A stretch of DNA of 64,000 nt, from contig NC_091105.1 in assembly GCF_024713975.1 (NCBI RefSeq), positions 17,244,439 to 17,308,438 on the forward strand, given 5' to 3'. A program made the position numbers and the translations under genes. The notes beneath the pieces were generated by a model. It made no database searches. It saw only the letters and a program-made list of their open reading frames with translations, and had not been told where the DNA came from. This stretch comes from Paralichthys olivaceus. Its lineage: Eukaryota; Chordata; Actinopteri; Pleuronectiformes; Paralichthyidae. Shown one piece after another: positions 1 through 64,000 of the stretch (position 1 is the stretch's first letter; every line of letters begins with the position of its first letter).

Positions 1-1833
1 ATCAGAGGTTAGGAACTATTAACAGCACACGAGGTATGTGTTCGCATATTTGTGTCAGTGGCACTTTCTCCTGCCCCATCCCTGGTAGCGACAGTCTCAA
101 CTCAAAGCCAGATTTGCATGTTACTGTTTGTCTGCCCTATTACCAGGGCCACAGGCAGGGCCTCTGAGGCTACAGGATGTTTGGTCGTCGCGGTGATGCG
201 ACGAGCCGATAACTCTCTCTTGCCAATCAGGAGTTGTTAGCAATCAGCCCGACATGTTGAGACGATGTTAATGTAGAAGTGGAGATGAATGTTGTCTTCC
301 ATCTTCACTATTTATTCTTTATTACAGCTGATTTCATAGAGGGCAGCTTCACAAAGGCTGCTACTGATCACTGACTATTTTGTTTTACAGTAATTTTCTT
401 TTTCCTTATATTGATGAGCCATGAAGATGCACTTACATTTGACGAGACAGTCAAATAATGATCACAATAGGGCACAAGAGTATATGATTTCAACTGTATT
501 TACACAATAACAATTTGAAATGCATCAGAAATGACTATGAATTTGTTTATTCATCACATAATAATAATAGTCGGCCTCTTCAGAATCCAATTCAGGTTTT
601 TCTTCCAGCTCCTGCAGCAGGAGGCGGGGTCTAATGTTACCTGCCCACTCTGATTTGATCACTAGATCAGTTCCCCTCTCGTTATTGATTACTTTTAAAA
701 TCATAAAAAACTATGTGAACATACATTACAACACAATGCATTGTAAAAATGTAAGCGAAGATATTTGCTGATATATGTATTGGGAGTAAAAGTGAAAAGT
801 ACCCACAAATGAATCTACGGAAAGTAGAAAGAGGTACGGTAACACAGTAAATGTACTTTGTTACATCCCACCACTGGAAGCAGTGGACGATGGCCTTTAG
901 TATCAAGCTTCACCTCTTGTCAAATAACTAAATGAATGATTGGTTAAAATGTCTGAAAAAATATACTGAGGTAAAAAAATTTGAGCTGAAAATGAAAGAT
1001 TTGTACTCAATGACACAAGTATCACCTTACTTTTGACAATTTTACTTTTTACTTTACGTCTTCACTTCACTTGTTTATGTTGTAATTAGGTCACTTTATG
1101 GCTGTGATGACGGATGCTCCATCGTCTGTCTTTGTACGTTTTCGTTCTGTCGTTTATTATTTAAAGGGGAGACTGGGAAGAGTGTTTAAGGGGTCTAACC
1201 TGATGTAGGTGCCGTCCTATGCTGACAGGACTATGAGGCAGACAGACACACACAATCCCCACTGCTTGTATCACAGCCATAGCCGTGGATACACACATAT
1301 GTGGGGGCGATAGAAACCCGATATCTCCCCTGTAGAGCCCCAGATTAGGCCCAGGAGACAGGCTACGTCTGAGTTTACACACACACACACAGACATACAT
1401 ATTGAAAAACACACATTGTGATTGTGCACAGAAACACACACGCTCATAGGTCAGCGTGCAGACCACAAGGACAGATAGTTCACATATCTGACTTGGCTGG
1501 CCTCAGACGTTTATTTTGGCTCAGTGCTCTGACAGGCACAGAGTCCAGCCCTGGTAGATGAGTAGCAAAGACAAATGTGTGAACATGACGACACACATGT
1601 ATGCATGTGCTCATATACCAGACCACACACATGCATGCATATGTAGAAACATACACTATGTCACGTTCTCCCTTAAAGTAGCAGTTTCATATTTAGTTTG
1701 ATGATACATTGACTTGGAATAGGGAAAATGGTGCAGCTTTCATTAGGCCTGGTGTCACTCTAAGTAACTTTGGTGAGTGGGTATGATCTCCTGTGAGAAG
1801 TCCACAGTTGAATGTCCACCTTTTAGTTGTGTT

Positions 1834-2038
1834 TCAGCTCAGTCCATAGAGATTTGGCTTGGGAACCGGAGGGTGGCCGGTTCAAGTCCAGCATGGACCA
1901 AAAGTATGGAAGGTGGACTGGTAGCTGGAGAGGTGTCCTTGAGCAAGGCACCGTACCCCCCAATTGCTCGCTGGGCGCTTCTCCGGGGCTGCCCATCACT
2001 CTACCATCTCTTTCCAAATTTGCAAGTCTTTGAGCCCC

Positions 2039-2075
<37 letters not shown>

Positions 2076-2155
2076 ATTGTGGGTTAAAATGCATGTATAA
2101 AAAAGGAAAATGAGTGTAAAAAGAATTTCTCCTTGAAGGATCAATAAAGTTCAGT
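1834..2155 (+). mobile_element. tRNA-derived SINE (V-SINE-like)
   Basis: The left part reads like a tRNA-derived head with a B-box GGTTCAAGTCC near 1879-1889. It is followed by the body GTGTCCTTGAGCAAGGCACC (about 1936-1955), a phrase found in many fish SINEs. The 3' part contains a TG run (2040-2073) and ends in GATCAATAAAGTT. It is probably transcriptionally dead. The family name is a recollection and not a search result. Confidence 0.65.
2040..2073. repeat. (TG)n microsatellite
   Basis: About 17 uninterrupted TG units, lying within the SINE copy. Confidence 0.95.
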
Positions 2156-3377
2156 TATTAAACACGCAGTTCACTATGCAGTCAAGAGATTAACAGGCTT
2201 TGTTTTTTGTATTTTTTTTCATTGGACACAGAACCCAACAGAATAAATCACAACATTTCCCTGCAAAGGGATGTGAACAAAAATCAAAGATATGCAAGCT
2301 GTTTGTACTTTTTCACAAACACAAATGGAAAAAAGGAGAAAGATGCATGATCGTCTTATTTCCTGCCCGGTCTTATAATCAGAGCCCTGAAGGAGTCTCA
2401 GCCCTGCAGGCTTTTTCTTCAGTTACTGCCACCGTCTGTTGTGGTTTTAAACCTTAACTGTCAAACACCTGCACTTCCAGTCAGCACTTCACTTTCTGCT
2501 TAAAGCGCAGAACATTCAACAATGTACAACTCTGTTTGAGAGGAGCCGTCTTACATGTGGCCCACTCACTCACTGTCAGTTGTGGTTTCCTGGGGCCAAG
2601 CTGTATGGGCGGGAAAACCTCAACACACCTGAACACTGTCATTCACACAGGTGGTTACATAGTGAGGTCAACGTTTTATAGGAGCAGGAATGGAATAGTG
2701 CTGAAGGGAAATGCTAGAAGGTGAAAAAAAAAAACCTTGGGAAAGTGGAGTGAAATGTTCTTGTTGTGTCAGTCTACTGGACTCAAAGCAGAAGAGCTTT
2801 GCATATGAATCAGGATTTGAAAACAATTTAGCAGCTTGTCTGTAATTATTACAGTTTCTATTTACGTTAACATTTCCCCTAATTAATTTACAGCCAAGTT
2901 TAATTATATGTAACTTTCAGATTTTATAAAAACTTACCTTGTTTATAATATGATCCTTCTTTTCTTCATCTTGTTTGGTTATTTAATGAATTCATTATGT
3001 CAATAGTTTTGAAAATTTGGAGGTTGTGCATTTTAAGTCTGTATGGTGCAGTTGTGCTTTATGGTATAAGTCTGCCCCCTATTGATAGAAATTAATATTT
3101 GGAGAATAGCATCATTTCAAAAAACAGGGCTCACCATTGTTTACAGTTTATCCTGTTTAACAAATTGAATGAACGTTAAATAAATATTTTTGCACTGAGA
3201 CATGTTTTAAACAACAGGGTAATTAAACATTAGTCATATATGAAGTGTTAAAATTACTGCAACTGACACCAACATGCTTAACTGAGCCTGAATGTTACTT
3301 TCAGAGGCTTCGTTTAAACATAAACTACCACAAACCATGAAGGTGGGAACAAGTTCAACATAAGTTTGTAGACTCAC

Positions 3378-6300
3378 TCTGGCCTGTAGACAGGCAGCCA
3401 ATAGACGAGCCTCCCACCAATGACCAGGTGACGAGCTGAGAAGTTTAACAGGTCTGTGAAGATGTCACTGAGATGGTACGCCTGTGAGACGGGGACGTGG
3501 GACTCTAAATATCTAGGCAGAAGATTAAAAATAAAATGTGAACAGGATTAGAACAGATCAAAGATTACCAAACATATGACCGTTAAAGACATTTGCTCAA
3601 GTTTTCCATTCATCTAATTGGACAAAGTTGCAGAGATTGTTTAAGGATCTAATGGAGTTAGAGTTGGAGTTTCTCTTGACTAGATGTCAGGCTTATGCTT
3701 TTCAGAATTAAAGCTAACTAATCTCAGATAAAAGACCCAGACACTATGAATGTATTTTATCAGTGTTGATGAAATAGCAGGTGAACATACATGCCGTCAG
3801 CAGGTTTGGTGACATCTTTGTGGGAGCCTGTTCGCCTTGTGGACTCACGGATACCATATGGAGCTGAAAACAAAAGAAACACATAGGAATTACAAAAGAG
3901 CACATAACTTCACCATGACTAACTGTCACATTAAATTCAATCAAGATGCACCAAATTGTGCACAGTCCTCAAAATGTTCCTGTTTTATTTCATTGGGACC
4001 TCTGAGTTATTTCTTGGGAAATTCAAATAAAATATTTATAAACACTCTATTCCAAAATGGTTAGGAAAGTGAAAAAACGAATTCCTGGATCTGCCACCTA
4101 AATTTAATCCAGAAGTCTGTGGCCCATACACTAGCCTGCCACCAAGTTTCAATAAAATCTGCTTGACTGTATAGACAGAGTTTACCCCAAGATGAGAGGA
4201 ACCTAAAGCCTGCAGAGGTGTAGCTGGGGCCCAGGCTGGTTGTAATACAGCAAAAAAAAAAATCCAGTGTGTGTTGAACACTGCAAATGAAATGTGTACA
4301 ACCAAATCAGATAGTGTCTACAGTGCTGAGCAATGAGGTGTTGGTTTGGCAAAGCTTCAGGATTATGGACATATTTTTTTCTCAGAATACATCTACCAGC
4401 TCAAAATGCAAACAACCCCAAAAAACATTAACGGCAAGAATTATACCCCAGTTATGATAAATGAATAAAAGGATTTCATACTCTGAAATTTTGTGTTTGT
4501 TAAGAACATAATCAGCACATACGATCAGTAATTATGGCATCGAACAGAGCAGCCTCCCTCCACACAGACTTGGATGCATCAGACACCATCACATCCACAT
4601 ACATCTTCTCTTTTCCATATTGCCGCAGGTTAGCTCTGATATTCTCATCGGGTCCTCGCCATTTCTGGTTTGTACGGCTCGACCGACCTGAACAACAAAC
4701 GCACATTTAGGATGATATAAATTTAAAAGACCACGTAAGCTCCGAGTAGACAAAACTTACCTCTGCCATGAATGGTGTTGTAATCAATGTCAATTCCACA
4801 GACATAGGCTCCAAAATGAGAACATGCTACCAACAGGCTCCCTGAAACAGAGACAAAGAACTGAATCATGATTAACCACACAGGTGGAAGTCTGTGTGTG
4901 AGGGGCAGTGGCAGAAATAACTCACCTGTGCCAACAAACGGGTCAAAAACCAGGTCATTCTCTTTGACCTTCGCGTGGTTGGCCATGATGAATGAGAGTC
5001 CGGCATCCATACTGGTGTTTCCAATGAAGTGTCTGTTCTTCACACTGTGGGAGCGAATCAGTTCACGTTGACCGTCCGCTATCTGGTACAGGATGAGGAG
5101 TGTTCAGCTGCAGATTAGCTTTTCTTAGTCTGATGCAAACAAAACGTCATGAGTCTCACCCATCTGCCAAAGTATATGTAGTATGGATGCTCGGGGATGT
5201 TGTTGGGGTCTGTGCCGTAATCCTCCAACAAACAGAAGATGTGCTGGGGGCTCTTCAGACTCACTGTGCCGTCAAATGGAAGATACTCCAAAGCCTGAGA
5301 TGAAAATACAGAACATGATGTTCTGAACATATACACAAGCTCACAAAGAAAAATACGCTGCACACATTTCTGAACACATCACACAAATCGTAAGACCCAC
5401 ATTAATCCTTTTGATTCTGTCTGGAAACTCCAGAGTCTTGTTGAAAGTGTAGACGTTGATTCTGTAGGTGGAGTCTTTGTGCATGAATGGTAACTGTAGA
5501 GGAATGTGGAGGAAGAGCACAGATAGAGATTCAAACATGTCATGATGTGTTTACATGGATTTGTCTGTAGGACACAATACAACAATAAACTGTAGCATCA
5601 CAAACCATGTTCTCTGATGGGTAGTTCAAGAGGGATGTTCTGAGTTCACTGTGTGTCTGCCCGTGGCCCCATAATTCAAAAGCGGACCTGGAAGGTTAAT
5701 GCAACTTAAACTACATCAACATTACAAACACTATAATGAAGGAAATACTGCCCAGGTGACAGGACCACAGATTAAAGGATGCATGACAACATGTGCAACG
5801 TGTTAAAGTCAATCCATCACCACAGGTCCAGCGACATCACTTACTTTGCACAAACAGATCTGGCCATGATGCCTCGGACATCATCCTCACACAAACCATC
5901 CAGACACCAGAAAGGAGCCTAGAGAGAAGAAGCCAGAAGTTCAGCAGCTGTTGAGGCCACTGACATGTCCTCCTTCTGCAGCAGAATATTTTGTTAGACA
6001 GTCGACACAGCAGTGAAAACAAACTGGACATGCAAACCTTTTCTTTGAAGTTTTCACCAGGATGGAAGGGTTTTCCTCTGAGGGCCAGCAGAGCCTTAAT
6101 CTCCTGAAAGAGTTTGGAAAAAGGCACAAATACTGACCTATGCATTTAACTCTATTGGAAAATATTACACTTACAGGCATATTGAAGAGAAACAACTGGG
6201 ATATATGGCGCTCATAAAGTATAGAGACATGATTTTTAACAAAAATTTAAGTTTGTTGCAGCAGAGACTGAATTATCCTGAGTTTTAATAATACTGGAGC

Positions 6301-7274
6301 AACAGCAGTCTTTTGTTAAACCCTTTCTGTGTGGTAAATGCCCATGTGGGTCATTCTGTGTCAAACCATCACACTTGTGTTTCGCACCATCACAGATATT
6401 AATGGAATTGTTCATGCTGATTTGGTGACATGAGAAATCTAATGAACTGGGACTGCATGTGTCTTGAATCCCATTTAAGGGAGATATTGGCTGACGAAGT
6501 TTGAACTGGACTTATCTCCTTTAATACAAGTCAGAGAAAGGGTTTTAAATCTCTTTGCCAGCTTCATGGTTATCTAAACAGTAGGCTATACCCAATATAA
6601 AAGAATAACAGCACCATAAGAGTAATTATAACAGTAAGAGTTAAAGTTCAACATTTTTACCAAAGTTAGATTTGAATATCATAAAGACCTCCAGAATGTT
6701 TGGTCTTTGGTTTTTGATAGTTGAGATATCGTAATTAATCTGAAGTGACATCACATCACTAATTCTTAATAATGTTGTTCAACAGCACTTAGTGATCGGT
6801 GCATACTCAGACACACTGTAGCTAAATGTTTATTCAATTGATTGCAATATTATGGTTGAATGTTGAGAAGCAATGGCCACTAAAATATTCTGATCATGAT
6901 TCTGCTTCATAACAAGTGTGCATTACAACTGATGAATTCTGCAAAGTGTGTCCATTTGGGCTGGGTAATAAAACAATGTGACAGTATTTGGTATCAGACA
7001 ACTGGTCCTCGCCATAAAGACAGGACACAGAGACATGGAGCTAAATCAGACAGTGAGTTGTCACACACTGTCAAGCTAATTGTGTTAGCTAGCATGGAGC
7101 ACAGCACGGGAGGTGGGACTCTACCCCCACTCCTCAAATGATCTCATTTCAACATGAAGGAACGGACAGAGGCTGCGAGTATTTTATGAAGGTTACCGGT
7201 AACCTGAAGTCCAGATTATCCTGAGCCAGATGGAGCAGATACCGGAGGCGTGTTCGACTGCTGGAAGCCGCCAT
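3378..7274 (-). CDS. trmt11: TRMT11, tRNA (guanine-10-N2)-methyltransferase catalytic subunit (3' end not in view)
   Basis: This is the catalytic subunit that, with TRMT112, methylates G10 of tRNAs (m2G10) using S-adenosylmethionine. Coding exons, in order on the minus strand: 7197-7274, 6038-6103, 5845-5918, 5606-5687, 5401-5493, 5160-5294, 4926-5082, 4761-4841, 4523-4687, 3791-3863, 3378-3512. All have AG/GT borders, and phases join without a stop over 1139 nt (379 codons). The start is MAASSSRTRLRYLLHLAQDN. The N-terminal part matches the THUMP-like region. Exon 7 holds the SAM-binding motif FDPFVGTG and exon 8 the motif GIDIDYNT. The catalytic DPPY is split across exons 9 and 10. Later come GGRLVYWLP and VYRPE. 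The mammalian protein is about 463 residues, so roughly 80 C-terminal residues are missing. I could not find them between 1 and 3377, so they probably lie left of the window. Exon borders are my reading; identity is very secure. Confidence 0.95.
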
Positions 7275-7812
7275 CTTTGTTGCGATCTCAAAATACATCC
7301 GGCTGGAAACCCGGCTCTGAAACAAAGTACCCAGTGTGGGTTAAATGACCATAAATGGTTGAAGAATGAGGTCCTCTCTTTACTTTATTAAAACACTGAA
7401 GCTGGATGGTGCAAAACATATTTTCATTGTTATGTGCTCATTGAACACATTTTCCCAGTATGAACACCAGCTGCTGTTTTTGCAGAATCTTCAGCATCAT
7501 TAGTTTGTAACTGCATATCACTATTTTACACTAAACTTTAAAGTATTTATTTTAAACTAAATACATGCATGTAAACACCATGTTTGTTTGTCATGCACAG
7601 ATTTGTATAATACAGTAGCGTGAGTAGATAATGTCCTCTGTCCTCTCTAATCTGCTTTTCTTCAGAGACACCCTGTTATCTCCTCTCATCGCTGATTGGC
7701 TGGCCGTAGCTCCTCTAGCAGCCATTGGCCGAGACAGATGTCCATCACAGAGGGTTCGTCAGGCGCCTCTTGCTCAGTCCTGCTGCTGTCAGCACTGCTG
7801 CAGTGATGTCAG
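7275..7812. promoter_or_regulatory. Shared head-to-head promoter region, TRMT11 / ABRA-like
   Basis: The TRMT11 ATG (7274, minus) and the ABRA-like gene (plus) are transcribed away from each other from this interval. A candidate 5' untranslated exon of the plus-strand gene ends at 7812 with donor CAG|GTGAGA; a second possible donor is CAG|GTGAAG at 7879/7880. A CCATTGG (inverted CCAAT box) is seen at about 7722. No TATA box or transcription start is evident. The untranslated exon is inferred because the coding exon is preceded by a splice acceptor. Confidence 0.35.
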
Positions 7813-8225
7813 GTGAGATTCACATGTAACCACAGGACTGATTTGTTTTTTACTTTGCTGCCATGACAGAGTGCTGCAGGTGAAGTGAGGATCCAGACAT
7901 GTAAGTTCAACCATGTCTGATCAGTGTTTGCTCCAAGTCTCTAAAAGGTTGTAAAGGTTGGATTGAGCCAGGCTACTTTACAAAGCTAGATGTTTACTCA
8001 TTGTGGACCTCATGGTTTATTTAAACTGATTTTGTAATGTATTTGAATTTTTTACTCAGTTGTAAAAAAAAATGTGTGACAGGGAAACAACAATCAGGTG
8101 AGAAGTATAAAACCTGTAATCCCAAAGATTACAGTTATTTATTTCTCCTAAAACTTACTGGACCCACTTCCAGACTAAAATTGAATGGGATATTTTTAGG
8201 CTTCATCCTCCCACAGAGTTAGGTG

Positions 8226-8876
8226 GTTATTGGTTTATTCGTTTTTTCATAATCGTGCTAACAAATAAACCCACAAACAAACGGACACATTTAAATTTGA
8301 TGGATCCAGATTTTTATTTGGATCGGCATCAAATTGTACACACTCAGATTATATCAATCCCCTAAATATACCAGATTTTGTACATTGATGAGTTATATTC
8401 AGATTTAGGGGTATTTCAGAGAATAGCATAATCACCTGAAATGGTTAATGAGTTTTAATACCTGCAATTATGTCATTGTGTTCTCATTACCGTATATCTA
8501 CATCAGGGCGGGTCCTCCTCCAGAGTCTGCCGTGTTGTTGTCTGCAGTAGCCCAGAGCGGATAAACCAGACACTGGCTCTAGAGAGGACCTTTCACTTTT
8601 TTTAGGGTTATCACCTAAAGGCCACCATAGCTTCTCCTCTCTGGAATGACAGGGTTTACACAAGAGGCTTTAAGTGGGCTGCATTCTGCACCCTCAACTC
8701 TAGATGTCATTACATCCAACGCACTGAACCTTTACCGAAAATAAAAAAGTGATCCTAGATCCGCACTAAAATCCTGAACCAGACCACATCCTCCCACCAG
8801 GTATCCAATCGATTTTTTAATCCTGCAAACTAAAAAACAGACAAAGGAAGTTGAAAACACCACCTCCTTGGGGGAT
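8226..8876. repeat. Degenerate interspersed repeat in intron upstream of the ABRA-like coding exon
   Basis: The left part has the phrase CATAATCGTGCTAACAAATAAA... with ACAAACGGACAC. The right end reads GAAAACACCACCTCCTTGGGGGA. These resemble a widespread fish repeat whose end reads approximately GAAAACATAACCTCCTTGGCGGAGG. A fragment in opposite orientation lies near 26235-26330. The element class is not known to me. Confidence 0.4.
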
Positions 8877-8962
8877 GTAGATATTATTCAGTGAGTTCAT
8901 TGTTTTTCTGTTTGTAAAATGACCAAATACAGTTATATAATCTTCTCCTAACACAGCCAGTG

Positions 8963-9502
8963 ATGGGAACAAACAGTGAGAGCACCCCCACCATGGACAC
9001 TGAAGATGACGCCCCAGCTCCTGCCCAGTTTGGCGATGACACTGCTGTGTGCATTGTCTCTGTGAAAGGCTTAAAGGAGAACTGGCAGAAGTGGTCTGAC
9101 GAGCACCAGGAGTACCAGAAGCACAACCCCTTCAGTCACGATGCCAAGCCCAGCACGGTAGTCCCTCAGAGGGGGCAGGATGACTACGGGAGGCCCCTGC
9201 AGGGCTCCATGACGGAGCAGCGGGGGAAGGATGCTCACACACGTATCAGCAGAGAAATTGAGGAGCTGTGTGAGGTTATAAGGAACATTGGCAAGCCAAG
9301 TGACTTTGACGGGGAAGGAACCAGCTGCGACGGTAAATCGGTCTGTGTCGAATTTGGGAAACTATTTGAGCATTATGTGACTATCTCGAACAAACTGGTG
9401 GGGATTCTTCTGCGAGCGAGGAAGCAGAGGCTGGTTATCTTTGAGGGGGAGATGCTGTGGCAAGGGAAGGATGACCATGTCGTTATCACTCTGTTACAGT
9501 GA
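8963..9502 (+). CDS. Short ABRA-like (STARS family) protein with C-terminal costars domain
   Basis: A 179-residue product encoded in one exon, starting at ATG 8963 just after a splice acceptor (TCCTAACACAG, ends 8956). The 5' leader is therefore probably in a separate upstream exon. The acidic, Pro/Ala-rich N-terminus has no clear family match. Residues about 33-90 resemble the mid-region of ABRA (ENWQKWSDEHQEYQKHNPFS, then YGRPLQGS). Residues about 95-179 are a costars domain ending FEGEMLWQGKDDHVVITLLQ. ABRA binds actin and promotes Rho/SRF signalling in muscle; the costars domain is an actin-binding module. Mammalian ABRA is about twice this length and ABRACL is only the domain, so this is an intermediate form. 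Relative to ABRA there are about nine extra residues (around 111-122) before GKSVCVEFGKLF. A possible polyA signal is AATAAA at 9964. The family call is secure; the exact orthologue is not. Confidence 0.88.
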   Translation: MGTNSESTPTMDTEDDAPAPAQFGDDTAVCIVSVKGLKENWQKWSDEHQEYQKHNPFSHDAKPSTVVPQRGQDDYGRPLQGSMTEQRGKDAHTRISREIEELCEVIRNIGKPSDFDGEGTSCDGKSVCVEFGKLFEHYVTISNKLVGILLRARKQRLVIFEGEMLWQGKDDHVVITLLQ

Positions 9503-11963
9503 ACTATATTTGTGTTGATGCCCTTATTCATGCTGCATCTCCAGTGGTTGTTACAGAGCTACTTCATGGCAGCACTCATGGCAGTTAACACATATCATGC
9601 ACTAATTCTACTCCAGTCATGTAATGGCAGATAAAAAAAAAAAACATACACAACTTACACAACTTACACAACTATAGACCTCAGTGGCCGATTATTCAAT
9701 CCACTCCATGCCTCAAAGAACATTAAATGTACAAATGCATTTTCTCTTAATGCTACAAAGAAAATAATCTACTCTACTATGCAGATGTATGCAGGGATTG
9801 GATACAATTGTGTAAAAACCTTAGTTAATGGACTGACATAAGTCAATGACAGTTAGCAATGCTGCAAAAAATTGGGGTCAAGACAGATATAATGCACATT
9901 AACAGCATTTATGAGCAATCAAAGAGGTCAGGCCACCTCAGCATGTTGACAATTGAGTCTTCCAATAAATGAATAGTGCTCTAAACCATGTGTTCCTAAA
10001 CTGTGTGTGAGTCAACAAACAAGAAAATCTAAAAGAAGGATAAAAATCTATTAATCGATTATATATATATACTGCTTAATCTTTTGAGGGGAGCTGTAGC
10101 CAATCCCAACTGACATTGAGCAAAAGGCAGGGTACAAACTGGGCAGGTCACCAGCATATTGCAGGGCTGATAAACAGACAAAGAACCGTTCAACGATTTA
10201 AGTCTCAAATTAACCCATTCTTTGACTAATATGCAAACTGCCAAACCGGGATTCAAACCGAGAACATTGTTGCTGTGAGTGAGCGCTAACCACTGCACCA
10301 GGAACAAAATCAAAAGGATGTAGACAAACTAAAAATGTTATTTATTTGGAGGATTTGGTTTGAAGTTTAGACTAAACAATAAAGATATCAGAGACATACT
10401 GGATGTAAAAAGTAGCTTCTGCCACATATTTCCCACCCCCGTAGCAGTGTTTGCTATAACTACCTAGTTACTTCAAGTACAACATTTTGTATTTATTTAC
10501 ATTACCTCTACCAGATTCATTGTGATGCATATGTGGTTGGGAAACCGTACTGCTTTTTAATGTGGGGAATGCGTTGCAGCGAGCAGCTGAGATGAAGTCA
10601 GAGTGGTTAATGAGAGTGGACCAAAGAGAACATGAGGCTCCCTGTGACAGACAATATGGTGCTATAGGATGAACCTGATCCGACTTGGCATGGGTGCTTC
10701 AGAGTGTGTATTTATTACCAGTGTGCTTGTACTTTAGGAAACCTTGTTGTAGTTTGAAACTAAGAATACATGAACCACAAACACACAGTGTGAGACGGTA
10801 TGATAAGCTACTGAGGCTGCTATATTGCTGCTGCCACTGCTATTGGAAGAGCACACGCTGCAATACACATTCATTTACTTTTTTAACATGAGCAGCAGCT
10901 TATTGACAAATTGGCAAGCACTTACCATTGTCTTATAATAAAGTAATTAAAGCCACAGTGTCCTGTTTGTTTTCTATTACTGGAGGTGATTCATAAATAC
11001 AAACTGCTGCAGTTAAACTAATGAATGGGAACGGGGTTGTTAAAGTCATATCATTATAAGGGCTTTATACTTTCTACAATAGAAACACACTGAAGTTAAT
11101 CCTGAGAAGAAGCAATAAATTATTTATTCTAAATCAACATTTCTGAAAGTGCATACACATTTATACAGTAGGATTTCTTCACATTCCAGTAATACATTAA
11201 TACTGTAGAGTATAATACAGCTGCATTAGTAGTTACAACATGCACAATCTAGCTAGTTCATATTTAACCTTTATAGAGTTATAGGACATTTCTTCAATTC
11301 AATCGATGAGTAAATCATTTCATTTAGAGCCTTGTCAATTGTGAATGAAGATGTCACATACTGCGTCAGAGTGAACAGCTGTCTGATCTCTCAATATATG
11401 ATTTATATGAATTGATCTTTAAAAATACATTCCAGTTTATACACCTATAAAGTCAAATCTGTGAGGCACTTGGGCAGTGCTGCACGACAAGAAACCGGTT
11501 TATGAATCATCACTTCTCTAGCTGTGAAATAATAATGATCTCAGTAAATCTATTGTTCAATTCATCTCTCCAGTCCTCTCAGTAGAAAAAGACTGCCTTC
11601 AACAACAAGATCTGAATCACACTGTAACTTGGTCCATACAGTGAATCATTTTTTATCTTTGGGTGGATTAAAGTTGATATAATTCACTTCTTCTTCTGTA
11701 AAATTAGAAAAACTTGTGTTGAAGTCTCAAGCAGCAAGACACAATATTTGGCTTTGTTAAAGCTTTCACTTTGGCTTTAAGTGTGAAGTGTATTCACAAA
11801 ACTAAAAACCTAAGTGGTCACTTATTACAAACATCATGGAAATACAAATATATTTTGCTGTGTTCAAAGAGGCAGCAACCTAATGTGGGTGTGTGTCAGC
11901 CAACATGACAACTGCAAGAGGGTGGATGTTGCAGTCGCTGCATCCCAGCCGAGTACAGCAAGG
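9503..11963. other. Convergent 3' intergenic region, ABRA-like / HINT3
   Basis: It holds the 3' ends of two convergent genes. AATAAA at 9964 is a plausible signal for the plus-strand gene. TTTATT near 11121 (AATAAA on the minus strand) is plausible for HINT3. A repeat copy lies at 10074-10310. No coding exon was recognised. Confidence 0.5.
10074..10310 (+). repeat. Teleost interspersed repeat, copy 1
   Basis: It contains GGGAGCTGTAGCCAATCCCA, CAGGGTACAAACTGGGCAGG, TCACCAG..., GGATTCAAACC and GCTAACCACTGCACC in this order. The same ordered phrases appear at 22095-22405 and, on the opposite strand, at 50935-51095 and 53930-54015. The high-copy nature in fish is from memory; the four copies here are direct observation. 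Confidence 0.7.
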
Positions 11964-14409
11964 TCAGTCGGTCTGTGCTTTAGAGTTGAGAAGTTCAATC
12001 AGCTGCTCTGCCTGCAAAACATCAACAAATAGGGCAGAACAGAAATTATACTAACTTAATCTAAGTCCAAAAACCCCTCCACATTATTATGCACTCGTCT
12101 TGTGCAGACTAAAATTACTCTTCAAAATAAGAGACAGAAATGTGCAGGCACAGTAAAGACTGGCTGGTGATTAATCAGATGAGAAAAATATAAGATCACA
12201 GATCTTTTAAAACATGGTGCCTGCAAGCGATTGACACTTAATTAGAAGATAACAACACATTATTGGTGCCTCAGTTTTCAGATGCTTTCATGTCAGCCTG
12301 ATGGGGTAAAAACATTGATTGGGAAGCAAATTGTTTATATAGCCCCGTACAAATGCAAAAAATAGGGCTTACCGTGATAAACCAATAGGAATTGAGCCTA
12401 TAGAATATGCGGGACATGAAGCCCATTTGGCTGGCAGGTGCCAGGACATGAAGGTGTAAATGTGCAACAGAACAGAATGGGGGCCAATGGAAACCGAACC
12501 TGCAGACACAGGAGAGGGCGTTACTGTTGACAACGATGTTTATTGAGTTGAAGTAGCTCAGCTGTTACAACAACAAAGCAACAGGGATGTTACCAAAGCT
12601 AGGTAATCAGTCAGAAACAATCACACAGCATTTTCCAAGATTATTATCACAGTTCCCATTAGATTAAGCACTATTGCTCACTTGGTAAATACAGTTCAAA
12701 GGTGAAAATAAGTCAAAGTACATACTGTAATGATGAGTACTGATAATTATAACCTTTATCTTTGCCTGACTATCAGTGCCAATCACTATTTGTAAACAGA
12801 GAAACTTAAGTAACGCTGTACCTGTTGATTTGATCAAGATACAAAAGCTCCACCACTGAAAATGTTTGGGGATGTTCCTTTTGTAGTCGACTGGAGCATG
12901 AGCCACAGACTGAAGGTGTGAAAAGATACAAACAACGAAATGTAGCCTACCTGACATCACTGAGGTCGGTAATATTGTTTTTCTGTAAGATCTCCTTCCC
13001 TTTCTCAACCATCTGCTTCACTGGGTGGAACAACCAAAACAAAACACTTTTTAAACTACTTTCCATTAAAATCTGGACCTTTTTATAACAAACACTGCTG
13101 CCATCCATTCCATTTTATTCAGTTGTTGAATAAAAGATAGTGACAACTATAGCTTGTTCATAGCATATATAGCATTGCTTGTAACACAAGGTACAAGCAA
13201 TGCATAACCAGTGAAATATTGTTAAGTTGACATGAATTGAAAACAGAGACATGCAGTAATCAACAACCTTTTCAAAGTGCAAATATTTCCACAGGCATGT
13301 TGTTCAAACCTTACCCAAAGGCACATGTTCTTTGCTGAGTGATTTACAGTTCCCTACGTGTCTGTTTGGGACGACCAGGTAGTGGTGAGGAGCTGCAGGT
13401 TTGATGTCTCTGAAACAGGAAATCTCTTCATCCTGTGGCAGAGATAAATGAATAAACAACAAGTCAGCAAGTACAAGTTTATTATTGTGCTTCAAGACTG
13501 GAAGGGTTCAAGTGCACAGGCTGGTGTGTTTACTTCATGCTAACTATGTGTTTGCACTGCGGTGGTCCGTCGTTTGAGAATGCCCACAATATTTATGCAT
13601 GTCTATTTTTGGTCTTACGATAGAGGTCATTGGAGCAGAACAAAGCCAGATGACAAACAACATTTTGATTTCAACACTAGACTTAGTATAATGAAATTGT
13701 GTTTTTTATGAAAATGAAATTGTTTTTACTTTTTCATTATGGCACACATAACTTTCTCATATATATATATATATTTTATTTTTTTAAATCCTTGAGAGTT
13801 GACAGATATTTCACCTCACTCTTGTTCATGGTGACCCATCAGTAAATCTGGGCTACAATAAAACTAGCTTGTTAGCTACAGAGGCTATTTCAGCTTGACC
13901 GATTAAAATGTGTTTATTTTGCTAACTCTGGCTCATTAATGGCATTGTATCTGTTGATTAATGAGCCCTGTCGCTGCAAAATAAATGAACTAATAAAACA
14001 CAATGGACGTATGTATAGGATATATGATGGCTGGGTGTGGTTCAATCAGCAAAACAAATCGATCAACCAGAAAATCTGCAACCATGTCACTCAATAAAAA
14101 ACCTAACAGTTACATTACTTCATAACTAACCTACAGGGACATGAAAACATGAGCTACATCTTCACAAAGCCAGGATTTGTTCTCAGACACTTGTAAACAC
14201 AGAAAAATAACCAGGCTAGCTAGCTAGATAAAAGCTTCTCCGTTATTTTCAATGATTCAAAATGTTCTCACACAGAGGAGAAGCTCCGTGCCCATTTCAT
14301 TGTGTACAATCTTGCAGAAAATACATTTCTTGTCATATCCTTCAGCTGGTTCGCTGCTGGTTTTAGAAATTTCACCCTGAGCAGGTTGAGTCACGTCAAC
14401 TTCCGCCAT
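11964..14409 (-). CDS. hint3: HINT3, histidine triad nucleotide-binding protein 3
   Basis: A HIT-family hydrolase that removes AMP from phosphoramidates and acyl-adenylates. Coding exons in minus-strand order: 14272-14409, 13315-13432, 12951-13020, 12373-12499, 11964-12011, giving 166 residues with a TGA stop. The first exon encodes [20 protein letters not shown] followed by the zinc-site type CIFCKI. Exon 2 carries [20 protein letters not shown]. Exon 4 carries the histidine triad HLHLHVLAP and NSYWFIT. Exon 5 ends the protein with the [15 protein letters not shown] tail. All junctions are AG/GT and the phases are consistent. Size is close to the human protein (182 residues). It lies between the convergent ABRA-like gene and the NCOA7 gene, the latter on the same strand, as expected from the human order NCOA7-HINT3-TRMT11. 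Confidence 0.95.
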
Positions 14410-16785
14410 GTTGAACTGTTAGAGGTGAGACCAGCTCAGTCGATCCCAGAGATCATCGAGCTCCCCAGGGGAAGCGAAAAGATTGTCGATGTAAAAGATC
14501 GTGCAGACAAAGAAGCCCACCACAAGAGAGCAATGTGCTCCATCATAGTATACATCATATTATATTCAATTCATAATAGATGACTGAGCTATTCAATCAC
14601 GTCAATACAAATTTAAATCCTTGTGTCATGTTTCCATTTCTAGCAGCAAGGTATGTCTCTGTCCAGTGTTGATGACTATAGGGATGTGTGACACGGAAAA
14701 AGAGATATATAGATAAATATCAATAGACATCTATAATAAATGACAAGTATAAATAAATATGTGCAGAAATATATAATCAAACACGTAAAGAAACCAAAAT
14801 AAATACACTTTGATGATCTGGCTATGATGCTCTATCTGTATTTCTACATATATTCATCACTTAATTGATATGTACTGTATCTACATGTATTTATTTATAC
14901 ATGTGACATGTTTCTTGTCATTCATATAGATAGGGCTAATATTTTACCCATTTAAATAATATCTCACATGACACTTATCGCAACTCAAACACATACAGAA
15001 TAATATCAAAAAGGAAACCTGTGATGTAGATCTATACTCCTGTCACATATAAATTTCCTCTTGAAGTCTACATGCACATGGCACTCTGCAGCTATAAGAA
15101 AATAATAAAAAATACAAACAAACATTCTATCAGATTTGGTGTCAGTATATAAAGAAAAAACACACATATACACACACACACACATACACACACAATTGTT
15201 GTCGTGAGGTTCCGGGGTCAGAGATATTTGCATGTGCACGGAGGGGTCATTACATTTGCCAAAAGGTTTCATTTATTTTGATTTAGTTTGTCTCAATATC
15301 TTTCTTCCACTTTTCCAAGGCTGAACTGCAAGTTACCATCATGTGTCTTTGCATGACCTGTTGTTTCACTGCAAATTCTGATGATTGGATATTTTCTTTT
15401 CCAGATACCTGAAGTTCCTAAATGTACAGCCAACTATTGTCTGGGAATCTTTATGCCTTATCACAGTTAATCTGTGATAAGGCTGCTCAGTTGATCCAAA
15501 TTACTGGGTGATTTTTGGTAGTTCTATTTATCCTTATATTTGTTTGTAATGTTTGTTCTGTCTGTACTTATTTTAGTCATGTTGTAGCACAAGTTTAGTC
15601 GAACCAACTTATTTACTATTTTTGTATTTGGCTCCTGTAGAGATAACTTTCTTGATAAGTAGAGAAATGCAATGTTGTATCAAGGGTTTATTCATAGTAA
15701 AATAAAGTCAATGTCACCAGGAAAGATAAAGTTTTAATGGGGATTCACAAAAATAAAAAAGACACACATTGGCAGTGCCAGCACTGCTTCAGAGATTCAG
15801 ATTTTCACACAAAGACATCTCCATAATCAGTCGCACTGGAACATCGTGGCTTTGCTTTAAAATTACTTAAAAATACATTTAAATATATAGATAAGTAAAA
15901 AGATGTGAAATATTTTAAAGGTTTCCTATAAAACATGATCCATCTATATGCAAATAGCCAGGCAGGTGTCACACTTCCAAAAAACAGAAGTAACAGTTGA
16001 CAGTTAACGGTTCCTACACAAACACACACACATAGATAATAATACATTATTCATAGTGCAACTCTTTCCATTTATTTTCAAACCTGAGAGGTTAGGAATT
16101 CAAATGCTGGTGTAGTAGAACATGCATCGATGTCATGTTGGGAATAGCTCAAACATACAATGACCCCAGATAATGTACTGTGGGTCCTATCATGTTACAG
16201 TGTTTATACCATAAATCAAATATGTGCCTTTTTTAGCTTAAAGGTTTATAAGGCTGCTCATGTTTTAAAATGAAACAAAATAAAACATATTCACATGTGC
16301 ACACATGGCAACACATACTGTAGACATGCTGTTTTAAATTTCAGGTGTTATTTTTAGATGGAAAATGTAAATTAATACATATTCCTAAATCCCTGAATGT
16401 GCTTACAGTGGGTACGAACTTTTTATAGTAATACTTGGAAGTTTGTGTCATAATACCCTCCATAACAGAAGGAGTGCATGCAGGGCTTAAAGCTTTAGAT
16501 GCCAGTTAATACTGGGCTCCGCACAGGGCTAGTATTGAGCAGCAGGACACAGAATAACAGGATTTCATCTAGATACCTCTATTTGACAGGCACATATGAA
16601 ACCAGTGCAAAAAGAAGGTCCAGCCCAAGAACCACTAGAACAGGCCTCATACAAACTGTGTGAGGACTAATCTCAGCCAGGTACACACATGATACAGTGG
16701 CGACTGTTCCATCAGGTTTAGTACAGTAGTTGCTAACCCACTTGTACTCCTCGAAGTCTTGAGGTTCTGTAACTGATGTTGTCGC
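14410..16785. other. HINT3 upstream region and NCOA7 3' untranslated/intergenic region
   Basis: No coding exon was recognised. The right half (to 16785) lies directly after the NCOA7 stop codon and probably contains its long 3' UTR. TTTATT motifs on the plus strand (near 15686 and 16070) could be its polyA signals. CA-rich short repeats occur at about 15164-15194. No promoter motif for HINT3 could be fixed. Confidence 0.4.
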
Positions 16786-19883
<3,098 letters not shown>

Positions 19884-19891
19884 CGCCTGCA

Positions 19892-19898
19892 TTATATA
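19892..19898 (-). promoter_or_regulatory. Candidate TATA box of the longer NCOA7 isoform
   Basis: TATATAA on the minus strand within GGTATATAATGCAGG. It lies only 9 bp before the ATG at 19883, so a start site 25-30 bp downstream would exclude that ATG. Translation would then begin at the in-frame ATG 19787, which has the strong context GCCATGG. No splice acceptor is evident upstream, supporting a first exon. Confidence 0.4.
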
Positions 19899-22082
19899 CC
19901 AAGGGATCAATCGCTGAGATAAGCCCCTTTTGACCATAAACCCTCCCTTTCTCCCCTTGCAGATCTGCAGGGCCTGCAGGTTTTCTCTCAAGGATTTCAC
20001 AATGATGCCTGTAGGACAAACCTGGTGACACATTAACTTGACCTGCTCTAGGTCCCTGTCCTTAGCTTTGGCTGCATTTCAGACAGTCTCTGTGTCAAGT
20101 TTGTGGCTCAGTGATTTAAAGAAGTGACTTGATAAAATGATAGAGGCCTATGTAGCCTGGCTTGTCCTCTCTCTCCCAAAATATGAAGCTCCTCATATAA
20201 ATATGATTACGTATGACATTACTGAAATTACTAAAGGAGTATTTTAGACTTAGTTACTCTTACAGTTTAAGATACTTAGATATTTTTATGGCCGGTTACC
20301 CCTACAAACTATGTCCCATGAAACAAGCAACAGAGTGAATTAACAAATCCTCAGGCACTTATAACTGGCTGCACCAGGGACATATAAGGAAATCTCAATG
20401 ACATGAAACACTGACTGCCAGTAAAGAACTGGGTTAGTGGCGAGATTACTTATTTAGTTCTGCTATTGCTGCAGGTTTAGTACTTTATTGACCTGTACAT
20501 AATGGCATTACTTTAAAGTGGCAGTTGAGTGGGTGAGTGACAGTTGAGTTCAGAGAGGTTGGGTGTGGGAAGACATTGTTATTTTGGCAGCATCTGTACA
20601 ATTTGTCCTGTTTGTAACAACTTTCTAGATACTTGTTCCACCACTGCATCACATACGCATTTCTCTCGGAAATTCTATCTCTTTTCGTTTTTTCTTTGTC
20701 TCTCTCGGTTTACTTCTCTTGGTTTCGCCTTCTCTGTTTTCCTTTGAATAAAGAAAAAGGAGAAGTTAATGTCAATGTTTTCTTCTTTCTTTTTTGTAGC
20801 AGCCCAAAATAGAAGTTTATCAGGGGGGAATGAGAAGCCACCAAATGAATAGTTGCTGCCTGTTGTAAGAGGTTTAACTGTCATGTGGCAGCATAGCTTT
20901 GTGTGATATCTACTGTCCGTTAGGGTGTGTTTTTATAAAATATACATGTTGCTTTTGATGCTTTTTTCTTTCTGATTGTAGGTTTGAAAACACTCTGAGA
21001 CATAGACACTTATCTCCCGGCATTTATCATTTGAGACCTTTATCTTAACAGTCTCCTGTCTTTCAGGATTGGTCTCAGGCTTAAGCCTTGATATCAAGAT
21101 TGAATCAAAGCAGCCACCCTTGATTAGAGTGTTGACCATTTAATCAATGTTCAATATCATTCAGACTTGATCAATTTCCAGTGTAGGCTATTATCTCTTG
21201 ACACTGATGCTCAAATAGAATTACAGTTGTTTGTTGGTACTGTTTGTGGTCTCTGGGAGTACATGGGTAAACAGAAATGAAAATGTCTCAATAGATCATT
21301 TGAATGTGCTCCTGTAGAGGGAGTAATTCTATTTGTGAGAGCTGCATAAAGCTTATGTATCCAAATATCTTAACTTTTTATGACCACATCTTTCTTCAGT
21401 CCTGCATCTACTTCAGTAGCTTATAATTTAAGAACGTACAACAACAACAACTGAGTTTTTCAGGACTGTGTTTCAGTTAAATTACAAAATGGCTGCTTAT
21501 GATAATGGTCCCAGTGCTCAGGTTTGTTCATGTTAAGATATCAGGTCAGGAGATTACAGACTGGACACTGCGGGGTCAACAATCAGCTATGTGATGCTGT
21601 TACACAAGAGAAATAGAAAGAGATCAATTGGAGACTGTTCGGTCTGACACACAGACAAGGTCGATATGTAAACTCACAGATATACAGATACACACACTCA
21701 CAAACATATTTAGCTGTACTATATACATGCAAGTTCGCAAAACTTTCAGAAGTCCCATACTTACACCTGATGCGTGCATCATGTTAGACACAGGCAGAAA
21801 AGTCACAGATTTATTTAAATGATGTGACTCATTATTTTGCAGAGGAAAAAACCTTAAAGTTACTGGTGAGTTCCTCTGGACTGCTGCTGTGAGATTAAGG
21901 GGAAGGGAGGATATCTGCATATACATTTGCATTTGTTGCTGTGTGGTTTAAATCCTCTTTAAAAAATGTATTATCGTGGAATTACAAGGGAAAGAAATAT
22001 TGGACAATTCATGAAGAAATGATCAGAGATAATGCAAAACATTAAATATACAGTTTGTTTTTAATAAGCTGCTCTTAGAAAA

Positions 22083-22405
22083 TCTATCCATCTATTTTCT
22101 GTACCGCTCATCCTTTTGAGGGCGGCAGAGAAAGCTGGAGCCCATCCAAGCTGACACTGGGCGACAGGCAGGGGTACAGTCTGGACAGGTCACCAGCCAA
22201 TCACCAGGCCAACACACAGAGACAAACAACAATTCACACCTATGGTCTATTCAAAATAACCCCGATCTGCAAGTCTGGAGGAAGCCAGAGTAGCCACAGA
22301 AAACCTGTGCAGACATGGGGAGAACATGCAAAGCTACACAACCAACTGGGATTCAAACCAGAAACCTTAATGCCATGAGGCTACAGTTCCACCACACCAC
22401 TGTTT
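22083..22405 (+). repeat. Teleost interspersed repeat, copy 2
   Basis: The fullest copy in the window: CTGTACCGCTCATCC, GGAGCCCATCCAAGCTGACA, GGGGTACAGTCTGGACAGG, CACACAGAGACAAACAAC, GGGGAGAACATGCAAAG and GGGATTCAAACC in order. It is in the same orientation as the copy at 10074. Confidence 0.75.
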
Positions 22406-25371
22406 CCATACAATCCTTTTAAATGTATTTGAGAAACTGAGAAACTATATTTGACTATCACCCACAAGCTTTTATATGACCAAATTTAGAGTTCTCTTTT
22501 TAAGGCAGAATAATAAATAATTAAGGAAATAATAAATATGGCAAATTCCTTCCACCGTAACTTTCAGGAAAAACTAAATTAATGAATAAACTTCAGTTTG
22601 ATAAGACCGCCGGTTAGTGTTTGGGCAATTTTCCGAGGGAGTGTATGTTTCTAAGACACGCGCTGTGTATACAGTATATTCACTTTCTTGTAAGCATAGC
22701 TGAGGGCCAAGCACTCAAACACACACACACGCACGCACATGCACACAAATGACGATATCAAATTTATTGGCAGTAAGTTGCGGCATTACTTGCTGCAGCC
22801 CTATTATTTCTTCACCTCTCCTCCAATTCCTGTAAATCCTCTGAGACATGGGAAAAACCTCCATGAGCCAGCAGGCGTAGCTCTCTGGGTTTTGTGCGCA
22901 CGCACAGATTTTGGCATCATCTGCTGGCTGACGTACTGTGGTGGTGTAGGTCTTATTGCCGGAAAGTGTTTTGGTCTTCTCTGAAAGCCAGTGCTGTCAG
23001 TGTGTGTGCGTGTGCCTGTACAACACTCAGAGAGTGTGGAGGCTCTTCAGTCGGCTAAGGATGACCAGTCAATATAAGATAAATACAAAAACTGATTGTT
23101 TCAGGAAGGTATTCTTTTCCACAACCATTTTTTTTACCACATAAAATCATCTCTATGATGTTCTGAAAAACTGTGAGAAGTATTCAAAGCATAATGACTC
23201 AGATTTTTGGACACTAAAGACTATAATATAACTGGCAATTAGTAACTGTAGAAAACAGGATAATGGGTAAATTTTGAAGCCCAAAAGTTAGCAATCACAT
23301 TATGTTTTATCATATTTATGTTTCTTTATTAATGTAGAAAACTGGATCAGTTTGTGGAACTTAGTAAACCACCCAGAAATTAACAAACACTCAATTTAAA
23401 CAGAGACTAATTTATCTCAGTTATTTATTGTATTTGTCTTGTTGACTACATACTTTACAGATTACAAACTTCTTTCTCTTTCTTTATTTCTGAGATATAC
23501 AACAACCTTTGTGGTTTGGTTGGGAACTTCTAAGAGATGGAAAAAGGAGAGCTAATTGTTCCTGTGGGTGGTTTATGCTTTTCTCTGTCTGACTGTTACC
23601 TTGACAGAGCAGGACAAACACAAACATCTGTGTTTACATAGATATTTTGATATTATCTCAGTAAAGAATAGTCACAATAAGACACTGCCGAGTAAACATC
23701 ATATTCTGATTACCTTAACCTGACTAAGGTGACACTCAGAATAAGCAGTTCCCACCTTTGTCGCATTATGTAAACATAATCTCATTACAATGTGCTTTTG
23801 GAGTTGGAACAGTTACCAAATGCTCAACGACGGTTGAGGTTTTAAAACTGGATAACATTGGACGTAATAAAGTAGTGAACATAATGACGTAAATAGTTTT
23901 ACCATCCATCCATTTTGGGGCCGGGTCATGGTGGCAACGGGTCAAACAAAGAATAGTTAAGCCTTAGTAACATTTAATTATATAGGTATTCATAAATAGC
24001 GATCTTTATCCATTTGTGTGTCTCTGGAGTGAATATGAAGCAGAAATTAAGCAGTGCAGGGGTCATTTAAAGTAGCATGACCACGAGTTCAACCCTGCGA
24101 GGACATTGATTTTCAGCCAAAGGTCATAATTGCTAAAACCCACGATTTGTATACAAATGTGTAAACACAGGATGTGTATGGTGTGTGTCTGTGTGTGTGT
24201 AGGTGTGGGCCACCAGGTCTTTCCAGCTCAGGTTCCTGTTTATGAGTGAAAGCTTATGCGCTAGATCTTCTCATCTGGTTGTGTATGGGTGCACATGCAT
24301 TCAAGTCAACAGCACACGTGTTTAAATGATAATGAAACACAAGTGAACATTTTTCAATCAATTCAGAGACACAGTTCACACAGAGGTAACAGGTTATCAG
24401 CTGGGGTGTTCGCTGCATCATGTTTACATGTGAATGTACATGTTATACAAAACGGCCATCTTACCTAATGATGATTCAGATGGATTAACCAAAACAAAGC
24501 TATCAGTTTGAATCAGTTCATTCCCTTAATATATTTTTCACTGTGATAATACATTGTGCTTAAAGAGAGAAAAAACAATGCTTTGTACAGATTTTTGTTG
24601 ACCTTGATTTCAAACTCATCATTCTACATGAAGCTGAAGTTGTAGAATTTAAGGTGTAAAAAACAATTTCACCTCCATATCTGTCCAGCAAATTGATGTA
24701 AACAGGACAGTTTCAAACTCAGTGATTGAAAACCACATGCAGACGTAAAGCTGCCAGAAAAGCTAGCAAGAGCATGCTACACTTTAAAAACGAAACTCTG
24801 GCTATGGGCTGTGGGCTGTGGCTCAGCGATATGTGTCTGTCTGCTGAAAACTCCGGTCATGTACAGTGAGAACACGGGCAGATGAGTGACAGACTGGTGC
24901 GTCAGCAGAAAACAAAGCACAATGACAAATGCGGACCAAATGAAATAATCGGTTTATTGCAGTCCTGTGAGGGCCACAGACTCCAGCTTCTTTTCCTGTT
25001 TTATTTCTGATAATGATATTAATTGCTATCGGGACGTGAAGAGGATTTCACCAAATAAGATCAAAAGTGTTTCAGAATCAAATAACCAAAGCTACCTTTA
25101 ACTCGAGACAACTACATACAACTCTGATCTGTTTGGTTCGTGAAATGTCAATATAAGGGCTGTTAAATGTTTTCATTATTCTGTCACCTCCTTTAGTTCC
25201 GTGCTTTCCTTTCTTTTCTCCATTAGGTTTTGTATAATCGTAGAATTCTTAGCAAATAGAAGGTCATTGAGAAGCATTAGTGAACAAAAGCATGTCAGTG
25301 CAGTTAAGCATTTGTTCTTTTTTTGCTTGCATGCTGAGAAGCTGGTTTGGACTGGCTACAGCACTGATTAC

Positions 25372-25375
<4 letters not shown>

Positions 25376-25433
<58 letters not shown>
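25376..25433. repeat. (TG)n microsatellite
   Basis: Nearly 30 uninterrupted TG units, the longest dinucleotide run in the window. It ends at a telomere-like patch that begins about 60 bp further on. Confidence 0.97.
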
Positions 25434-25434
<1 letters not shown>

Positions 25435-25491
25435 CCGGTCCTCACTTTCTGACCCACTGTCAATGGGCAGTTGGTTTTAGATTTGATTTTT

Positions 25492-25566
25492 GGGTAAGGG
25501 TTAGAATTAGGTTGAGGTTAGGTTTGGGTTAGGGTTAAGCATCTAATTGTGAAGGTTAGGGTAAAG
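25492..25566 (+). repeat. Degenerate TTAGGG-like patch
   Basis: Several GGTTAGGGT-type units (GTAAGGGTTAG, GGTTAGGTTTGGGTTAGGGTT, GGTTAGGGTAAAGGG) lie close together next to the TG run. The units are irregular, so this is a short interstitial telomere-like tract or a simple-repeat derivative and not a telomere. Confidence 0.6.
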
Positions 25567-26234
25567 GGTCAACAAATGCATTATGCTGATTGTACTCACT
25601 AAGATTAAAAAAAAGTGTGTGTATGTGTGTGTGAGAGAGAGACCAATATTCTTTCTCTATACATATCTCCATTCTCTCCCCTTCTATCTCACCCAGTTAT
25701 ACACCACCTAGGACAAACTGCTGACTGAGCCTTCTGTTCCCAGAGGCATTTAGCTTTAAAAAGCATTTAGTGGAGCGCTGATGCAACATGTGTAGCAGCA
25801 GGTAGTAAAGCACAGATTTAGTCCTGATGACAGTGTAATAGCTCTCAGACTGCTGTGTCAGTGAAGGGTTAATCAGTGATGTTTCAGTAGAAGTAAGGTT
25901 TCCTTTGACCCACATACATTTTAGGGCAGAGAAGTCAAGAAAAACCACAAGTGAGGTTTTTCTGACATTTCCAAGAAGAAACTATAACAGGATTTCCCTG
26001 TAACTATGCAGCCTTGCGTCTCAGGTAATTTGTGGATACAAGATCAGACTAGGGTTTAACCAAGGAAATGCATCATTTACTACACTAACAAACTGTTTCT
26101 GATGTAAAATGATAAAGATGATAATCCAAGGGATAAATTCCACTGTGGGATTTAAGTGAAATGTATCATGATCTGAATAGGTTATATAGAAAAAAGAATG
26201 TGACCTACCGTTGATATAATTTAATTATTTCCAC

Positions 26235-26330
26235 TTAGGAGGTTGTGTTTTCACCCCTGTCTGTTTGTTTGCTCGTTGGTTTGTATGTTTCTTTGTCTGT
26301 AAAATTACACAAAAAGCACAGGAAGGATTA
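26235..26330 (-). repeat. Fragment of the repeat seen at 8226-8876, opposite orientation
   Basis: CTTAGGAGGTTGTGTTTTCA followed by CTGTCTGTTTGTTTGC and TTTGTATGTTTCTTTG. This is the reverse complement of the pattern at 8850-8876 together with the ACAAACAAACGGACA region. Confidence 0.4.
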
Positions 26331-28496
26331 GTGAAACTCGGAGGAAGGATGTGGTATAGGTCAGGAAAGAACTCACTACATTTGTTTGCTCACATTATAG
26401 ATCAATGACAAATTGCAGGATCTTTGCAGACTTTCTTATTTTTCTAAAAGTCTTCAGAGAACCTTGTCGCTCTCTTGGAGCTTTTGCAGCAAGACCAATG
26501 GAAACTTCTCTCACTGAATGCTGTTCGCATTGGTATCATAGTCTTAGTCAGTATGCTCTACTTTTGCAATCATGTCAGATTAACTGATTCTGGTGGCCTG
26601 CCAAAACCAACCTGACTCCCAGCAAATTGATCAGTAGTCACCTCTGCACTTTAGACCAGACAGAGCAATAGCCAATGCCAGCATAATGCTCCGTGTCCAT
26701 TTTTGCTAAAGCAGTGAAGTATTTGATGGAGTCAACTGCCATAAAATGTGATGTTTTTTTAAATAAAAAATTGCTTAAATTCACATTGTTATGGGAAAAT
26801 CTTAAACTGTTTCACACAAGGCAACAAAGCAATTATTTTGGTCACTTAACATAGGAGATAGAAAAATTCATGAATTTATGAACATGAATTTCTATCTGAA
26901 CCTCTGAGTGTCGTCTGGTTGAAGCCTCGATGACAAATCATCCATTTATGTGTTTCTCTCACCCTGGAAATGTGATTGTCTTACCTGCGATGATATCTAT
27001 CTGGTACATCCTTTTTACTTAGACGTTAATCTCGTTAAACCTTTCATATTTCGCAGTATGGTCAGGGTCAATACACTACATAACACTTTTTATTATATAA
27101 CCATGTATAACCATTAAAAATGTAATGGACTAATTTTTGATACTGTCTGCTGCCATCCTGTCTGCAACTTGATGTGGAAATGAGGACTTACTGATTGCAT
27201 GGTTTTTCTACATAAATGGCTTCCTTGCTGCAGAGGTTTCCTCCATGTTGTCTTCCTGCTCTGACACATCCTCCCCCAAATCTCTATCTGCTTTCTCATC
27301 TCAGAAGATCAGATTAAGGGCCTCTTACACAGTCACTGAAATGGCAGCTCACTTACTTTATAATCTTATGACCTCCCAACCCCTCTTTTGATCTGAATAA
27401 GTTCAATATATTGATTCTAATTTGTATATTTTGAGATTATTTTGTTGCATTGCTTGTGCAGGTGCAGATCTTGTGGCCTCCTCTGACTTCTGTATGACCT
27501 CTGTTCTTTATGTGCACCATATATGATCACTCCTATGCTGTTTTACTCTTTTACTGGGCAAATGTGGTGGGAACACAAACAGGTCTCGTGACAATTTTTC
27601 TTGTGTCAAGGTCCACCTAGAACTCTGTCACCACTGTACCATAAAATACATATATATAGATCCATAAAAATACACATAGACATGGCACGTACAGTTTCAC
27701 AATTTTAAGATTCCCTAAAACCACAATTTTCCTTGATTTGACACTGGTGGATCTTAAATCCATTTCAATAGATATGGGTCAAATATTGAACAGCCCTTAA
27801 TGAACAAACATTTGTAGTACCTGTAGGTAAGTATAACATTTTAAAATATCTTCATAATTGTGTATTTTGGGTCACTTTATGAAAGTAATCAAATTTCAGG
27901 CAATAACAATGAATTTAAGATATTTTTACTACTGTCAAATGTCCAAATGGGTCAAATTTGACACAAACAGTAAGTACATGTTAAAATGGCAGACCCACTG
28001 CTGTTTCCAGTCTGCAGCAGAATGAAATAAAAAAGTTGTATTCTCTGTTTATTTATAAAAACTAAGATTTACACATAATGACCTTTTGTATGTTGTGTAG
28101 ATTGTAGTTATGGCTGAACTACTGAGGTTTCAGTAGAACATACAGCTCCTCAGTGACTTCAGAAGACATGATGAACCATTGGCTATACCGTCTGATGACC
28201 AATGACCCAATTCAAAGATTTTTTTCAATTAACAGGCAGACCAATGCATTTTGGTTAATGTGTTCTGCCTCTTTTGCTCTCCAAACAGATTGTTTACCCT
28301 GCAGGCAACCAAAGGCTGCTCAAATGTAATTGCTCAAACTAGAAACGGAAACCAGACAGCTTCTGGCCTCAGAATCTTGTCCCTTGCCACCAGAGTCTGC
28401 ATATTCCCAGAAGAAACTGCTTATAGAGATCACACACACACACAGATTTCGGCATTGGCACTTGACCTTGACTTTGCTCAGGTCACACTAGTCAGT

Positions 28497-28575
28497 GAGA
28501 AAGAGAGAGAGCGAGAGAGAGAGAGAGAGAGAGAGAAACAGAGATGGAGACAGAGACGGAGAGACAGAGATGGAG
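28497..28575. repeat. (GA)n purine-rich simple repeat
   Basis: A run of AGAGAG units from about 28500 to 28535 is followed by imperfect GAGACAGAGA and GGAGATGGAGA units. Confidence 0.9.
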
Positions 28576-30465
28576 ATGGAGAGACAGAGTTAAGATTGTG
28601 TTTTCTCTCTGTGTGAAGGCTCTAAGGATTGGAGGTGGAGGCGCCACTTACATTGACACATGTCCGGTCTTCTCCTCATACCTCATTCCTTGTTTCAGGT
28701 GTGGGAGGTGAACAACAGTTTTTAAAAAAGTATATAGTATCTATAGTATGGTAACCTTTATACAATGTGTGCTCAGGGTATGTATATATTAGGTTATGTA
28801 TACGCTCCTCCAATGATTTTCATTATCGGTTACAGTGCAGTGGTTGTTTTTTCTGTGCTGGTGCAAAGTGAATTTAAAACAAATGATTGTAACGATCCCA
28901 CAAGATCATCAGTGTGGCTCAGAAACACACCAACATTCTGATAGAGCAGCAGCATCAGCCCATCAGCTCCAAACTCCTGGGTCCACGAGAGGTGCTAGAG
29001 GTGGTGCCTAAAGTTCTGCAGGATTCCTCCAAAAACACCAGTATTCTGTGCCAGTAACTCAGTGTGCTGATTGGAGAATTATTCAAACAAAATATATCTT
29101 AAGAACCAAAACCTAAATTAGTACATAACGTCATAATTACCCATTTCAAAATAATGAATTTTATATTACATGATTAAGGGAATGCATGTGATGGGAATAA
29201 TGCATCAATATGAGCTCTGACTGCTAGATTCTTTAACATTGTGAGATAGGGCGTCTTTTAACATTTTATGGATCTTGATGAAAAAACATTTGACATCTGA
29301 CATGAAATTTGGTGCAGTTCCAAATAGGCAATCCGGAACTAATGAATTTAAATGTGGTTTAATTAGGGATCTGTTGAGCCTTGTTAGAGATATGCATTCT
29401 ATCGAGTGCTATTCTAGTTATTAAAGACTTTGGTGTAATGTTTCAAAACTGTTTCAGAGTCAGTCGTGTGGAAACGTGCTTGATCAAGGTCAGTCATTCA
29501 AATTTAGACAGTGTTTCCAGTCTCATGCTCTCTGTGCTCGCCACCTACCTCATTTTTTTCACTTTCACCACACTGGCTTGATATCAGTCCAAATCCCAGG
29601 CTAATGACAGTGACCTACTTCTGGTCTTACCACAGAGATGACTTTGAGTTTGCATGCACGTTTTAGAGCTCATTCTCTGTCCAAACTCATAAATACTTAT
29701 CACAGGTAAAGAATGTTAGTGTAAAACCAATTATGAAACAGTGTCATTAGGGTCACACACTTGCTGATCCACTGATCCTGCACTGAAGTTCAACCTGGAT
29801 CATTATTGCTCAGATTGCACATTTGCACAGAATCATTTGCAGTTTGTGATTTTTCATGCCTTTCATTAACTACAATTAAAATATTTCATTTAGACTAAAA
29901 TGCTACACTACTTGTTGTACAGGACAAGCGAGGATTCATGTCTATGCGTAGAATCCAACATTGATAAGTTAATATTTAACTCACAACTGATATTGAAAAG
30001 GTTAGCTGATGTGGCACTACGTGCTTTGGAGCACAGAATTAGGAATGAGTTATCAGCCCAAACTTTCATGTTCCTCTAAGAGAATCTACAACAATGTTGC
30101 ATCGCAAGTTTATTAGTCATGTGTCTCAGATTCCACAGAGTTCAAATCTTCATATGCTTTGTATTGAAAATTATATCACTTACAGTAAGAAAGAAAAAAT
30201 CAACTTGGGTTTAGAGACCAATTTGCAAAATGATGAATGATGTGTTACAAACTGAGGGTGAAGAGTGAGAAACACTGAGAGGCACATTATAAGAAACTGT
30301 TCAGCTATTTGTGTAGAGAAACAAACACAAATCATTGCGAAACTATGATGAAATCAGTGCTCGCTGCTAAAAAGGGGGAGTGTGTGTCCAGGGATTAAAG
30401 ACAGATGGTTTTATAACATACTCAGTTTGGCAATGTGATCACTTTAACAGTTGTGGTGCTGCCAG

Positions 30466-30829
30466 TTAAAGGTCAAGTGTGTGAGATTTAGGTGAAAGGG
30501 ATCTATTGGCAGATATTTAATGTAGAATAACCCTCATGATGTTTTCACTAGTTCTTTTCATCTAAATTGTATGAATTGTAGTTTTCTTTACCCCAGAAAA
30601 GGCCCTTTATATTTAAATACTTTATATTTACATCAAGAGGACCCTCTCTACGGAGGCCGCCATGTTTTTTACATTAGTCCAGACTGGACAAACTAAACAC
30701 ATTTTGAGTTTTTATGACAACTGAAGCTACCACAGGTTATTTTTCATGATTGGAAGGAGAGGGTGAGGTGAGGGATATTCAGCAATTTCAACACTAGATA
30801 TCACATCATTCTACACACTGTACCTTTAA
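30466..30829. mobile_element. MITE-like element with terminal inverted repeats
   Basis: The left end reads TTAAAGGTCAAGTGTGTGAG. The reverse complement of the right end reads TTAAAGGTACAGTGTGTAGA. The inverted ends match at most positions over 20 bp, and the internal sequence has no coding frame. This is a non-autonomous DNA-transposon structure of a kind frequent in fish; the superfamily was not determined. Confidence 0.7.
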
Positions 30830-31854
30830 GAGTGTTGCCAAAGTCATGGAGGATTTTGATCATATCATAATAATGATAATGACAACACAGACTTTGTATA
30901 AAATGTCAAAAGCTGAGAATCAAACCTCACAGCAGACGATTAAATTAAGTCCATTTGAAGTAAAAAGACATTAACTTGTATAATTCAGGCTCAAAGCTGA
31001 TGTCATGCAAGTTATGTCAAGAGATCAGCAACTAGTCAGTAACAGTAGTGAAAAAAACACCATCCAAAAGTACTGAATGAAGCTGCCTTCTACTGTAATA
31101 GAATAGTGAATGTGGAGATGTGTGGATTGGAGCTTCAGAAGCTCAATAACGCCCTCTTTTGGGGAGATGAGGTTTAACATGGTACAGGGAGTGAAGCCCC
31201 ATCAACTTCTATCATTTTTAAACCCTTTTCAATGACGCCCCTTCCTGGGGAGGTGTGGTGTGCCAAGGAACAGTGAGTGACGCAGAACACCAATCACTTT
31301 TGTTACGGCCTCAACCTCAAAAGTTTAATACCACCCAGCGACTGCAATGCACAAGGAGGATGCGACTTTACTCGAAAGGTTTTTCAACAGAAACAAAAAT
31401 AAGAAATTAATGTAAAATTAAACTGGGATTGTAGAGGCCTGGCCAAAAAGGAAACAAGCCATAAGAACTGTACCGTGATGACGAGAGAGACAGAGAGAGA
31501 ATCCTCCTTCATTTAATCATGCTTACCTGAGAGGAGAAACATTGACAGGAAAGGGGGAGAGGGGTGGAGAAAAAAAACATAAGGGGGGGTGCACCTCCTT
31601 CAGTACTGGACAGCGCTGATTGGTTCAGGTTTACCAGGTTCAGCACTGGACAGCCCCACAGAGGGAATGACAGAACTGTCAGCTGGTGACATTTTACCAA
31701 AGTCAACCACCCTATGCAATAGCAAACAGCAGGTTATCAGAAGGAAGAGAAATCACACATAGCAAAATTGTTTTGGCCCAAATTGTATGTCCCTCATCCT
31801 GCCCACATACCACCCAGAGTCATAGCACTTGGGTGGTCCGCTCCTGTTTGCCAG

Positions 31855-32090
31855 ATCTGAGCCACAAATAAACCATAGCAGTAGTGGCCTGACCTTGTTT
31901 TGTGCTATTTGGGCAATTATCACCGTTTACCACATGGGCAACTTTAGATTCACATCCAGAATGCTCCTTGCCTATAGCACTGCATTTGAGCCACATTTGC
32001 TATTTTACAAGTGGGCCACTTTAGGCTCACATCGATTTTGTTCAGGCCACAAGAGGTCCAGATGTGCTGCATCACTGCCTTAAGTAGCAC
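31855..32090. repeat. Degenerate repeated motif GGGCmACTTTAG
   Basis: GGGCAACTTTAGATTCACATC (near 31938) and GGGCCACTTTAGGCTCACATC (near 32014) are about 76 bp apart and very similar. GAGCCACA motifs also recur before each. It looks like a short, diverged tandem array of about 76 bp period. Confidence 0.45.
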
Positions 32091-32315
32091 ACATCCCTAT
32101 GGCATCTGGATCTCCTCAGTTGCAATAAAGCTATCAGAAAAATAAGCATAATTATGATCACTCAAACACAGCACAAGAAGAAAACACCTTCACCAGAGCT
32201 TTACTGTCAGCCAATTAATTGCCCAACATGGAATTAATGCTATCTATAGGACAACACAGTTGAATCCCCACAGCAACTGGACCTGTAACCATGTGTGACT
32301 CCATGTGGACAGTAT

Positions 32316-32375
32316 GCAAAGGTGCATGCAAAGGTGCATGCAAAGGTGCATGCAAAGGTGCATGCAAAGGTGCAT
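32316..32375 (+). repeat. 12-bp tandem repeat, five perfect copies
   Basis: The unit GCAAAGGTGCAT is repeated five times without a mismatch (60 bp). Across unit borders it forms ATGCAAAG, one base from the POU octamer ATGCAAAT. Confidence 0.95.
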
Positions 32376-33556
32376 CAGTGCAAAGTATTTGCACTGAAAA
32401 GCTAGAACACCAGCATCCACAGCAGACTCCTAAGGGAAAGACAACACACCAGTCAAAATGAATGACTGAGGCGCTGCTGTAGTCCTCAAATTACTGGCTC
32501 GAACACAAAGCCATGCATCAGATGTGGAGCATGAGCTTGAATATGCTGAAATTTTAATCTTAAAACAATTTGGAGTAAATTCAAATAAAAAAAATGTATC
32601 TGTCCCAAAGTATAACAGTCCCAGTCAATCTCAAGGGACAATGACACACTGTATGAATGTGTGTATAGGTGAATGTGCAAAACTAGCCTAGAAAAGCACT
32701 ATATAAATATAGACCATTTACCGCCTCCTTACTTACCATTTGCAGTTTCTAATTAATTTGATTATTGTTAATCAGAAGTTTTGGATCTATTTAGAACAAA
32801 CAGAAAAGAGAATTTGGGAGTGGAACTCATGGAAATTATGAGAGAAAGATACAAGAACGCATGCTGGAGTATAAAATGTTACACATATTTCACGTGGGCT
32901 GACTCAAAACCAGAAAAATACATTAAACGTTTGGATACTAAACTATATTTAATCAAACACATTTTTAGATAGACACTGCTGGATTCAGTGCAGTGTGCAG
33001 GTGCATGAGGATAAACCATGTGATACTGTACTGTGGTACAGGAATCCTGCAGATCAGGAGAGGATGACTTGGAGGGAGGACACAGAAAGGACACACCGGT
33101 AGTGGGTGTATCCTGTGTGGGCTGCTGTCACATAAACAGAGAAAGTGAAGTGCTTTCAATCTATTGTTGGGAAACACTGCGTGGAGCAAACCTGACATAA
33201 CTCCAGGAGAAGAGGATTCCTCAGTCGACTGCCATCTCAGAACAACATGGCAAAGACTAAACTGGGTAAATACATGTCCTCCTTCTAAAGCTGCATTTTT
33301 ATTCATCTCGGTGATAATGACTGAAGGTTTGTGTGATTGTTACCACTGCAGAATAAAACAGCTTAAAACAGCTTAGGTGCTTATTTTGTGATCATTCATC
33401 CATTGCCTTTATTTTTTGTAAGTTAAGAATACAAATAATTGTTCCTAACTTTGAACAGGTTACTATATTTAAACATACTTTTTGTTCCTTTTTCTCTGCC
33501 CAGTAGACATAGTGTCATGTAATTGTTGGAGTCAGGAGTGTGTAGAGATAGGAATC

Positions 33557-35462
33557 ATGGCAGCGTGGTGGTAAAACCAGATCAGCCAGTCTGGTGAGTC
33601 TCTGACTGCAGGGTTGTCATGCTTTACTTGCACAAGGTGATGCAGTTGCATATCACACAATAGGGAGTCAGATAAGCCATTAACTGTTACATCTGAATGA
33701 AGAACTCAACCATTCTTTATTATTTAACACTAAAGCTCAAAGCTTCAGTCACTGAGAGCATTTCAATCTGCATAATAAATAATGTCCATAATAAATCTTA
33801 ATTTACTTGATACATCCATGTACAAGTGCAGTGTGCAGTGAAAGGCTGCATGGTGCAAGACAACGCAAAGTTGAAGTCAAAATATATAATATCTCAATCA
33901 ATCAATCGTGCATAACAAGTTGTGGCAAACCTAAAAAACTATAGACCTTTTTTTGTCATATCTCAGCTGCTAGGAGCCCTTTAACTGAGGCAGCTGTGGG
34001 GTTTGCACTAGGAGCTGTGGGAGGCTGCATAATGGGAGCCACAGAGGAGCCAGTGGACCAGACCCTGTTAATGATGACTGCAGCGGAAACATTGAAACCA
34101 CTGATGGAGGAAGTCAGGACAGTAGGTGCTCTGGGGCTGGGGACCCTTATAGGAGCCACAGCACTAACCACAGCCATGACTTCTGTAGTAGCTGGTGTGA
34201 TTCTAGCTGCAATGGTAGCGTCAGTGTCCGTGGCCACCAGGAGCTGCGGCGCCTCCCAAAGACACTCTCGTGGCGTTTGGGCATCGGCAGGACTGGCTGG
34301 GGCCTTCGGGAGCACTCTCAGTGGAGCCACACTTGGGGTTGCTGTTGAATGGATTGTGAAGAATTATGGCATGGTGGGCCTTCTGTGGGCGCTGAGCATA
34401 TTCACCATACTCAAACCACCCGTGCACTTTTTACTAAAGCTCCTCTGGAAGCAGGGAGAGGCCTGTCGCACTCTGGGATCTGAAGCTTTGGCCAGAGAAA
34501 GGGAACAGATTGAGGTTACAGAGTTTCAGCAGAAACAAAGGGTGGCTGTGCAGATAGAGCAGAGGATCCTGATGCTGGAGCAGGGAGGCGGCACCGGTGG
34601 GATAGACCACAAGACAACATGGGCCACTGAACGCAGGAAGAGAGAAGAGATAGAGAGGAAGAAGATGGAGAGTGAAGAAGCAGAATTGGACCAAAGAACC
34701 GTCCAAGACTGGATCAACACCATGGTGGTCAAACATGTGGACTTCTTGGCTTTCTCAGGGATACCAATGACAGTGGTTGCCATAGTAACATCAAGTTTTG
34801 GGGTGTTAGGCTATGGAGGCCACCAGTCTGTGCTCATAGTGCTTCTGGTTTTGGTGTCAGTCATAGCCTATTTGCTTCTAAAGTCTTCTGACTTTAAGTT
34901 CTGGATGTTGGTGGGATGCATGGGAATGCTGGCAACGTTTGTCATCGCCATGCTCACCCTACACGCCGGGCAGTTGGTCGTAACATCGGCCATGAAGATG
35001 GAAGCAGCAGGGCAGCCTCAGTCCAGAGAAAACATTAGAACTCGTATGAACCACCAATCCTCTTTGGAAGCACTGAATGCAGCTTTCTTTGTGGCAAAAA
35101 TGTGTCAGCTGGGTTTAGGGGCTGCAGTGGGTGGGCCTCTAGTGAGGCATGCAGCTGGAGATGTGAAAGTCATAGCAGGGGCTGCTTTAGTGGCGGGTGG
35201 TTTACTGGCCGGGGTGGAGGGTTTGGCTCCAGCTCTGGGAGAAGGGGGAAAAGCTGGGGCACTGCTTGGCGTGGTGGGGGCAGCAGGGGTGTCGGTGGGT
35301 GGAGCATCAGCTGTGGCTGGAAGGTGGTCCTCATGGCCAGGAACCTTGGGAACAATAGCAGGGTTAGTGTTTGGGGCATTAGTAATGGGTAAATGGCACA
35401 TAGTCAACATTGGACTGCAGTTGCCTGTGGCTTATGTGTTTGCTATGACTAATCCATTTTAA
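33557..35462 (+). CDS. Unrecognised multi-pass membrane protein with central charged helix
   Basis: I do not recognise this family. Exon 1 is 33557-33570 (ATG GCA GCG TGG TG, donor GTG|GTAAAA). Exon 2 is 33974-35462, after acceptor CTGCTAG, ending in TAA. The joined product begins MAAWWSPLTEAAVGFALGAV and has 500 residues. The large exon is open for 1489 nt with high Gly/Ala/Val content. Hydrophobic segments lie at about residues 12-28, 57-92, 107-130, 134-163, 260-283, 288-308, 312-334, 375-395, 401-421, 432-455 and 461-477. Small-residue patterns such as GFALGAVGG and GLGAAVGG suggest glycine-zipper packing. Residues about 165-245 are rich in Glu, Arg, Lys and Gln and probably helical, possibly coiled-coil. 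No signal peptide, enzyme motif or zinc site was seen. A possible polyA signal is ATTAAA at 35780. The large exon is very likely coding; the tiny first exon is a prediction. Confidence 0.75.
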
Positions 35463-37010
35463 CATGTACTGTGAAAAATGTTGTCTGTGAGTTTATGTCA
35501 TTTACATGAAATATCTGTTTTAATACCTGCCTTAGGATATTCTACCTTCTCTTCTTGTCACAATGAATGTGCCAGACTAATCAGTTCTCTCTCTCTCTCT
35601 TACATACTCTGTGCGTGTGTGTGAAAACTAGTAAAATGCATAATTGAGCCACACTGCTGTACTGAGCGACATCACCACGATCAGAAAAGGGACAGACTTT
35701 CATGTTTGACTCCAGTCATTTGACCTGGTCTCTATGTTACTATACTTTGTCCAATGTTTGTACTAAAATGTTTTTATACATTAAATACTGCATTTGAATG
35801 ATGTGTATTTTTGAGAATCTAAGTGTCTTTGTCATGTAACTGCAAGGGTTATTAAAAATCAAAACGCATGCCTCCAACAGTTAAGTTTCAGTTAACATTC
35901 ATGTACATCCACACTTTTATAATAGCTGTAGTGTGGTGGAAGAAATATAATGTAAAAAATGTGTTTATAAGGTCATGTCTGAACAGCTGTAGAGAAATAT
36001 CCAACTGGACATTGGGATTATTGTCAGATATACTTGTTGAGACAACCGTACACTTGGGTGTAACAGATGAATTTTCATGGAATTAAGGAAATATTGTTCA
36101 ACATGATACAAATTTGACATTGATCAGCAGCATAAATTGAGATATTTATATTCACACTGATTCTTTCTCAGACAACAATACCAAGATTGAATGATGCAGT
36201 GCCATATGACATGGTATTTCTTGGTATCAGCTGGTATTTAAAAAAAACTCGTCATTTATGGGCAGTGATATGCAGGACAAGACTGTTTTTTTCCACCTGA
36301 GAGGCAGCTCAGCTTAAGAGGGCAAAGGGGCCTTTACTCAGAGTGCAGATATCCTTGCATTGATAGGCTGTGACAGAATGCTGTGAAACCTGTTTTTATC
36401 GGTGGAGCAAATCAAAAAGGACATTCCACCTGCAAAACAATAGAAGTGAACACTTGATAAACATCAGTTACCTCAACATTCAGGAAGCTTGGAGTCTCTA
36501 AAAATGATCGTAATCAAAAGTCTTTCCAGGTTTGGGGTTGGTTGCATTTACTAGAGCACACACATTAAAGTGTATTAATAAATTATTTCTTACACTCAAA
36601 TATAAATAAAATGAACAAACTACCTCCCCTGACAATGGACACAACCAAATTATCATTTTTATTGTTCCCTTTATCTTATGCTGGTGCTGTTTTACGTACA
36701 CAAGTACAGATCATTCATAATGAGCTAAAACTTTTATTCACATCACAAGAAAGCACTTATGCTGCTTTCATTACTAGATATGATAGTTATTTAATGTGAG
36801 ATAGCCCTATTTCAGCTTTTCTTTTTTTCTTATTTGGATTTTTGTTTCCTGATGTGCTTTCGTATTCGTTTTAATCATTAGGTTATTGCTCAACTTGAGG
36901 CTTTATTGTTTGATCAAGAAAATATGACTGTGTCTTGTTAGTTTGTAGTTTTATATGATTTAATAAAGAAAAAAATGTCATGTGTCAGGGTTTGGACCTC
37001 CCCCACCGCA
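35463..37010. other. Intergenic region, no gene recognised
   Basis: The left part probably contains the 3' UTR of the membrane protein gene, with candidate signal ATTAAA at 35780. The remainder is AT-rich and shows no coding exon. Another AATAAA is at 36961, just before the RRP15 promoter. Confidence 0.5.
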
Positions 37011-37128
37011 GTGACGTACAGCGTGGGCCAATGACGTATTTACGCATGGACCGGAAACGGCCCGTTCCTGTGGCGGAACCCCCGCATGTTGGTAGTTTTC
37101 GCACACGGACCATAGTTATTGTAACTCC
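37011..37128 (+). promoter_or_regulatory. RRP15 proximal promoter with paired CRE-like sites, CCAAT and ETS motif
   Basis: TGACGTA occurs twice, at 37012-37018 and 37032-37038. A CCAAT box (37028-37032) overlaps the second copy by one base. CCGGAA (ETS-type) is at 37051. The stretch is more GC- and CpG-rich than its surroundings and has no TATA box, fitting a housekeeping promoter just before the ATG at 37129. Confidence 0.55.
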
Positions 37129-39788
37129 ATGATGGCAGCGGTGATGGAAAAACATGTGGAGACGCCAGGTGAGTTCTGCTTTTGTGTGAAAATCACGACG
37201 TGTCGAGGAGCGAGCTGCTCCCTGTGTTCTGCTGCTCTTTATCTCATCTGCTGCTGTGGCTGTGTGTTGGTACAATTCATGTCTGTGGCTGCGGTCGGAG
37301 TGTCCAATCTACTTTCCTACCCACTATTCCTCGATACCAAAGGAAAACATCGCGAGGTCAAGGAAAAGTGTGAAGGAGAAGCCTAAAGGAGTTAGGATAG
37401 ATAATCCCACACACTGAGTGTTTTTCCTCTTGAACAAACTTTATTTATAATCGAGGCTGTGCACAGACTGCACGTCCTCTGTGCTGTGAGCTGACAGTTC
37501 TAGTGAAGATGATGTTAAATCATTCATCAGAAACAACTCCATAGATTTGATTGCAAATGAAAACAAAACAGGAAAACTGTATGTATGTGGAGTAAATTCT
37601 TCAGTGAGGGAGATGGAGATGATCCATGAGCACACAATTTCAATTATCCAGTGTTGGCCATTGTCTCTTCATAGTCTCTTTTACTTTAAATAGTACACTT
37701 ATAATGCTGTTATTTTTTATAGTGATCTTTCCATATATTCACATAAGTATTACTCTTTTTGTGTCACACAGAGGACGATGCTGAGCCTCAGTGTGAGGAC
37801 AGCGATGACCAGAGTGGTTCTGAAGGAGAGAATAAGGATGAAAGGTTAGATGATGGAGGGAGCAATGGAGAGGAAGCAGACGATGATGATGATGACAACG
37901 ACAAGGAGGAAGAGGAGGGTAACACCAATGCTGGATGGGCGGAAGCCATGGCAAAGATCCTGGGGAAGAAAACTGCAGAGAACAAAAGCATCATCTTGGT
38001 CAAGAACAAAGAGTTGGACAAGATGAAGGAGAGAGAGAGGCAGGAGCAGCAAGAGAAAAAGACACAGGTAATGAGCCAAGTGAAAGTGTGTGTTACACTG
38101 TAAAATATATACCTGTCTAAAGCCCCTTTTGGAAATATAATAATTTTGTCTGGGATATCGGCGACTTCCCTTAAGCTTTAATAATACCTGCAGCTTTGGA
38201 TGGGAATACTAAAATGTGTTGTGGCAGTACAACAAGCTCCCTCACATTCTAACAATGTAAACTGTCCTGTCACTGCATTAACCACAGCAGCAGCACTTTA
38301 CACTGTGATTTTCTTTTATTGGTGATCCCACTACTCTGGCCACCGAACACCTCACTCACAAGCTCCTCAATTCCAGTGTCAGACAAGTTGGGCCTTTTCT
38401 TGCTTGATGCCACAATTCACCATAAAAAACATTGATCAGCAAGGTTATCTGGTTTTCACATTCATGAAGTGCTTTGCTTTCACCATGAATGGTTGAGTGT
38501 GGCTGTGTAGAGGGTCGGATATGTGCCAGATCTACGTGCACATGTTTCAAAGTCCACTGATTTATAGGAAACGTTGACTTCAGCTGTGCAGTTTTTATAT
38601 CAGATTTTTTGGTGAATGCCATTTTCGTTTTTTTTTGTGCGCATGTACGTTTTGAGTATGGATCTTTAGTTGTTCGATAAATGAGACCCCCTCTTCCCAG
38701 TGAGAAACATTTAAAAGCACTCTGAGAAACAAGTGTCAGGTCTGATGTGACAAAGAGTGAACTAACATCAGTGTGATCAACCAAAAATGATTTTCACAAC
38801 CTAACCATATATTTATTATACTGTATATGTGTACATACTGTATATGTTTACATACTGTATTTGTGCTTGTGTCCAACAGGTTGACAAGAGGCGATCGTGG
38901 GAGATGATGAGCAGGGAGAAACCAGACGTAGTGGTGGACAGAGAGACTGAGAGAGCTCTACAGAGGATAGCTACCAGGTATCTAGTCGCTTCTTATGAGG
39001 CTGTGTTTGACATCGTCAGAACTATCATTCCGTCCAGATGTGACCGTGTGTTTTTCTGCTCAGAGGGGTGGTGCAGCTATTCAATGCTGTGAAGAAACAC
39101 CAGAAGAATGTGGATGACAAGGTGAAGGAAGTGGGTGGCTCAGAGAGGAAGAAAGCCAAGATTCTTGGGACTGTCTCTAAGAAGGATTTCATCGATGTGC
39201 TGAGGAGGACTGAGGAAGGAAGCAGAGGCACCGGCACACCGACCGACACTGTGAGTTCAGTCATATCTAATTCTCTGTTTGTTGCCTCCAGAACTGATAC
39301 GGCACTACACTCTAAATGACAATTACTCATTTGTAGGTCTTCTTTGGAAAGCTGCATGGCTCATTCTCTCTCCAGTGTGGGCCTGTGCTACTGTTTCATT
39401 CTGTCAGTCAGATCATGATCCGGGTGTGGGGGGGTGGCATAACATAATCGCTTGTTTAGCGTACTTGAGATGAAAGTTTGAAATAATCATGATATTTATT
39501 GGATGTCATATCACCCAGCCCTAACACATTTCTCACCAAGTAATAAAATGTAATTTCACTGAGTGCTCACATGGTGTCACTGCTGCCTTTTAAAAGCACT
39601 CACTGAACTCGTGCGTTGTCTCTGTGCATGTGCAGGCTGCTGCGACAGAGGAGAAGCCTGCCTGGAGCATCCTCAGAGATGACTTCATGATGGGAGCCAC
39701 CATGAAGGACTGGGACAAAGACAGTGACAAAGAAGAGGAGACTGAGCCACACTCAGCAGCGGGGTTAGAGGATAGTGATTCAGACTGA
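37129..39788 (+). CDS. rrp15: RRP15, ribosomal RNA-processing protein 15
   Basis: A nucleolar protein needed for pre-60S ribosome assembly and 27S/32S pre-rRNA processing. Exons: 37129-37168, 37772-38067, 38880-38977, 39064-39250, 39636-39788. The joined frame gives 257 residues. Residues about 14-65 are strongly acidic ([16 protein letters not shown] and a run of Asp/Glu). The conserved Rrp15 core follows: [66 protein letters not shown], then [22 protein letters not shown] near the C-terminus. Length is close to human RRP15 (282). A second ATG directly follows the first (37132), so the true first Met is uncertain by one codon. AATAAA at 40138-40143 is a good polyA signal. The gene precedes TGFB2 on the same strand, as in human 1q41. 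Confidence 0.95.
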
Positions 39789-41640
39789 CAACAGCTACAC
39801 AGACTGGAGGGACTGCATTGAGCAGGCTCAGGTGCCTTCTGCGGGAATAGGCTGGGTAAAGGAACCCAGACTAAGATGGGAAAAGTTCTATAAAAGTTCT
39901 ATAATGACTTTAAACACAAGAAAACGTTTTTATAGCAGGTTACACTGTGATATAAGTTGGTGAATAGTTGTGCTGGGAGGGGACAGTCTATGCCCTGGAG
40001 AGAGTATGTGGACTAGAAGAAGTGAAAGAAGCTCCTCTGAGTGGAGCCCTGGCCTTTCATCACAGAGTCAGCATCAATTGGTTCATGTTATTACTTGGAA
40101 ACTCTGTAAATAGTAATGTTTTGTACAGTGCTAGTTGAATAAACAGCCATGCCATGTATCACCCACAGTGCTCTGTGCTCTTATTGTCCACTGGACTACA
40201 GTCTGTTCATGGTACTACGGGAGTCTCAGTAATTTACTAGAACAGCTGCTCCCTTTTAATTTGTATCAGGCAAACCAGAGGAAATTGTGCATCTGTTGGG
40301 AACTATTTCCTGCTGTGGAATGTTGCATATTAGCTTCTGTAGTGAGTATTTGGGGCTGAAGAAAGGTGTTAGGTACTGAACCAAGGAGGAGCAAACTCTA
40401 AACTCTTGTTTGTTGAAGAAGGCCGCATATTATGGTTGAAAACTCTTTAGCAAGTGGACCTTGAGCGGTAATAGTTTGTCTGAAGTGTTTCTGCCAAACA
40501 ATCCCAATATTTGTTTTGATATTGAGACAAAAACAATAAAAGCTCATTTGTGAGCTAAAGACTGAGATTTGTGTTTTCATAAACCTGTTCTATAACGTTG
40601 TTTTCAAACCTTTGTACGGATTAGGTTGGCAGAGAGTGCTGATGTGTAGAGCCTTATTAATAACAAAGGTCGTTTGTGTATGTTCCACATAGCCTGAGAG
40701 ACGCACCATTCCTTGTCTCACATCTGTCAGTGTGGCTAGAGATTTAGTGACACCATCAGGATTGCAGCAGATTAGGACTGTCAGGCTTGATGGATGGCCG
40801 GCTTAGATGGGGCACACCATGGAGGGCTGCCAATAGAGCATTGCAAATAATTAGAAAAGTGGGATTTTCTGAGGGGTGTGGACATAAATCCAACTGACAA
40901 ACACCTGCTCCTGTGTAAGTGCTCAGAGGAGAAATGGCTGGAGAAGCACATCATGGTACCGCTGAAGCCATCCAGTCAGTGGACAGGTGAATGAAAATGG
41001 TTCTTAATGAAATCCTAAGTCTTATAAAGAGAGTGTGTAAGTAGACTGGTAGCTGTTACTTTAAAAAGTATAGTCAGCCAACAGATTTATGGGATGAAGT
41101 GAAATTCCCAGCCTGAATTATTGTCTCAGTTTGCTCCTGTTTGTGTTGATTTAAAATCACAATTTCAACTTTTAAACCCTCAGTATATGAAAAAAATGAT
41201 TGCATGTAGCTATAATCCATTCATGTGAATTGGTGGGCACTGTTGCTCTACACATTGTCTTCTTAAATGGTGTTGTGATGTCATTGAAATCTGTGTTAAA
41301 TGTTATTTTGTTTATTTCAGCACAATAAGCTCAACAACGCAAGTTCCTAATAGCTTCTGTGGTAATGTGGATAAAGTAAATAGACACACTTACAGTGGCA
41401 GTAAACCTCAAACGCACTTTTACACAGAGGTAATGAACCTATAATAATGGGGTAAGTGAGTAAAAATCGAAAAATGAATAACGTTCAAATATGAATATCC
41501 CAGCACAAAGAACATTTAGATGTCAACAATACATTCCACACTCTACAGTGTCAGATCACCAGATCTGATTTGTTGGAAAACAACAGGTAAGACAAGTGAA
41601 AGAAAGGCCAACATGGAGGGAAACAGTGTCACGTACAGAA
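39789..41640. other. RRP15 3' UTR and RRP15-TGFB2 intergenic region
   Basis: The RRP15 3' UTR probably runs to just after AATAAA at 40138. No coding exon or clear repeat was seen in the rest. Confidence 0.5.
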
Positions 41641-42602
41641 AACTGGAGAGGTGTTTCTGCAGAATCGTTCAAAAAGTTTCGCAAACCTCCCAGTGATCGG
41701 CTTTAGGACCCTGCGTCACGACGCACCTCAGGCCAATGGGCCATTAGCAGTTGCAGCGCTGTCCCAATGGGCATAGCAAGCACTCCTATTTACCAAACCG
41801 CCTCGTAACGTGGAGCTGCAGCGGTCCCCTGCTTCCACAGCGATGACCACAGTCTCGGTTTGAAGTGTGTGGAGGGGAAACACGTTGAACCTTTAGCCGC
41901 ATCTCCTGCCAGCGTCCGCCGCTGTCCGCTTGGCACGCGTAAAAGACGAGTCGAGCCCAGCTAGATGGGGCTGGGGAAGACGCGTAAGAAACTGCACTCG
42001 CTTCGAACACAAACTCCGAGCTTTTTTGTCAGCGAGCTACCTCCGAAGAAAGGTTCGTTGTCAGAGTGGAGCCGCTACTTTGAGCGGATTTCTCATTTCG
42101 CCGTAACGCGACATTATACAGTTGGCACCTTGCGTCATAACAACTAATCGCTAAAGTTTAGCACAGAAACCTGAGATGAAGAGTGGTGAGAGCGCTGATG
42201 CGGTGGAGGTGTACTCGCAGCTATGCGCCCCGCTGACGGTAACACTCAGCTGTTTTAACTCCCCCGTTTTCATCCATAGAGTTTAGATCTGCCTCCGTCA
42301 ACATCTTGCTGCGCCTCAAGGCTGCGCACACCCACTGTGAGGAATAGATCACCTGGATCTCTTTTCCTCTGGACAAAATTGAATGGATTTTCAGGGACAC
42401 TTAACTGAAACTGGGGTATTGGAACCAGAAAAGTTTTCAACTCCCTGTTTTTGGCCACTCGGCCAGTCTGCGTAAATGCTCTCCACTTTGATTTCTGCGC
42501 AAGAAATGCATCTGCATGGCGATATTTAAATCGCCGCGGTAAAATCCCTCCAGGATCTGCTTTTATTTGTTTGAAATTTGAAGACACATACACGTGGAGA
42601 AG
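41641..42602 (+). promoter_or_regulatory. TGFB2 promoter and 5' leader region
   Basis: The region is GC- and CpG-richer than the preceding kilobases. It contains TGCGTCA (near 41712), a CCAAT box (about 41733) and a second CCAAT (about 41764). No canonical TATA box was fixed. Mammalian TGFB2 has a leader of over 1 kb, so much of 41800-42602 may be transcribed. Two upstream ATG frames (41965-42147 and 42176-42286) fall in it. Confidence 0.5.
42176..42286 (+). other. Candidate upstream ORF in TGFB2 leader (36 codons)
   Basis: ATG at 42176 (context GAGATGA) opens a 36-residue frame starting MKSGESADAVEVYSQLC and stopping with TAG at 42284-42286. A second ATG at 42198 in another frame opens a 12-codon frame. 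If transcription starts upstream, ribosomes would meet these before the TGFB2 ATG at 42603. Whether the region is in the mRNA is not shown by sequence alone. Confidence 0.3.
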
Positions 42603-43175
42603 ATGAACCTGTGTATCGTCAGTCTTCTGCTCACTTTGGATTTAGCCACTGTGGCGCTCAGTTTGTCCACATGCAGCACGCTGGACATGGATCAGTTCAA
42701 GAAGAAGCGCATCGAGGCAATTCGAGGGCAGATCCTGAGCAAGCTGAAGCTCACCAGCCCCCCGGTGGACTTCCCCGAGCCCGAGGAGGTGTCCCGGGAC
42801 ATTGTGGCCATATACAACAGCACCAGGGACCTGCTGCAGGAGAAAGCCAACGATCGGGCGGCGACGTGCGAGCGGCAGCGCAGCGAGGAGGAGTATTACG
42901 CCAAGGAGGTGCACAAGATCGACATGTATCCCTTCTACCCGTCAGAGAGTAAGTGTGAGAAAAAAAGATTGTGTGCGCAAAACGTGTGAATGTGTGCAAA
43001 CCTGCGGGTCTCATGTGCAGCCCACTGCTGGATTATTACCTGAGTGAAGTTCCACATAGCGTGTGTGCGTGGTCACGTGTGCGTGTGTTTGTTTTGGAAA
43101 ACCCGACCCATGCTGTTCTGGAGGGAATGTGGAAACAGTTTCTGCAGAGCCAGCAGACAGTCCCTCTGCTGTACC

Positions 43176-43228
<53 letters not shown>

Positions 43229-46200
43229 ACTAGCAACAACAATATGGTTTTGAAGTTAATCACTGAAACTATTGAACATCTTGCTTATTCATGTCAGTCA
43301 GACAACAATTTTTGTTGTGTATTAAAATAGAAAATGAACACCATTCAATACACATCAAATTTACAAAGATAATCCCTCCCCCAGGACGAGATAAATATAA
43401 TTATAATTATGGGAAAATATCAAATTCATATATGCAAATTGGAAAAAAGACACAAACATATTTATGTAGTCTTAAAGAGATAGTTTTCACAAAAATGAAA
43501 ATTCCCTCATTATCTACTCACCACTATGCCGATGTCAAAAAACATAAAATGCCTCCATGCTCCATGCTCCACACTGTGTTGTCATCAAAGCGTCCTGTCT
43601 GTTGTCAGTGCCAGTTACTTCAATTGTATTGGATTTGACTGCAATGCTGTTTACCCCTGAAACTCCCAAAGTGTTTTGTGGACTCAAACACTACCCCTCC
43701 ATCGGTAGTGAATTTTCAGTGAACTATCCCTTTAAAAATACAATGAAGAACTATCTCTCTTACTTACTAATTATTACACATTCAAATGAATACACACAGA
43801 AACATTTTCAGAATAGGTCCCATTTTGGACATTGAGTCTGCAGTTGTGTTTGAGGAATGCATGATACATTTATGATGAGGTCATACTGAATGTACATTTG
43901 GTTTATTTATTTATTTTGATATATTTATTCATTTACTTTTTACTTTTATGATTAACTTAGCCTTGCAGTTCTTAATATGTTTGTACTGCTAACCTCTGCA
44001 CCACTGTGCCATCCCAGGTGTAAATATATAATCTTAAAACCATGCCAAGATACATTCTGGATGAGAAATGCACTTAAATGGGAGAGGTGTAAATTAAGTT
44101 CTTGGTTTTGTTAACACAGGGTTTTGATTTAGAGATCTGAGAGTTTTTGAGTTTTCTGTCTCAACCCCACTCACTGGATCAACTTTCTACCAGAATTGTA
44201 ATCCCTAAACAACTGACTATGAGGTTTGTGGATTATCCAGAATAACAGGGACATGATTTGCTGTGAAGGCACATTTTTCTTACTTCACCCACTTCAGTTG
44301 ATCAGGTTCCATAATAAAACGCTTGCTCACCTGAAAAATCTCCAGTATAACATAAATGTACTGTATTTATACAGTGTTTTCCTAGTCTTATCGACCACTC
44401 AAAGTGGTGGAGTGCTTTTTTATATCACACACTGGGCAAGGACAGTTTGACATGCAGACTGGAGAAGCTGGAAACCACCAACCATCTGGTTACATTTCAG
44501 CTGCTCATGTAATGCCACATCATGCGGTTGCAGAGAGAACCAAGTGCACCTGCATCCCAGCTGCCAATGACCTGCACAAACTACTGTTCTGTCTATGAGT
44601 GAATTTCACACGGCGGGTCGTCCACTAATCAGAGGGATGGCAGTAAAATGTCTGCATGTCAATGTAGGAGCTCTTTGGCCTCACTATAACTAAGAAGCAT
44701 TTATCATGCCCCATTTGTTCCTGTTAACTGTGTTTAATTTGAATCCCCCCCTTTACTTTTGGTTTTACGAGTAGATTTTAAAACCTGTTGATGTTTGGTT
44801 TCCCCCAGAAAGCATTTTCAGCACTGGGTGAAATAACAACACTTGGTTAAGTACTCTAATATTTATATCAATGACTGTCAGCCTCCATAGATGACTAAAC
44901 CTAGTTTTTCATTCACTCTGTTCATGGACTCCAGCCTCACTTCCTTCTATTGTTCAGTTTCCCACCACTGCACCCACCTCATCACCCCTGAGTTACCCAT
45001 TATACACCTGCTCACACCTCTCTGTACTTCATGAAGATCTTTCCATCATTCATTCCTTGTGTAGCCCTCCTGTGTAAAAAACATTGGCTCTTTTTGTTTC
45101 AGAGACTGCTTGTGCCCTGTTACTTTTGCTGCCTTGTTCTGGTTTTAATTTTTTTAATAACCTTGGTCTTCCTGTGTGTGAACTCTGCCTGCATTAAAAC
45201 TTAGACTATTGATGTGAACTTTGCATGATTCCTGCATGTGAGTCTCTGTTCTTGATCCAGTCATCACACTTGAGGATTTCCAACACAGAGCTGAGGAAGC
45301 CCTGTTTGAGTAATAATCTCTGCTGCAGCCTCTGTGTTGAAATAACCAGCTTCAGTGGGGCTGACCTTTCACCTCCCAATTTGGAGCAGATCGATTTCTC
45401 CTTGAGCAGATCAAAGAAACACCAGAAGAAAGACATGGCTATAGAAATGAAGAAATCATTGTAAATGAAACTTCAGAGCTATTTGAATAGGAGAGACTTC
45501 AAATGATCAAAATGTATTGCTGTGCAGAATAAGAGATGAAAGCGATGTGAAATAATTTGTCTATTCGGCGCTAGGGCCCCTCGTTGTGTCACGAAGGTCA
45601 GAAAGGGTGTGGCTGTATAGAAACTGACAGAATCCGGTGATCTAGAGCTCCAGCAGGACCAGATAAATTCATTGTAATACTGTTTGTAGATGACATGAGT
45701 CAGTGTCAGTCTTCTCTGCTGCTGTGAATCTGTATGTACCACTGGTTGAAAGAGGGCACTGGTTACTCCTGCAGACTGAGGACCAAACAGATGAAACTAC
45801 ATTCTCTACAGTCTCTGTGTTTGTTGAACATGTGTTTTAATAAAGTTCTGTATTGTCCTTTTACTTTCTGAACAAAAAGGAATGAGTCTAGTTTTCCACT
45901 CGAGTGAACGTCACTTCATCTGCTTCACTGTGTCGTACTGGCATCTTGTGTTCACTCTGTGTATGAGTGCGAGTCAAGTTGTGTGTCAGAATATGTGTTT
46001 AAAACATTCAGAGTAAGTACAATATAAAATAACTAGTTAAACTGTTATTGTGGTTTCCAGCGTTGATTTCCGAGGCTTTCAAATGATCTATAATAACCTT
46101 TCAGTCGAGGGTTGATTGATAAATCAGATTTAAAAATTGCTGCAAACTGCTCTGAGGAATATGAGCATTAATATGAATAGGGGGATGTTGATTCAATTAC

Positions 46201-47710
46201 TAACTGTTCTCCTTGTTGCAGCCGCAGGTTTAAGCCACACAGAGTAAATCAATGTGTTGATCTGTATCAGATCATTGACCAGTAGAGAGTAGATCTGAGT
46301 GAACTAATATATAATAATCCATACTTACTTTATGGTTTGAATGTTTGGTTCTGTTACCCAGTATAGGTTATTTGGGGGGTGACTGCTCTTATAGAATCAC
46401 AGAGAAGAATGCACGACTATAACTCTGCCTCCTGGTCTCAACTCGCCTGGACCGTCAATTATTTTGGCTGATGCGAAAAATAAATTAGCATGTTGTTTTG
46501 TTTGCCTTTAGGTGTATTTTGCCCTAAATTATATCCTTGGTAAATACCCTAAATCTAAATAGATATGGCCTGAGTGCAGTACCTCAGGAAAGTATTTTCA
46601 GGGTATGAATAATATTGAGTCAACATGCAGAGAGGAAGGAGGTCAGAACTGATTCCCTTCATGTGAACTGGTAACACTGGCCAGGTCCTGGAGAAAGATG
46701 TTGACAGGAGAGAGATAAAGCAGTTAACCCTTCAGCTGCTGAGCTCGATTTATTTAGTCTCCTTCACTTGACGTGCCGGCGTGAGTTGCTGTGAAAGTCA
46801 CACACACACAGTATCAACCTTATTTGGTTGGGCAGCAACGTGCGGCACAATAGGCCTGGGCCTTTACAAACATGTTGGGCAGCAGGGTGAGGGGTATGAG
46901 GGTTTATATGGATGGTTGGAGATACTAGTCCCTGTCCCCTCAGAGCCATCTATTTAAATCGAGTTCACTCTGAGGCATTATTTGTATGCCCTGTCTGCCA
47001 TTTGCTCCATGGAAAATTCCAGTAGGAGAGGAGGGTCGAGTGAAGACCACTCCACACAAACCACCACGTCCCTCTACTTAGATCCTTTCCTTTCCCACAG
47101 CTTTGTCAGTCTATTGGCATTTATCTGCAGGTGACCATGGTTGCTATTCTGGGGTCTCATACTGAAATCACAAATTAAATGGCAGCACGTGTCATGCTTA
47201 CTCAGCTTGTGGAAATAGCTTGATAATGTCCTCTATGTGTCCTGAGAAGGATGTGACAATGTGAAAGTGACGTAATGAGGGTTGTATATTCATATTTCCT
47301 GTTTGGCTTGAAAGTAGCAATTTGAGCAGCTCATGTTCAGTGAGCTCAGATGCTACAAAGGTCACACTGAAGAAGACAGTCATCCTTCAGCTACTATCAC
47401 CACTTCCAAAATTCAAGACCCTCTGACCTCTGCCAGTCAAGTTTGGACATCTACACATTTGAACTAGGAACCCTTGTATGAACACTGGTGCCTGTGGAGG
47501 AAAAGCAGATACCAGACTAAATTAAGTTTCAGGAAAAAAATATTTTGCGTTAATGCTTGATGGTGAACATGCCAGATGCCTAGCAATGCATGACATCACC
47601 CCATTTGAACTGTTTCCCTTAGTCACTGATTAAACCTGTTCTTTTAGAGCCAATGTTTCTACTTAATGATAAGTAGATATCTGATATACTCCACAGTTTG
47701 CTTTGGAAGT

Positions 47711-47750
<40 letters not shown>

Positions 47751-50700
47751 AGACACAAATTATAGCATGATTCCAGCGTCAGTCCATGTGACAGTGACAC
47801 AGTGCCCAATGCTATAAATATCCTGTCAGAACACTAATAAGCTTGGCAAACATTTCAAACTGCATTTGTCTGTCTGTCTGTCCGACACAGGTCCTCGATC
47901 AGTTTCAATCCAATTACAAACGTAACACAATGTAACACAACATAACAGTCTGGTGTCTTTCACAATCATTCTGCAGGACAAGTCGTTCACGTCTTACTTT
48001 TTATGCAGAAAATGTAACAGTGCCTGTTCCTATTCCAGAGTCCTGTTGTCAATATAAACTTGTGTAGCTTCTTTTCGTTGTCATAGCAAAAAAATCATCT
48101 GACTCGTTCACTAAAAAGGTTCTGGTGTTGGCCATGAGAGACTGGGCTCCCGCAGGTTCTTTTCCACTGTTGTATTTGGAGTGAGAGAAAATGGAGGATG
48201 TGTGTTCATGTTTTGAGGTGAAGCTGTAGGTATGGGCATGTGGCTTTTTATTAGTTTGACTTGCTAAGACTTGTGTTTGTGTGTTGAGATGTATAGAGCC
48301 CAGTGTGCGTGTTGTTGAGCCTGAGTGTGATGGATGATGATAGTCTGAAATCTCTGGCTAATCTCCCCTGCATTTCTCTAAATAAACCCGGTCGTGTGGC
48401 GGCAGTTGGTTTGTGGAGGGAGGGTTGTAAAAACAGCCTACACACGAACACAAACACACACAGAGATCAGGTATGATTTAGTGCTGGGCGTTGGTCCAAA
48501 CCTGACTAAATCAAGATATAGTTTATTTTTATATTTCCTATTATAATGATTTTTTCAGCATTTCACTCAGCACACGGATAGCACTTTACACAAGCCACAA
48601 CATTAAAACAGGTAACTGGTTTTACTGTTGTGGCTGATCACAAGCACTCATAGATTCAAACTTAAGTTTATATCAGTGCCCTGTATGCCACTTGAATGCA
48701 TCACCAAACTTATCTCTATTTGTGGTTAAAACAGAGATGATTTCAGTAAAATGTGTCAAACATTTTGGATTACTTGCTGATTATCGATTATTATTATTAT
48801 TATTTTTAGATTTAATTAAAATAAACATTGTAACATCCAATCTTGGTATTATTTTATTGTTGCCTGAGACTCCCATTGAGTCACCTGCAGGAGTCTTCTA
48901 GCCGTACCCAGAATCAGATCCACTAAGATTAACAGAATAAATCAAAACCATATATAGTTTATTAATATAGAGATATTAAGATGTGAGACTGGAGAGGTGG
49001 TGTATGGTGAAATCAGTGAAGAAGACCATGTCCAAGATATGGCCACGGCTGTGGGTGGGGAAGTAGAGATGTTGTGTAAAATTGAAGAAGTTGAAGGAAT
49101 TTTGTTGTGGTTTTGAAATCTGCGATGTGAATATTGAAATAGCCCAGGAGGAGAACTGAGGGTGAGATGGGTCAGAAAATCAGAGAACGCAGAAAGAAAA
49201 GAGTAATTTGGCCAACAGTCAACATGAAGGGATGGGGCAACGGTTGACTTTCAGGAAGCAGTGCATTGGGAAATACTGATTTTATTGATATTGATGCCAG
49301 AAGGTAGCATTCCTTTGTCTTGTGTGGTATTTAAAGTTTTCAACAACCTTCACCTTTATGCTTAACAACGTGTGAGATAGAGTATACAATCTTGTTCTCC
49401 AGTGTTAAACTTCCAGAGTTTTATCCACGCACTGTCCGACACAGTCACACTCATGGAGTTAACAGTCTTTTCAGCAGCGAGACATTTATAACTTTATAAT
49501 TTGTTTTTCACATGAAAAGTCTTGTGAAGTGAAGACAGACAACACATACAGAGAGAGAGGGGTTCAACCCTTACCTCGTCTCCACACAGCCATGCAATCA
49601 CTGTATAAGAAGGTGTATGATGGAATACTGAGGTCCACTACTTGCCAGATTTGTATTATATTTGGTAAGCATACTGACACCTTACTGAAGTGTTCAGTAG
49701 GTGTTTAGTCCAGTTTTTCACATTTTGTGCCAGCTCCATGTCCAAGCAGACTGTGAGTGTCCTCTTTCCTCCAGGATCTGAACCTCTCTTAGCCATCTTT
49801 TCGTTCAGCTAATGCCGTACTGTGGAGATCCTCTCACCTTCAGAATTGGCAGTCATAGTGTCACTGCCACATTTCTGCAAACAGTCTGCATGGTAACTGA
49901 CCATCATTTTTCAAGTGCCAGTAGTCAGCTGTGATGACTGCGGTCTAGGCTTGTTATTTTTGTCTCTACTTATTCATCAGCGACCTGATGGAGTGATCAG
50001 AGAGGGAGAGAAAGCAGCTGTAGGGGGAGCTGAAAACTTTAAGACCTCAGGTATTTGCCTGAGTGACAGAACCCACCACAAGTTTGTTGTTGAAAGCCTG
50101 TTTTCTGTTCACTTACGCAAGACCTGGACGCTGCTGCCACTTGAACTGCTCAGCTACTGTGGCCAAGCAGCATTGCATAACAGAGGGGAGAGACAGAGAG
50201 TGATTGAGCGAGAGAGTTAAAAGAATAACAAGTTCTCCTCCAGAACTTTCTTCATTGTTTACAGCAATGGCACAAGTCCTGTGTAAGATGACAGCGTTAA
50301 CAGGAGTGCAGAAGAGGGATGGGGGGGGTTGTTGTACAGGCTTAGGCTGGGCTGTGGTGTGGCCAACATGCAGGATGGGACAGTGTTTGTGGCTCAGGCT
50401 CAGGTTGCTCGAGTAGAGCTGTGGTCACAACTGTTTCATTCCCTGAGTGATGAGGCAACGTTTTGCTGCCCAGTTGCCACTTTGCATCTGCACCTTCCAT
50501 AGTGAGTGTGTGCATCTCTGCCATCATTTCTAAATGCTCTGTTGCCATATAATGGTGAGCCAGCAACAGTCACAGTGCAGGAGGAGGCCAAGGTCACCCC
50601 AAATGAGCACCAAACCTTCACAGTGTGCTGTCATAGTATGCTCATGGTTTTTAAGAGCACATGCAGTCATGGAATGCAAATCATTTGACCTATATTGAGA

Positions 50701-53283
50701 GATATTTTAGAAATTAACAGTGTTTTATTTATTTACTTTTTATGTACCTTGTAGCTGTAGAAACAAGGTACTTTATTATTAAATCTAATCTTATACAATA
50801 GGTACAATACAACTAAATTCTGTGAAAATGAAGCTGTAGTGTAAATAATAAAAGCTCATATCCTGTAAACATATTTTAGAAGAATTAAGCTTTCACCATT
50901 AGGAAAATGTTATGAAAAAAGAATGAGTTGCACCATAGGCGACATAGTGGTGCAGTAATTAGCACTGTAACATCGGTGCAAGAAGGTTAATTGTTTGAAT
51001 TCGGAAGTTTGCATGTTCTCAATAGCTTCAAACGTGCACTGTACTCCGGACTTTCTCCACAGGGGTTGTATGCAAATGAGTGAGAGCCTCCAGAGTTTTT
51101 ATAGACTTTTTCCACATTGCCCCTGAGTATAAAGTCTGCAGAATGTCCTGAGTAGCTAATGTGAGAACACAGCAGGAGAGCGAGTGGACTTGTCGATGAT
51201 GTTTCTAACAAGTGACAGATGCAAAATTGATGCAATTATCTCTGGATGAAAAAGCACAGCCACACATGTAGAAGACACCGTTGAAGATGTCAAGAGAGTT
51301 TTCGGTCATAATAGCGGATGCCAGTATCGATGTGCTGTAAAAAAACATTTGATCGCTGCAGCACGATTAATATGTTGCTTCCTGTCTCTGCCTGCTGCAC
51401 CACCCCGCACCTGATTGCTCCAGAGGATTTGTTGCTGAGCAGAGAATCGCCCGCTGCGTTGTTCATGAGTGAGAGAAAACCCACAGAGAAAGTCCGGACC
51501 CAAATCTGCGGGGTTCCCCTGGAGGTCATGTCTGAAAACGGCTCATGTGTCTGCGTGGGTTTTTCCCTCAGTCCAGAGGGAAGCAGTTTGGGGTTAGGTT
51601 GATTTGGAACACTAAATTGAAGCCGTGGGTGTGAAAGGTTGTATGTTGCAATGTGCTGCGGCAACCTGTCTAAGATGTACCCTGCCTCACATGCAATGTT
51701 AGCTGGGATTATTAGTTGTATTTTTGGATTTGCACAGCCAGTGACCAACCCCCTGCCTCTATCAGTGCCCATGTCTCACCCGTGTGCACATGCTGTATGT
51801 GATCATGTCACTGCATATGTGTGCTTCTGTGAGGCAGTTTTGATTTGTGTTTTTTGTCCTGTCTGTGTGTGTTTATCTGTTGCTGGGCACTGGGCCTATG
51901 GAGACTGACAGGTCACTGTGGATAGGCCTTCAAAGTAATGGGTATTTTTAGTTCCCAGGGCTTATGTGCACAGTTGTTTTTTGTTTTCAATTTGCTTTTG
52001 GCAGGTGAGCGGCTGGGCGGAGGCGTCTGCAGGGAACCAGACAGGCGAGAGCTCACATTCCCTCACTGTAGATGCTTTTCTTTTCCTCTCTTGCTCTTGC
52101 TCTCGCCTCAGTCTGTTATCTTACTCTCTGACTTTTCTTTAAATCTCTCAGCTCCGATGCTTCCTTCCCCCTGTCCTCCTGCTGTTTTCATTTTCTACAT
52201 TCCCCCCTCTGATCACTGTCAATAGGTACTCACCACAGCTGACCAGCAGCATGGCGTGAGCCTTGATGTAGCGAAGATGCTCTAGCCAGTTGTCTGGCTG
52301 TGATAGGTCTTCACACCTGCTATTCACTGTATGTGTCAGGTGTATCAGTTTGAATTAACTCATGTCAGAGTCTGGGTTTGTTTCACAGCTGTTTTCATTG
52401 TACATGTTCCGATTTGGCAACGTGCACTGAAATTAAGTTTCCATGGTTATCCTGATGATATCCAGATTTATGTGGAGATCCACTGGTGTTTGAAATCTGG
52501 ATCATTGTTTAACTACAGCTTGGCTGTGGGAACTTCCTCCACCAAATAAAGATCAAGCTGAAATACTCATCACTGAGCCGGGATATTAAAATAGGGATGC
52601 TGTCACATTTGTGATTTGGATAACAGAGACACATGAAGTGGAAACAAATTATAACTATTAAAAGCACTTATGTATTTGGCTTTATAGATATGAAATATGT
52701 GAAGTTGAAAGTGTAGTTGTTCGAACACATAACAGGTTCTGTCAAACTACAAAATGCTGCTTAACTCCTGGGGCATCTGTGTATCCAGGCCTGACGTGAC
52801 TCTTCTGCATGTCCACACTGAGAGAAAAGGAATCAGGATCAGAATCTTATTATAAAGATAAAAGCTTTTTATATAAACCTGTGTTTTCCTCTTTCAGTTG
52901 AACTGACACCAAGTTGTTTGAACTAGTTCTGTTTCAGGTTTTACATACATATTGTTTCTGTTGCTCTAAACATTTCTTCTTCTATCCTTTTCTCTCCTGT
53001 GCATGAGATGTCAGAAATAATCAAAAGTAGGTCAAATAGTTTTCCCTCAAGTCAGTCCCAATATTTCGACCCTGAAGACCAATACTTAGTCCCTGTTTCC
53101 ATCCTCAAATGGTAAGTGATTCTGAGGTAGTAAACAGTTGCTTCCAGTCATAAATCTGGTGGAACTTGCACAATATAAAATTGCCCCTGCATTGTAATGT
53201 TTAATTAAATCTCCATGCATTGTATTAAATGTCTCAATGGGAACTGAAAAGTTTAAAATATGATACAGATGAATATGATATGA

Positions 53284-53337
<54 letters not shown>

Positions 53338-56300
53338 ATGTGAGTGTAAATGTGTATGCGTGCGTGTGAGCAGAAAGATGATGATGATGTCTGTGCCAGA
53401 ACTCACTACCAGTGCTCAGGAGACACATGTGCACATGTGGATTTCTTCATGCCAACACATCTGCAAAAGCAGTCACAGCTGAATTCCTAACAGCTCAGGA
53501 TCACAGCGTAATTATTTCACAGCAAATGTTTTCATTTATGTATTCCCACACTCTGAATCTGTTATTGTTTAGCTTAGGGAGGGAGCTGTATAATGTGGAT
53601 GCCACCTGTTCAGGTCATGAAAGAGAACTGAGGTTTGGAAAATAAAATGGTAAAATGAAGACAGTAAAAAAAAATGATCATGACCTAGAATTAGAAATAA
53701 GAGCCGAGGTGGAGTGCTGCCTCAATCCCTGTAAACTTCCTTCAGATGAAACAGTTTTAGCTCAGATTATATTTCTTCCTGTCGTCAAGGTCAGATTTTT
53801 AGGTGTCCTGCTCATGCCAGGCCAAGGCTATAGTGACCTCTCATGTTGTGACCTTCAACTCCCTGATAGGGATGTCATGGTGTGGAAACTTAATAAACAT
53901 TTAACAAAACTAGTGTCACCGATTGCCAGGACTAACCATGCCTCTCGCCCAATGTTATTTGGGATTGGCACCAGCTCCCCCTGTGACCCGTAAAAGGATA
54001 AGTGGTACATAAAATGGATTAAATAGTATAACTGCAGAATATTATTTCAGTTGAAGTACTCTTTTTCGGATAGATTTGGGCTTTATGTATATTAACAGTA
54101 CATTTATGTATACATTTCTGTTATGTGAATTTTTTACACCCGCAGTAACCCAGTATTCAACTAGAGCAATAATAGGGAGGAATGCAAAGAGGTGCATGAG
54201 AGAAAGGCCTTGAAGTACCAATCATGGTTCAGGAGTGCAAGGACAAGGGGGGAATGGAGTAGGAGGCAGAACAAGCCTCCTACTGGATATGGAGTAGGCA
54301 GACGGAAGGAAACTGGAAGCCAGGAACTGATCTGTGATTTGGCCGCTACTGCCGGCGCACAAATAGAGAGTGTTAAGGGTGAAACACTCCATTATAGTTG
54401 GGTACGACCTGATGACATCTGCTCTCGGCCGAAGGCTACAGGTACCTCTTATCTGGAGATTACACCCCAACAGGTGTATGACAAAAGTTATCTGAAGATA
54501 CGTAACGTTAACAGACCATATAGATCAATTATTAGATTATGAATTCTGTGTTGTTGACAGTACAAAGAGGGAGAGGGGAGGACAGGGAAAGCAGAAGGGG
54601 GGGGCAGGATGGAATCAGTAAAGACAGGTCCCAGTCAGTGTTCTATTTCATTTTTGGATTCATGATACTGTTGAAAATGAATGTGTATGTTGTGTTTTTC
54701 TACAGTAAATGTTAAAGGTTGAGCTCATCTGAACAACTTTTATTGTTCAATCTACAGCAAAGCATCATATTCTATATTCTACCACGTGTTTTTAGCATGG
54801 CTTTCTACATTTTTCTGCTAATCCTAGATGCTTTTTAGATTGTTTAGTTAACTTTTCAATCCATAGAAGAACACATCCTCCTTCGATTTACCACAAACAT
54901 TTATTCTAATCTTTAAATAAGTTGGTGACCAAAGCCATCACATGTATTTCAGTATGAGTAAATGTCTAGTTACTGCCCACTAGAGGATGACTGATGTGGA
55001 TTTTAAAAGGCAGATTTAATATGATAAAGTTTGAGCAGGAAAAAGCAGAATCGACCGATTCCCCCAACCTATAGGCTAACATTGCACAATATTTTACCAA
55101 TTTTAGAAAAGTCTTTTTTTATTATTTAACTTGAACCCTCCTGTTATCCTTAAATGTTCTAACATAATTTATCCTTGGGGTCATTATGAACCCTGCAAAT
55201 TAAACCTACAGAAAATGATTATAATAGAACTGTTACCCAAGGTTGTTTTCCAGGTACATTATATTTCCTACTTATCCCTTTATTTAAAACATAGACCAAC
55301 TTAGTAATAACTCCTACTACTAAGTCACTGCAGAGCAGAAGAGGCGTGAGAAGAAAGTGGTTTCTGCTGACAAAGCCACCAGTCAAACAGGAGAAGAGAG
55401 CAGCCAGCGCTCTCAACCTTCTCTCCTCAGGAAGGAAGTGTGTGTTTGACAGAGCCTCACACAGGCTTCCTATGAGCTCCAAGGTCCTTCAGTCAGGAAA
55501 ACGTTCAGCGCTTCATTATTTCAAATAGATAGGTCATTGATGGATGGCCTAATTTTGCTTCTTGCTCAAAATTCAGACTGTACTTGTGGGATTTATGTCT
55601 AATATTGTACCATGTCATCATCATGTGAACGATTCCTGAATATATATATATGAACTTTATAAATGTAGTGCTTTAGAGATTTTGTTGTGTAGAAAATAAA
55701 ATTATAAATGTCCTGACACCGCGTAATGTTTAGTTTAGTTTTGTTTACCTCCAAATAAGTTTTGTATTTTTTTACATTCATGAAACCAGGTAAGATGAAT
55801 GCAAATTGCTCTTATTTCACTCTGCGCAGCGTCCAGCATGCAAACAATAAAAAATGAAAATTAAATTAGTTTCTTGAAAACAGCTTCTGATTATGTTCTG
55901 GCCTGACATTTAATGGCTAAGAAAAATATTGGCCTGCATCCAAACGTACTTGCCGAGTTCTGTTGTAGTGTTTATTATATCACCGTGACAAGTTCTCCAG
56001 TCAAGCCTCAGACAGGACTTGTTCATTTTCTGAAGGCAGCAATAAAATTTGAATGGACAATGGTAGTGTTTATTCTTCAATAGAGCCAGAAATATGTGCC
56101 ACCTTCAATGTTTTTCATTCACCTGTCTGACACGACACATATGCTTCCAGTTGAACGTATGCATCTATTAAACCTCCAAAATAATAGTACAGTCTAAGGC
56201 TCTATTATAGCTGAAAATTCTATTTAGTTTTATTTGAGCAAACACTTAAGCAACTGTGGAGTGTAGAGAACTCAGTTTTAATGGGGAGAAAGCTCTTCCA

Positions 56301-59300
56301 GAACCAGATTGAATGTGGATGGCCATCTATAATAATAATACAAATAATAATAAAGTGAAATAAAGTTCCAGAACTTGATCCTGCAGCTCTGGAGTTAGAG
56401 ATACCTGCAGAATGAGAAAGAGAAAAATATATTTGTTCTATACAAAGTGATATTTGTAGGGGGGGGTTACAGGTACATCTTGCTTAGTTTCAAGGGGACA
56501 CAAGCCATAAAATGTCGGTAACTATCTGCCTGAAGCAGTGAGTTGAAACCTCAGAGCTTGCAGTGGAGAATGGATGGTTTGGATGTATTGATGTCCATGT
56601 TCTCACCACACAGTATAACCTCAAATCGATCGCTCATGAACTCTCTGTACTTCTTTGACATGTCTTTTGTGAGCACAGGCTTTAATGCTTTGCCAGTGGT
56701 ATGTGAGGTAATGGGAGTGATGAGTAACGAACTGACTGATTACAGGATCCGGGCCCAGTGTCGGCTCTGTGTGACAGCTCTCATGTGACATCAGCGTCTC
56801 TCAGAGGGAGTGACTGCATGAAAGAACGGCATCCATATCACTGTGTGTGAGTCTGTTTGCCTGTGTGAAGGATGTGACATCACTCACCTCACTGCTGTCT
56901 TTGTCATAAATGTGACAGAGCGATGCACACACACACACACACATGCACAGAGGGAGAGAGAGTGAGAGAGAACAAAAGCGGCGCCAGTTGTGGTGGATCA
57001 TTTTCATGTCGGGTTTGGATAAATCAGTGGTAATGTGGGCTGATTCTGCTGCCTGCAGGCTCTGGTGGTGATTTGCTTACATCCCACACCCTTAACCAAC
57101 CCCTGCAATTGCTCACTCTCCTTAAATACTCAAGTGTATTTCCACTGTGAGGATGCATATGTTCTCTAAGCGACATTTGTGATAGATGAAAACTATATGA
57201 AGGAAGTGCACAAAGAAAATATCAACAATTTTATTTATCAATTTATGTCAAACCTCCACAAGACAATCAGTATCAATCTTGTGTGTGTGTTCAGCCCAGA
57301 GCTGGAGGCAGGATGGGGTTAGCCTGGCTTACCGACTGGGAGCAGGGAGAAACAGCTAGTATGTCACAAAAACAAAGGTTAAAAAGAATGGCTTGGGAGC
57401 TATATTAGCCATATTTCTATATAAAGGGGTTATTCATGCCCCCAGTCTTTGCAGTGTGTCTGGCTACAGTGTAAGTACAGAGGTGTTTGCTGATTATATC
57501 TAGTTTTACCTGATCACTCAGCAAATACAGTTAAAAATTTATGTTGGCAAATACAAATAAAAAGACAACTTGACATAGGCGGATTGCTACTTCACTGTAT
57601 TGTATAATTGTAAAAGTGAATAGTCCAAGCTATCCTTGTTTTACTGTAAACAAACTGACAATACCAGATACAAGAGCAGACTGCGAGAGAGGATTCAGAG
57701 ATAGTGTAAACAGACTGGAGGTCAAGGTTGGGTGTGGACACATTCTGTCTACTTGTATAGCTCACATCCCCAGGCTTTCCAGAGTATGTCCCCAACCCTG
57801 CAGTCGAACTGTGGCACTCTGACTTCCTCAAAATCTGGAGACCTCATTTCATGGGGCGCCGGCCTGAGAGAGAACTTGTTTTTGAGGATGAAATTTGAGT
57901 TACAGTGGGTTATGTCAGATATGCAGCAGTGCCGGCACACAACCATACACTTTTAGTGTATGGAGTTTAGTACCCACATTTTTGCAAAGTGTCCGTATTA
58001 GATGCAATATGAATTAACATTATCAAATAAAAGTTGGGTCATACACACCAACACCAACACCATCTGAAATTCACCATTGGTAGATGGACCAAAAAGTAAA
58101 TTTTTGGACCCTGCAGGTGACACTGGTAATTTTGAGAACAAAGATCATGGAGTTTACATTTAATGGCAGTTTCCTATAGATTTTTATAATGAACAATGTC
58201 GATCATTTGATGGGGACTATAGATATGGAATCATAGATTACAGGTCTTTATGGACCTATGGTTTATGAATGGCTTATTCTTCACACCTCTGTATGCCTGC
58301 TCTGTATGTAAAACAAGCATAGTCTTTGTCAGTTCATCTATAATGTCTGAAACTCCCTTTACGGTCACACAGCTGTGTCTCCCGTAGCTTTACAAAATAG
58401 GCAACCCCCTGCCAGTTACACCTGGTTCACACAGCGATGGTCCAAATGTGAGGAGGTGTGCACGGAGGCAGAGTTTGAAGTCGCTCAATCATCACTTTGA
58501 GCTATTTCTGATGCTTTTCGATGCTTCAAAGTGTGTTTGTTATCCCCATCTGTATGATTCATACGTTTAAAAACGTTCCTGTTACATGTTTGGACAACAC
58601 ATCTCCTTGAAGCATATTGACGTTCTGCTGATAGCTATCAGGCAGTCGAGTCTCAATATGATAGAGGCTCTGCCATTATCAAAGAACACAGTATGTAAGA
58701 TACATTTCATACTAGACCACCTGGTTATTTCAGTTGGATGAGTGAACTGAACGGGGCTGATAACCCACCAGAACCATTCTTTTTCAGTTTTAGTGGAGAA
58801 TTTGTGAATCAAACCAGGTGATGCGTTCAATGACATTAAGAAGGGTGAATTGGGTATCAAAATATTTGTATCACTCTAGAAGAAGGCAGATCCGATTAGT
58901 GCAGTCAAGGCACTGAGCTCTCTTTGTGAATGTCCATCAGGACTGTGTGTGTGTGTGTGTCTGCCATCCACAGCATGTGTCAGCTTAACTGTGGCCCTCC
59001 CCTGAACCTCTGCTCAATGCGTCCAGTGTTGCGCTGAAGCACAGCAGGCTCATTCATGAGGATCTGCAGCAGTGTGGGTAAACAGTCTCGCTCTTCCGGG
59101 AGCTGTAAGTGTGACTTTCTCCACTGAGGAATGGGAAGGAAATGAGAAAGAGCATCGTTAGTCTTGGCTCATCTGCCTCATGCTGCATGCTGTTTAATGT
59201 TGGCCACTGATCGGTAGCACAGGGATTAACCATGCACGTGTTGATGTGTGATTATTAAATCAAGTAATTCACGCTGAGTAGACGTTTTTGATCAGGTCTG

Positions 59301-62234
59301 TGCTGTTTGCAGCAGGTTCCTGTTGACCTGCCTATTCATCCCACAGTAGATTTTGTCACTGAAATGTTGGTTGACTATTAAATCATTCATTCCTTCTCTT
59401 GTGTGATGGGATCAGACATAAATTTGACATAAATTCCTTCCCTACTTAACTCTTTACTATCTACCTCAGTTTCAGAGTACACCTGTACTGATCGTGGAGC
59501 TAGCACCTTGGCGGCGAATATGGAAGTCAGACAGGTCGGCTGCTAAACTGTTAGCAGTACTGCAAATTTGTTGAGACAATATACGAAGTGGCAGATACAG
59601 TCACAGAGTTCCCTACTTGAAGTAAAAAGCAAGAATTACACAAAAAGTTTTATATCGCGAAGCAACAACGCCAGCGTCCTCTCACATCTGGGTGAGTATC
59701 GGTCCTGCTCAGGCTTGGCTGTTGTCCAGGAAAAAGCAGTAAGCTGTTGAAGAGAACCTCTAACTGGAATGGTAATATTGTTTTAAATAAGACTTTCATG
59801 GGCTTTGGCACTGGCCATTCACTGATGTTAGGAGTATAAGCACTTTAACTTGCGAGAGCTGCAGCGCAGGAATGGATCTGTCAGCTACTCATTGCTGATA
59901 CTGCGAATCAATCTGCCGAACCTCTACGATTTTGACAAGGATCCTCATCAAGGACTAGGTTGACATGGTGAGCAACAGGGTAAATTGAAACACAGACCCA
60001 ATCTCATGTGGGAAAATATGCAAAGTGGCTTGCAGTGGAAGCAGGAAAATTAGGCAGCTAAAGCAGCTTAAATAACATAGGGAGGGAAGCAGCTGAGCCA
60101 TCAGTTGGTGTGGGCTGACATGGAGATCTGCTGCTATCAGTTTAAATGCTGGATTGTGGCTGAGCTTGACTTCTTAACCTGCCTGAACTAACGCTTAATG
60201 TTTGTGCTGTTTGTTTAGAGTTTTGGCAAAATTAGCCAAAGTTTCAGAAACACCATAAGACTGTCACATTAGGTGAACTAAATACTTTAAATTGTGTTTA
60301 TGTGTGATTGTGGTCCAGTGTGAGCCCTGTGATTGATGGGTGACATGTCGCCCAATGTGTGTTTGAATAGATAAGTTGCAGTAAATCACTGTTTTTTTTA
60401 ATAAATAAAAGTCAATATACATGTTTGAAGTGTGACTGTTGAGAAGATGATAGAAACAGAGGCACCACGGCAGCAGAGGTTTTTCACAGGTGGCTGTGAG
60501 AATCCTGACTGTTGGCTGAACAAACAGCCAGTGGCGGAATCAGACAGTACATTCCTCTGGAGACTTCATTTTTCTACTGCCTGCTCTCTGTTGTGTGTTT
60601 CCATCCTCTACTCACTTACACAGATACTCCAAACCCACCCAGGATGTAAGTTTTTCTCATCAGGCGAATGTTCATTGGCTTGGTCAGAGCACACAGAAAC
60701 AAGTAGATGACATAGAGAACAGACAGGTGATGAAAAGAGAAGCTGTCACCATATATCAGCTCAGGATGACAAGTCTACTACTCTGTAATAATCTGTAATT
60801 CTGTTGTTACGGTTACTATCTGTTCATCCATGAAACACTTATTGGTTAAAGAAGCATGACAGTGTTTATCAATTACTTTATGCATAAAGTCATAAAATGG
60901 ATTGACCATAACCAACTTGCTGGTCCCAGTCTCATGCCAACCTAGTGAATGCTGCAGATTCATGGGGGTGAATGGCAGAGTAGATAAGTTTTTCACTGCT
61001 CATTTGTCCGATCTACTGGAACCACAGAGAAAGATGCACTCTCACAGCCATGTTCCTGTATAGTACATACTGGTTCCAGTCCTGTAGTCCACTCTCAATA
61101 ATGAGGACTAATCTAAGTTGGTAAACTTGCTTTGTCGATGTGGATGATGATTTAATAGTTTTCTAACATGTTGTATGTCATTGTTTGAGTGTGTGTCTGT
61201 GTTTTGTCTGTCGCCATAGATTTATGGAGTTGTTAATCAGAAACATTATTACCAAAGCAAAAAAATGTCCACGTTCGATGTTCTATTATCAAATTGCATA
61301 TTCAATTATATTGAAAAATAGTATAGTGAAGAATTTCTCTCTTTTGTTTGTGTGTGGGTGTGTGTGTGTCAGCTGTTCCCAGTCCATGTCTATTGTTGTG
61401 GTTGTCTACTTTGTGTGAATAAACTCACTGTGTATTGTTGATCCCAGGCTTCTGCCTTACATTACAGCCATCTATTTCAGACCCCCTGGCCTCCTTACTC
61501 ACTGTGCTTAGGGAGACTGGCAAACAAAAGCTCCTCCACTGCACACATGGTTTCCAGTGCTGCGTGTGTGTTCCGCAGAATCTGTCAGATATGGCAACAC
61601 ATATGGCTGTCAGTGCTGCTGGTGTCGCCTCGGTTCTGTGTAAGCATCTGTCAAACATTTCCACACCCATGTTTCAAAGTACTCCATGAGGGGGATTGTG
61701 CTGCTGCTACTGTGCAAGGCTGCTGCGGTACTAAGAGAGTATGTTATTTGGTTATGGGGGTCAGGGTTCTTCTGATTTGGTTTTCATGACTTGGTGACTA
61801 GGTTTTCAGATTGTCCGTCCTTCTGTCACATTCTTGTGAACACAATTACTCAAGAATGCTTTGAAGAAATCTTTTCAAATCAACATTTAGCTTTAAAAGT
61901 ATCATTGAACCCATGTTTTCATTTCTTTGAGCACACCAATATACTGTTTTGAAAATATGCAGCTGGAAAGGGCTTTAAAATGATGTGAGCCGATTTGACC
62001 TAACACCTCCACCTCTGTGTTTGTCCTACACACCTACACTCAGTCGCCCATTCTCTCTCCTTTTTTGTAGATGTCATCTCTGCAACTCATTTCAACCCTT
62101 ACTTCAGACGGCTGACATTTGATGTTTCCTCTATGGAGAAGAATGCATCCAACCTGGTGAAGGCTGAGCTCAGGATCTTCCGTCTTCAAAACCCTGTGGC
62201 CAGAGTGTCTGAGCAACGCATCGAGCTCTACCAG
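42603..62234 (+). CDS. tgfb2: TGFB2, transforming growth factor beta-2 precursor (exons 1-2; continues beyond window)
   Basis: A secreted growth factor made as a latent precursor; it signals through TGF-beta receptors to SMAD2/3. Exon 1 is 42603-42948: a hydrophobic signal peptide ([20 protein letters not shown]) is followed by [19 protein letters not shown], part of the latency-peptide straitjacket, and the N-glycosylation site NST in [13 protein letters not shown]. Donor is AGA|GTAAGT. Exon 2 is 62071-62234, after acceptor [30 protein letters not shown], with a second NXS site, then [14 protein letters not shown] and EQRIELYQ, donor CAG|GTACAC. Phases fit (115 codons plus one base). The rest of the latency peptide, the furin site and the mature ligand lie to the right of the window. 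The start ATG follows alternative in-frame near-cognate codons but is the family-consistent one. Identity is secure. Confidence 0.96.
43178..43224. repeat. (CA)n microsatellite
   Basis: About 23 uninterrupted CA units, in TGFB2 intron 1 near the exon 1 donor. Confidence 0.96.
43472..43735. mobile_element. MITE-like element with terminal inverted repeats
   Basis: The left end reads TTAAAGAGATAGTTTTCAC. The reverse complement of the right end reads TTAAAGGGATAGTTCACTG. The phrases CTCATTATCTACTCACCACT and GGATTTGACTGCAATGCTGT inside are of a kind I recall from repeats in many fish genomes. No coding frame is present, so it is non-autonomous. Confidence 0.7.
47712..47744. repeat. (CA)n microsatellite
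   Basis: About 16 CA units followed by CAGACA variants. Confidence 0.95.
50935..51095 (-). repeat. Teleost interspersed repeat, copy 3 (reverse)
   Basis: GTGGTGCAGTAATTAGCACTG, then GAAGGTTAATTGTTTGAATTC and AGTTTGCATGTTCTC. This is the reverse orientation of the end part of the copies at 10074 and 22083. Confidence 0.6.
53286..53334. repeat. (TG)n microsatellite
   Basis: About 24 uninterrupted TG units followed by TGTGAGTGTAAATGTG variants. Confidence 0.96.
53930..54015 (-). repeat. Teleost interspersed repeat, fragment (reverse)
   Basis: CCTCTCGCCCAATGTTATTT, GGGATTGGCACCAGCTCCCC and AAAAGGATAAGTGGTACATA. This is the reverse complement of the start part of the copies at 10074 and 22083. 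Confidence 0.6.
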
Positions 62235-64000
62235 GTACACACACACGTTCGATCCAATGTCCTGAATCATACAGATAAAAAAGGAAAAAAAAGGTTTACA
62301 GTCTGTATTTAGGGGCCATCGAGTGATGCAATGTATTTAGCTCTTGCATCCTCTGCTTCACTGTTATAAGAATGGAATAAATGCTTGTAGTTACAGCATT
62401 TATGTTAGTACTAGGCTGTAACTAGTACAGACTTCCTGTACTCCCTTTTTAGACAATGAATTATTTCAGTAATCCAAGGCAATACAGGAGGATAATTGAA
62501 TTTAAATGAACAGTAAATAGGAGCGATGCTATCTAAAGTTAACTGTAATTTAAAGAAAGGGTCTCAAAACAAGAGACATCATTTAAATGTAACTGAACAC
62601 ACTCGAAGGTCTTTTTGAAAATAACACCTAGCCCACAACCAAGACCACATGGTCTGGGGAAGCCGATAAAATCATAATCAAACAAGCTGTGCCCATCTGC
62701 TTTGGACCAGGTGTCAGTAAAAACGTAAAGATTTTCAGATGAAAGAAAATCACGTGGGGAGTGCCACATCAACAGTGGTGGGTCCATATCCAGAAATCAG
62801 AGGGAGGCATGAGTTATGGGTGGGGGGTGGCGTGGGTAGGACCTAGATGTGAACATGCCCTGGAATGCTGACTGCCGGGAGGCGTTTCTTGCTTCATTCA
62901 GGAACCTTTGGTGCCACATTGTAACAACTTGTCAATGCCTTTTTGTCTGCATACTAAGCTAGTGTTAGATATCCCTGATAGGCAAGGAGGAAAGAGAGGG
63001 CTGGAAAGAATCAGTGGTATTGTCTTTGTTGAACTGGGCAGGGGATTTGGTTTGAGGCATCTGGGGATCTACCTTCTGATTCTTCCCTCATCCCAGACAA
63101 TGTCTCTCTAGACCTCAGTGTTGTCGAGGAGGTCTGTAGTCTTGCACCCTTGTTTAGCAAATGGCACATATCCATATAGCTGTTAGTTTCAAGCAGGTCT
63201 GAGTCACTAAGGGGCTCATTAAATCAAAGTGATGCTTTGCAAGTGTCAACAATCCATCCTCTTGTCTTGAAGTTGACAGATACTTTTTTCCAGCTAAATG
63301 TTTCTTTGCACTGTTGAGCCCTGACAAGCTGTTCAACTGTGAGCTGGGAACAGGCAGGGGTTGCCAGTTAGGATACAGGTATTGGGCTGGACTGTATGTG
63401 GTGAAACCAAGACTCAGGGAGAGAAGCAGTTCCCAGTGATCAACAGGCAGACCACCAAACAAGGATCCAAAAAGAAGAGCCAAAAACAAAGTAGGGCAGG
63501 CTGAGCAGAGCAGGATGAGCATGGCGATATTTCATGCATGGCTGGATGTTGGATGACAAAAATTCACATCAATCAGACAGACTGACAAAGTTCCAAAAAA
63601 CCTGAAAATACAAATATTGAGAAGAGACAGTAGCATGTCTAACCACTGTGGTTGTTTGATGACCTGAAGTCTGGTTGCTTGATCTAATGCTAAAATACTG
63701 CCTGTTGGTGTGGCATTGATTAAAGCTGCAGTTATGCTTGACTGATTGATTATTATGTATGCAAACTGTGGTCCATTCCCCTTTCTCACTTGAGGCATGG
63801 TAACTTGCCACAGAGAATAATACAACCACACCACCGGAAAAAGGCAAAGAGCAAGAAACACAAACAGAATAGTTTTGGCACTGCCTTGTTTCTTCCAGGA
63901 ACACCCCAGACTTGTGCATGCTTCTGTGGTCACAGAGAAATCTTTCCATAGTTTCCTGAAGAATGTCTCATCTTTACCAACAGTCTCTGCTCCCTCCAGG
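62235..64000 (+). other. TGFB2 intron 2 (start)
   Basis: The third TGFB2 coding exon was not found before the window ends. The interval holds a non-LTR retrotransposon remnant on the minus strand (about 62539-63520) and minus-strand open frames at 63532-63949 of unknown nature. Confidence 0.6.
62539..63520 (-). mobile_element. Non-LTR retrotransposon remnant, endonuclease region
   Basis: The minus-strand frame at 62539-62787 contains LYVFTDTWSKADGHSLFDYD and GFPRPCGLGCGLGVIFKKTF. This matches the pattern of the apurinic endonuclease of L2/Rex1-type LINEs (an xxxTETWL-like block followed by a P-R-xxG-x-GGGLxxxxK/R block). The catalytic Glu of TETW is replaced by Asp, and the frame is interrupted by stops upstream, so the copy is dead. 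The minus-strand frame at 63154-63522 may be its upstream part. No reverse-transcriptase part is seen in the window, so the copy is truncated. Confidence 0.5.

Follow-up and report, generated by a model that had tools for sequence, protein, structure and literature searches.

A long open frame in Paralichthys olivaceus with the predicted layout of a glycine- and alanine-rich multi-span membrane protein

Tmem135, of 52 kDa, is described as a protein in which two Tim17 domains are linked and eight membrane spans are predicted, and the Tim17 family is described as including a coiled-coil-bearing group, mostly fungal, and as having a PRAT motif of the form [GA]x2[FY]x10Rx3Dx6[GAS]Gx3G (PMC5072337). 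Among the layouts known to us, those of the Tim17 superfamily, and above all of Tmem135, appear nearest to that of the putative product of a long open frame that we analyzed in a 64-kb stretch of P. olivaceus DNA (hereafter, the window). Here we describe this frame, its surroundings and its predicted product, and compare the latter with described membrane-protein families.

The open frame and its gene neighbourhood

The stop-to-stop frame at 33945-35462 on the forward strand comprises 505 codons and is the longest in the window; the runner-up, with 194 codons, contains a Costars domain identified by Pfam. The 1489 nt from 33974 to 35462 are open throughout, as a first-pass annotation of this DNA had claimed, and the exon join proposed in that annotation does translate to 500 amino acids followed by a stop. 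Our own delimitation of the exon is slightly different:

33967..35462, forward strand: main coding exon, with the preferred acceptor at 33967 and the TAA ending at 35462; 497 amino acids counted from 33969

The region of the frame has a G+C content of 52.7%, compared with 40.7% for the window, and four opposite-strand frames of 94-135 amino acids overlap it, both of which would be compatible with a chance opening in a G-rich stretch that holds no gene. However, the longest frame in order-4 Markov simulations of the window (n = 40) had 207 amino acids, and 64-kb sequences simulated from the order-1 or order-2 composition of the exon itself (two sets, n = 40 each) gave longest frames of 359 and 353 amino acids, so that none of these 80 sequences went beyond 359. 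In simulations of exon length, 0 of 500 attained 505 codons, the longest frame having 255. A 505-codon frame is thus very unlikely to have arisen by chance, and we regard the absence of a gene as highly improbable. A crude codon score, built on a human codon table, places the segment 33987-35321 at the top of the window (73.4), with a TGFB2 exon second (69.8), and the three codon positions of the frame are unlike in composition (43% G at position 1, 34% T at position 2). We therefore favor a genuine, uncharacterized gene that consists essentially of one large coding exon and encodes a polytopic helical membrane protein. Taken with the packing and organelle mechanism proposed below, this reading is in our judgment fairly probable; that the frame is protein-coding, taken alone, we hold with greater confidence.

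The codon usage of the frame differs from that of its neighbours. Between 33969 and 35459, ATA provides 14 of the 22 isoleucine codons, a share that exceeds even that of ATA in the trinucleotides of the whole window (0.35); in four coding stretches drawn from three neighbouring genes it provides 2 of 20 (Fisher p = 0.0004). Third-position GC is 0.53 in the frame versus 0.59-0.82 in the same four stretches. Such ATA-heavy usage is compatible with a gene of weak expression, young age or relaxed constraint and, together with the lower third-position GC, counts against a conserved, well-expressed one.

No second copy of the exon product was found within the 64-kb window (next best tblastn E 2.3), and pattern searches for relatives in collections of viral and prokaryote contigs gave 24 and 19 pattern matches, respectively, with none confirmed in either. 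Rfam returned no match at gathering scores across the whole window. A repeat scan of 31500-37500 listed 11 direct families and one inverted pair, and saw no long terminal or inverted flanks around the gene; a two-copy 24-nt pair that flanks it (33012 and 35450; 75% identical) was read as chance.

For the identification of neighbouring genes, ten stretches of the window were analyzed with Pfam at a ceiling of E 0.1; six of them matched and four gave no match. The matches were as follows:

4726-5103, reverse strand: sub-threshold UPF0020 methyltransferase match (Pfam E 0.00078)
8918-9499, forward strand: Costars domain (Pfam E 1.7e-29)
37747-38100, forward strand: Rrp15p, under the curated Pfam cut-off
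39044-39316, forward strand: Rrp15p, over the curated Pfam cut-off
42582-42986 and 62004-62309, forward strand: TGF-beta propeptide, both over the curated Pfam cut-off

We take the UPF0020 stretch to be part of TRMT11. NCOA7-type TLDc-like motifs at 16.8-17.5 kb on the reverse strand were spotted by eye only, as was a further NCOA7-like exon at about 18.9 kb, and both presumably belong to NCOA7; the NCOA7-like stretch 18715-18948 had no Pfam match at the ceiling of E 0.1. The candidate gene is flanked by these NCOA7-type exons (reverse strand) and by RRP15 (forward strand), with TGFB2 further on, which bears out the location between NCOA7 and RRP15 that had been claimed for it, on Pfam evidence in the case of RRP15 and on exon motifs recognized by eye in that of NCOA7. 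In human, the NCOA7 and RRP15/TGFB2 blocks are, we assume, on different chromosomes. Elsewhere in the window, a Costars coding exon (8954-9475, forward strand), which we take to be ABRA-type, sits between the TRMT11-like and the NCOA7-type exons.

The presence of an intact frame among ordinary vertebrate genes suggests that the gene may already be annotated in fish databases under an uncharacterized locus name and be conserved across teleosts, with nothing remarkable about it but its missing name, a reading that is compatible with the one we favor. Uncharacterized loci of this kind are common, but among the papers listed in literature searches on the neighbouring gene names no title concerned such a gene, and we put the chance of this reading at slightly better than even.

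The 5' and 3' ends of the candidate gene

Candidate features around the main exon were identified with weighted splice-site scores and by matches to consensus motifs:

33247..33265, forward strand: candidate alternative first coding exon that can be spliced in frame to 33967; its ATG has the context AACAACATGG
33317-33326, forward strand: further first-exon candidate, which fits 33967 in frame
33504..33593, forward strand: 90-nt exon candidate (acceptor 7.46, donor 6.47)
33557..33570, forward strand: first exon of the first-pass annotation (MAAWW), with a weak donor (0.24), inside the 90-nt candidate
35780..35785, forward strand: ATTAAA polyadenylation-like signal, a consensus match only

The 14-nt exon 33557-33570, joined to 33974, had been considered a believable tiny first exon, which our analysis did not support. 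Its donor at 33570 (0.24) and the acceptor at 33974 (0.77) both stand at the 91st percentile, among the GTs and the AGs of the window, respectively, whereas the acceptor located seven bases before 33974, at 33967, scores 6.77 (99.5th percentile). In addition, at least one frame-compatible mini-exon of such quality occurred in 86.6% of simulated 1000-base upstream regions (n = 500) for the acceptor at 33974, and in 85.4% for that at 33967. Since mini-exons of like quality are this frequent in simulated regions, no first-exon candidate can be taken as established.

When spliced to 33967, the candidate exon 33247-33265 would give the N terminus MAKTKLAARSPLTEA; its ATG context is good and its donor weak (0.99). 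Among the splice sites of this region, those of 33504-33593 form the best pair; the segment keeps the frame between 33265 and 33967 but contains one in-frame TAA. These 90 nt may represent an untranslated 5' exon, a cassette exon that bears a stop, a skipped segment or no exon. A start at the ATG at 34032, within the main exon, is also possible, and would remove most of the first hydrophobic segment of the product.

An in-frame stop in the candidate with the best nearby splice sites, like the preference for ATA above its trinucleotide share in the window, could indicate that the gene is decaying or young in its lineage, that its frame is open owing to recent history and that its 5' end is damaged or unfinished. 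An intact frame of 505 codons with ordered hydropathy argues against such a history, and the 90-nt stretch may simply be skipped or untranslated; we therefore consider decay or recent origin unlikely.

Downstream of the frame, A[AT]TAAA matches five times between 35463 and 36800, the first match (35780) being 318 nt past the stop. Upstream, a perfect tandem array of the 12-bp unit ATGCAAAGGTGC (32314-32375, 5.2 copies) lies about 870 bp before the candidate start at 33247. An IRF-like 12-mer, GAAAGTGAAGTG, of interest as a candidate for the upstream interferon-response site that the IFI6/IFI27 (ISG12) family would have, is present at 33141-33152 on the forward strand and at 2485-2496 on the reverse strand. 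A degenerate IRF-like pattern, chosen after the 33141 site had been seen, matches the window twice where 1.35 matches are expected, a number that is not above chance, with at least two found in 45 of 100 shuffles.

Predicted layout of the product and family searches

A simplified insertion-energy scan identified eleven hydrophobic segments in the 497-residue exon product, in agreement with the "about eleven" reported previously. Three of these are strong, that is, favourable (exon residues 66-90, 284-304 and 311-334), and eight are marginal and mostly rich in Gly and Ala. The product can be divided into the following parts:

33981..34415, forward strand: N-terminal block (exon residues 5-149) with five hydrophobic segments, one of them strong (66-90)
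34416..34742, forward strand: charged middle part (exon residues 150-258), predicted to be helical, with 18 K/R, 20 D/E and a GGGTGG break
34743..34970, forward strand: three hydrophobic segments (exon residues 259-334), two of them strong (284-304 and 311-334)
35163..35396, forward strand: C-terminal block (exon residues 399-476), rich in Gly/Ala, with three marginal segments

GxxxGxxxG motifs begin at exon residues 11 and 15 in the N-terminal block and at 426 and 461 in the C-terminal block. The exon product contains no N-glycosylation sequon and its C terminus is TNPF.

The central, highly charged helix that had been claimed is present as a charged stretch of about 100 residues that is helical in the model, but it is interrupted by GGGTGG and its coiled-coil heptads are weak: in the best 28-residue register, half of the a/d positions are L, I, V or M, and a putative coiled coil is not established. 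An imperfect 15-bp tandem repeat (34639-34680, 2.9 copies) lies inside this stretch, and the Glu/Lys/Arg-rich helix may owe part of its length to expansion of this repeat.

Single-sequence AlphaFold models of the whole exon product and of its first 168 residues are helical, with mean pLDDT values of 50.1 and 52.9, respectively. The highest-scoring part of the whole-product model comprises residues 151-250, where the means of ten-residue blocks range from pLDDT 58 to 75. Both models are too low in confidence for a fold comparison to be meaningful.

The glycine-zipper-like patterns noted earlier hold at the level of the whole protein: GxxxG occurs 14 times, compared with 7.3 in whole-protein shuffles (a count attained by 16 of 2000), and a three-small pattern occurs 30 times, compared with 14.8 (attained by 0 of 2000). 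Within the hydrophobic segments, however, the patterning is modest, as 371 (GxxxG) and 234 (three-small) of 5000 shuffles confined to these segments attain the observed counts; nor is any helical lag prominent, since Gly/Ala/Ser spacing gives no z above 1.1 over lags 1-12 (lag 4, 1.08; lag 2, -2.03). The two ends of the protein resemble each other weakly (blastp E 0.19, with the score attained by 17 of 300 shuffles), which would suggest an internal duplication only weakly.

Consistent with the earlier statement that no known family could be recognized, there was no convincing match in Pfam, NCBIfam, PHROGs or PDB sequences. Pfam returned 0 families for the whole exon product; among 12 fragments, searched at a ceiling of E 10 with HMMER filters that remove most hits weaker than about E 0.1, and without a positive control, seven had no match and five had sub-threshold matches only. 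The latter were to Gly-zipper_OmpA (best E 0.016), Acetyltransf_9 (0.027), YrhC (0.031), STT3 (0.046), DUF4781 (0.65), Anthrone_oxy (4.9) and prePAAR_I (6.2). NCBIfam gave 0 matches for the whole product, the only query used there, and PHROGs a best E of 0.3 for the whole product and two fragments. Searches of PDB sequences matched cytochrome c2 with the whole product (E 0.029, 16.4 bits) and gave E 1.1, no match, E 0.4 and E 3.9 with four fragments, all of which we took as chance.

Proposed mechanism and comparison with described families

If the frame is a genuine membrane-protein gene, as we favor, we infer that its product is expressed, inserted into a membrane and able to oligomerize. The Gly/Ala-rich segments on both sides would pack via small-xxx-small contacts to form a membrane-embedded bundle or oligomer, and the charged middle helix would stay outside the membrane as a contact or regulatory arm. 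The location is probably an organelle or other internal membrane, because the product has no N-glycosylation sequon and most of its segments are marginally hydrophobic. It is also conceivable, though we rate it as unlikely, that the gene founds a vertebrate family of membrane proteins that is as yet undescribed and that mammals have perhaps lost, in which the long charged helix would bridge two glycine-rich helical bundles of an oligomeric channel or membrane scaffold and the stop-bearing 90-nt cassette exon would act as an off-switch.

If conserved, the gene would encode a family-less vertebrate membrane protein of some 500 residues. As it is located where two gene blocks meet that lie on separate human chromosomes, one could then date when it was lost or retained. 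If confined to P. olivaceus, it would exemplify a multi-span gene that is young or in decay. On present evidence it is an orphan with respect to the libraries searched, a common situation.

The Gly-zipper_OmpA family (PF13436) matched exon residues 6-25 (E 0.016, 0.042 and 0.029; 14.1-15.5 bits against a curated cut-off of 27). The likeness consists of one GxxxGxxxG segment, covers only 20 residues and is not recovered with the whole protein, and the match is best read as shared composition. The IFI6/IFI27 (ISG12) and apolipoprotein L families, both represented in Pfam, have Gly/Ala-rich membrane segments like those of the exon product, but are unlike it in length and in its charged middle; neither domain was among the Pfam matches of the whole protein and its 12 fragments, in a search whose filters drop most matches above about E 0.1.

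It may also be that the product belongs, as a diverged member, to a eukaryotic membrane family that already has a name. The most plausible is the Tim17 superfamily, in which case the product would have a TMEM135-like layout of two Gly-rich bundles joined by a linker and would act in a mitochondrial or peroxisomal membrane. Members of this superfamily are characterized by a four-span fold and by a location in mitochondria, plastids or peroxisomes; for the exon product, the low-confidence models show helices. An Arg/Asp/Gly arrangement near exon residue 394 is, by eye, reminiscent of what we take to be the Tim23 motif, and serves as a lead rather than a test. Nonetheless, no Tim17-type Pfam profile matched the whole protein or its 12 fragments (ceiling E 10, with HMMER filters and without a positive control), the PRAT motif is found at best at 4 of its 7 positions, at five places, no TIM protein is among the few weak PDB sequence matches, and the resemblance between the two ends of the protein is weak. 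We thus consider membership rather improbable. A charged middle of about 100 residues is likewise not a feature known from the TMEM135 description used here (PMC5072337). What the exon product does have in common with TMEM135 (PMP52) is a size of about 50 kDa and multi-span helical blocks at both ends that carry the glycine zippers (GxxxGxxxG), and coiled-coil-bearing members do exist in the Tim17 superfamily (PMC5072337).
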